Part shown: positions 1-37,131 of the stretch, in pieces
How the letters are laid out: the number at the start of each line of letters is the position of its first letter
How positions within the stretch are numbered: position 1 is the stretch's first letter
IMG/VR virus record: IMGVR_UViG_3300048597_000085
Coordinates: 1 to 37,131 of that record
Length of the DNA: 37,131 nucleotides
Reading direction: 5' to 3' (one strand)
DNA from: a virus
Translations under genes and position numbers: made by a program
Notes under the pieces: generated by a model
What the model was told of the DNA's origin: nothing
Databases searched by the model: none
What the model saw: the letters and a program-made list of their open reading frames with translations, nothing else

Positions 1-44
1 TGGATAAAGATTAAAAAAGCAAAATATTTTGCCAAAAAGCAACG
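1..44. repeat. Left copy of contig-end overlap
   Basis: These 44 bases match the last 44 bases of the window (37088-37131) at 38 of 44 positions with no gaps. All six differences are transversions, and in each the left copy has A or T. The right copy keeps the tail gene open, whereas the left copy introduces a stop at 11-13. I infer that this is the overlap of a circular or circularly permuted genome and that the left copy carries assembly-end errors; a true divergent terminal repeat is less likely. Confidence 0.75.
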
Positions 45-550
45 ACTCTAGGGCGAGTGCTTGAGGCCGCTAGCACTTGGTCTGACACAATCGAGCTTCC
101 GGTGGTTTGATCAAAAACTGAATATCTCGTGCCGCCCCGAGAGTCTTCCCAAGCAAAAACAGTTATGCCGTCGTTTGTGTTTACAGACACATTTTTTTGC
201 TCGTATGAGTTTACTAATATCGGTGTGTTTGTCGTTGTAATTGAGGCGACGTTTCCTTTATCGACCCAAGAGTCTAAGCTCTCGGCGTAAGTGTAAAGTT
301 TTGCGCCAGTGTAAAGGTTTAGCTCGTCGTTATAAACGCCGAGTGCTGCGCCCGTTTCGATTTCATTTGCTGAGCCTATAACAGAAGTATTTAAAACGTC
401 ATAACCAAAGCGCTTATCAATGCGATTGCCTTTTTGAAAAACGCCATTTTCAAGTGCTAAAAGCTTTCCCGGCAATACGGTTTTCGAGTCGTTTTTTGTA
501 TCGACTCCACCAGAAAAGTTAATAGGTACAATTTGCTTTTGTAATGGCAT
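11..550 (-). CDS. Tail nozzle-like protein, N-terminal part (gene continues at the right end of the window)
   Basis: This is the first part of a long tail protein whose remainder lies at 34653-37131. Translation starts at ATG 550 (MPLQKQIVPINFSGG...), right after the upstream fibre gene. The apparent stop at 11-13 lies inside the 44-base end overlap. Using the right-hand copy instead, the frame runs through as VAFGQYIVLFYSLAS, where the left copy gives VAFWQNILLF and a stop. Bases 45-550 plus 34653-37131 make 2985 nt, exactly 995 codons. The N-terminus, with an early 'NFSGGVDTKNDSKTVLPGK' stretch, is typical of podovirus tail tubular B/nozzle-type proteins that describe 'constants then per-base values'; this family assignment is by sequence style and position only. 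Confidence 0.8.
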   Translation of the reverse strand: MPLQKQIVPINFSGGVDTKNDSKTVLPGKLLALENGVFQKGNRIDKRFGYDVLNTSVIGSANEIETGAALGVYNDELNLYTGAKLYTYAESLDSWVDKGNVASITTTNTPILVNSYEQKNVSVNTNDGITVFAWEDSRGGTRYSVFDQTTGSSIVSDQVLAASSTRPRVVAFWQNILLF

Positions 551-558
551 TTTTATCC

Positions 559-1767
559 TTATAGCTCAAATGCTATTAGTTTTGCATTTTGGCACTGTGC
601 GCTTCCCGTTCCAAGATTTACGGCCTGCAAGAATTGTACTTTATAAGTGTATGTGCCAGCCGCCACCACGTCGATAAAAAATGGAGCGGTACTTGCTCTA
701 ACCCCAGCAATCTGCGTAGATGTTGACGTAAACGTACCGCCTACATTAAAAATCCCAATGTCTGTCGACCCTCTAACAAACTTAAACTGAGCGCTTCCAC
801 TCCATGCTGCGCTCGCGCCTGTCGATGATGCAGAAATTCCTAAAGCCATAGCATCAGCGCTTCCGTCTGGTATTATCCCGACAAAAACGGGCCTGCCCGT
901 TGTTGTAATCGACACAGATAAATTAAAAACATCAACAAATGATGCTGAAGTTGTTGTTGATAAGCCAAGTGTACTACCCGAAGATGAACTAATTTGCTGA
1001 CCCAATGCTACTCTTTTTGCTTGAGTAACGGCCGCATCGTTAATTTTGGCCGTTGTTATGGCAGAGTCTTGAATGTAGTTTGTTTGTACTTTGTTTGGAA
1101 AAATATAAGACGAAGTCCACTTGCTTGTACCATCTGAAACAACTTTCCGCCCCGCATAGTTTGCGTCTATGTTAACGCTCGTCGCACCATCTATTGTGTC
1201 AGCGCCAGCGCGATTGATCACAATATTATTTGTGCCAGCGCTCCCAGTAGTGTCTTTGATTTCGTAAAATCGCCCAGCGCTTACGCCATTTGCGGCTGGT
1301 AATGTGAAAGTTACACTTGAAGTCGTGTCGACATCGTAATAACTCACAGTGCCCGCAGCACTAATAATTGTGTTTGCGTTTACAGACTGGCGAGAAAATG
1401 CACGAGAAATACCGTCACTAGCTGCAACGGGCGAGCCACCGCTTGTTAATTGCACTGGAGTCCCAGCGTCGTTATTCCAATAGAGATTGCCATTCACATT
1501 GTAAATTGCGCCAACGTCTGAAGGTGTGACTAAAGTCGCCCCAAGACTTGTAAGCCTCATAGAGCCAACATCGGTCAAATAAAAATCATTTAAGGTAACA
1601 TCGGCATTTAGGTTTAGCCCCGCTGGTGTGATTTTAACGCCCTCGCCAGTTGAGTGATCGTGCGAGTCGACAAGTGTCAGCGCCGCATTTAAAAGCGTTG
1701 CCCAGTCTGGCCCAAGCGTTGAGCTTACCGTTGGTAAAACTAAATTCATGTTTGCGGTCGTTGGCAT
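559..1767 (-). CDS. Tail fibre protein
   Basis: A 402-residue fibre-like protein rich in Ser, Thr, Gly and Ala. Near residues 22-60 it carries the pattern 'LNAALTLVDSHDHSTGEG' followed by 'ITPAGLNLNADV', which is very common at the start of phage tail fibre proteins. A short 'QTNYIQDSAITTAKINDAAVTQAK' type segment in the middle resembles the trimerising repeat seen in many fibres. The C-terminal third reads as a beta-rich domain that could bind a receptor. It lies between a small tail protein and the nozzle-like gene. Its start ATG follows a G-rich ribosome site (AAGGGAGC) that overlaps the stop codon of the gene before it. Receptor and exact fold are unknown. Confidence 0.75.
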   Translation of the reverse strand: MPTTANMNLVLPTVSSTLGPDWATLLNAALTLVDSHDHSTGEGVKITPAGLNLNADVTLNDFYLTDVGSMRLTSLGATLVTPSDVGAIYNVNGNLYWNNDAGTPVQLTSGGSPVAASDGISRAFSRQSVNANTIISAAGTVSYYDVDTTSSVTFTLPAANGVSAGRFYEIKDTTGSAGTNNIVINRAGADTIDGATSVNIDANYAGRKVVSDGTSKWTSSYIFPNKVQTNYIQDSAITTAKINDAAVTQAKRVALGQQISSSSGSTLGLSTTTSASFVDVFNLSVSITTTGRPVFVGIIPDGSADAMALGISASSTGASAAWSGSAQFKFVRGSTDIGIFNVGGTFTSTSTQIAGVRASTAPFFIDVVAAGTYTYKVQFLQAVNLGTGSAQCQNAKLIAFEL

Positions 1768-1776
1768 AAAGCTCCC

Positions 1777-2097
1777 TTAAAAAAACCACAAGTCGACAGT
1801 CGTATTCGCACTCGTGTTTAAATAGTAAGTTAATCTAGGCGTTGAATTCGCGCCTTGAGTGTCCCAAATCACAGCGTTCGCTTGATTTCTCGTCACAATA
1901 TAACCCGTCACGGGCTCTTTTAAACCATGAGCAACGTTGTTTACGCTTCCTGAAACAAGGCTCACGTTTTTTACTAAAGTCCCGCGCAAAAAAGGATTAG
2001 GTGCCACCTCTTGAAATAGCTGCTTCACAGAATCCTGAAGACTCATGAGGTCTTTATCGTCTGTTCGAATTTCCATGAGCTGGCTAATTAGTCCCAT
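1777..2097 (-). CDS. Small tail-associated structural protein
   Basis: A 106-residue protein. I place the start at ATG 2097 (MGLISQLMEIRT...), which has GGAGAG just upstream, rather than the longer frame at 2112. The second half has the 'VNNVAHGL...GYIVTRN' pattern and ends in a hydrophobic 'TVDLWFF'. This arrangement (gap, conserved 'aHGL', predicted beta strands, terminal aromatic) is frequent in small phage virion proteins next to fibre genes. It overlaps the end of the head-tail adaptor gene by 10 nt. Its precise role is unknown; attachment between nozzle and fibre is an inference from position. Confidence 0.6.
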   Translation of the reverse strand: MGLISQLMEIRTDDKDLMSLQDSVKQLFQEVAPNPFLRGTLVKNVSLVSGSVNNVAHGLKEPVTGYIVTRNQANAVIWDTQGANSTPRLTYYLNTSANTTVDLWFF

Positions 2098-2807
2098 GGC
2101 TCTCCACTCCAAGTGGCGCCATAACCAAAACCACCGCGCACGTTTGCAATCTTCTCAGGACTTCCCGCATCGCGGTTTGCACTCATCGCCTCGATGCGAG
2201 CTAAAAGCCCTTGCTTGATATTCATAAGCATTGAAGTGTCTGACTCTTCTTTTATCAAACACTTAATGGCGCTATCAACAACGACATACTCGCTCCACAT
2301 TTCTATAGTAGAGTCTAAATCAATAAGCGCTGTCATTTCAGTCATCTTCGGCACATACCAAAGACGATAAGTCCCGCTAGAATCGCCTTGTGGTAATATC
2401 TGCACCTTGTTTCCTAAAATGCGATAACAAGCGCCGCTTGCGCCCCAATAGCTTCTCACTCCGCGATCAAGAAAGTTATTTCTCTCGGCGAAATTCCATT
2501 TACCTAGAGTAAACCAAGTGTCAGAGCCACCGTCTTTTTGCCGATCAACGCCTCTGAGCTTGTAAAAGTTTGTTGGTAAAGTAAACCAGTTTTCACTTGT
2601 GTTTGTGATCGTGTAAGTGGGCGGTAAACCCGTTATAGAGTCAGTGTAAATAAACTGATCTTCAAAGCGCGAAACAACAACGTCGTAAAGCTCCCATGCG
2701 GAGTTATTTAGATAAACATTAAGCTCGGAGTCTGAAACAAACTCCGAGTTTTGCATATCCGCTCTTTGTCTTGCTTGATCCCTAAGAGACGCTAAAGTTA
2801 CAGCCAC
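2088..2807 (-). CDS. Head-tail adaptor (tail tubular A / SU10-adaptor type)
   Basis: A 239-residue protein. Its N-terminus, 'LRDQARQRADMQNSEFVSD' followed by 'SELNVYLNNSAWELYDVV', is the hallmark start of the adaptor that sits under the portal in many podoviruses. It would form a dodecameric ring joining portal and nozzle. The start is GTG at 2807, preceded by TTAAGGGGGC. The central region contains 'WFTLPTNFYKLRGVD', also typical of this family. It lies downstream of the capsid and decoration-like genes, as expected. Confident for the family; the ring role is known for relatives and not shown here. Confidence 0.8.
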   Translation of the reverse strand: MAVTLASLRDQARQRADMQNSEFVSDSELNVYLNNSAWELYDVVVSRFEDQFIYTDSITGLPPTYTITNTSENWFTLPTNFYKLRGVDRQKDGGSDTWFTLGKWNFAERNNFLDRGVRSYWGASGACYRILGNKVQILPQGDSSGTYRLWYVPKMTEMTALIDLDSTIEMWSEYVVVDSAIKCLIKEESDTSMLMNIKQGLLARIEAMSANRDAGSPEKIANVRGGFGYGATWSGEPWD

Positions 2808-2821
2808 AAAGCCCCCTTAAA

Positions 2822-3097
2822 TTAAATCTCGCTAAGATCTTCTTTTTTGTCCTCACTCATTTCGCACATAGAGTAAAAACTTTTTAAAACGCTCATTACT
2901 TTTTTGGCGTCTTTTGCTTCAATAGCGCTGACTAAATCCTCAGCCGCAGACATTAGCCCCGGATCACTATCGACCTCGGGCTTTGTCATGTCTACTTCTT
3001 CGGACTTCTCGCCAAGCTTTTGCACGAAATCAGGGGAGCCCTTGAGCTTCCCCACAATTGTTGCTGCTATTTTCTTTTTTGGCCCCATCATTAACAT
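2822..3097 (-). CDS. Small charged virion-associated protein, unknown
   Basis: A 91-residue acidic, Lys/Glu-rich protein starting MLMMGPKKKIAATIVGKLKG. Three ATG codons lie in the first four positions. The G-rich site GGGGG sits six bases before the first one, so I kept that start. The C-terminal half (AAEDLVSAIEAKDAKKVMSVLKSF) is predicted helical. The position between the head protein and the adaptor suggests a head or neck component or an assembly factor. I do not recognise a family. Confidence 0.55.
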   Translation of the reverse strand: MLMMGPKKKIAATIVGKLKGSPDFVQKLGEKSEEVDMTKPEVDSDPGLMSAAEDLVSAIEAKDAKKVMSVLKSFYSMCEMSEDKKEDLSEI

Positions 3098-3110
3098 TCA
3101 AAACCCCCGA

Positions 3111-3527
3111 TTAAGCGTCGTAAGGTCCGACTGTGGTATTTCTGCAAGTAATTTTAAGTTTAATTTGCGCGCCGCTTGTGGCGTTAACCGCAGCACCCGC
3201 ATAGTCTTGAAGTTGAATTTTAAAAGTCTTGTCAGCTTTAAAATCTGTTTGTAAAGCTGAAGGATCTTCTAAAACCGCAACGCTCGCCCAAGCGCTGACA
3301 GCGTCGTCAACGTTTAAAGCTTCAACAAACAAAATGCGCTGAAAGTAGTCAGAAAGAGTGATCGAATATTGACCCGCAGTCGACTCTTTTACAACGCCAG
3401 ACAATCCGCCGCCCTTTACAGTGTTTGCAGTTACAGCACCAGACGCGCCAACTGTGAATTCGCCGTAAAGAGTCACGGTGTCTTTCTCGTAAGTGTATTG
3501 AAATTGATTTAAGTATTTATTTGCCAT
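3111..3527 (-). CDS. Head structural protein, possible capsid decoration protein
   Basis: A 138-residue beta-rich protein beginning MANKYLNQFQYTYEKDTVTLYGEFTVGASG. Proteins with this opening sit directly after the major capsid gene in many phages and are found in virions; a decoration or head-completion role is the usual guess. The ribosome site is AAAGGA, nine bases before the ATG. It is separated from the capsid gene by a strong terminator hairpin and a second hairpin, so its level is probably set below that of the capsid protein. Confidence 0.55.
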   Translation of the reverse strand: MANKYLNQFQYTYEKDTVTLYGEFTVGASGAVTANTVKGGGLSGVVKESTAGQYSITLSDYFQRILFVEALNVDDAVSAWASVAVLEDPSALQTDFKADKTFKIQLQDYAGAAVNATSGAQIKLKITCRNTTVGPYDA

Positions 3528-3569
3528 GATTTAATTTCCTTTTGCCTTATCGGCTTGGGCGGTTATAGA

Positions 3570-3594
3570 CATTGCGATAGCCCCCCTCGCAATG
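3570..3594 (-). other. Perfect 8-bp hairpin with a G-rich loop between capsid and head-protein genes
   Basis: CATTGCGA and TCGCAATG form a perfect 8-bp inverted repeat around a nine-base loop, which in the minus-strand transcript reads GGGGGGCUA. It follows the capsid terminator and lies 43 bases before the next start codon. It has no U-tract, so it is not an intrinsic terminator. RNA processing, mRNA stabilisation or protein binding are possible; the function is unknown. Confidence 0.5.
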
Positions 3595-3598
3595 AATG

Positions 3599-3627
3599 AG
3601 AAAAAGCGGGGGCAATTAAGCCCCCAC
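3599..3627 (-). terminator. Intrinsic terminator after the major capsid gene
   Basis: In the minus-strand transcript GTGGGGGC and GCCCCCGC pair over 8 bp (one G-U) around a TTAATT loop, followed by TTTTTCTC. It begins six bases after the capsid stop codon. A leaky terminator just after the capsid gene is a common way for phages to make far more capsid protein than downstream tail proteins. Confidence 0.85.
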
Positions 3628-3632
3628 TGAAA

Positions 3633-4775
3633 TTACCATTGGATATTTATTGAAAAGCCCGGAGCGCGGCATCCCATTTGGCCATAAAAGCCATAACGAA
3701 CTTCAACGCCGTCAGCGCTTGCTTGACGAAGCATTTGTAAACCGTCTGTGTCGATCACTCTTACAGCTTTTCCTAAAGAGTAAAGCTTCCAAGTATCAAG
3801 CTGCACACCAAAGCAGCGATTGCCGGGGCAGTTTTGATCTGGGATAACTTTGATCGGTCCACGAGGTCCATTAATCATGATCCCACGGAAACCAATGTCT
3901 GCATTTACTTTTAAATCAACATACTGCACTTTCGCGCCTAGTGATTTTTCAAGCTCTGCATACTTGTCGTAGCTCATGAAGAAGTGGTCAATCTTACCAC
4001 CTTCGCGTGCAACGCGGCTTGCACCTTCAATTAGAGCTTCCTCTAAAGGAATGTTTGTAGCGTCGTAGCGCTGTCCACCAAGACGAGTTACGTCGATTGA
4101 GCGGTCAACACCAAAGAAAGCGGTAGCACCTGGAGCAGAAGCCGGAAGCCATGCCTCAAAACCAGAAAGCTTCAAACCTCTATCGCCCTCAACAAACAGA
4201 TAGTCGTTTGCAGCAAGGTTTCCAGAAGAATTGTAAGTCCCAGTCAAAGTGATTGTGCCGGCTGAACGATCAACCGCTGCAATCACCCATTCGTCGTCTG
4301 ATCCGTCAGAGGTCTTAGCCGATCCGCCAGTGAGCGCGGCATAAGCAACAAGTACCATTCCGACTTCAAAGTTTGTAACGTCGCTTGGCTCTTTCAAAGT
4401 AATAACAAACGGCGTGGCCTCTGTGGGCTCAGCGTTTAGCTGTCCAATTTGGCCTGATCCGTCTCTGTACATTGAAATAGCCAAAGAGCGAGTAAGTGAG
4501 TTAATAGCGCCGTCGATTTCAGTCGTTGCAGCTTCCATGAAAGCGTTAGGATTTCCCTTAGACGCTTCAAGAGTTTCGTTATCAATCGTAGCGATTGAAT
4601 AGTCTTTTACACGAGTCAAAGTAAAAGCATCAATCAAGCTGTTTGTAGCAGCGCCACGAGTTTGTGCGTTTGAAAACGTAGCAGAACGGCCTTGCGGGTT
4701 TCCATAAATCAATGGAATTGGCAAGTTGCGGCCGCCAAAGCTTTCCATTTTTGGCACAAGCGCCATTAAAGGGTT
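3633..4775 (-). CDS. Major capsid protein, exon 2 (residues 29-408)
   Basis: This is the main part of the HK97-fold type major capsid protein. Read alone, the frame could only start at a TTG (4778), with no ribosome site, and would begin NPLMALVPKMESFGGRNLP. That sequence is an internal position in related capsid proteins, where a short N-terminal arm precedes it. The arm is found at 5532-5615. Joining 5532 directly to 4775 gives ...MNMVYKD|NPLMALVPKM... in one frame, a 408-residue protein. The chain includes 'YGNPQGRSATFSNAQ', a glycine/threonine-rich insertion around residues 165-225 and a C-terminal 'RAPGFSINIQW'. The product would assemble the head shell with the scaffold encoded upstream. 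Expression depends on removing the intron. Confidence 0.9.
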   Translation of the reverse strand, partial: NPLMALVPKMESFGGRNLPIPLIYGNPQGRSATFSNAQTRGAATNSLIDAFTLTRVKDYSIATIDNETLEASKGNPNAFMEAATTEIDGAINSLTRSLAISMYRDGSGQIGQLNAEPTEATPFVITLKEPSDVTNFEVGMVLVAYAALTGGSAKTSDGSDDEWVIAAVDRSAGTITLTGTYNSSGNLAANDYLFVEGDRGLKLSGFEAWLPASAPGATAFFGVDRSIDVTRLGGQRYDATNIPLEEALIEGASRVAREGGKIDHFFMSYDKYAELEKSLGAKVQYVDLKVNADIGFRGIMINGPRGPIKVIPDQNCPGNRCFGVQLDTWKLYSLGKAVRVIDTDGLQMLRQASADGVEVRYGFYGQMGCRAPGFSINIQW

Positions 4776-5531
4776 CAATCTTGTTACCGTGAGGGCTTTT
4801 TATCCCTCACTTCTTCTGGTCCCCCAGAAGTTCAGCGTACATTTTCAACCGTAAACGGTTGTCGGACACTCTTGGGAAGTTTCTATTCTGCTTCTTTTTA
4901 TGCTATTTTCAAAATGCCAAAGAGGTTGAAGGTTTGAAAAATGACAAGCCATCGCTAGTTGCTTTTTGTCTGTTAAATCAAAAGATGCAAGCGGCTTTAT
5001 GTGGTCAATATGCCAACCTTTTATCCCGTGATTTTCCCAGCTCATTCCCGGCTTGAATTTACCCTCTAAATGCACGCGCAATTCTGAAAAAGAGCATCCC
5101 AACAAATTCTGTATGGACTCTTCTTTTCTAACACCCTTAAGCGCTCGGTTTAGTCTTGTTCTTAAGGCGTGTGCTAGTCTTGCGTTTACATCTTTCTGCA
5201 ATCTAATTTTAGCTAACAAATTAGATCTCTCTTTGTATTTTTCAGCATAAGTTTTTTTGTAATTGCGAAGATGCTCTTGATTTTTTTGCTTCCATAAATC
5301 AATGCGAGCCTTAGTTTTAGCACTTCGGCTTCTGTGGCGACGGCAAAAACCTATGGTATTTTCCGCTCTTAATTTTTCTCCACACACTTCACAATTCACA
5401 GTTTCACTTCCTACGCGTTACGGTACTTATTGGTTTTATCCTTTAAGTTACCTCGGAGTTATCTGGTCTAGACTTTCTCCGATTTTGCCCGATGTTTACT
5501 CTTGCGTTACCGCAAAAGGGGACTAACCTTA
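4776..5531 (-). ncRNA. Group I-type self-splicing intron in the major capsid gene
   Basis: This 756-nt insertion interrupts the capsid gene. The 5' exon ends in U (GGAU) and the last intron base is G, the group I rule; excision fuses GAT to AAC and restores the capsid frame exactly. Structural signs on the minus strand: the 5' exon GGAU can pair with GUCC at 5523-5520, with the splice-site U opposite G (P1). UUGCG-GUAA-CGCAA is a perfect GNRA hairpin (5502-5515, P2-like). UCGGAG/CUCCGA (5477-5482 with 5453-5458) forms another stem. Near the 3' end there are CUUCUGG-GGGA-CCAGAAG (4813-4830) and GUGAGGG/CCCUCAC (4789-4810), P9-like hairpins. I could not assign P3, P7 and P8 by eye, so the subgroup is open. 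The intron carries the HNH gene. Confidence 0.82.
4845..5399 (-). CDS. HNH homing endonuclease encoded inside the capsid intron
   Basis: A 184-residue protein starting at GTG 5399 with AGGAAG upstream. The N-terminus is a small zinc-ribbon-like module (CEVC ... CRRH, residues 4-22), followed by a basic helical region rich in Lys and Arg (residues 25-85). The HNH nuclease core lies at about residues 125-170: 'GWHIDHIKPLASFDL' holds the His-Asp-His triad, and 'SNLQPLWHFENSIKRSR' supplies the final Asn and His. Such enzymes cut intron-less alleles of the host gene so that repair copies the intron in. The gene lies wholly inside the proposed intron and ends 69 nt before the 3' splice site. Confidence 0.88.
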   Translation of the reverse strand: MNCEVCGEKLRAENTIGFCRRHRSRSAKTKARIDLWKQKNQEHLRNYKKTYAEKYKERSNLLAKIRLQKDVNARLAHALRTRLNRALKGVRKEESIQNLLGCSFSELRVHLEGKFKPGMSWENHGIKGWHIDHIKPLASFDLTDKKQLAMACHFSNLQPLWHFENSIKRSRIETSQECPTTVYG

Positions 5532-5615
5532 ATCCTTATAAACCATATTCATTACGCGATCATCCGTATAGTGCTCCTTCAAGGCAGCATCGAATGATGT
5601 CATATCTAAACTCAT
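5532..5615 (-). CDS. Major capsid protein, exon 1 (residues 1-28)
   Basis: This short open frame of 28 codons starts at ATG 5615, with AGGAG eleven bases upstream. It reads MSLDMTSFDAALKEHY and ends MVYKD; the next codon in unspliced RNA is a stop (TAA at 5531-5529). The sequence matches the expected N-terminal arm of capsid proteins whose next residues are NPLMALVP. It is the only nearby frame with a good ribosome site, and it follows the scaffold gene, where the capsid start should be. It lies about 110 nt downstream of a copy of the conserved late element. Confidence 0.88.
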
Positions 5616-5725
5616 TTTTCATTCTCCTGTTAGTTTGTTAAAATTATTACACTTTGTTTTTTTAGGGTTTTTTGTTTTTGGCTTAAATTTGACTTAAAAT
5701 GCCGCTTTTTCTCTTAAAAAACTCT

Positions 5726-5754
5726 GATCCCTATAAGGGCACCATTGTTTTTTA
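5726..5754 (-). promoter_or_regulatory. Conserved late element, copy A (upstream of the capsid gene)
   Basis: One of three copies of a 29-bp element; on the minus strand it reads TAAAAAACAATGGTGCCC then TTATAGGGATC. Its first three bases are the stop codon of the scaffold gene. It matches copy B (28760-28788) at 25 of 29 positions and copy C (8733-8761) over the TAAAAAACAA and GTGCCC blocks. Its place before the most highly needed gene suggests a promoter or an RNA control site; which of these is unknown. Confidence 0.55.
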
Positions 5755-6612
5755 TTTAAATTTCAATAGCGCCGCCGCCCGAGCAATCGACTCCTCGGTA
5801 GTAAGCAATCGCCCATTTGTATGAGATTGCACCGTCGTTGTTGGTGTTTGTTTGTTTGTTAAAGTAGGCGATAAAGTCGTAGCGATAGTTTGTTTTTCTT
5901 GTGGCTTTTCTTTTACCGCCTCAACAAGCCCAAGCTTTTTAGACTTCTTGAGCTTTTGCGCTTCTTCAAAAAGGTGGTTTTCGACATGCTCTGCGGCTTT
6001 TTCCACTGGTAAAATCTCGCCCGTTTCCTCAAAATAGCCCTCGATCACTTCAAAAACATCGTCAAAGCTCTCGTAAAGGTTAATAAGCTCGTATTTATCA
6101 AGGTCGCTAGATAAAGTTTTTTTCATTTCTGCTTTAAAGTTTTCAATCGCTTGTTGCTCGGCCTGTTTTTGAAGCTCAAACTCGCGCTCTTTTTCTAAGC
6201 GCTCTTTTTCTTCAAGCTTTTTGTAAAGCGCTTCGATCTTCTCATCGGCCGATGGGCCAGACGGCGTTTTCCCTTCGGTCTGATCGAGGTGCGCAACGAT
6301 AAGTTCCTCTAAAGTCATGCCGACTGACTCAAGCGCCCCTTTGGGATCTTTTTTAATGTTTTCTTTTGAAAGCTCAAACTGTTTTATCTTAGCTAGTTTT
6401 TCTTCGATTTCTTTTTTCTGTTCGGCAATAAGCTTTTCGCGCTTTGCAAGAGTCGCAAATTTGACCGATATGGGTTCATCGTCTTTTTTGGGCTCGTCTT
6501 TTAGTTCGGGCTCTATTTGCGGGGCCAGTTCTTTTTTGGGCTCGGCTTCGGGCGCAATTGGGGTTTGTGGTTTTGACAAATCTTCGACAATAACCTGAGC
6601 TATCTCAGACAT
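5752..6612 (-). CDS. Capsid scaffold protein
   Basis: A 286-residue, highly charged, Glu/Lys-rich protein with long predicted helices. It has the usual features of a scaffold: a disordered acidic N-terminus rich in Pro and Glu (residues 10-50), coiled-coil segments (about 55-85 and 125-170) and a Gln/Thr-rich linker before a basic helical tail ending ALLKFK. A segment 'DDVFEVIEGYFEETGEILPVEKAAEHVENHLFEE' near residues 185-215 is typical of scaffold-type proteins in this gene position. It lies between portal and capsid genes. It should guide shell assembly and leave before DNA packaging. No protease motif is seen. Confidence 0.75.
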   Translation of the reverse strand: MSEIAQVIVEDLSKPQTPIAPEAEPKKELAPQIEPELKDEPKKDDEPISVKFATLAKREKLIAEQKKEIEEKLAKIKQFELSKENIKKDPKGALESVGMTLEELIVAHLDQTEGKTPSGPSADEKIEALYKKLEEKERLEKEREFELQKQAEQQAIENFKAEMKKTLSSDLDKYELINLYESFDDVFEVIEGYFEETGEILPVEKAAEHVENHLFEEAQKLKKSKKLGLVEAVKEKPQEKQTIATTLSPTLTNKQTPTTTVQSHTNGRLLTTEESIARAAALLKFK

Positions 6613-6640
6613 AAAATCCTTTCACTTATTGGTTTGTTAT

Positions 6641-8530
6641 TTAAACGACCGGTAACAAATCAGACTGTGGCGGCGCCATGGGGTCAGCTATCGGATCGGC
6701 ACCAGGCATCACTCCACCCGCCATTGCCGGATCCATAGGTGGCGGTGCGGGCGGTTGAGCCATGTTTAGTAATTCATTACAGTCGTCAATAAATCGTCTT
6801 AATAGCTCGAGTCTTGCTTCTGGCACGCCGTCAACTTTGCTTCTCAAGTAAGCGCTTTGCACCATTTTGATTGCAAGTTGAAGGTTTTGTTGCGGCTCAG
6901 GCGACTGGTAAACGCCCCTTTCGATCATGTTTTCAAGAAGCATTTTGATATCGTCGATTGAAGCTGTATGAAGGCTCATGTAAGCTTCGACGTCTGGGAA
7001 ATCGAGTAAACTCATGCCGACTTCTTTATCAATAAAGCCCGCTTGCATTAGCTCTTGGACTCTTTGCAATCGCCCTTGAGGAGAGTTTGGTAAAAGCGAG
7101 GTCGGATAAACGCGCATGATAAACTTGTCTTCGTCCATATCGACGTCTTTCCATTTGATCGTCTTAATGAATTTTGAGCCCTTCACTTTTACTTTTAGCT
7201 CTTTACCGTCTGCTTTCATGTTTTCGTAAAGGTCACGACTCAGGTCGATTGCAATTTTAGCAATGTCCATAAAGAATTCTTCATAGCGCTGGCCTGCAAG
7301 CACAAAACGCTCAGTCTCGATATCGTTAAACTCTCGAAGTGCCACGGCCGAGTCTAAACCCTTTGGTTTTTGGCTTGTCGCAGACATTTGACTCACACCC
7401 GTTATCTCAAAAGCCTTATTGTAAAGATTTTGAAGATGCTGATAAACCTCGGGGCTTAAAGCTTGTGAAGTATTAAAGCTTGGCGGTGTGCCAGTGTACT
7501 TACCAATCGCGCCGATTTCGTTTGTGATTTGTGCTGTGTTGACTTGGCTAGAGTTTTCAACCCAAACTCTGGGCACGCAAGCAATGTCGATTGATTTTTG
7601 AATAGTTCTTAGCGTCTTATTAATTTCAAGCTGAATTCCAACGAGTTCTTCAGCTAAACCACCGCCCCAAAAGCCAACAACCTTAGGCGACCAGCGATAA
7701 AACGCGAACGGGAAATAGTCTTTTTTCCATTCTTCTTGAAAGAGAGTGGCATTTTCTATCGTAATTGCGTGCACACCGTCCGTAGCGCTCTCGCCCGACT
7801 TCAAATGCCAGCCCTCAATGACTTTTATAAGATTTGCTGCGGTCGAGCTTTGACTATCGCCCTTAACGCCGACTGTGGCGCTTCTGATTTCTTTCTCAAA
7901 CTTTGGAAACATTTCGCATAAAACATCGCGATCAATATATTTTCTCTGATAAATAGATCTAGGCTCGCCGTACATGCCGTCTGCGTCGTCAACTATGATT
8001 TCGTCTGTCAGCACGCGATCAACGCAAATCATGCCCTTTTCTTTATCGGCATAGATTTTAGCAACGCCCGTGCCCATGATCCCGGCGTCTGTAAAGCAGA
8101 GCGGGCCTTTTTTATAAACATCTGCGGCGTCAAAAACGCCCTCAATATATTTAGTTAAGTCTTGAGCGCGTTGTTGCTGAGTCCAATCTCCACCAGAAGT
8201 TAAAAACAAAGGCTTCGGGCGGTTTTTTGCGATCTTTGCGGCCGCTGTGTCGATGCAAGCTTTTGTCACATTAAGAGTAAGGCGATTGTTATTAAGCGGC
8301 ATTTGCGCGGCTTGTGAAAAGAGCGTGCCGTAAAACCCTAAAAGCTCATAGTTTGCATAAAGTCTAGCGTAGCGAATGTTATTTAAATAGCGCCACGACT
8401 GCTGAGTCTCGATAGAGTTCACGACCCCAAACATGTGCGAGTGAGGCTTTTTTTCTCTCCACCATTGGGCCTTGATGTCTTTTATCGCTTCTGGGGTTTG
8501 ATTGTAATACTCGACTTTTACTTCACTCAT
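6641..8530 (-). CDS. Portal (head-tail connector) protein
   Basis: A 629-residue protein starting at ATG 8530 (MSEVKVEYYNQTPE), with GAGG upstream and its ATG overlapping the stop of the preceding gene (ATGA). The sequence has portal features: a conserved N-terminal 'WWREKKPHSHMFGVVNSIE...WRYLNNIRYARLYANY' region, 'NVTKACIDTAAAKIAKNRPKP' (a common portal pattern) near residue 90, and later 'EITGVSQMSATSQKPKGLDSAVALREF'. The C-terminus is a Pro/Gly/Met-rich tail (residues 595-629). It would form the 12-subunit ring at one vertex, through which the terminase pumps DNA. It is placed between terminase and scaffold, the standard order. Confidence 0.88.
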   Translation of the reverse strand: MSEVKVEYYNQTPEAIKDIKAQWWREKKPHSHMFGVVNSIETQQSWRYLNNIRYARLYANYELLGFYGTLFSQAAQMPLNNNRLTLNVTKACIDTAAAKIAKNRPKPLFLTSGGDWTQQQRAQDLTKYIEGVFDAADVYKKGPLCFTDAGIMGTGVAKIYADKEKGMICVDRVLTDEIIVDDADGMYGEPRSIYQRKYIDRDVLCEMFPKFEKEIRSATVGVKGDSQSSTAANLIKVIEGWHLKSGESATDGVHAITIENATLFQEEWKKDYFPFAFYRWSPKVVGFWGGGLAEELVGIQLEINKTLRTIQKSIDIACVPRVWVENSSQVNTAQITNEIGAIGKYTGTPPSFNTSQALSPEVYQHLQNLYNKAFEITGVSQMSATSQKPKGLDSAVALREFNDIETERFVLAGQRYEEFFMDIAKIAIDLSRDLYENMKADGKELKVKVKGSKFIKTIKWKDVDMDEDKFIMRVYPTSLLPNSPQGRLQRVQELMQAGFIDKEVGMSLLDFPDVEAYMSLHTASIDDIKMLLENMIERGVYQSPEPQQNLQLAIKMVQSAYLRSKVDGVPEARLELLRRFIDDCNELLNMAQPPAPPPMDPAMAGGVMPGADPIADPMAPPQSDLLPVV

Positions 8531-8736
8531 TGCGGCCTCAAATTCCAAAACTCAAGCTCGTCGTCCGTTTCAAACGCAGCTTTAGGGCGCTCGATCATGG
8601 CCCCGTCGTGCTTTGAAATAACGATTTTTTGGCCCTCTATTTCTAAACAATCAACTTTATGCTTTTTCATTAAAAGTATGAGTTTTTCGAGGTCTTTTTG
8701 CGTTTTTATGAGTTTTTTTGGTGTTTTTTCGTTCAT
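8527..8736 (-). CDS. Small protein upstream of portal, unknown
   Basis: A 69-residue Lys-rich protein (MNEKTPKKLIKTQKD...), with 'CLEIEGQKIVISKHDGA' in the middle. Its stop overlaps the portal start. The frame remains open up to 8865, but that extension is antisense to the plus-strand gene at 8803 and looks like noise, so I start at ATG 8736. No ribosome site precedes this ATG; instead copy C of the conserved late element ends right at it. The message could be leaderless, or the true start could lie further in. Small proteins of this kind are often found between terminase and portal genes; the function is unknown. Confidence 0.55.
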   Translation of the reverse strand: MNEKTPKKLIKTQKDLEKLILLMKKHKVDCLEIEGQKIVISKHDGAMIERPKAAFETDDELEFWNLRPQ

Positions 8737-8761
8737 GCTACTAGGGCACGGTTGTTTTTTA
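8733..8761 (-). promoter_or_regulatory. Conserved late element, copy C (upstream of the portal block)
   Basis: On the minus strand this reads TAAAAAACAACCGTGCCC then TAGTAGCATGA. The first 18 bases match copies A and B except at positions 11-12; the end is less alike. It sits at the start of the small gene leading into portal and opposite the start of the divergent plus-strand gene at 8803. Confidence 0.5.
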
Positions 8762-8802
8762 AACGTGTTGATTTTTGGTTTTTGGGCTGAAATAGTTAAG
8801 CC

Positions 8803-9039
8803 GTGAAACTGTTTGTTATCGGCACACCAAAAGCCATAGCCTCTATTGAAACAAAGCACCCGCACTTGATTTCTAAAGTGAAAAGTGAATTTCCGGGCGT
8901 TGAGATAGTCCTATGCGCGGAAAACATGGTTTACATGAACATGCTTTCGCCGGAATGGACCGAAGACAAATGCGACGAGACCATTTACCTTATGCGCGAA
9001 GACGAGCTGCCAACTAAAGCTGGGTTTGTTATTAACTAG
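8803..9039 (+). CDS. Opposite-strand small protein between terminase and portal, unknown
   Basis: A 78-residue protein on the plus strand, within a late region that is otherwise minus-strand. The start is GTG 8803 (MKLFVIGTPKAIASIE...). The chain looks genuine: a beta-alpha-beta-like opening, an 'FPGVEIVLCAENMVYMNML' core and an acidic second half with 'MREDELPTKAGFVIN'. Without it there would be 299 bases of empty space, very unusual in this tightly packed genome. Its end overlaps the terminase stop by 4 nt, tail to tail. No clear ribosome site is visible. It may be a separately expressed accessory gene; no family recognised. Confidence 0.6.
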   Translation: MKLFVIGTPKAIASIETKHPHLISKVKSEFPGVEIVLCAENMVYMNMLSPEWTEDKCDETIYLMREDELPTKAGFVIN

Positions 9040-10445
9040 CCCCAATCTCTTTGCCAAAATGGTTTGACCGCTTGATTTGACAATTGCTCAGCCTCTCGGT
9101 CCCAAAAGTCCTCTACGGCTTGCTCGCTTGTTGGCTCGGGCTTCGGTCTAAACTTTTGGCTCAAATAACTATAACAAAACCGCCAAGCGTAAAGTGTGGC
9201 GTCCGATAAATGGTTTGGACAGGCGGCGTTTTCTTGTTTTTTAGTCGATTTCTCATCCCAAACAAGCGTAAGCCATTCGTCAATCAATCCGCCCTGATCG
9301 TCTGGCGCCACGACCCTTACGCGCCCTTGAATGATTTCGCTGTTCATGATTTCAATAAAGTCCACTTTCCCGGTCTTTTCGGCCGACTCAAACGGAATGC
9401 CATGCCGACGCTTCATTTCTTCGACCGCTTGCTTGTTCGCCCCGTCCACAATATATTTATGGATCTTAAAATCCTTCACAAACTCTTTTGTCTTCTCAGC
9501 AACGTCTGTCACGTCCATTTTCGATTGCTTATATGTTTTTACAACATACATGGCCGGGTCATATTCGTTATAGGCGCACAAACTAAACGCCGTCGCATCT
9601 TCAAAGCCTAAATCAACTCCCAAGACATAGTTCCACGAGGAACGGCCTTTAATTTCTGGTAATTTTAAAATTCTATTTCTTTCTTCTTTGTATTTATAGA
9701 CCAAACTATCAGTGTCGATAAACCACTCGCCTAAATACATTTGCTTCCAAAGCGGCGTTTCGACAATGGCTGGGTTTTGAGTCATTAGCTCATTCATTTC
9801 GTCGCGGATCTTATCGGCAATGTGTGGGTTATCAAGAGCCGACCATTTGTGAACTGACCAGCCCTTTTTTTGCCCTGTCGTGACGTCGTAGTAAAGCCCT
9901 CGCGTGACGTTTCCGGGTGTCCCGATCATAACAATTGTCCCTTTTAGATCGGTCATGGCGGGCTTTAATATGCGATAAACCATGTCCTCTAGATCAATCG
10001 AGTAACTTGCCGACTCGTCGATCACGACAAGCTTATATTTCTGGCCTAAGAGCTTTTCCTTTTCACTTTCGTCTGCATCGGCACCTAGTAAATAAACCAC
10101 AGAGCCGTTTGGGAGTGTGTAAGTCAAGTCTGTTTTATTTAAGTGCGCTCTGAGCTTGAATTTCTTATTGATCGGACTTAGAACGTCTTTGACCATGATC
10201 TTTTTAGCAGAGTCACGGGTCAAGGCAATGTAAAGACACGAGACGCCCGGGTTAGCGAGCGCCTCGCGAAAGAGATAAAGTCCAGCGCCATAAGATTTCC
10301 CGGCTCGACGTGTGCAGAGCGCTGCCTTGAGCCTAGCGCTGTCCTCTATAAAGGCATTTTGTTTTTCAAATTCTAAATCTAATAGCTCGGGCCTATTCGC
10401 TTTTCTTCTTAGGACTTCTCTCAGTATTTGCTTTTGTTTCAGCAC
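9036..10445 (-). CDS. terL: Terminase large subunit
   Basis: A 469-residue packaging motor. The ATPase half has a Walker A-like motif CTRRAGKS (residues 44-51), Walker B LVVIDE (139-144) and a coupling motif GTPGNV (175-180). The nuclease half has an RNase H-like fold with acidic residues in GVDLGFED (D278), YIVDGANK (D334) and HLSDATLYAWR (D415). It would cut concatemeric DNA and drive it through the portal. The candidate small subunit lies upstream (12685-13077). Its start overlaps the end of the 78-residue gene before it by 53 nt. Together with the circularly permuted contig ends this is compatible with headful packaging, but the sequence alone does not prove the mode. Confidence 0.95.
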   Translation of the reverse strand: MLKQKQILREVLRRKANRPELLDLEFEKQNAFIEDSARLKAALCTRRAGKSYGAGLYLFREALANPGVSCLYIALTRDSAKKIMVKDVLSPINKKFKLRAHLNKTDLTYTLPNGSVVYLLGADADESEKEKLLGQKYKLVVIDESASYSIDLEDMVYRILKPAMTDLKGTIVMIGTPGNVTRGLYYDVTTGQKKGWSVHKWSALDNPHIADKIRDEMNELMTQNPAIVETPLWKQMYLGEWFIDTDSLVYKYKEERNRILKLPEIKGRSSWNYVLGVDLGFEDATAFSLCAYNEYDPAMYVVKTYKQSKMDVTDVAEKTKEFVKDFKIHKYIVDGANKQAVEEMKRRHGIPFESAEKTGKVDFIEIMNSEIIQGRVRVVAPDDQGGLIDEWLTLVWDEKSTKKQENAACPNHLSDATLYAWRFCYSYLSQKFRPKPEPTSEQAVEDFWDREAEQLSNQAVKPFWQRDWG

Positions 10446-10629
10446 TTGGTTGAGCCTCTCCGTAAGGTACGTTAAAAAGCGAAGTAAACACTTTGTCTTT
10501 GGTTTTTTTGCAAGTGATCCAAATTAAAACCCCGTCTAAAACCATGTCGTAGTCTTTGTCGACAAAGTAACCGAGTGTTTTATTGCCGACTAGGATTGCA
10601 TTTGCCACGCGAAGCGCTTTTAGTTTCAT
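10393..10629 (-). CDS. Small protein upstream of terminase, unknown
   Basis: A 78-residue protein beginning MKLKALRVANAILVGNKTLGYFVD, with beta-type N-terminal residues and a charged, disordered tail (ERSPKKKSE). AAGGGGA lies seven bases before the ATG. It overlaps the terminase start by 53 nt, so translation is probably coupled. I do not recognise the family. Confidence 0.6.
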   Translation of the reverse strand: MKLKALRVANAILVGNKTLGYFVDKDYDMVLDGVLIWITCKKTKDKVFTSLFNVPYGEAQPSAETKANTERSPKKKSE

Positions 10630-10638
10630 TTTATCCCC

Positions 10639-11613
10639 TTAAAAAACATCAATTGAGTCTTCATTTCTTTGCCTTAGATATTGTCTGACCTGATCCCTGA
10701 GTCTGCGCTGTCTTGGCGTTAAAACCTCAAGCTGCAATAAACCTTGCCAGTCTTTTTTTAGGTCGTCGTCTGGGTCGAAATCGTTTGAGCGGATAATATC
10801 CCAGCGCTCAACGTATTTGCGATCTTTCTTTTTGCCATGCCACGAGTGCAAAATACTTCCTGGCACATAGCCAACGTCGCGCTTTATGTGCGCCTCGGCT
10901 CTTTGTTGCCAAATCTCAAGCTCGTTTAAGAATTTCTTGTTAATGTCTTTAGGCGCTGAGCGCTGAATGAGCCCAATTAAACCCATAGCCATTGAGTGAT
11001 CGGCACTTCCTAAAATGCAAAAATCGATAAGGCCACCTAAAGCGTCAAACGCTTCTCTACGAGCGGCCCAGGCGTAGCCCGGATGCCAAAACCTTTTGCC
11101 CGAGAAAATAGCTCGCGACTCATTGACGCCGTAATAACCATAGCCCGGCCCAATCGGCGGCTTGCATCCGCACTTAATATATTCACTCATAAAACTATGG
11201 TGCACGTTAAGCGTTTCGCCTTGCGGACCAAGGTCGATTGCCGTCTCAAACATTTGCACGACCTCATAGCTTTGCAATTGCTGGACAGTTTCTTCGGCCC
11301 AGTCGGGGCGTAAGAACTCAATGTCGGCATCGACCCAAGCCACATATTCCCAGTCTTTAGGGAGTCGGCTAATGCCAATGTTTATCATGTTTTCTTTGAT
11401 CCACAGCTCGTCAAACGTTCGAAGCTGAATGTGCTTTCGGTCAAAAGAGTCTGTCACTTGGAAGGGTCTATCGCCTTGCTGTGTCTCGACAACATAAAGC
11501 TGCACACCGCTTTTAAGCATCTTTTCTTCAAACTTCTTAAAAAGAGCGTAGCGCGAATTGTATCTGACTGGGTTTGAAATAACACAGACGACATTTAATA
11601 GCTCGGGCCTCAT
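10639..11613 (-). CDS. Glycosyltransferase-like protein (GT-A type)
   Basis: A 324-residue protein with an N-terminal nucleotide-sugar-binding pattern: 'VVCVISNPVRYNSRYALFKKF' for the first strand and helix, then 'WEYVAWVDADIEFLRPDW' with a DxD metal-binding motif (DAD near residue 95). Further 'GYAWAARREAFDALGGLIDF' and 'GSADHSMAMGLIG' resemble the acceptor-side motifs of this fold. Proteins of this type lie near the terminase in several phages. The target could be host surface sugar, virion protein or DNA; nothing here decides. Its start overlaps the preceding small gene by 4 nt. Confidence 0.7.
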   Translation of the reverse strand: MRPELLNVVCVISNPVRYNSRYALFKKFEEKMLKSGVQLYVVETQQGDRPFQVTDSFDRKHIQLRTFDELWIKENMINIGISRLPKDWEYVAWVDADIEFLRPDWAEETVQQLQSYEVVQMFETAIDLGPQGETLNVHHSFMSEYIKCGCKPPIGPGYGYYGVNESRAIFSGKRFWHPGYAWAARREAFDALGGLIDFCILGSADHSMAMGLIGLIQRSAPKDINKKFLNELEIWQQRAEAHIKRDVGYVPGSILHSWHGKKKDRKYVERWDIIRSNDFDPDDDLKKDWQGLLQLEVLTPRQRRLRDQVRQYLRQRNEDSIDVF

Positions 11614-11795
11614 CTTTTAACCTTTTTCGCTTGGCGCTTACCGCTTTCAAGAAATCTCTTATAAAGCTCTTGGTTTTGATCTAAATAAAGCTCCTCAGCA
11701 ATAATGCAAATGATCTCTCTCACATTGCCGATTGTGACTTGGCTTTTTTTAGCTTCTTTTTTTGCGACTAGGCTTGCTAGTTCTTTTAAATTCAT
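11610..11795 (-). CDS. Small HU-like or nucleic-acid-binding protein
   Basis: A 61-residue basic protein (MNLKELASLVAKKEAKKSQVTIGNVREIICIIAEELYLD...). The helix-turn-helix start 'LKELASLVAKKE...SQVTIGNVREIICIIAEEL' resembles the dimerisation helices of HU/IHF proteins, but the DNA-binding arm is missing. The C-terminus is very basic (KRQAKKVKR). Its start overlaps the stop of the preceding gene. Function not known; a role with packaging is an inference from position. Confidence 0.5.
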   Translation of the reverse strand: MNLKELASLVAKKEAKKSQVTIGNVREIICIIAEELYLDQNQELYKRFLESGKRQAKKVKR

Positions 11796-11968
11796 TGCTC
11801 CGTCTCCCCTTGTTTTTCTTTAATAGCTTGCATTTCTTTTGAAAGCCTTGCGATTTCTTTTATGATTTCATTTTCTTGATGTTTTAAAGTGCCGCGCTTA
11901 ATTCTTAAATCGCCAAGCTTTGCACATAGCTTCGAATACTCGTTGTTTATATCTTCGGTCGTCTTCAC
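11792..11968 (-). CDS. Small coiled-coil protein
   Basis: A 58-residue protein. It starts at GTG 11968 with GAGGGGG six bases upstream, and its start overlaps the GNAT gene stop (GTGA). The sequence (MKTTEDINNEYSKLC...) is almost entirely charged helix, with heptad-like spacing over residues 12-52 (LGDLRIKRGTLKHQENEI...IARLSKEM). It ends with TGA overlapping the next ATG. Tight overlaps on both sides and a clear ribosome site make it a real gene; the role is unknown. Confidence 0.7.
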   Translation of the reverse strand: MKTTEDINNEYSKLCAKLGDLRIKRGTLKHQENEIIKEIARLSKEMQAIKEKQGETEQ

Positions 11969-12414
11969 TCTTTCCCCCTCATGAATGGATTGTAAGTTAA
12001 AAGGTATTTATCTTTAAGATCGTCGAAAATATGATTAGCAAAAGTGCAAATCATGGGCTCCTCGCCAAGCTTTGCGTGCACTTGCTCGACAAGCTTTTTT
12101 GCAATGCCGAGCTTTCTAAAAGCTTCCTTCACATAAACATAATGAAAAAGCGATAGCCCAAGCTCCTCGTCCCAATTAAAAACCACATAACCTAAAATTT
12201 GGTCCGTATCGTCTGGGTTAAGCGCCAAAGCCACATACGCATTAGAGCTAAAAATATCGTCTATGATTTTTTCAAAGTTTAAAAAATAAACCCTCGCGGT
12301 CATGCGGCGCGCTTCTGTGCTCTTGCCATAGCTCTTGAGCCACGAGTTATAGATAAAGGCTTTTTCCTTTTCTGCGTCTCGAGCTAGTTTTATGTCGATT
12401 TCTATTTCGATCAT
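11965..12414 (-). CDS. GNAT-family acetyltransferase
   Basis: A 149-residue protein with the GNAT fold pattern: an N-terminal helix pair, a strand 'QILGYVVFNWD', then the acetyl-CoA loop 'YVYVKEAFRKLGIAKKLVEQVHAKL' (R-K-L-G-I-A, residues ~112-117), and a C-terminal strand-helix 'PMICTFANHIFDDL'. GNAT genes near packaging genes occur in many podoviruses; substrates are mostly unknown. It overlaps both neighbours by 4 nt. Confidence 0.75.
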   Translation of the reverse strand: MIEIEIDIKLARDAEKEKAFIYNSWLKSYGKSTEARRMTARVYFLNFEKIIDDIFSSNAYVALALNPDDTDQILGYVVFNWDEELGLSLFHYVYVKEAFRKLGIAKKLVEQVHAKLGEEPMICTFANHIFDDLKDKYLLTYNPFMRGKE

Positions 12415-12725
12415 TTCTTTTGCTTTCCTAAAATCAATTCCTTAGCAAGAGCCGTAAGCTCGGCGTCTGAAAGGTTTTTAATATCGTCGTCGTCATCTTC
12501 GTCTGGGTTTTCTTTTTTGTTCTTATCAACTAGCACAAGCGTTTTTGCATATTGCACAAGCGCCATTCCGAATTCAGGCGCTAGCGGGTACTTATCAGCC
12601 AAGCTCATCGCTTCGATCTTCTCAAGCTCGCGTTTTATCGTAAAAAGATTGCGGTCTAAAAGCTTCCCAGCTCTTATTTCCTCGTCAATCTCGGTTGTTT
12701 TCAAAATCCCATTGCGCTTTGACAT
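12411..12725 (-). CDS. Small acidic protein, packaging region, unknown
   Basis: A 104-residue protein with a helical N-terminal part (KLLDRNLFTIKRELEKIEAMSLADKYPLAPEFGMALVQYAKTL), a very acidic linker (NPDEDDDDD) and a final helix 'LSDAELTALAKELILG'. It overlaps the helix-turn-helix gene by 41 nt. The helical N-terminus plus acidic tail is a plausible partner for a small terminase or DNA-mimicking factor, but this is inference; I recognise no family. Confidence 0.55.
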   Translation of the reverse strand: MSKRNGILKTTEIDEEIRAGKLLDRNLFTIKRELEKIEAMSLADKYPLAPEFGMALVQYAKTLVLVDKNKKENPDEDDDDDIKNLSDAELTALAKELILGKQKK

Positions 12726-13077
12726 ACTCTAAAAACACTGGCCTCATGAGAGACAAAAACTGAAAGACTCTTGTGTGGCTTTTATGTCGCATGAGTGTTG
12801 CGATTTGTCTTACAGTGTAGCCCTCAGAATGGTAAAACCAGATTTTCCTTTCGTTTTCCGTTTTAAATTGAAAGTCCCATAAGAATTTCGAAGCTTGCGT
12901 GTAATACTCTAAAGCGCTTGAAATTCTCTCAGGCCGCTTAATCTCCCTGCCAACATAAAACTGGCCCGGAAGCCTATCGCCCTCTTTTTTTTCTAAATCA
13001 TCAAACCCAGACTCTTTAAGCTTTTTAGTCCACTGCCTTTGAAGTTTTACAAACTCTTTCGTCTGATAAAACTTCAT
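12685..13077 (-). CDS. Helix-turn-helix protein, candidate small terminase subunit
   Basis: A 130-residue protein. I start at ATG 13077, which has TAGGGGGC nine bases before it; the longer frame to 13113 lacks this. The C-terminal half has a clear helix-turn-helix: 'ERKIWFYHSEGYTVRQIATLM' followed by 'RHKSHTRVFQFLSLM' (residues ~80-118). The N-terminal half is a basic helical region. A DNA-binding protein a few genes upstream of the large terminase is the expected place for the small subunit that picks the packaging start. No direct family match can be claimed by eye. Confidence 0.55.
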   Translation of the reverse strand: MKFYQTKEFVKLQRQWTKKLKESGFDDLEKKEGDRLPGQFYVGREIKRPERISSALEYYTQASKFLWDFQFKTENERKIWFYHSEGYTVRQIATLMRHKSHTRVFQFLSLMRPVFLEYVKAQWDFENNRD

Positions 13078-13088
13078 GTAATTGCCCC

Positions 13089-13418
13089 CTAGGCTAGATC
13101 CATAATGTAGCAAGTAAAAAGCTCACTTTCGTCGGCTTGTTTTTCAAAGCAAAACGCCATCGTGCACCCGTAAAACTTCACCATTTCTTGAATTTCAGAA
13201 ATGCTATTCACAATGCGATCTTCAAAGCGCGGATATTTGTCAAAAAGTGCCTGATCAAGACTCTCAAGCCGCTTAGGCCAAAGATCTTTTGTTTCTTCTG
13301 ACAAAGCCCCAATGTCTTTTTCGATTTCGTCATAGCCCGCTTTATATTCACGCTTAATAACATCTTTTAAGAGCGGGTTTACTGGATAACCAGAATAGCG
13401 ATAAAGTCTCACGGTCAT
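13089..13418 (-). CDS. Hypothetical protein next to endolysin
   Basis: A 109-residue protein (MTVRLYRYSGYPVNPLLKDV...). It is mixed alpha/beta, with a helical middle (DIGALSEETKDLWPKRLESLDQ) and a C-terminal strand pair 'GCTMAFCFEKQ...LFTCYIMDLA'. Its ATG overlaps the endolysin stop (ATGA). It has no signal peptide or membrane segment. I recognise no family. Confidence 0.6.
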   Translation of the reverse strand: MTVRLYRYSGYPVNPLLKDVIKREYKAGYDEIEKDIGALSEETKDLWPKRLESLDQALFDKYPRFEDRIVNSISEIQEMVKFYGCTMAFCFEKQADESELFTCYIMDLA

Positions 13419-14062
13419 GTTAACGTCCCAACTTGTGCGATCACTTCGCCACTCATGATTTGATTTGCTAGAAAATGTAATTCTTCAATTTGCGCTTCAG
13501 TGTAAACGCCAGCCTTGCTCGAGCGCCTAATGTCTGTGAGTTTTGTTGTCGGAAAAAGCGTTATATTGACCGAGTCGTTTTGATTGCCGCCTAAAATATA
13601 AATCCCTTTAGGCGTCTTTTTTAAGAAAAAGCCGACGTGCCCATAGCCGCTCTTGGGGCTCGTGCGCCAGAAAGTCACGATGTCGCCTGGCAAAGGCGCG
13701 GCTTTAACACTCATTCCCCACTTCTCATAACTTCTAGCAAGTTGTTTGTTTGTCGATTGCATGCCGACTTTTTCTAAACACCAAGCAACGAAGCTTGCGC
13801 ACCATGGGACGCTGTCACTAAAGCCAAAAGCGTTTTTGATCGTCGAGTATTTGTGATATTCGACTATTTTAGGGTTTGATTTCTCTCCTGGGACTTCTTT
13901 AACGCCGATTTGGCTTGCGGCTTGTAATAGCACGGCTTTATTTCTAAACATAACAACCCTTTCTTCTTGTGGTTTTTCTGGGACGGGCGTTTTTTTTGAT
14001 TTGTAATAAGCGTTTATAAGGTCAATAAGCTCGTCAAAAAGCAGTCGAATTATTGCGCCCAT
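13415..14062 (-). CDS. CHAP-type endolysin
   Basis: A 215-residue peptidoglycan hydrolase. A hydrophobic/amphipathic N-terminus (residues 1-20, MGAIIRLLFDELIDLINAYY) could act as a membrane anchor or signal-arrest segment. The CHAP (TIGR02594-like) domain covers about 42-175: catalytic Cys in 'VPWCASFVAWC' (C88), His in 'GYGHVGFFL' (H142) and a polar residue in 'LGGNQNDSV' (N160/N162). The typical 'LPGDIVTFWR' strand lies between. It should cut peptide bonds in the host cell wall at lysis. The spanin-like pair lies just upstream in the same operon. Confidence 0.85.
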   Translation of the reverse strand: MGAIIRLLFDELIDLINAYYKSKKTPVPEKPQEERVVMFRNKAVLLQAASQIGVKEVPGEKSNPKIVEYHKYSTIKNAFGFSDSVPWCASFVAWCLEKVGMQSTNKQLARSYEKWGMSVKAAPLPGDIVTFWRTSPKSGYGHVGFFLKKTPKGIYILGGNQNDSVNITLFPTTKLTDIRRSSKAGVYTEAQIEELHFLANQIMSGEVIAQVGTLT

Positions 14063-14356
14063 TTATTTGCCTTTCTTCATGACAACAATCAGCTCTTGAA
14101 GCCATGCTGTCGCATCAATGAACTGTTTTCCTGGAATGCAAACATGGTCGTGCACGTCTTTTTGTTTAAACGAGACGAAAAACTCAGTGCCGCTTGAATT
14201 TATGCAATCAAGCCCCTGCCGATTGAAGTCGGTTAAGCACTTAGTCACCTTGGGCGGCGGTCTGAGCGTCGTGCAGCTAGAGCAGAGACTTAGAAATGTC
14301 AGAGAAATTAGCAATTTTGCGTAGAATGGCCTTACGCTCGGCTTCACTTTGCGCAC
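14063..14356 (-). CDS. Lipoprotein, candidate outer spanin (Rz1-like)
   Basis: A 97-residue protein with a basic N-terminus and hydrophobic stretch (AKLLISLTFLSL), ending at a Cys in LCSSC that could carry lipid; the box is slightly unusual (Cys at -3). The mature part begins CTTLRPPPKVTKC, and the run of prolines is typical of Rz1-like outer spanins. It is longer than most and holds three more cysteines, so disulphides are possible. Its first 80 nt lie inside the upstream gene in another frame, as in Rz/Rz1 pairs. Confidence 0.6.
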   Translation of the reverse strand: MRKVKPSVRPFYAKLLISLTFLSLCSSCTTLRPPPKVTKCLTDFNRQGLDCINSSGTEFFVSFKQKDVHDHVCIPGKQFIDATAWLQELIVVMKKGK

Positions 14357-14489
14357 TATCCAACTCCCCCATGAGTGATTTAGCTTCGTTTGTTATCGCG
14401 TTGAGCTTGTGTTGTTTTTCGCGCTCGTCTCTCAATAACAAAACGACCTCGCTGGCTATGACACCAGCGATGAATTTTAAAAACCCCAT
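14277..14489 (-). CDS. Small membrane/coiled-coil protein, candidate inner spanin or holin
   Basis: A 70-residue protein with an N-terminal membrane segment (FLKFIAGVIASEVVLLL, residues 3-19) followed by a charged helix (DEREKQHKLNAITNEAKSLMGELDSAQSEAERK). This N-in/C-out layout matches inner spanins of the Rz type, although it is short. The overlap with the lipoprotein gene supports a spanin pair. A holin function is the alternative, since no other clear holin lies in this cassette. Confidence 0.5.
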   Translation of the reverse strand: MGFLKFIAGVIASEVVLLLRDEREKQHKLNAITNEAKSLMGELDSAQSEAERKAILRKIANFSDISKSLL

Positions 14490-14713
14490 TAAACTGATTT
14501 AAGCGCTGACTTTAAAAGGTTGATAACAGCGTCGTCGATTTGACCTGGAATTTTAGACGCTAAAAGATCTAGGAAATAGTCGCCGTTCACTGTGGCTTTA
14601 AGATCCACGCCAAGGCCGCTTGTACCCAAGTTGCCTTTAATAACGATGTCGCCTGATACAAGCTCAACTGTGACGACTGCTTCTGATCCGATTTCATGTT
14701 TTACTAATTCCAT
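14489..14713 (-). CDS. First gene of the late operon, unknown
   Basis: A 74-residue protein with beta-type residues in the first half (EAVVTVELVSGDIVIKGNLG), a 'GLGVDLKATVNGDYFLDLLA' middle and a C-terminal helix (DAVINLLKSALKSV). GGGGAGAG lies five bases before the ATG. Being first after the divergent control region, it marks the start of late transcription. No family recognised. Confidence 0.6.
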   Translation of the reverse strand: MELVKHEIGSEAVVTVELVSGDIVIKGNLGTSGLGVDLKATVNGDYFLDLLASKIPGQIDDAVINLLKSALKSV

Positions 14714-14735
14714 AACTCTCCCCTTTTTGTGCTCT

Positions 14736-14823
14736 TGTTTAGAGCGTGTTTAGAAAGATGCTATGGACCATTGCGTGTTATCTCTAAATTATCTTTGCGA
14801 TAACTTTAGGTTTTTGTTTAGAT
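14736..14823. promoter_or_regulatory. Divergent control region between early and late blocks
   Basis: The 117-base gap between the late operon (leftward) and the ribbon-helix-helix-like gene (rightward) holds three copies of TGTTTAGA (14736-14743, 14747-14754, 14815-14822); the first two are 11 bases apart, one helical turn. It also holds a dyad, GTTATC (14777-14782) with GATAAC (14799-14804). A rightward promoter candidate is TTGCGA (14795-14800), 17 bases, TTAGAT (14818-14823), putting the start of transcription at or next to ATG 14831. No leftward -35/-10 pair is clear, so late transcription may need an activator. Confidence 0.5.
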
Positions 14824-14830
14824 AGTTTTT

Positions 14831-15016
14831 ATGGAAGTGCCGTTTAAAGACTCTGTGAAATACCCTTGTCAGCTTAATACTAAAGTCAAAACTGAAACGC
14901 TCAAGCTTTATCGGTCGCTAAAAGAAATGGGCGTTGATGTGGGCGAAATTCAGCGCCGCGCTTTAGAAGATGCAGCTCTAAAGGCTTTAAAGGCTTTAGA
15001 TAAAAGAGCGGGCTAG
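14831..15016 (+). CDS. Ribbon-helix-helix-like small regulator
   Basis: A 61-residue protein on the plus strand. 'KYPCQLNTKVKTETLKLYRSL' fits a ribbon strand followed by helix 1; 'EMGVDVGEIQRRALEDAALKALKAL' fits helix 2. This is the outline of an Arc/CopG-type dimeric repressor, though the match is by pattern only. It has no ribosome site; the proposed -10 box lies eight bases before ATG, so the mRNA is probably leaderless. It faces the start of the late operon across a region with three repeated boxes, and so is a good candidate to control the late switch and itself. Confidence 0.6.
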   Translation: MEVPFKDSVKYPCQLNTKVKTETLKLYRSLKEMGVDVGEIQRRALEDAALKALKALDKRAG

Positions 15017-15026
15017 ACCACCACCC

Positions 15027-15193
15027 TTATTTCTCCCCTAAAAACTCGTCGAGCTTGTCACGAGTCGGACACCATTGCATAATCTCCCGACACTCGCGCA
15101 GTAGGGCTAGGGCATGATTTAAGTCACTAGCGTCGCACCACTCGCCAGCTCATCTCTCCTCGCGTCCAGGGGGGATTTTGGGGGAGTGGTCAT
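15027..15193 (-). pseudogene. Frameshifted small gene at the end of the early operon
   Basis: From ATG 15193 (overlapping the previous stop as ATGA) the frame reads MTTPPKSPLDARRDELASG and stops after 24 codons. A different frame, open from 15149 to the stop at 15027, reads AGEWCDASDLNHALALLREC and ends DKLDEFLGEK, which looks like a genuine helical phage protein with no start of its own. One inserted base near 15148 would join them into a protein of about 55 residues. Either a recent deletion, a sequencing error or a programmed shift; I favour the first two. Confidence 0.45.
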
Positions 15194-15300
15194 TTTGTTT
15201 TTCCTTTGTTGCGACATTTTGAACAAACATTATTGCCAGGTGATGGACGGCTCCATCCAATATCTTTACCGCAAATTCTACATGGTACTTTATCAAACAT
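15190..15300 (-). CDS. Tiny zinc-ribbon protein
   Basis: A 36-residue protein (MFDKVPCRICGKDIGW...) with two CxxC pairs, CRIC (residues 7-10) and CSKC (26-29), so it probably binds one zinc ion. Its ATG overlaps the previous stop (TGATG) and its stop overlaps the next ATG, typical of translated genes in this operon. Many phages carry such minimal zinc ribbons; the target is unknown. Confidence 0.7.
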   Translation of the reverse strand: MFDKVPCRICGKDIGWSRPSPGNNVCSKCRNKGKTK

Positions 15301-15593
15301 CACTTCTCCCCTTTCGGCACGAGCGCGGCAATTTTGTCTAATGCGTTCGTGGCATTTTCTCTAACCCAACTATCGCCGTTATATGCAACGTATTTTTGAA
15401 GGTCTTTTAGTTCTGTAACAGCAATCACCAGCGCCTCAGTTCTCCATGCGTCTTTGGCGTGTTGGTAGCGTGCGCCCTTTATAAACATTGACCTATAAGT
15501 ATCTTGTGGCATTGCCTCGAACAATTCATGGGACGCCTTATCTTGAATGTCAAACTCCGCTGCCTTTCGGATTCGGTCGATTAGGGGTTTCAT
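15300..15593 (-). CDS. Early hypothetical protein
   Basis: A 97-residue, mostly helical soluble protein (MKPLIDRIRKAAEFDIQ...), with 'RSMFIKGARYQHAKDAWRTEALVIAVTELKDLQKYV' as a central helical stretch. Overlaps of a few bases with both neighbours. AGAGG lies upstream of the ATG. No recognised family. Confidence 0.55.
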   Translation of the reverse strand: MKPLIDRIRKAAEFDIQDKASHELFEAMPQDTYRSMFIKGARYQHAKDAWRTEALVIAVTELKDLQKYVAYNGDSWVRENATNALDKIAALVPKGEK

Positions 15594-15775
15594 TCTTGCA
15601 CCTCTGCTTGAAACTTAGTTACTAAACAAACGCCTCGAAACCAATAGCCCTCGACATACCATCCATCGCTTATGCCGAAGTCTTTAGTGCCAAGTGTTCG
15701 CCAAACAATGCGTTTCCATAAAGGAAACTCTGTTTTAAGGCGCATCTTAAAATAGTTTGGCTCGATCACAGTCAT
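15590..15775 (-). CDS. Early hypothetical protein, aromatic-rich
   Basis: A 61-residue protein; I use ATG 15775, which overlaps the upstream stop (ATGA), rather than GTG 15784. It is rich in Trp, Tyr and Phe ('PLWKRIVWRTLG', 'GWYVEGYWFRGVCLVTKF') and likely beta-type. No family recognised. Confidence 0.55.
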   Translation of the reverse strand: MTVIEPNYFKMRLKTEFPLWKRIVWRTLGTKDFGISDGWYVEGYWFRGVCLVTKFQAEVQE

Positions 15776-16131
15776 AAACACCACTCCCCACCTAAAAGAT
15801 CACTAAACTCATAAAGCCGCATTTCTTCATAGTGCTCTGGTCCTCTAACTAAACGCTTCCCCGCTTGCATAACGAGCCAGTCTGCGAGCCTGTAAGGATA
15901 ACAACTATCACCGTCGCAAAGATAGGTCGAGTGATTTGGGATTTTAAACACATTGCCATTAGCTAAAATAACACCGTCTGCTTGGCACATGCGGCCCGAC
16001 GAGATCACCGTCGCTGTAATGCAACCCCCGACATCGTTTAGGCAGACCATTGAGTCGTCAGAGCCGTTAATGAAGATGCCCTCGCTTCCGGTGTTTGAGG
16101 CGAGCGCCATAGCAAATAGTAAGTAAATCAT
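15772..16131 (-). CDS. Exported cysteine-containing early protein
   Basis: A 119-residue protein with a short signal-peptide-like start (MIYLLFAMALA, then SNTGSEG). The rest has six cysteines (in 'MVCLNDVGGCITATV', 'RMCQADG', 'YLCDGDSCYPY' and near the end 'GEWCL'), which fits disulphide bonding in the periplasm. An exported protein made from the early operon could act on the envelope, for example in superinfection exclusion; that is inference. The signal sequence is shorter than usual, so export is probable, not sure. Confidence 0.55.
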   Translation of the reverse strand: MIYLLFAMALASNTGSEGIFINGSDDSMVCLNDVGGCITATVISSGRMCQADGVILANGNVFKIPNHSTYLCDGDSCYPYRLADWLVMQAGKRLVRGPEHYEEMRLYEFSDLLGGEWCL

Positions 16132-16274
16132 TTCTCACCTCGATCAAATCTCAAGCGTTTAATAGCGCGTCTGTGTTGCTCTAAGCGCTCTTTGATTGTG
16201 GTTAAGTCTCGCCACAAGAAGTAAATCAGGGCGAGCATAAGAATGTTTGCGGTTAGGGTTAATAGGTAAAACAT
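16128..16274 (-). CDS. Tiny single-span membrane protein
   Basis: A 48-residue protein starting MFYLLTLTANILMLALIYFLW (one membrane span, residues 2-21), followed by a basic helix (ERLEQHRRAIKRLRFDRGEK). Its ATG overlaps the upstream stop (TAATG) and its stop overlaps the next ATG. The topology is probably N-out/C-in by the positive-inside rule. Unknown role in early infection. Confidence 0.65.
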   Translation of the reverse strand: MFYLLTLTANILMLALIYFLWRDLTTIKERLEQHRRAIKRLRFDRGEK

Positions 16275-16522
16275 TACAAAAGTCCTTTCTCTTTTAGGAA
16301 TAAATAGCGCTCGATCTTTCCCTCGACTCGCGCCATGTTTTGTTTATCGTTAAAGCTCTCAATCGGTTGTTTGTCTGGATAGATGTCAAAGTGCTTTAGA
16401 AACTCAAGCGCGTGCATGCGCATATCCGCTCGAGTTTGCTTCTCAGCCTCGCCCCTATAGTATTCCTTAGCCTCTTGGATCGTGTTGTGCGTGTAGTTTT
16501 TGTAAGTGCGGCGGTATCTCAT
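16274..16522 (-). CDS. Early hypothetical protein, basic helical
   Basis: An 82-residue charged protein (MRYRRTYKNYTHNTIQ...), with a helical C-terminal part 'NDKQNMARVEGKIERYLFLKEKG'. Overlaps RusA by 4 nt upstream. No signal or membrane segment. No recognised family. Confidence 0.55.
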   Translation of the reverse strand: MRYRRTYKNYTHNTIQEAKEYYRGEAEKQTRADMRMHALEFLKHFDIYPDKQPIESFNDKQNMARVEGKIERYLFLKEKGLL

Positions 16523-16953
16523 GGCGTGCCCTCGCCTGTTTTTTGGGCGTCGGGTAACGGCTCGAGCGCATACAAAGTGACCACTGTCTTTTCTAAGCCG
16601 TTAAACAATTTCTTGGCATCAAGCGACATAATTTGTTTGTCGTTTTCAATTACCGACGCGGTTTGTAAGCAGTCTTGAATTCCTTCTATGAGGTTTGAAA
16701 CGTCGGCCTCGCCAGAACGGTTTTTAAAGCAGAAGGTATATGAAGCATGCAACTGCCCCCGTAGAATTGAACCTTGCCCCATTAGCGTTTGTTTTAAAAC
16801 GAATAGCGCCCTAGTTTGCCAGCGCAAAAACTCGGGCGAATAGATGACTCGTTTTTTTGCACCGTTTCCGAAAACTCGTTTCGTGTTTTTCTTAACGTAT
16901 GGTCTGCCTTGTATTTCAGCACTGAACAGTGCCTCATTTTTAAGCCCCTTCAT
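16519..16953 (-). CDS. rusA: RusA-like Holliday junction resolvase
   Basis: A 144-residue protein with the RusA layout: 'EIQGRPYVKKNTKRV' near the start (the 'G.P.pK.R' strand), then the catalytic block 'EADVSNLIEGIQDCLQ' and 'VIENDKQI' (acidic residues D84, D94 and D105). These acidic residues bind magnesium in known RusA enzymes. It would resolve branched DNA formed in replication and recombination before packaging. AAGGGGG lies upstream. It follows the helicase-loader-like gene with a 14-nt overlap. Confidence 0.85.
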   Translation of the reverse strand: MKGLKNEALFSAEIQGRPYVKKNTKRVFGNGAKKRVIYSPEFLRWQTRALFVLKQTLMGQGSILRGQLHASYTFCFKNRSGEADVSNLIEGIQDCLQTASVIENDKQIMSLDAKKLFNGLEKTVVTLYALEPLPDAQKTGEGTP

Positions 16954-17449
16954 CGCTACCCCCTTTTGGTGCCATGCTTAGTAATTCAGCAACACTTTTC
17001 TTTTCAAACTTCAAAACATTTTGATCGAATTTCAAATAAGCCCGCTCAACGCAATCAATCCAATGCGTTCTGTGAAACTGTGGCTCAAGGTGCTGTAAAT
17101 CAGCTTTCGTTATGTTTACCGTTTCCTTCCAAAACCGAGCGTTATCTGAGCCGACATATTCGTAAAAGTTGTGATTGCTCTGTAAAACCCCAAGCATCGT
17201 GTCAACAAACTCTGTCGCAAGCTCTCGTCGGGTTTGGGTTTTTGTGCCAATGTGCTCTTTGATTTCAGCAATACTAGGCATAAACTTAAAGCGACCCGCT
17301 AAATGCTCAAGAAGTTTAGCAAGGTCTTGATTTCGCAAATCTTCGCGCAAAAGGTTTAAATAAACTCGAGCCTTAACTTCACTCACAGTGCCCGGAAATA
17401 GTTCGCCAAGGGTTATTATAAATTTTGTTATGTCGTGATCTGTGTTCAT
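16940..17449 (-). CDS. Helicase loader-like protein (G39P type)
   Basis: A 169-residue protein. Its first 65 residues fit the small helical domain of phage helicase loaders such as G39P: 'FIITLGELFPGTVSEVKARVYLNLL' followed by 'DLAKLLEHLAGRFKFMPSIAEIKEHI', where 'kFmPSIAEI' is the key conserved piece. The C-terminal half is unfamiliar. It lies right after the initiator gene, the classic pairing of initiator plus loader that recruits the host DnaB helicase. The phage has no helicase of the DnaB type itself, which fits. Confidence 0.65.
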   Translation of the reverse strand: MNTDHDITKFIITLGELFPGTVSEVKARVYLNLLREDLRNQDLAKLLEHLAGRFKFMPSIAEIKEHIGTKTQTRRELATEFVDTMLGVLQSNHNFYEYVGSDNARFWKETVNITKADLQHLEPQFHRTHWIDCVERAYLKFDQNVLKFEKKSVAELLSMAPKGGSDEGA

Positions 17450-18216
17450 TTTGTCTCCCCCAGCATTTTTAATAAATGCGCGTTTTTTAATTGCGGTGTG
17501 TTTGAGTTTTGAAGCGAAGGCTTGTTTTTAGAAAAGTTTTCCCATCCACGCTCAAGCCAAGACGAGGCTCTGCTAGTCCAGCCTTTTTTTGACGACGAGG
17601 GTGCTTTAGTTTTTTGAACGTAGAAATATCCGTAGCACTTCTCAAGCTCGCGATTGATCCAATCAGCGTCGTTTTGATAAATGCGCAACCAATGAGCAAA
17701 TATAACTTCATCGAAGATTGCTATAAATTCTTGCAGGTTGTTGGGGTGCTCAAACTTTGTTTGAGTGCCACTACTACTATTATTCTTTATCTTATCTTTA
17801 TCTTTTCTTATCTTCTCTTCTCTAGGCGCGTCCTTAGCGCGCTCTTTTCGCGCTCTTTTAAAGTCTCTATTTAATAAATCTAATAAGATAGGCGCCTCTA
17901 CTTGATAAATACTTCCCTGCGGATTGAATTTCAGTACGAGTTTGGTTTGAGTTTGGTTTGAGTTTGGTTGACTTTCGGTTGAGATCCAGTTAAGAAACAG
18001 TTCAAGTTTGGTCCACGACTGAATCGCAAGTAGTCCCCGTAATTCATGCTTAGAAATATGAAAAACCGGATCGCCACCAGCGTAGTCTTTTGCTAAAAAT
18101 TCAAGCAACCCCCAGTATCTGCCATAGCCTTCCCATCCAAACTCTGCGTAAAGTTTAGACAAAAATTCGGATTGACGAGCGTTTGAATAATGTTTAATCC
18201 ACATCATTATTCTCAT
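17446..18216 (-). CDS. Replication initiator (replisome organiser, lambda O-like role)
   Basis: A 256-residue protein. The N-terminal part 'WIKHYSNARQSEFLSKLYAEFGWEGYGRYWGLLEFLA' is the typical start of phage replisome organisers, with a winged-helix DNA-binding domain to about residue 100. A Lys-rich linker (EEKIRKDKDKIKNN) leads to a C-terminal region 'WTSRASSWLERGWENFSKN', as seen in many such proteins. ATGs at 18216, 18207 and 18204 are all possible; the family start suggests 18204 (MWIKHYSN). The gene holds 11-bp iterons that probably are its own binding sites. It overlaps the loader-like gene by 4 nt. Confidence 0.7.
   Translation of the reverse strand: MRIMMWIKHYSNARQSEFLSKLYAEFGWEGYGRYWGLLEFLAKDYAGGDPVFHISKHELRGLLAIQSWTKLELFLNWISTESQPNSNQTQTKLVLKFNPQGSIYQVEAPILLDLLNRDFKRARKERAKDAPREEKIRKDKDKIKNNSSSGTQTKFEHPNNLQEFIAIFDEVIFAHWLRIYQNDADWINRELEKCYGYFYVQKTKAPSSSKKGWTSRASSWLERGWENFSKNKPSLQNSNTPQLKNAHLLKMLGETK
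17771..18012. other. Candidate replication origin inside the initiator gene
   Basis: Three tandem 11-bp repeats GAGTTTGGTTT occupy 17938-17970 (the third ends in G), with a partial copy AAGTTTGGT at 18004-18012. About 115 bases away lies a strand-biased tract, 17771-17822, made of pyrimidines and A on the plus strand (A/G-rich on the coding strand). The repeat length, one helical turn and not a multiple of three, means the protein reads it in shifting frames (NSNQTQTK), which argues for selection at DNA level. In lambda the origin likewise lies in the O gene as iterons next to an A-rich asymmetric tract. Confidence 0.55.
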
Positions 18217-18364
18217 CTTCTTTTTTTATTTTTTCTTTATTTAAAAAGCCAAAATCAGCTAAAAAACGTAAAGCGCTTGGTGTGTCGAATTGATCAAATT
18301 GATCATCAAAAAACAACCTGTCTAAGTATTCTGCTAATTCTTTTAAAGTGAATTTTTTATCCAT
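18194..18364 (-). CDS. Small early protein upstream of the initiator
   Basis: A 56-residue acidic protein starting MDKKFTLKELAEYLDRLFFD, with 'ALRFLADFGFLNKEKIKKED' later. GGGGGC lies before the ATG. It overlaps the initiator gene's start by 23 nt, so the two are probably co-translated. The helical pattern with Phe/Leu suggests a small binding protein; no family recognised. Confidence 0.65.
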   Translation of the reverse strand: MDKKFTLKELAEYLDRLFFDDQFDQFDTPSALRFLADFGFLNKEKIKKEDENNDVD

Positions 18365-18388
18365 AAATGCCCCCGTGTTGCCGTAAAC

Positions 18389-19345
18389 TTAATCTTCTAA
18401 AAAATCATTGATCGTCATTTGATCTGCGTCGCTTGGGGCGATGCTCGCAATCATCTTTTTGTCAGACTTAAAAACACTCGCCTCGGGAATTACGATATTC
18501 TCAGCCTCTTTTAAGTTTTGAACTGCAATGTCGTAATATGATTTTTTAAGCTCCACTCCGACGAAATTACGGCCCATTCCAAGGCTGACATAACCTTCGC
18601 TTCCAATGCCCATAAACGGGCTAAAAACAACGTCGCCTTTAATAGACCATAACCGTAAACCCCTCTGAATTAGATCAAGCTGTAAAGGCGCTATGTGACG
18701 CTCGTCTTTCTCATCTCGAGCTGCCTTTTTGTTTAAAGTGTTTGATTGCTTAATATCCATCCAGCATGGACTTGCAAGCTCTTGCCATTCACTGACCGGA
18801 AACTCCTCTGCGGTGTGAGAAACAGGCTTTGGGTTTTCGCCGCGCTTTCTAAAAGTCACTAAATAGTCTGGTATTCCTTGGCGGCTCATGGCCGAGTCTT
18901 TTTTTAACTGTTTCCATAAAAGCCCAAGCGCTTTAGTTCGTTGCATTGCCACGACCGGATCCTTCCAGATAGTAACTTCGCTATGATAAATAAAACCAAA
19001 CTTCTGAAACGCTCGTATGACATCGCCCCTAAAGTCCTGAATTCCAATATAGCCATGATACTGTTTTGATGTTGGTATATTCATTACATGAACTGAAACA
19101 TTCCGGCCCGGCTTCATTATTCTGTGAATATGCTCAATCAAGAAATTAAAGTGATCCCAAAATTGTTCGGCACTTGTGCTATTACCCATGTCTCGATCAC
19201 TGTTTGAGTAAGTGTACAGAGATAAGAACGGCGGGCTAAAGATAGAATAGTCTATCGAGTCGCTTGGAAGACTGGACGCTACTTCGACGCAATCCGCGTG
19301 GTATGCTGAGAATCTATTTGTGTGTGCTTCGTTAATGATATTCAT
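18389..19345 (-). CDS. DNA methyltransferase (SPPF type, probable N4-cytosine)
   Basis: A 318-residue methyltransferase of the beta arrangement: catalytic motif SPPF at residues 37-40 comes first, and the SAM-binding motif FSPFMGIGS (241-249) comes near the end, followed by 'GRNFVGVELKKSYYDIAVQNL'. SPP[YFW] is commonly linked with N4-cytosine methylation, but N6-adenine enzymes exist with it too. The usual Asp of 'DPF' is Ser here. No cognate restriction nuclease is seen, so it is an orphan enzyme that may protect the phage DNA or mark replication. It overlaps the helicase gene by 14 nt and has TAGGGGGC before its ATG. Confidence 0.85.
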   Translation of the reverse strand: MNIINEAHTNRFSAYHADCVEVASSLPSDSIDYSIFSPPFLSLYTYSNSDRDMGNSTSAEQFWDHFNFLIEHIHRIMKPGRNVSVHVMNIPTSKQYHGYIGIQDFRGDVIRAFQKFGFIYHSEVTIWKDPVVAMQRTKALGLLWKQLKKDSAMSRQGIPDYLVTFRKRGENPKPVSHTAEEFPVSEWQELASPCWMDIKQSNTLNKKAARDEKDERHIAPLQLDLIQRGLRLWSIKGDVVFSPFMGIGSEGYVSLGMGRNFVGVELKKSYYDIAVQNLKEAENIVIPEASVFKSDKKMIASIAPSDADQMTINDFLED

Positions 19346-20729
19346 TTTTGCCCCCTAAAAAAGCTGGTATTGTTAAAACTTTAGTTGCGGTGTATTCAGT
19401 TTTTTCAGAAGACAAGTTTCTGATTTCTTTTTTTGTAAAGTCGCGCATTTGCTCGACCATTTCTTGACTCATTTGCTCGGCCATTAACTCTTTCTTTTTA
19501 AGGTTTTCAAGAACTGGACCTTCAAGCACGCTTGAGACTAAATAAACTTGCACTGGTTTTGTTTGCCCAAAGCGATAGCATCGTCTGATTGCTTGATAAA
19601 GCTGTTCAAAAGAGTCGTTGAGACCGACAAAAATCATTTTATGACAGTGCTGCCAATTGAGCCCGAAGCCAGCGATAGACGGCTTAGTGACAATTACTCG
19701 AGACTTTTGAGACGCGAAGTCAGCAAGCGATTGCTCTTTGTGCTTGATCGAGTCAGAGCCTTTTACTTCAATCGCCCCAACAATCGCCTCGGTCAGCTTT
19801 TTTGACTCGTCGTTAAGGTTGCACCAAACAACCCATGAGTCGCCCGAAGTGTCGTTATTAACAAGAGCGGCCGCCGCAGCAACGCGCTCATCAATGCTGA
19901 TTTTTCTAGCCTCGTTTCTTTGAGCAAGGCCCGTCGTATCGCCCACGTTAAATTGCGACGGCACTACTATTTCTTTTTGATCGAGAGGCGGAAGGTTATA
20001 ACCCTCATCTGAAAACCCAATGTCAGACGGCCGCTTTATCACACAAGCCCATGTTGCAAGCCACGCCCAAAACCTTTTTCGTCCATGCCCCTTGAGGCGC
20101 CATTTAGACGTCTCGCCGCTATCGTGAATGAAAAACATAGAGAGCATTTCTGTCATACGCATAATGCCCAAAAACTCCGCCTGATTGCCTAGCTCCATGT
20201 AGTCGTTGGGAGATGGTGTGGCAGTACAGCTCAGTCTGTAGGGAATGTGGCGCGATAGATCCACAATATATTGGCGCGTTTTTGTGTTTTCATGCTTTAT
20301 GCAGCTCGATTCATCGAGCACAATGCCGTCGAAATAGCCCTCTCGAATGGCGTCTTCAAATTCATGGAGCATTTCATAATTTGTAACGTAAATACCAGTT
20401 GAGCCGTCTTTGTTAAACTCTCTGACATACTTTATAGAATAACCAAGCTTATCCGCCTCGGCCACGGTTTGATCTGCCACAGAGAGCGGCGTTAAAATCA
20501 AAACCCGATTGCCAGTGCGCTGAAAAACATTCCACGCCCACTCGACTTGCATAAAGGTTTTGCCAAGTCCAGTGTCAGCGAAGATTGCAGCCTTGCCCCG
20601 CTTGAGCGCCCATTTGACTATAGTTTTTTGAAAGTCGAAAAGCTTTTCATTAAGTTCTGAAAGCTCAACATCGAAGCCTGACATTTCTTGGATAAATTGT
20701 TTTTTAGCTAAAAACTCGTTGTAATTCAT
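19332..20729 (-). CDS. SNF2-type superfamily 2 helicase
   Basis: A 465-residue helicase. I use ATG 20729 (MNYNEFLAKKQ), with GTGGGGA upstream; the longer frame to 20804 overlaps a tiny membrane gene. Motifs: Walker A ADTGLGKT (51-58), motif II LDES (138-141), motif III CTATPSPND (169-176), and near the C-terminus 'FGLNWQHC' (V) and 'QAIRRCYRFGQT' (VI). This is typical of phage SNF2/DEAD-like translocases found beside a methyltransferase. Likely role: remodelling DNA during replication or recombination. No nuclease domain seen. Confidence 0.88.
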   Translation of the reverse strand: MNYNEFLAKKQFIQEMSGFDVELSELNEKLFDFQKTIVKWALKRGKAAIFADTGLGKTFMQVEWAWNVFQRTGNRVLILTPLSVADQTVAEADKLGYSIKYVREFNKDGSTGIYVTNYEMLHEFEDAIREGYFDGIVLDESSCIKHENTKTRQYIVDLSRHIPYRLSCTATPSPNDYMELGNQAEFLGIMRMTEMLSMFFIHDSGETSKWRLKGHGRKRFWAWLATWACVIKRPSDIGFSDEGYNLPPLDQKEIVVPSQFNVGDTTGLAQRNEARKISIDERVAAAAALVNNDTSGDSWVVWCNLNDESKKLTEAIVGAIEVKGSDSIKHKEQSLADFASQKSRVIVTKPSIAGFGLNWQHCHKMIFVGLNDSFEQLYQAIRRCYRFGQTKPVQVYLVSSVLEGPVLENLKKKELMAEQMSQEMVEQMRDFTKKEIRNLSSEKTEYTATKVLTIPAFLGGKNEYH

Positions 20730-20746
20730 TTTGTGTAAATCCCCAC

Positions 20747-20818
20747 TTAGTAAAACCAAAGCATCAAACAAATGATGCCCATCATAACAATTAGCAAATA
20801 CCACTCATCGTCGCACAT
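20747..20818 (-). CDS. Tiny membrane peptide
   Basis: A 23-residue frame starting MCDDEWYLLIVMMGIICLML: an acidic start, then one membrane span to the end (LWFY). It fills the gap between the SSB-like gene (2 nt away) and the helicase. Its size makes it uncertain, but the acidic head plus clean hydrophobic span is a recurrent design in phage early operons. Confidence 0.45.
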   Translation of the reverse strand: MCDDEWYLLIVMMGIICLMLWFY

Positions 20819-20819
20819 A

Positions 20820-21308
20820 TCAGAAAGGCAATCCGTCCGAGTCGTCAAAATCAGGAATGTCGCTTGTCTGAGCCTGAGCTTTTGGCTCAAGCGAATGAAG
20901 CTGCACAGCCTCGATAGCCTTCATTGTTTTTTCGTCTGGCTGAGCTTTTGGCCCAGCAACGCTCACGGTAAAGCGAGTGTTTTGTTTAACCCCTGAGCGT
21001 GTAATTTTAATCATAGTGGTTTCAAGCGGGAATTCTTCATTGATGTTTTTAAGATCAAAATACAAGTGACCGCCGCCCTCTAGGATCTTTGCGACAGGTT
21101 TTTTGTCTTCAAAAACAATAGCATTAACTTTAAAGCGCAAAGATGCGCCTTGCTCGCCTTTTTTGGCGGGCTCGTAAGTCGTGCCATTCCATTTCTGATA
21201 AGACGTTTGTAAATCGCCTTTTAAGATGCAATAGACAATATCGCCGTCTGATATTCTTAAATACTTGCCAGTGCCCGACCCATTACTGGGCTCTTCTGTA
21301 AACTTCAT
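20820..21308 (-). CDS. Single-stranded DNA-binding protein (SSB-like)
   Basis: A 162-residue protein. The body (residues 1-115) is beta-rich with 'GASLRFKVNAIVFEDKKPVAKILEGG' and 'TMIKITRSGVKQNTRFTVSV', consistent with an OB-fold of the phage SSB type. The C-terminus ends DIPDFDDSDGLPF, an acidic tail closed by hydrophobic residues, the hallmark of SSB proteins that recruit partners. It lies between the nuclease and helicase genes, fitting a replication/recombination set. Confidence 0.75.
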   Translation of the reverse strand: MKFTEEPSNGSGTGKYLRISDGDIVYCILKGDLQTSYQKWNGTTYEPAKKGEQGASLRFKVNAIVFEDKKPVAKILEGGGHLYFDLKNINEEFPLETTMIKITRSGVKQNTRFTVSVAGPKAQPDEKTMKAIEAVQLHSLEPKAQAQTSDIPDFDDSDGLPF

Positions 21309-22032
21309 TTTTCTCTCCCTGCATTGTTTGTAAAGTCCTATGGAGCTTGATTGCCGCCATGAAACCTGAAAAGTCTAAATCAAAATCATAAAAATCTTTT
21401 GCCTCAAAATCGCCCGTCTTTTTGTCAAAACGAATGATGACCCGCTTTTCAAACTTCATACTCTTTTCTTCTTGAAGCGCGTTTTGATAAGCCGCTGTCT
21501 GCATCCGCATTTCTGGATAAATGCCGCTTGAAGTTTTAATATCGCCCACGCTTAAAACGCCGTCGATTTCTGCGACAAAATCACAAGTCCCTGCGTAGTA
21601 ATGCTCTTTAGAGAAAACTAAGCGCTCAGACGCCTTAATAACGACTTTATGAGCGTCGAGCCATTTGTGAAACGCTTCGACTCCGCGCTTAGCACTGTCT
21701 GTTAATAGCTCAGGGAGAGGTAAGTTTTTAAAAAAATGCTCAGCATATAAGTGGACGTTTTTCCCGATGTCGGCCGCGTCTTTTGAAATCTTCTTATTGG
21801 CGGTCCAGCTCTCTTTATGGATTGCCTTAAAATCAGTGCGGCCTTTTTCGACTTCTTGTAACCAATAGTCTCTTGTTATGCCAATAGCCCATGGCATGAG
21901 TGCGGGCTTGTCGATGCACTTTAAAATAGAAGTCACGCCCGGGACGGGTTTTCCGGCGAAAGTGTATAGGTGATTTTCCTCGTCAAACGCCAGTTCGTCG
22001 CCAAAAGTAATGTGAGTTTTAAGCTGGCTCAT
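21283..22032 (-). CDS. PD-(D/E)XK nuclease (RecB/Cas4-like)
   Basis: A 249-residue protein, start ATG 22032 with AGAGGA upstream. Key pieces: His in GKNVH (H94), D151 in 'YYAGTCDFVAEIDG', D164-I-K166 in 'LSVGDIKTSSG', then 'MQTAAYQNAL', the QxxxY motif of the RecB/Cas4/lambda-exonuclease branch. It would trim DNA ends for recombination. No annealing protein gene is recognisable nearby, so its partner is unclear. It overlaps the SSB-like gene by 26 nt. Confidence 0.85.
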   Translation of the reverse strand: MSQLKTHITFGDELAFDEENHLYTFAGKPVPGVTSILKCIDKPALMPWAIGITRDYWLQEVEKGRTDFKAIHKESWTANKKISKDAADIGKNVHLYAEHFFKNLPLPELLTDSAKRGVEAFHKWLDAHKVVIKASERLVFSKEHYYAGTCDFVAEIDGVLSVGDIKTSSGIYPEMRMQTAAYQNALQEEKSMKFEKRVIIRFDKKTGDFEAKDFYDFDLDFSGFMAAIKLHRTLQTMQGEKNEVYRRAQ

Positions 22033-22228
22033 TTGCAATGTCCTCTCTGATTTGTCTTACAAGACCGCGAAAATGCGCCTCGTCTTCGGCTTTCATTTCT
22101 AAAAGATCGACTTCGGTTAATAGCTCGATTGAAACAATGTCTTTGCGCTGGCGAATAATATCAATCACGCGCTCAAGCTCGCTTAGGGTCATCGACAAAA
22201 GCTGCTCTTTGATTGTGATGTCACTCAT
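22019..22228 (-). CDS. Small helical early protein
   Basis: A 69-residue charged helical protein starting MSDITIKEQLLSMTLSELER. GGGG lies seven bases before ATG 22228, the start chosen over the longer frame. It ends within the start of the nuclease gene. No recognised family. Confidence 0.55.
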   Translation of the reverse strand: MSDITIKEQLLSMTLSELERVIDIIRQRKDIVSIELLTEVDLLEMKAEDEAHFRGLVRQIREDIANEPA

Positions 22229-22419
22229 ACGTTGCCCCAAAGCGCTCTAAGCCATTCGCTATTTTCGTTGTTTAGCGTTTCGATTTCTTCACTTGTCAAA
22301 TCTCTAAGCGACGAAAGGCCGCTTGCGCTTTTAACGCCAATCTCGCCGTCCATAGCCTCAAGCTCAAAGTCAAAATCCTCGCCGTCGTACTTAGCAATTA
22401 CGTTTTTAAATCGGCTCAT
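22225..22419 (-). CDS. Small acidic early protein
   Basis: A 64-residue acidic protein (MSRFKNVIAKYDGEDFDFELEA...), beta-like in the first half and helical in the second (LTSEEIETLNNENSEWLRALWG). Overlaps both neighbours by a few bases. No recognised family. Confidence 0.55.
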   Translation of the reverse strand: MSRFKNVIAKYDGEDFDFELEAMDGEIGVKSASGLSSLRDLTSEEIETLNNENSEWLRALWGNV

Positions 22420-22724
22420 TGTTCGCCTCGGGCTGTGGCTAATGTTCTTTTTATTTGAGATAGGATTTCATTAAACGTGTAGTGCTCAGCGAAAATTTCT
22501 AGCGTCGACTCGGCAAGCTCAAGAGCCTTATAAAGCTCTGGCGCGGCGGCGATAAGATGAGCGTTTGCTTTTAGTTCTTCAGAACAACCGTCCTCTGTTG
22601 TTGTTGATTTGACACCAAAGTTAACTAAATGATCCCACCCCCATCCCCGCGTGTTGCCTGAGATAGTTGCTTCTTTTTTATCGTTTATATTTAAAACCCA
22701 TGGTCCTTGCGTAAACTTGCTCAT
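22416..22724 (-). CDS. Early conserved phage protein ('AHLIAAAPEL' family)
   Basis: A 102-residue protein. It begins MSKFTQGPWVL and carries 'ELKANAHLIAAAPELYKALELAES' in the centre, a signature found in a widespread family of small phage proteins whose role is not known. The fit at both ends is good (start 'tqGPW', end helix with 'IKRTLATARG'). It overlaps both neighbours. Confidence 0.75.
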   Translation of the reverse strand: MSKFTQGPWVLNINDKKEATISGNTRGWGWDHLVNFGVKSTTTEDGCSEELKANAHLIAAAPELYKALELAESTLEIFAEHYTFNEILSQIKRTLATARGEQ

Positions 22725-22960
22725 GCGACTCCCTCTGAGCTTTCGAGGAAAATCAAGTAGTCGGACTCAAGCTCTGATAATTGTTTTTTGGTTAATTGAT
22801 TTGTGATTTCTAGCTCACCTAGAAACACTTTAAAGTTTTCGATATGCGCACACTCGCCGGGCTCCCAGTTTCCAAGACTTGCGCTGTAGTGCGAAGGACG
22901 AGCAGCCACATAGTCGCCAGAGCAAGTCACGTCTAGAGAAATGTAAAAACCGTCGATCAT
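22721..22960 (-). CDS. Early hypothetical protein
   Basis: A 79-residue acidic protein, start ATG 22960 with AAAGGGG nine bases upstream, chosen over the longer frame to 22990, which runs into the operator-like dyad. Sequence: MIDGFYISLDVTCSGDYVAA..., beta-type first half, helical end (TKKQLSELESDYLIFLESSEG). No recognised family. Confidence 0.55.
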   Translation of the reverse strand: MIDGFYISLDVTCSGDYVAARPSHYSASLGNWEPGECAHIENFKVFLGELEITNQLTKKQLSELESDYLIFLESSEGVA

Positions 22961-22996
22961 AAAGACCCCTTTGTAAAAATCACACACCACTGCCTT

Positions 22997-23019
22997 AAAA
23001 ATAGTACTTGCCTATTTTT
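22997..23019. promoter_or_regulatory. Operator-like dyad in the early operon
   Basis: AAAAATAG (22997-23004) and CTATTTTT (23012-23019) form a perfect 8-bp inverted repeat around a seven-base spacer TACTTGC. It lies between the small divergent gene and the next early gene. It could be an operator for an XRE regulator or a weak AT-rich terminator; the stem is mostly A-T and lacks a G-C core, so an operator seems more likely. Confidence 0.5.
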
Positions 23020-23047
23020 TGTGCTATAACCTGACTGTTAAAAGACT

Positions 23048-23254
23048 TTAGCTGGCCACGTCCTGAATCATCTTGGCGTTATAGAGACATTCTAAGAGTG
23101 CAATTTTTAAAAGCCCTCTAGGTTCTCCTCTGTGTCGCCCCTTCATTAGCCCTAAACGAGTGCTAAGAGGGATACCCTTTTCAAGTAGAGCCCGCTCAAC
23201 TACTAGTTCGCCATCTCTTTTGATCCACTCTTTGAGTAAGTTTTTTATGTCCAT
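23048..23254 (-). CDS. Small divergent regulator candidate (Cro position)
   Basis: A 68-residue basic protein, first gene of the leftward early operon and divergent from the XRE genes: MDIKNLLKEWIKRDGELVVE... 'LVVERALLEKGIPLSTRLGLMKGRHRGEPRGLLKIALLECL' could hold a small helix-turn-helix, as Cro-like proteins do in this position. The match is weak, so the call rests mostly on location and size. Ribosome site weak (AGGTT). Confidence 0.5.
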   Translation of the reverse strand: MDIKNLLKEWIKRDGELVVERALLEKGIPLSTRLGLMKGRHRGEPRGLLKIALLECLYNAKMIQDVAS

Positions 23255-23273
23255 GAACCTAATGTAACAAACA

Positions 23274-23290
23274 GTTGCTACAAATGCAAC
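23274..23290. promoter_or_regulatory. Operator-like dyad between divergent regulators
   Basis: GTTGC (23274-23278) and GCAAC (23286-23290) flank a seven-base spacer TACAAAT, in the 83-base gap between the two divergent regulator genes. The spacer length equals that of the dyad at 22997, although the arms differ. A leftward TTGACA lies at 23316-23311 on the minus strand. A binding site for one of the XRE proteins is likely. Confidence 0.45.
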
Positions 23291-23302
23291 AAGCTTGATG
23301 CG

Positions 23303-23337
23303 TTTTTATGTGTCAAGTTCAATAGTATAGTGTTTTT
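23303..23337 (+). promoter_or_regulatory. Promoter of the first XRE gene, leaderless mRNA
   Basis: TATAGT lies at 23326-23331, so the expected start of transcription is seven bases on, at ATG 23338 itself. A weak -35 (TTTTTA, 23303-23308) lies 17 bases upstream. There is no ribosome-binding site before this ATG, in line with a leaderless message such as that of lambda cI. Confidence 0.5.
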
Positions 23338-23727
23338 ATGGGTTTAAAAGAGCTTAAAAATAACAAAAGAATCTCATTTGGCGACAAGCTCCGCCGACGT
23401 AGGCTTCAATTTGGCTATAAAAGCCAAGCTGATTTCGCCCATAAAATAGGGTCAAATAGGGTTACTGTCTCTCGATGGGAGTCTGGAGCTTCAGGAGTCG
23501 GCGAAGAGTTTCATGAGGCCATAAAGCAAGTGTTAGATGTTGATGACTCGTTTTTTGACCAGCCACCAATCACTTTGGTGCGCGAAAGTTTTACAAAAAA
23601 ACCACTGGCGCCTAGAAAATTCGCAAGACCAGATGTTATCGTAGAGATAATAACAGAGCTTACATCGTTGACCGACATACAGCTAAGCCAGCTCTTGGGG
23701 ATAATTCATTCCATAAAGGCAAAATAA
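23338..23727 (+). CDS. XRE-family regulator 1 (repressor candidate)
   Basis: A 129-residue protein with an N-terminal helix-turn-helix: 'SQADFAHKIGSNRVTVSRWE' (residues 29-48). After a linker with Pro-rich 'TKKPLAPRKFARPD' it ends in a short helical domain 'VIVEIITELTSLTDIQLSQL'. That tail resembles the one of the next gene, so the two may form mixed dimers. It lacks any LexA-type peptidase domain, so RecA-driven self-cleavage is not expected. Divergent from the early operon, with a leaderless promoter. Confidence 0.8.
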   Translation: MGLKELKNNKRISFGDKLRRRRLQFGYKSQADFAHKIGSNRVTVSRWESGASGVGEEFHEAIKQVLDVDDSFFDQPPITLVRESFTKKPLAPRKFARPDVIVEIITELTSLTDIQLSQLLGIIHSIKAK

Positions 23728-24075
23728 ATGGATAGCTACGAGAAAAAAGAAATTTTAAAAACATTCTCAACCGAGGTCAGAAAGGCCCGCGCTCGCCTCG
23801 ACTTAACTCAAGCAGAATTGGCAAGTGAGGCGGGATTGTCTATTAGAGGTTATCAGGTAATTGAGTCAGGCCAATCGGACCCACAGCTTACGACAATCGC
23901 CTCTATTTCGTCTGTTTTAAACACCCCAATATCAGCCCTTCTTGGTCGGGAAACCACCGCCGATCTTATCGTCGACATTATTAGCGTGCTCCCCGCCCTT
24001 AATGAGAAGCAACTTAAATCGGTGCGCGGGCTTATTGATGCGGCCATTGCACCTGTCACAAACTCTCGGCTTTAA
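23728..24075 (+). CDS. XRE-family regulator 2
   Basis: A 115-residue protein with a classic XRE helix-turn-helix: 'LTQAELASEAGLSIRGYQVI' then 'ESGQSDPQLTTIASISSVLN' (residues 26-66). The tail 'ADLIVDIISVLPALNEKQLK' followed by 'SVRGLIDAAI' parallels the end of the first regulator. Its ATG follows the previous TAA directly, with AAAGG as ribosome site, so both genes form one transcription unit. Confidence 0.82.
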   Translation: MDSYEKKEILKTFSTEVRKARARLDLTQAELASEAGLSIRGYQVIESGQSDPQLTTIASISSVLNTPISALLGRETTADLIVDIISVLPALNEKQLKSVRGLIDAAIAPVTNSRL

Positions 24076-24411
24076 CTCTTGAATTGCCAATAAAGCGTGC
24101 GCTAAAATTCTCTCTAGATCCCGTAAAGTCTTGTGCTTTTTTTTCATGCAATATGCATCGGACTTCGTAAAAAAGACTTTAATCTAGTTTTTAAAACACC
24201 CCTTGACTCACACGAACTAAAGCTAATAAAATGCTCAAATATCTAGTTAAAAGTGTGACTATCATGTTATTGATTTTACTAGAGAAATCTCATTTTGATA
24301 TTGCGAAGCATAATTCGCCTAAAAAATAAATATAGCTTTTTTCTTGAGCAATTTTAAGCCTAAAGTTTTAGCAATGCCCTGCCGATAAGCACTCTTTTAA
24401 AGAGGTGAAAT
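24076..24411. other. AT-rich non-coding gap of 336 bases with a promoter candidate
   Basis: I see no credible gene here. TTGACT (24203-24208), 17 bases, ATAAAA (24226-24231) is a promoter candidate facing the lipoprotein gene. ATCTAGTT occurs twice (24182-24189 and 24241-24248), a possible regulator site. AAAGTCTT and AAGACTTT, an 8-bp inverted repeat, lie on either side of a long T-run just after the XRE genes. An antisense frame (23932-24147) exists but overlaps the XRE gene and looks spurious. Confidence 0.4.
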
Positions 24412-24675
24412 ATGATCTATAAAGCGTGGTTTTTAGTGGCTCTATTGGTAAGTGTTTCAGGTTGTGCAACAACAAAAGTCTGCCCAACGGCATCCGAAGA
24501 AGCGGTCAGCATGTGCCGAGCAGAGGCCGCTTGTAAGTCTAATTTCGGGCAACGTTTCCAGGCTGGGCAAAGCGGCACAATGCACTTATTGCGTGCAAAT
24601 GAAAGCTTGTGTGTTTCAAACCACATAGAAGCCCAGAAATCTAATGCGGCCCTAAAGCTAATGGGCTCAAATTAG
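24412..24675 (+). CDS. Small lipoprotein, possible lysogeny-type accessory gene
   Basis: An 87-residue protein with a signal peptide and lipobox: WFLVALLVSVSGC, lipidated Cys at 18. The mature part has four further cysteines in CP, MCRAEAAC and LCV, and little hydrophobicity. AAAGAGGTG lies before the ATG. It has its own upstream gap with a promoter candidate and the same strand as the XRE genes, as expected for a gene expressed apart from the lytic operons. Surface exclusion of other phages is one possibility. Confidence 0.7.
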   Translation: MIYKAWFLVALLVSVSGCATTKVCPTASEEAVSMCRAEAACKSNFGQRFQAGQSGTMHLLRANESLCVSNHIEAQKSNAALKLMGSN

Positions 24676-24742
24676 ATCGGGAAAAATAGAAAAGCTGAAA
24701 CAAAAACAAAGATTTTAAAAGATATTATATAAAAGCTCATGC

Positions 24743-25018
24743 CTATTTATCGGACTTTCGGCCTGAAACTTTAGCTTTATTTGGGTTAGCGTCTGGATAT
24801 GAGACATAAAAAAGCCGAGCCCTGATTGTAACGGCCCTAATGCCGCTCGCTTCAAGCACAGCTTTTATCAATTTTACATTGGCGTTTGATTGTGGGATTT
24901 TAAGCACACGACAAATCCCTGAGTGGACCTGCCCCCGGCGCACCCTCACATGGGTTTTTGTGTTAATGACCTGAGGTAAAATCTCAGCAATGCGGGCAAG
25001 CTTTTCTACTGTGTTCAT
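24743..25018 (-). CDS. Last gene of the late operon, unknown
   Basis: A 91-residue basic protein (MNTVEKLARIAEILPQVINTKT...). 'RVRRGQVHSGICRVLKIPQSNANVKLIKAVLEASGI' looks like a winged-helix-type DNA-binding region, followed by strands 'RAVTIRARLFYVSYPD' and a basic tail. It ends the leftward late operon, converging on the lipoprotein gene. No family recognised. Confidence 0.5.
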   Translation of the reverse strand: MNTVEKLARIAEILPQVINTKTHVRVRRGQVHSGICRVLKIPQSNANVKLIKAVLEASGIRAVTIRARLFYVSYPDANPNKAKVSGRKSDK

Positions 25019-25263
25019 TTTTTTTCTTCTAATCTTGTCACCCGCTCACCAAGATCGTTGATTTTTTTAGTCTGAGTTTTCTCAAGCTCCATGATCGACT
25101 CTTTTAAGTCTTGAATGTTTGAGCCAATCGTTTGTAAACTCTTTTCGATAGACTTAAAGTGACTAGCGACTTTTTCTTTTACAAAAAACCAAATTATTCC
25201 AAAAGTAATTAAGTCTTTTGGGCTTAGCATGCGCTCGATCATTTCAATTGTTAAAAACTCCAC
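25015..25263 (-). CDS. Membrane-anchored coiled-coil protein, holin candidate
   Basis: An 82-residue protein. I start at GTG 25263 (AAGGA nine bases upstream, right after the previous stop), not the longer frame to 25323. One hydrophobic stretch 'DLITFGIIWFFVKEKVA' near residues 17-33, then a long coiled-coil (SIEKSLQTIGSNIQDLKESI... INDLGERVTRLEEKK). One-span plus coiled-coil proteins at the end of tail genes serve as holin-like or spike-associated factors; this is not settled. Confidence 0.55.
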   Translation of the reverse strand: MEFLTIEMIERMLSPKDLITFGIIWFFVKEKVASHFKSIEKSLQTIGSNIQDLKESIMELEKTQTKKINDLGERVTRLEEKK

Positions 25264-25264
25264 G

Positions 25265-26710
25265 TTACAATCCTTGTAAAATAGTTGAAACGGCAAGGCC
25301 CAGTTGTTGCTCTCCCGCCGCATTTAAGTGCACATAGTCTGCCGCCACATAGTAAGTAGACGAATCCTGTTCGCCGTCGACCCCTATCGCTAAAGTTCTT
25401 ACGTCTAAAACGGCGTCAAAATCACCGCTAGTATCTGCCAACATCAAGGCCGTAAGGTCTTGTCGTCGCGGCTCAAACGAAAGGTTATTAGCTGAGCCTT
25501 GTAAAAATCTCGGAAGCGGCGTAATTACAACGGCCTTGTCAAAGCCGTTTAGTTTTGCCGTCTGTACGAGAATCTTTAAGCGATCAAAAGCCTGAGCCCC
25601 CGTTATGCCGTCCGTAACTAAATCATTTGTGCCAGCGAAGACGACTAGCACCGCTTCGTTATGCTCTAGGTTTTCTGGATACCATTGATAAATGCTTCGA
25701 TTGTCGTAAAGATCTTGAATCCGCCAGCCGCCCTGACAAATTGTGTGCCAGCGAGAAATTCCGGCGTCGTCGTAAGCGTACTTAGTCCAAGCTTTGCCGA
25801 GCCCGCAAAACAGAGTTGTCGTGATCGAGTCGCCTAAGTTCACATAAAGGTTATCGCTTGCAGTCGATAGAAAGTTTGCGTGTCGTTGTTTGGTTTGAGC
25901 AAAAATCGATTGCTGACTAATGCTAGAGTCCCACAGAATAAACTCAGAGAAATAAAAGTCACCATTTCCAAAATCATTTTTCCCGACAGTCAAACGAGAC
26001 CAAGCGGGCTCGGTGCGCGCAACGGCGGCTTGGATTTGCGTCCCAAACTCGTAGAGCGTTACACTTGAGCTTGCGTATTTCATTACAAACTGGCGCCACT
26101 TACCGTCTTCCCAGCCCGCCTGAGAGGTCGTGGCTACGTTATTAGAGTAAAAGGCGCCATGCTGTATAGTCGTCCACCAAGGGCTTAAAAAGTTTTGCCC
26201 CGCCGCCCAGTCAATTCCCGGCACCTGAGATAAAAAACCACTTGGTGTCGTAGCTGGGGCTTTCCATAAAATGTGAGCTGTAAATGTGCCGCCAAGACTT
26301 CCTACAAAGCTTGCGTTTTGCAAGAAATCACCGCCCGTGCATTTTAAAACATACTCGCCGTCGAGCAAAACAATCTCTGGCTGATTGCCAGCCGTTGCTT
26401 GCGTTAAGTTTCGACCACCGCCCGACTGATCGTAAAGAGTCGTGCAAAACCCACTTCCAGCGCCAATAAATGTTGTAAAAGCGTTAGAGTCAAACGTGCC
26501 GTCTGGGTTAAAGCCAATATCTGTCTCTGTGCTATCGCTTGAACGTCTGACTCTGATTGCTGAGCCTGAATAAGCCTCTCTTAGTTGATTGAGCCCATAA
26601 CCCGCTTCGGCCGCCCCTAAAGCGTCGATCATATACTGGCCAACGTAAGGAATAATTGTGGGATTTCCAGTTACAATGGTTTTTCCTAAAGTGTTAAACC
26701 CGGTCGTCAT
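25265..26710 (-). CDS. Tail spike with lectin-like domain and SGNH esterase
   Basis: A 481-residue protein in two parts. Residues ~28-280 look like a concanavalin/arabinofuranosidase-B-type lectin domain (LREAYSGSAIRVRRSSDST, 'CTTLYDQSGGGRNLTQA', 'FSEFILWDSSIS'). Residues ~288-481 are an SGNH/GDSL hydrolase: GDSI with Ser295 (block I), QGGWR (block II), GTND with Asn362 (block III) and Asp458...His461 in 'AADYVHLN' (block V). It would remove ester groups such as acetyl from host surface sugars while binding them. It lies at the end of the fibre cluster. Confidence 0.85.
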   Translation of the reverse strand: MTTGFNTLGKTIVTGNPTIIPYVGQYMIDALGAAEAGYGLNQLREAYSGSAIRVRRSSDSTETDIGFNPDGTFDSNAFTTFIGAGSGFCTTLYDQSGGGRNLTQATAGNQPEIVLLDGEYVLKCTGGDFLQNASFVGSLGGTFTAHILWKAPATTPSGFLSQVPGIDWAAGQNFLSPWWTTIQHGAFYSNNVATTSQAGWEDGKWRQFVMKYASSSVTLYEFGTQIQAAVARTEPAWSRLTVGKNDFGNGDFYFSEFILWDSSISQQSIFAQTKQRHANFLSTASDNLYVNLGDSITTTLFCGLGKAWTKYAYDDAGISRWHTICQGGWRIQDLYDNRSIYQWYPENLEHNEAVLVVFAGTNDLVTDGITGAQAFDRLKILVQTAKLNGFDKAVVITPLPRFLQGSANNLSFEPRRQDLTALMLADTSGDFDAVLDVRTLAIGVDGEQDSSTYYVAADYVHLNAAGEQQLGLAVSTILQGL

Positions 26711-27483
26711 TATCGAGTCGCCAGTCTTTCAATCGCGCAATAAATAGCGTCAACAAATGATCCATAATTTGTCGTGGTCCCAGCGCTTCGGATTAAGCTA
26801 ATGCCGGGGAAAACTCCGGCTGTAGGTATATTTGTCGTAACGGTCCCAACAAGCGCGCCGTCAATGTAGTATGTGATCTGTGTCCCAGCGGTGTTAGCCT
26901 TAATTTCTAAAACTTGATAAACGCCCGCTGTCGGGGCGACGCCAGCATCTGCCGCCGTGATTGAGCCGTTTGCGATGCAATATTCCCATCGCCCACTATT
27001 TACAGAGTGAGTGTATCTAAAAAAAGCCCCTTGAGATGGGGCCGCAGTAATAGACTCTATAAATCCATTGTAATGAGTGAATGTGTTTGTGCCGTCTGAG
27101 AGTGTGGCGATATTTACGCGAGAGCCCCAAATCATTTCTTGATTGCCAAAAGAAAAGCTTGCGACTCCGTTAGTGCCAAATCCCATGTGTACGCGGTTTG
27201 TGGATGCCGTTCCGAGGTTTAAATAGACAACCCCGTTAGCTTTTTCTGTAGAGTTTATTCCCGCAAGTGCCGTTGATTTGTCTGCAAGTTGATATTGGGC
27301 ATTGGCTCCGCTTGAAGAACATAAAATATCGCCCGCAAAGTTTGTGGCTACGACGTTAGGGAAAAAATCATACTCTTTAATAAAAAAGTTGTTGGGGTTT
27401 GAGGGATATTGTGACCAAAAAGAAGAGACAACCGTGGGCGTCGATCCGCCAGTCACGGGGAGATTGATAAAGCCCGTGCTCAT
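26710..27483 (-). CDS. Tail fibre/spike, lectin-like fold
   Basis: A 257-residue Ser/Thr/Gly/Ala-rich beta protein starting MSTGFINLPVTGG, close to the N-terminus of the neighbouring spike (MTTGFNTLG), which suggests a shared attachment sequence. Central part 'MIWGSRVNIATLSDGTNTFTHYNGFIE' and 'YQVLEIKANTAGTQITYYIDGALVGTVTT' fit a jelly-roll domain as in laminin-G-like lectins. Stop overlaps the next ATG (TAATG). Probable role: receptor binding. Confidence 0.6.
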   Translation of the reverse strand: MSTGFINLPVTGGSTPTVVSSFWSQYPSNPNNFFIKEYDFFPNVVATNFAGDILCSSSGANAQYQLADKSTALAGINSTEKANGVVYLNLGTASTNRVHMGFGTNGVASFSFGNQEMIWGSRVNIATLSDGTNTFTHYNGFIESITAAPSQGAFFRYTHSVNSGRWEYCIANGSITAADAGVAPTAGVYQVLEIKANTAGTQITYYIDGALVGTVTTNIPTAGVFPGISLIRSAGTTTNYGSFVDAIYCAIERLATR

Positions 27484-27484
27484 A

Positions 27485-27847
27485 TTAAAACCCCTTAGCG
27501 TTAAAGCGCACGTTTAAAGTCCCAGTGCTCGAAGTGTTTGTGTAAACAACTCTGATCCAAGGAAAAAAAGCCGCGTCGACATTCCAAGTGTAAGAGCCAG
27601 CACTTCCGGTCACAGTGTAGTCTGAGTCAGCAACGTCTTCCCAATTTGCGGGCGTCGTTGTTTGCCCAGCCATAGGTTGAACGGGATCAATTGAGCACTG
27701 AAGTTTAAAAGCGCCGTTAGGTGTGCCGGTCCACACAGCTTGAATAGCAACACCCGCCGCGTGCCCCAGCCAAATAGGGTCTGAGTTTATTGTTGCTGTG
27801 CCAGTCATACTGCCCGAGCTTACTACTAAATCATTTGCTATTCTCAT
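27485..27847 (-). CDS. Small beta-sandwich virion protein (paralogue 1)
   Basis: A 120-residue protein (MRIANDLVVSSGSMTGTATINSD...). 'AVWTGTPNGAFKLQCSIDP' and 'FFPWIRVVYTNTSSTGTLNVRFNAKGF' parallel 'SWTAANSPSGVIYIQGS' and 'NFPWAYLRIFYDRTSGGTNDTL' in the gene at 28351, so the two are likely paralogues. TAGGGGGA precedes the ATG. Likely part of the fibre base or a decoration protein. Confidence 0.6.
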   Translation of the reverse strand: MRIANDLVVSSGSMTGTATINSDPIWLGHAAGVAIQAVWTGTPNGAFKLQCSIDPVQPMAGQTTTPANWEDVADSDYTVTGSAGSYTWNVDAAFFPWIRVVYTNTSSTGTLNVRFNAKGF

Positions 27848-27856
27848 CTAATCCCC

Positions 27857-28348
27857 CTATGCGTCCCTTACCTTGTAAATCATAAAGCCATGATAAATTG
27901 ATCCGGTAACATAAGCGGGCGAGCCGCCCTCGGTGTAAGACTCCGCCCTAATAGTTTGTCCAGCGACGGTAATATTCATTAGCGCCGAATGAGAAACTGT
28001 CATTCCGGCCGTGACCCCCGTTGTCGGAATAACCATTGTGCCAACCGTGCCCGGAAGCGCGGTCCCGCTTCTTAAAAAACGTAAAGACACAATTTGATTT
28101 GCGGCGGTTGACGTGTGGCTTATCCTTACAAAAGCATGAACGTAATAAATGCCGGCTGAAGGCGTAGTGTAAAGCCCCGTCGTGGTGCTGTAACCGTCTA
28201 GCGGGTCAATGGTTTTTGTGTCAAAAGTGATAAGGTTATAAGACCCGGATAAAGTCCCAGTAGGCGCTGTCGCTGCCGTTGCAAATAAACAAGGCGCCTC
28301 AAGCGCTGAAGACCCGCCGCCGGCCGCTGGCCAAATAAAAGAGCTCAT
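27857..28348 (-). CDS. C1q/TNF-like jelly-roll fibre protein
   Basis: A 163-residue protein; start ATG 28348 with AAGGAG upstream, replacing the longer frame to 28375. After a Gly-rich start (MSSFIWPAAGGGSSALEAPC), the body 'GLYTTPSAGIYYVHAFVRIS' and 'RAESYTEGGSPAYVTGSIYHGFMIYKV' matches the C1q-like jelly-roll pattern (strand 'tv..aGiY.v...v', ending 's.F.G..i'). Probably a trimeric receptor-binding or head-piece domain. Confidence 0.65.
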   Translation of the reverse strand: MSSFIWPAAGGGSSALEAPCLFATAATAPTGTLSGSYNLITFDTKTIDPLDGYSTTTGLYTTPSAGIYYVHAFVRISHTSTAANQIVSLRFLRSGTALPGTVGTMVIPTTGVTAGMTVSHSALMNITVAGQTIRAESYTEGGSPAYVTGSIYHGFMIYKVRDA

Positions 28349-28350
28349 TG

Positions 28351-28725
28351 TTAAAGCTCCTTCGCAGTTAACCAAACGCTCAAAGTGTCGTTTGTGCCGC
28401 CAGAAGTGCGATCATAGAAAATTCTTAAATAAGCCCAAGGGAAATTAGTTAAACTCACCACATAGCCACCGGCAGTCGTTGTGCCGTCTGGCTGATCGAG
28501 TACCGGGTCAAATGTTAAAGAGTAAAACGTACCGCTTGAAGGGTATTGCGTATAGCTATTAGAGCCTTGAATATAAATCACGCCGCTTGGCGAATTGGCG
28601 GCGGTCCAAGAAATCTCAAGCCCCAAGTTATCCATATATTGCACGTTGACTGGCGTTGACGTGATATCGGCTGTCATGGCCGCGTTTACTATTTGAACTG
28701 GTAAGATAACATTCTTGCGGCCCAT
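28351..28725 (-). CDS. Small beta-sandwich virion protein (paralogue 2)
   Basis: A 124-residue protein, paralogous to the gene at 27485 by shared 'N.GL.I.W....P.G...iqgS' and 'FPW.r..Y' patterns and a C-terminal AK(E/G)(L/F). ATAAGGGGGC precedes the ATG. It is the first gene after copy B of the conserved late element, whose right end lies 35 bases upstream. Confidence 0.6.
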   Translation of the reverse strand: MGRKNVILPVQIVNAAMTADITSTPVNVQYMDNLGLEISWTAANSPSGVIYIQGSNSYTQYPSSGTFYSLTFDPVLDQPDGTTTAGGYVVSLTNFPWAYLRIFYDRTSGGTNDTLSVWLTAKEL

Positions 28726-28759
28726 GTGCCCCCTTATGAGTTAATCGCTTGTGGCGAAA

Positions 28760-28788
28760 GGTCTCTATAGGGGCACCGTTGTTTTTTA
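28760..28788 (-). promoter_or_regulatory. Conserved late element, copy B (upstream of the fibre block)
   Basis: On the minus strand this reads TAAAAAACAACGGTGCCC then CTATAGAGACC. As in copy A, its first three bases are the stop codon of the preceding gene (the 961-residue internal protein). It differs from copy A at four positions, all transitions. The downstream gene starts 35 bases later, a suitable leader length if the TATAG region is near the start of transcription. Confidence 0.55.
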
Positions 28789-31671
28789 ACTCATTGCTAC
28801 ACTTTGCACGTTCGTTTGCATGTCGGGCACGTTAAAGGGCTTAGTGCCCCCTTGCTGAGCCGCTGCCGCTTCGTCCACTTCTTGGAAGTTTGATTGCAGA
28901 CTTCGAATGTTTTCAGGCTTTAAAGCATCGTCAAGCGGCATATCTAAAAGCAAAGAGAGCTTGATGCGATTGTTATAAGACACCGTTTGCGGGTTATCCA
29001 TAAAGTATTTCATCACTCGCCCTTGAATGTTTTCAAATAGCTTAGGGTAAACAACCTTCACCGCATCAATCGTCTCGGGCGTAAGAGAGCCGTCCACTAA
29101 ATCGTCAATCACAGATAGCGGGTTTTGTATGGCGTGCACTCGGCGCTCAAAGCGCGATAGCTCTTGATCGCCTGGCGTCCACTTCACTTGCTTAAACGGC
29201 GTGTTTATCCGAATGGGTTTAGGTATATGGTCTGAAAGATATTTTGCCACAAGTGCATTTTTCATTGTGAGCTGGCTTGCGGTTTCAGGCGCTCCGCCAT
29301 TTGTTAAGCCCTCAGTGAGCTTAGCACTTCGATCCATTGGGAGAGCGGGGTTTGCTTCAATCTCTGATAAATCTTCTCTGAGCTTTTCAAAAGCAGCGAC
29401 GCGGCTCATTCCATTTTCTGCGTTTTCAATCAAGCGCTGAATCGCCCCGACAGAAGTTGTTTTTGCAACGTCACTAAATCGTTTACCTTTCATCATGCCA
29501 TCTAAGCGCTCTGGTAGCTCGTCGAGTTTCTTTGCGACCTTTGCCATTGAGCTTTCAACTAAAAAAAGCCCGGCGTTTTTATTTTGCGACGCTTTTAAAA
29601 TCGCTTCACTTGCCTTGTCTTGAAGGCCCCCAAAAATAACCTTCGTTGGGCTCATAAGATCATTAAGCTCTATAGCTCGAGCCGTCCCCGACGGGTTAAC
29701 GTCTTTTGGAATAGATCTTATAACCGTTTCAGCCGCCTTTAGCTTTTTTAATTGCTCAGGGCTAAACATGAGATTTTTTATTTGAGGCGATAAGCCGTCG
29801 AGATTTCTTAAAAGAGCGCCCATTTGCACGCGGTCGTCTCGAATAGATCTTTGTAAAATCTCGTTTTTCTTAAAACCAACTAAAACATTAAACGAATTTG
29901 GGCTTTCCCTTTTTAACCACTCAAGCGCTCGGGAATTGTTTTTGTCAAAAAGCTTATTTACAAGCTTCTCACTTGAGAGAGCAATGTTGTCTTCTAAAGC
30001 GTCGAGAAAGTCTTTTGTGCCTTTAGAGCGCACTTTAGAAACATCGCCCAAAACGCCCATGAATTCTTTAAAGCCAGAGTATTCTTTATTTACTAATTCT
30101 TTTTGCGCCAAGAACTGTTTTGCTAAGGCCTGAGCTTCGGGCAATCCTTCAAGCTCAATGCGCTTAGCTTGTTTTACTATTTCACTTTCTAAAAACTCCT
30201 CGGCTTTTTCTTTAAATCCGCGAAGGGCTTCGGCTCGGTTGTATTCAGCATTTCTATAGGCTTTTGAAACATCGTCTTTTAGCGCTCGGATCACACCCTC
30301 AACGCCGCTTGCTGTGTCCTCGGCAATAATTCTATCAGTGTATTCTTTGATTTCTTTTTGAAAGCCCTTGTTTTTATCGCCATAATTAAAGGCTTTCTGG
30401 TCAAACTTGAGTCTTGCTTCGTCGGGAATGGCGATAGTGTCAGACATTTGTCGAATGTCATCGTAAAGCTTTTGAAAGGGCTTATATTTTTCTGAAACTT
30501 CAATGCCAAGGGTTTTTCTAATTTGATCGCCAGCACTAATGGCATCCGCCGGAGCTGAGTTTTCAAGCGCCTCTTTAAACGTTTGATCGGTCGTATCGAA
30601 AACCTTTTGCCATTTCTCTTGTCGAGCCATTCCGGCCGGGCTTACTTTTTTAGACAAAGCTGAGTCTAAGTCTTGAATGAATTTAGACGAGGAAACACTT
30701 CCCTCAAGCGCCTCAAGCCCCAGCTCTTTATAGGCGTCTTCGATTTCTTTGGCGTTTGATTTTCTAGAAGTGAGCCGCTCTAAAATAGATTGCTGCATTT
30801 CTTTTTTAGTAGGCTCAATAAGCGGATTTAATGGCGGCCCAGTTAATGGCACGTCGGCCGCAGCTTGAGCAGCGCTTGGTCCAGTCGGCACGTCTGGTAA
30901 AAGCTTGGGCACAATGCCGCTTGCGGTTTTTTTGCCTAAGTTTAAAAGCTCTTTTCCGGTTTTTCCGACCGCACCAAAAGCACCGCCCGCAAGACCATTT
31001 ACTAAAAGTGTTTCTGCTGCTAATTCTGGGTCGCCTAAAGCGGCTTCTGTGATTGCAGTTGGAGCTGCAAACGTAACCCCCTCGACACCCATTTGCGCTG
31101 AGCTTCGAGCAATCTTTTTCGCTAGCTCTTTTGCGGCGCTTTGAGTGCCAGCTTGAGCGCCCGCCGCAGCAAGCCTACCCGCAACCGCAGCCTCACCCGC
31201 ACGCATAGAAACCGTGGCCATTTTCCCGACCGGGCCACCGTAAAGAAGACTTGCACCAAAACCGCCCACGCCGCCTAAAGTATTTGCAATCGAGTTTTCT
31301 TTTTTCAAAGCTTGGCGTTTTGCAATCTCAAGCGGGTCTTGGCTTTTATCAGCAATAAGCTCGGGCACGCCCATTAAAGCTTCGTCGGCAAATTGCATTA
31401 CAGCAGTTTTTAATTGCCCGCCAATTCCTTTGTTTTCGTCGACGTACTCTCTCACCGCTGTCTGCGTTGGAAGCTCTAAAGAATACTCGCCGCTTTGAAG
31501 TGCTTCGTTTAACTCGCTTCCCGGAATTGAAACTGTCTTGCCGTCGCGTTTTTTTACGTTTATGCGATCCGTGACTTGATAGCCATGAGTGCCAGACAAG
31601 AGCGCCTGTTCAATTTGATCTTCTGGTAAACTTTCAGGCTTTCTAGTTTGCGAGTTAAAAAGTGTTGCCAT
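28786..31671 (-). CDS. Large internal virion (DNA ejection) protein
   Basis: A 961-residue protein, the largest single open frame. Residues ~120-240 are Gly/Ala-rich and moderately hydrophobic ('TLGGVGGFGASLLYGGPVGKM', 'LLVNGLAGGAFGAVGKTGKEL'), the type of segment internal proteins use to cross membranes. The remainder is long charged helices. It starts MATLFNSQTRKPESLPEDQIEQALLSG. With the two genes upstream it forms the trio of inner core proteins typical of podoviruses, ejected into the host to form a channel for DNA. No lytic transglycosylase motif was seen. Confidence 0.7.
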   Translation of the reverse strand: MATLFNSQTRKPESLPEDQIEQALLSGTHGYQVTDRINVKKRDGKTVSIPGSELNEALQSGEYSLELPTQTAVREYVDENKGIGGQLKTAVMQFADEALMGVPELIADKSQDPLEIAKRQALKKENSIANTLGGVGGFGASLLYGGPVGKMATVSMRAGEAAVAGRLAAAGAQAGTQSAAKELAKKIARSSAQMGVEGVTFAAPTAITEAALGDPELAAETLLVNGLAGGAFGAVGKTGKELLNLGKKTASGIVPKLLPDVPTGPSAAQAAADVPLTGPPLNPLIEPTKKEMQQSILERLTSRKSNAKEIEDAYKELGLEALEGSVSSSKFIQDLDSALSKKVSPAGMARQEKWQKVFDTTDQTFKEALENSAPADAISAGDQIRKTLGIEVSEKYKPFQKLYDDIRQMSDTIAIPDEARLKFDQKAFNYGDKNKGFQKEIKEYTDRIIAEDTASGVEGVIRALKDDVSKAYRNAEYNRAEALRGFKEKAEEFLESEIVKQAKRIELEGLPEAQALAKQFLAQKELVNKEYSGFKEFMGVLGDVSKVRSKGTKDFLDALEDNIALSSEKLVNKLFDKNNSRALEWLKRESPNSFNVLVGFKKNEILQRSIRDDRVQMGALLRNLDGLSPQIKNLMFSPEQLKKLKAAETVIRSIPKDVNPSGTARAIELNDLMSPTKVIFGGLQDKASEAILKASQNKNAGLFLVESSMAKVAKKLDELPERLDGMMKGKRFSDVAKTTSVGAIQRLIENAENGMSRVAAFEKLREDLSEIEANPALPMDRSAKLTEGLTNGGAPETASQLTMKNALVAKYLSDHIPKPIRINTPFKQVKWTPGDQELSRFERRVHAIQNPLSVIDDLVDGSLTPETIDAVKVVYPKLFENIQGRVMKYFMDNPQTVSYNNRIKLSLLLDMPLDDALKPENIRSLQSNFQEVDEAAAAQQGGTKPFNVPDMQTNVQSVAMS

Positions 31672-33170
31672 TATTTGCCTTTCGTCGAAACGGGAGCGCC
31701 TTCTGAAAACTTTTTCTCTTGTGGCATGATGCCGGCATTTTTTAGCCTGTTAATTTGCCCAGCGTTTTTAGTTCTTAAAAGAGTCTTCAGTTGATCGGCC
31801 TTGATCTTCAGTCTAGCGTCTGAGTCGTAGCTGTCAGGTAAAAACGGCTTCACAAGTCGCACAATCTCAGACTCTTGTATGGTCCCTTGACCCTTCATGG
31901 TGGCGCGAATAGCGCTTTCAATTTGCGCGTGTGTTGTTTCAAGGTTTGTTTTCGACTCCGTTGGTAAAAGCGGCACGTTGGCCCCAACAATTCCAACTCT
32001 GCTTCTAAAATTGTCTGGGTTATAAATCTCATCAAACTGAGCCTCGGCAGCTTTCGTGGCGTCGTAGACTTCTCTTGCCTCTAGAAGCTCTTTTTGTTGC
32101 TCTTTTGGAAACTTCATTATTGATTGAGTCATTTGATCGGCAGACTGAAACGCAGGACTCGTCTGAGCGGCCGCTAAAAACTGCATTTTAGTTTTTTCTT
32201 TTTCTTCGTCGATCTTTGCGTTTAAAAGTTTAGCGTTTTCCAAAATCTGTGGGCTCTTATATTGTGACGCAATTTGATTAAGCTTTAATTGAGCATTGTT
32301 AAGGTAAGCCATTCTAGCCGCAGCACTAGCTTGACGCTCGTCTTGGAAAGTGTTTTTCATTTCCTTATAAGCGTTTTGTCTCTCGCCCACTTCTGACTTT
32401 GCTTTAGACAAATCCGCATCAATCGAGGCTTGCATGGCCTTGAGTGCTGTGTTTTGCCCGCTTGAATTCGGAGCTGAGCCCAGAAATAGCGATAAGCCCA
32501 TAAGTAGTTTTTGCCCGGTGCCAGCGTTTGCAAACACTTGTGCGACGTTTGCGGGCTTCGAGTTATAAGAGTTTATTTTGTCTTCTAAAAGCTTTTCTTG
32601 ATCCATGAGTTTTGCGGCGCGACCTTGCTCGATTTGCTCTTGGTCCATTCGCATTTTTTCAGACTCTTGAAACATCTTCTCTTGATAAGCGGCTTCTTTT
32701 TCTGCTTGCTCTGCGCCCGCCATTGCAGCTTTTGAGATTGCTTGCTTTTGTTGATTAAAAGCACCCATGAGTCCGCCCATAGGGTTTGAAGCAATTTGCG
32801 AAGCTTGGCCAGCTTGTGGCGCTGGCTTATCCGATGTTAATTGCACCGGAGTTTCAACCGGGACGTCTAGCGCTGGGTTTCTTAAAACACTTTCGGCCTT
32901 GGCCTCTTTTAGCCCCGCCATGTGCTGACTGCCATCGTCGAGCCCAAGCGCTGAGCTAACACCACTTGCCACGTTTTCAACTAGAGGCACCATGCCGGGA
33001 TAAACTTTATCAACGACTTGCTTAACACTTGGAATGTGACTTGTAAGCTCTACTGTCGGCACGTTTGGATCAATGGGCGGCACGAGCCTGTTATAAGTCT
33101 CTTGACTGATTTGTCCAAGATCAAGCGCTTGCTTTGCTAGGTCTTCTCTTTTTAGCTCTTGGCTTAGCAT
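31671..33170 (-). CDS. Internal virion protein (coiled-coil)
   Basis: A 499-residue protein, helical and rich in Gln, Lys and Ala, with coiled-coils at ~140-200 (AEQAEKEAAYQEKMFQESEKM) and ~240-330. A short hydrophobic stretch 'GTGQKLLMGLSLFLGSAP' sits near residue 225. C-terminal 'GQINRLKNAGIMPQEKK' is a pattern often seen at the end of phage internal proteins. The ATG overlaps the stop of the gene upstream by a few bases. Probable ejection protein. Confidence 0.65.
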   Translation of the reverse strand: MLSQELKREDLAKQALDLGQISQETYNRLVPPIDPNVPTVELTSHIPSVKQVVDKVYPGMVPLVENVASGVSSALGLDDGSQHMAGLKEAKAESVLRNPALDVPVETPVQLTSDKPAPQAGQASQIASNPMGGLMGAFNQQKQAISKAAMAGAEQAEKEAAYQEKMFQESEKMRMDQEQIEQGRAAKLMDQEKLLEDKINSYNSKPANVAQVFANAGTGQKLLMGLSLFLGSAPNSSGQNTALKAMQASIDADLSKAKSEVGERQNAYKEMKNTFQDERQASAAARMAYLNNAQLKLNQIASQYKSPQILENAKLLNAKIDEEKEKTKMQFLAAAQTSPAFQSADQMTQSIMKFPKEQQKELLEAREVYDATKAAEAQFDEIYNPDNFRSRVGIVGANVPLLPTESKTNLETTHAQIESAIRATMKGQGTIQESEIVRLVKPFLPDSYDSDARLKIKADQLKTLLRTKNAGQINRLKNAGIMPQEKKFSEGAPVSTKGK

Positions 33171-34315
33171 ACTTTACCGCCCTTGTATTTCTTGTCTAAA
33201 AGCTGATCGACAAATCTTTTAGCTTTTTCTTTACTCTCAGACGCCGTGCGAGGGATAACAATCTCACCGGGACTTAAAAGCGCGAGCACAAAATCATTCT
33301 TAGGTGAGTCGCCTTGAGTTACGGCGCGGCCGGGCACTTCGCCCCCTTGATTTGCTGTCATTTGCACTTGCGGATTGATAACGCCGTCGTTGCCTTGTGT
33401 TTTTGCCTTGCTCTTAAAAGCACCAACAAGCGCGTCGCCTATTCCCTTGCCAGCTTTGTATTGGCCGGATTGTTGTTGCTCAGGTTGGCTAGAAGATTGC
33501 TTTAAACCTTCCCCTAGTTTTTTTGCAAAATCTTTTACCTTAGATTTTTCGGGCACGACGCCGCCCTCGCTAAAATTCATGGGCTCGTCGTCGTTTTTCT
33601 TGGGCTTTGTTTTTCCTTGAAAAGCAGCGATAAAAGCTTTCACTTTTTCTGGGTCTTGTGTGATTTGACCCGGCGCTGGCACAATCCCGCCCTCGTTAAA
33701 CAATCCGCCAAGCGCTGCACCAATACCGCCCATAAGATTACCACGTCTTTGCGCGGCTCCTTCAAAGGCTTGCTGATTTGTTTGATTGAGTCCTGTTTGT
33801 TGTTGCACGCCTAATTGCTCTTTACCCATTCTTGCGCCAAGGTCACGATCAGTCGCCGCAAGATCGCCCTGTCTTTGCGCTCCAATTTGCGAGCCTAATT
33901 GTTGTTGAGCGTTTAGCATTTCTTGTTGACGAATGATTGCGCTATCCATGGCAGCTTGTTGATTTTGATTTGCACCGTTTGTTAAAGCGAGTCGCGCTGC
34001 AAGCGCTGGGTTAACTCCGCGCTGACTTGCCGCTTGTCCCATGGTCTGAGCAATGTTGCGATTTGTGGCTTGTTGCAATTGCATGTTGGCTAAGGAAGGC
34101 CCTTGCCCCGCCATTTGTTGTTGCAATTGCTGAATGAAGTTTGACTGGTTTCGTCTTGCGCTTTGCTCTTGATCGTAACTTTTAAGGCCTTTGACATCAA
34201 AAGCGTTTTTGTCGATTGCGTACTCTTTAGCGCGAAATCGCCCCGTGCCCATTGCGCCCGTGCCGCCACCGCCACCAAAAATGCCCCCAACAACACTACT
34301 TACTACGCCACCCAT
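33164..34315 (-). CDS. Internal virion protein with GG-VP repeats
   Basis: A 383-residue protein. A Gly-rich start (GGVVSSVVGGIFGGGGGTGAM), a Gln/Asn-rich coiled middle (residues 60-190), and then a repeated motif: 'NEGGIVPAPG', 'SEGGVVPEKS' and 'NQGGEVPGRA', the last followed by 'VLALLSPGEIVIPRT', a common phage virion sequence. Ribosome site TTAAGGGGGC overlaps the previous stop. It belongs to the ejection-protein block. Confidence 0.65.
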   Translation of the reverse strand: MGGVVSSVVGGIFGGGGGTGAMGTGRFRAKEYAIDKNAFDVKGLKSYDQEQSARRNQSNFIQQLQQQMAGQGPSLANMQLQQATNRNIAQTMGQAASQRGVNPALAARLALTNGANQNQQAAMDSAIIRQQEMLNAQQQLGSQIGAQRQGDLAATDRDLGARMGKEQLGVQQQTGLNQTNQQAFEGAAQRRGNLMGGIGAALGGLFNEGGIVPAPGQITQDPEKVKAFIAAFQGKTKPKKNDDEPMNFSEGGVVPEKSKVKDFAKKLGEGLKQSSSQPEQQQSGQYKAGKGIGDALVGAFKSKAKTQGNDGVINPQVQMTANQGGEVPGRAVTQGDSPKNDFVLALLSPGEIVIPRTASESKEKAKRFVDQLLDKKYKGGKVC

Positions 34316-34324
34316 AAAGCCCCC

Positions 34325-34651
34325 TTAAATATCTTTTTTAAAATAAATTAAATTACCACTCACCGAGTCGACTCTCATGCCATAAGCTAAAAGCACTTTT
34401 ACGCTCTCAGTTGAATTTCTAGCCGTCACGTCAACACTTCCAACTAAAACACCTAAACCTTTTTCTTTTGCGATTTTACAAACCTCGTTTGCAAGCTCGC
34501 TAGCCAAATGGCTTTTTCTTTTCTCAGGTCTCACATAAAGATTAACAATGTAAACAAAGTCCTCGAAAAACTCATAAGTCAAAAAAGCATCTTCAGTTTC
34601 AATAATGCTCTTGTTTTCTCTTTCTTTTACATAGTCAGCATATAAGCTCAT
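34325..34651 (-). CDS. GNAT-like acetyltransferase in the virion gene block
   Basis: A 108-residue protein, start ATG 34651 just after the nozzle stop (MSLYADYVKERENK...). It has the short GNAT pattern: strand 'FVYIVNLYVRPEKRKSHLA', helix 'SELANEVCKIAKEKGLGVLVGSVDV' and a closing 'LLAYGMRVDSVSGNLIYFKK'. The glycine of the usual R/QxxGxG/A loop is replaced (RKSHLA), so the cofactor loop is atypical. GNAT genes in this position occur in other podoviruses. Role unknown. Confidence 0.65.
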   Translation of the reverse strand: MSLYADYVKERENKSIIETEDAFLTYEFFEDFVYIVNLYVRPEKRKSHLASELANEVCKIAKEKGLGVLVGSVDVTARNSTESVKVLLAYGMRVDSVSGNLIYFKKDI

Positions 34652-34652
34652 T

Positions 34653-37131
34653 CTATTCACTCGTTGAAAAGCTGTTTTTTGTGGCAAATTTTCTAAGCGT
34701 CCCTTTAGCCCCAACCTCAAGCGCTAGGTTTGTAATGTTAAACCCTTCGCCATAAGTGCCAATAACCGCATTTTGATTGTCTGAAAGCTTAAATCTTAGG
34801 CTTTGGCACTTTTGTTTTGTAAGGTGAGTCTTGAATTGATAAAGCGGAAACTCTCCGCCATAAGGCGATCCCGACCCATAAGGCGAGTCTTCGCCGTAAG
34901 ACGAGATTGTGTAAATGTCACTAAGCTCAATGAGAGCACTTTGCGTAAACGTTGGGTTAAAATCATAACCGATTTCAACTTGAAGCTTGTGCGGGCTTTT
35001 ATATTCGCCAAGAACTATCATGCGATAAACGCGCTCAAAACCTTGAAGCCCTGCAAGACTCATCCAAGCGGTTGTAAGCGATAGCACAATGGGCGTTGAG
35101 TTATCAGAATAACTCTGATTGTTTTCAACCCACACTTGGCCGTCTGACTTTAAAAACACAAACTTATTAAGCCAAATCTCAGAGTCTTCGGCGGTGTGAT
35201 TTGTAAACGTCGACCATTGCCCCACACCCGTCTCGTCTTTGAAATAGTAATTGTAAACCAAGCAAGTGTCGTCGTTTGTTGTAAAGCGCACCTGATTGAC
35301 GTCAGCTAAAAGCTGAGAGCTTGTGATTGTTTTAGAATTAAAGTCCTCAACCGCCGCGCCAACATAGCGCACAGACAATCCTCGATCTAAAAGATAGATC
35401 CCTTTTGTGGACTTAAACATTAAGCCCTCGGGGGTCACGACGACTGTGTTTGGGTTATCGCACCCGACATCGGTCGTTATAAGTTGGGGCTCGCCGTAGT
35501 CGCTTTGCGTGCCAGTGTCGTTTGGCCCATTTCCAGTGAAGGCGAAAATCGCGCTCTTTTTAAAGAAGATAACGTAGTTATCCATAGCCCCAAGAGCCAC
35601 GACATCGCCACCTCGAGGGTCAACGCGCCCAATGAAAGAGTCTGAAAACTCAACTGGCGAGCCCGCGACTTTGGTTTTTGAATACCAAAAAGCAAGCTTG
35701 TCATCGAGGCCCGCTAAAAAAACTCTATTTTTGTAAGTCGTAATTAAAGAGCATGAAGGTGCCGCGATGTTTTCTAGCACTCCGCCCGTCGTATAGAGTA
35801 AATCATTTGAAATAATAGAAGCGTCGGCCGCGGTGCGAGTGAAAGTCACTGTGTCCGCCGTCGTGTCGTTATAAGTGGGCGACGAAATAGAAGTTAAGCG
35901 ATAAAACAGACTTCCGTTCGCCTCGGTGCCATAAACCACAAGTCTGACATTTGCTCTAGAGCCAGCTTTCGCAGTTAAACGCAAAGTTGGAATGGTCACA
36001 GTTAAAGTATTAGTTGAAGTGCCGGCCGGGATCACTTGCGTTTGTGGCACGCTTGGCGCTGATCTATGGATTTGACCAAGGTTGTCGGTCCACTCATAGC
36101 ACACACACACTTGATAAGTGCCCGTGACCATAGAGCCGCCCGTTGTATTAGTGCCAGTCGTGACGTTTTCAGGGAATAAATGAAAGCCATGCTCGACAAC
36201 ACTGATCCCGTCGTAAGCTTGTAAAATACCGCCCACAATGTGAAGCTCGCCTAATTGAGCGTTTAAAAACTTTTTGTCAGAGTCAAAACGAAGCTCATTT
36301 GCACTAACCCCAATAAGGCTAAAAATAGTGTTATCTTCGCTCACTAATGAGCTTCGATAGCCACACCCAAAAAGATAGTTATTTGACGAAACACTTGGCA
36401 CTTCTGAAAGCGTGCGATTGTCGATGAGTTTGCCAGCGTTTAAAGCATTTACTTTAGCAACAACATCGCCCGAAGTGTTTAAAATAAAATAAGTCGGCTG
36501 AAGTGTCGACTCATGAATGACAGCCATGTAAGCGTTAGAGTTTTGCATAAACACTTTAGAGGCTAAACCCACTGAGCGCTTAAAAACGCTTGCAGTCCCA
36601 GCGGTGCCAGTGATTGTCATAGTGTTTGTGCGGATCAATTGATTGTAAGTCGACGCCGCATTGACCTCATAGTAAGCCGTGAGCGTCGTGCCCGACACAA
36701 AGCCCGTGATATTTCTAATTGTGCTAGCGGTGGCTTCGAGCACTGTTGCTGTCAGCACAGAAGAAAGCGTATAGCTATAAACTCGCACTTTTACGTTTGA
36801 GCCGGTGTGCCAGCAAAACCAAGCGTTTTGCGAGTCGTCTGAAATAACACTCACTCCGCCCGCTGCACTCTCGGCAATCGTCGTCACACCCGAAATAGTA
36901 AAAGTATTGTCAATTGTTCTAATAGAAATAGTCGTCGTGTCGTCAAAGTAAGGGAAAAAGATTTTATCGCCAATCACGAGCACGTCGTAATTCGGTGTGG
37001 CGTTCATGTCGGTCGTTACAGTGAATTCGCTTGAGATTTGTGTGGGTGTGCGAATGTCGATAAGCTTATAGTTTACAGAAGTGTTTGAGGCTAAAGAGTA
37101 AAAAAGCACAATATATTGCCCAAAAGCAACG
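34653..37131 (-). CDS. Tail nozzle-like protein, main part (gene starts at 550)
   Basis: Residues ~170-994 of the long tail protein that begins at 550 on the other end of the window. Read alone it seems to start at GTG 37109, but the frame is open to 37131 and continues into the left end. The chain is beta-rich. It has a Thr-rich middle, then 'FRLTSISSPTYNDTTADTVTF'-like repeats and 'ITTYKNRVFLAGLDDKLAFWYSK', 'GEPQLITTDVGCDNPNTVVV' and 'TKGIYLLDRGLSVRYVGAAV', a run typical of the beta-propeller/nozzle proteins of podovirus tails. It would form the lower tail tube that meets the cell surface. Confidence 0.85.
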   Translation of the reverse strand, partial: VAFGQYIVLFYSLASNTSVNYKLIDIRTPTQISSEFTVTTDMNATPNYDVLVIGDKIFFPYFDDTTTISIRTIDNTFTISGVTTIAESAAGGVSVISDDSQNAWFCWHTGSNVKVRVYSYTLSSVLTATVLEATASTIRNITGFVSGTTLTAYYEVNAASTYNQLIRTNTMTITGTAGTASVFKRSVGLASKVFMQNSNAYMAVIHESTLQPTYFILNTSGDVVAKVNALNAGKLIDNRTLSEVPSVSSNNYLFGCGYRSSLVSEDNTIFSLIGVSANELRFDSDKKFLNAQLGELHIVGGILQAYDGISVVEHGFHLFPENVTTGTNTTGGSMVTGTYQVCVCYEWTDNLGQIHRSAPSVPQTQVIPAGTSTNTLTVTIPTLRLTAKAGSRANVRLVVYGTEANGSLFYRLTSISSPTYNDTTADTVTFTRTAADASIISNDLLYTTGGVLENIAAPSCSLITTYKNRVFLAGLDDKLAFWYSKTKVAGSPVEFSDSFIGRVDPRGGDVVALGAMDNYVIFFKKSAIFAFTGNGPNDTGTQSDYGEPQLITTDVGCDNPNTVVVTPEGLMFKSTKGIYLLDRGLSVRYVGAAVEDFNSKTITSSQLLADVNQVRFTTNDDTCLVYNYYFKDETGVGQWSTFTNHTAEDSEIWLNKFVFLKSDGQVWVENNQSYSDNSTPIVLSLTTAWMSLAGLQGFERVYRMIVLGEYKSPHKLQVEIGYDFNPTFTQSALIELSDIYTISSYGEDSPYGSGSPYGGEFPLYQFKTHLTKQKCQSLRFKLSDNQNAVIGTYGEGFNITNLALEVGAKGTLRKFATKNSFSTSE
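37088..37131. repeat. Right copy of contig-end overlap
   Basis: These last 44 bases match 1-44 at 38 positions. This copy keeps the tail gene open and is probably the correct version. If the two copies are one sequence, the genome is 37,087 bp. Confidence 0.75.

What the first reader, a model, noticed from the sequence alone, without database searches (positions are those of the whole stretch)
3633..5615. Major capsid gene split by a group I-type intron carrying an HNH endonuclease
Seen: a 28-codon frame with a good ribosome site (5532-5615) ends MVYKD, and the main capsid frame begins NPLMALVPKM without a start of its own. The 756 nt between them start after U and end in G; removing them joins GAT to AAC and restores the frame exactly. 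The insertion has a GNRA hairpin, a U-G splice-site pair candidate, two 3' hairpins and a complete HNH gene. Known: group I introns with HNH genes occur in essential phage genes. Inference: capsid supply depends on splicing, and the intron is mobile. An automated caller would start the capsid at a false TTG and miss the first 28 residues.
Basis: partly seen in the sequence, partly recalled or inferred. Interest (0 to 1): 0.9.

Follow-up and report, generated by a model that had tools for sequence, protein, structure and literature searches.

The report
Group I intron splitting phage capsid gene
The major capsid gene of this uncultured phage is cut in two by a 756-base group I intron (RNA expected to cut itself out) that carries a DNA-cutting gene. 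That is a known kind of element, but it belongs to a large phage intron family that the standard RNA database does not flag, and relatives hold tiny intron-like inserts with no catalytic part.

Summary
A 756-nt insert (4776-5531, minus strand) separates a 28-codon exon (5532-5615) from the rest of the major capsid gene (3633-4775). All but four of about 80 related capsid genes run straight through MVYKD|NPLLAL; one relative (L019) has the same 756-nt insert at the same base.

The insert is a group I intron: P1 with U.G at the splice site, P10, P2 (GNRA), P3, P4-P6, bulged P7, P7.1, P8, P9, P9.1 and a terminal G. Covariance models built without it find both halves (100 bits, E 2e-19; 65 bits, E 2e-13); 41 of 56 pairs show double compensatory changes over 20 relatives. 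Splicing itself is inferred. Rfam RF00028 misses it at its cut-off: P7 is GCGUA/UACGC and the HNH gene sits in the P7.1 loop.

The kind is known (mycobacteriophage LittleE capsid intron). New here: the wide, poorly annotated family; the capsid N-arm as a recurrent insertion site; and, in a related capsid clade, 30-59-nt inserts with P1/P10 and U|...G| ends but no core, found only in genes that also carry a full intron. They suggest core-less introns served by a sibling ribozyme (untested).

The parts
5532..5615 (-). 5' exon of the major capsid gene (28 codons, MSLDMTSFDAALKEHYTDDRVMNMVYKD), ribosome site AGGAG 5624-5628
   Evidence: conserved arm in about 80 relatives
4776..5531 (-). group I intron, 756 nt; first codon is the in-frame stop TAA 5529-5531; last base omega-G 4776
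3633..4775 (-). 3' exon of the major capsid gene (SU10-type MCP, 380 codons plus stop)
5520..5535 (-). P1: exon GGAU 5532-5535 with guide GUCC 5520-5523, U5532.G5523 at the splice site; U5531-A5524 extends it
   Evidence: read from sequence; identical in L019
5525..5528 (-). P10 guide GGUU, pairs with the first four bases of the 3' exon, AACC 4772-4775
   Evidence: read from sequence
5502..5515 (-). P2 hairpin UUGCG-GUAA-CGCAA (GNRA loop); compensated in L019 (CUUGAG-GUAA-CUUAAG)
5408..5498 (-). 5' half of the ribozyme core: P3 5' 5486-5492, P4 5477-5482/5453-5458, P5, P6 5450-5452/5422-5424, P7 5' 5412-5418 (bulged C5417)
   Evidence: model R2 65.2 bits, E 1.7e-13; covariation
5407..5411 (-). 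P7.1 5' strand GGAAG (pairs with CUUCC 4875-4879); with 5412 it is also the ribosome site AGGAAG of the HNH gene
   Evidence: sequence
4845..5399 (-). HNH endonuclease gene (184 codons, GTG start) in the loop of P7.1; H133, N156, N165 invariant in relatives; stop inside P8
4782..4880 (-). 3' half of the core: P7.1 3' 4875-4879, P3 3' 4862-4868, P8 4857-4861/4846-4850, P7 3' 4834-4839, P9 4824-4830/4813-4819 (loop GGGA), P9.1 4804-4810/4789-4795
   Evidence: model R1 100.2 bits, E 1.7e-19; covariation

Best explanation
The insert is a group I intron with an HNH homing endonuclease gene in its P7.1 loop, sitting between codons 28 and 29 of the major capsid gene. In the pre-mRNA the end of exon 1 (GGAU) pairs with the guide GUCC to form P1. 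A guanosine bound at G5416-C4835 of P7 attacks after U5532. Omega-G 4776 then takes the same site and the exons join, with exon 2 AACC held by the guide GGUU (P10). The spliced mRNA encodes a 408-residue capsid protein. Unspliced mRNA gives only the 28-residue arm, because TAA is the first intron codon. The HNH protein is translated from unspliced RNA and probably cuts intron-less alleles so that the intron homes. Its ribosome site lies in P7/P7.1 and its last codons in P3'/P8, so translating it and folding the ribozyme should exclude each other. Shown here: exact insertion, the core fold with covariation, family membership, an intact HNH gene under purifying selection. Inferred: splicing, homing, and the competition between translation and folding.
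For: Exact empty-site alleles in relatives and one independent filled-site allele, 756 nt, 82.5% identical without indels. An unprompted RNAalifold on 20 family members gives P3, P4, P5, P6, P7.1, P8, P9 and P9.1, with 39 of 50 pairs compensatory. With P7 added, 96.2% of cells pair and the covariation score is 0.601, against 0.192 shuffled and at most 0.112 slid. The P7 bulge and its neighbouring pair co-vary in all 83 loci scored: G(A)...C 49, A(C)...U 34. Models trained without window and L019 find both halves. RF00028 itself aligns a compact member end to end at 31 bits, E 3e-6, below its cut-off of 50. Blast hits fall in split terL, tape-measure, polymerase and capsid loci of GenBank phages and in a terL gene of Bacillus subtilis plasmids. 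HNH: PHROG endonuclease VII, E 4e-8; dN/dS about 0.2.
Against: No RNA data. RF00028 gives no hit on the window. The alignment used for covariation was partly anchored on a search motif covering J8/7-P7', so P7's invariant pairs are not independent evidence. P1 is short (4-5 bp). Pfam HNH is only marginal (E 0.11) and the fold matches are weak (best Z 4.3). Weak matches to the Twort and LL-H introns show that this family is only distantly like the IA2 phage introns.
Confidence: 0.95

Rival explanations
1. An HNH gene simply inserted into the capsid gene; the phage makes a shorter capsid protein from the internal ATG 4764-4766 (MALVPKM), or from another capsid gene, and no splicing occurs.
For: An ATG lies 9 nt into exon 2; no RNA evidence of splicing exists.
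Against: The arm is conserved in related capsid proteins; no second capsid gene in the window; exact in-frame borders with U before and G at the end; the complete covarying ribozyme core is unexplained.
Confidence: 0.02
2. The ribosome bypasses the 756 nt, as in T4 gene 60.
For: The first intron codon is a stop right after the 5' exon.
Against: The gap is over ten times longer than the T4 bypass (own knowledge); take-off codon GAT does not match the codon before AAC (TTG); an HNH gene and a group I core fill the gap.
Confidence: 0.01
3. The intron is a group I fossil whose core or endonuclease is dead in this phage.
For: No activity data; HNH Pfam score marginal.
Against: All core helices are intact, including G-binding pair, bulge and omega-G; HNH catalytic residues invariant and dN/dS about 0.2 against L019; capsid exons under purifying selection.
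Confidence: 0.02

Closest known systems
Mycobacteriophage LittleE capsid intron (PMC3706429)
   Same: Intron in the major capsid gene, 820 nt, U before the 5' site and G at the 3' end, endonuclease frame inside, splicing shown by RT-PCR and protein sequencing.
   Different: Type of intron left open there ('most likely a group I'); its endonuclease frame is on the opposite strand; unrelated phage.
Introns of the same family in GenBank phages (Dulem virus 41, ROSA, 6ec, BE20, phiCDKH02, MMB025, TPWB06)
   Same: Same core: GCGUA/UACGC-type P7 with covarying bulge, P7.1, GAUAAAAAGCC P9.1 loop, UAACA... 3' end.
   Different: Other host genes (terL, tape measure, DNA polymerase) or another site in the capsid gene (Dulem virus 41); endonuclease gene often in another loop.
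Twort and T4 td group IA2 introns, LL-H terL intron
   Same: Overall order of helices, P7 bulge, P7.1, omega-G; Twort also the UAACAUAAUUG 3' end.
   Different: P7 is GACUA/UAGUC and P7.2 is present (td and Twort: own knowledge); only weak matches to the models (LL-H 21 bits, Twort 22-30 bits).
Small group I introns of fungal rRNA (Phialophora PaSSU, 63-75 nt, PMC3160393), compared with the mini-introns of the related capsid clade
   Same: P1 and P10 kept, most of the core gone.
   Different: Those keep a P7, end in U, sit in rRNA and splice in vitro; the phage inserts are 30-59 nt, end in G, have no room for a P7 and occur only beside a full intron.

Membership tests
group I intron | core P3-P8 with P4-P6 and P3-P9 domains | tested here: met
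group I intron | P7 with bulge and conserved G-C guanosine-binding pair | tested here: met
   G5416-C4835 invariant; bulge and adjacent pair co-vary in 83 of 83 loci scored
group I intron | U at 5' splice site in a U.G pair of P1, omega-G at 3' end, P10 | tested here: met
   identical in L019
group I intron | exact empty allele in relatives | tested here: met
group I intron | guanosine-dependent splicing | not testable with these tools
   needs RNA work
Rfam RF00028 (Intron_gpI) | score at or above the gathering cut-off of 50 bits | tested here: not met
   no hit on the window; compact family member 31 bits, E 3e-6
subgroup IA1 | one hairpin (P7.1) between P7 and P3' | tested here: inconclusive
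   only P7.1 found; subgroup profiles (GISSD) not available here
HNH homing endonuclease | H-N-N/H catalytic motif in a beta-beta-alpha fold | tested here: met
   H133, N156, N165 invariant; predicted strands 129-133 and 157-161 and helix 162-171; nearest solved folds are HNH nucleases, weakly
HNH homing endonuclease | cuts the intron-less allele and drives homing | not testable with these tools
   only intact frame and dN/dS about 0.2

The most novel reading that the evidence does not exclude
Ribozyme cores of this intron family serve not only their own intron but also core-less introns in the same gene. In a related capsid clade, 30-59-nt inserts with a matching guide (P1 and P10) and U|...G| ends, but no catalytic core, would be spliced by the core of the full intron downstream: a group I parallel to the step from self-splicing to trans-acting splicing. 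The window's own gene has no such insert; its core would be a relative of the trans-acting ones.
Probability: 0.4. Interest if true: 0.93.

Novelty: new member of a known kind. Interest (0 to 1): 0.55.

Why it matters
The intron itself shows again that a phage can put its most heavily made protein behind a self-splicing step. It also explains why automated annotation loses the capsid N-arm, here and apparently in the GenBank record of Dulem virus 41. The wider family is missed at the standard Rfam cut-off, so many split structural genes in phage metagenomes are probably misannotated. The side finding matters more: if the core-less inserts are spliced by a neighbouring ribozyme, they would be a natural case of group I introns that have given up their catalytic core, and the step from self-splicing to trans-acting splicing could be tested directly.

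Tried and rejected
Rfam search of the window at gathering and permissive thresholds: no group I hit; explained by the family's low score. Capsid proteins against GenBank phages: no relative, so no cultured close relative. Genome contigs: only two relatives, both in metagenome-assembled genomes. Foldseek and VIA-align on the HNH model: weak HNH matches only, no close solved relative; PDB sequence search likewise negative. Co-conversion gradient in the exons between window and L019: none. Lower dS in HNH (0.8) than in capsid exon 2 (1.4) and flanking genes (over 1.7) hinted at transfer after divergence, but HNH dS is uneven along the gene and synonymous sites are near saturation, so I do not claim it; the capsid tree puts the two intron-bearing genes together (96/99), which fits a single gain. 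Codon-matched translational bypass for the mini-introns: 0 of 23 fit.

Full report
What is there. On the minus strand the capsid gene reads ATG (5613-5615) ... GTT TAT AAG GAT | TAA GGT TAG TCC ..., and 756 nt later ... GTAACAAGATTG | AAC CCT TTA ATG GCG. The listed ORF starts at a TTG that is inside the intron (4778). Eighteen intron-less relatives from the first metavirome scan have an unbroken frame ... MVYKDNP(L/F)LAL .... In a second scan, 75 of 79 checked genes are unbroken; the others are L164, L205, L198 and one contig-edge case. L164 and L019 are one contig, IMGVR_UViG_3300045051_000408, with the same 756-nt insert between the same bases. The insert is therefore real, precise and not an assembly artefact.

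Ribozyme. By eye the insert gives P1 (GGAU/GUCC, U.G at the cleavage site), P10 (GGUU with AACC of exon 2), P2 with a GUAA loop, P3 UCGGGC/GUCCGA, P4 UCGGAG/CUCCGA, P5, P6, P7 A(C)GCGUA/UACGCU, P7.1 GGAAG/CUUCC, P8, P9 with loop GGGA, P9.1 and a terminal G. Two intron halves blasted against GenBank phages hit introns or split loci in Staphylococcus, Arcanobacterium, Clostridioides, Alicyclobacillus, Dulem and crAss-like phages. A motif scan of metaviromes gave about 85 distinct members.

Covariation. Twenty members (endonuclease gene cut out of two) were aligned. RNAalifold, given no structure, returned P3, P4, P5, P6, P7.1, P8, P9 and P9.1, with 39 of 50 pairs compensatory. With P7 added as a pseudoknot, 96.2% of cells pair, 41 of 56 pairs have double changes, and the covariation score is 0.601 against 0.192 shuffled and at most 0.112 slid. 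The pair next to the P7 bulge and the bulge itself co-vary in all 83 loci scored: G(A)/C 49, A(C)/U 34 (the script looked for these two 5' forms only, two further loci had neither). Models built from 18 members without the window and L019 find the window's halves at 100.2 bits (E 1.7e-19) and 65.2 bits (E 1.7e-13), and nothing else in the 37 kb.

Why Rfam is silent. RF00028 gives nothing on the window and nothing at E 0.5 on ten related loci, although in two loci it does find other group I introns. A compact member (L095) aligns over the whole RF00028 model with 31 bits, E 3e-6, below the cut-off of 50. A 2025 study (PMC11878797) already noted that this model is incomplete for phage introns.

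Endonuclease. The 184-codon frame lies in the P7.1 loop. It matches PHROG endonuclease VII (E 4e-8); H133, N156 and N165 are invariant in 13 sequences; the predicted fold has a beta-beta-alpha C-terminal part whose nearest, weak, solved matches are HNH nucleases. Between window and L019 dN/dS is about 0.2. Its ribosome site AGGAAG (5407-5412) is part of P7/P7.1 and its last codons form P3' and P8, so ribosomes on it and the folded ribozyme should exclude each other (inference).

Capsid arm as a recurrent site. Within this capsid superfamily, introns sit after codon 9 in L198 (a roughly 226-nt ORF-less intron with a GACUA-type P7, read by eye; Rfam gave no hit), at codon 20 in L205, between codons 28 and 29 in the window and L019, in the equivalent of codon 31 in L120, and further on in L083, L068 and others, mostly within the first 60 codons. 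L205's intron has the same core but an endonuclease in the P9 loop.

Mini-introns. In the L139-type capsid clade I aligned 79 genes with a spliced protein-to-DNA dynamic programme that assumes no splice motif. Forty-eight have no intron. Thirty-one have full introns (203-888 nt), and 28 of these also have one or two inserts of 30-59 nt. No gene has a mini-insert alone (Fisher p 2e-18), and 31 of 31 mini-inserts have a full intron downstream in the same gene. The test counts loci, not independent events, and some contigs are near-copies, so the p-value is too small. All 23 distinct mini-inserts can be placed with U before and G at the end; shifts of one or two bases that keep the protein were allowed and decided by the U|G rule, so that count is partly guided. 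The guide pairing is far above control: P1+P10 is 7-14 bp (median 13) with the real exons against 4.0 on average when exons are swapped between sites. At codon 30 and in three codon-45 cases P1 needs one bulge or mismatch. Where the exon has a synonymous change the guide follows (AAAGCCCU with GGGGCUUU; AAAGUCCU with GGGACUUU). The codon-50 site holds a 33-nt insert in L274 and full introns in L270, L281 and L291. All 23 block translation, and none fits codon-matched bypass. I read them as group I introns that lost their core and depend on a sibling core; no RNA evidence exists. I know of no natural example of this, but only open-licence papers could be searched; the nearest precedent is the 63-75-nt fungal rRNA introns that keep P7 (PMC3160393).

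Verdict. The intron is a new member of a known kind; capsid introns are known from LittleE and cited for Tuc2009 (PMC3706429). The family's breadth and the mini-introns are what raise the interest.

Noticed in passing
L247-L326 (31 loci with introns), e.g. L247, L248, L251, L257, L274, L317; also L056, L068, L083, L120, L139: 30-59-nt interruptions of the capsid gene with U|...G| ends and a guide making P1 and P10 but no catalytic core; 28 loci, all with a full group I intron in the same gene, none alone. Possibly core-less introns spliced by a sibling ribozyme.
   Followed up: partly
L205 1600-2500, L198 2240-2470, L120, L083, L068, L051, L139, L056: Capsid genes of the same superfamily carry group I introns at several further sites, mostly in the first 60 codons; some genes hold two to four insertions.
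   Followed up: partly
L037 1450-2400 (Dulem virus 41, PP511520.1): Its capsid gene appears split by a same-family intron after MAMQLAKYQMVNVQGWKG; the GenBank capsid protein XCD04973.1 lacks this first exon.
   Followed up: partly
about 85 loci among L034-L163: A large phage group I intron family with P7 GCGUA/UACGC that Rfam RF00028 does not report at its cut-off.
   Followed up: yes
Bacillus subtilis plasmids NZ_CP035398.1 71588-71719 and six others: DNA like the intron's 3' half in a terL gene on plasmids: a cultured relative in which splicing could be tested.
   Followed up: no
L198 about 1520-2190: A frame resembling GIY-YIG endonucleases by eye (KVYQIKCLESGKVYIGRTKLK) lies directly upstream of a capsid gene that itself has an ORF-less intron after codon 9.
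   Followed up: no
L051 near 12600: In-frame TAA in the capsid frame (LLEAT*DNAGAF) where relatives have lysine; point mutation, error or another interruption.
   Followed up: no
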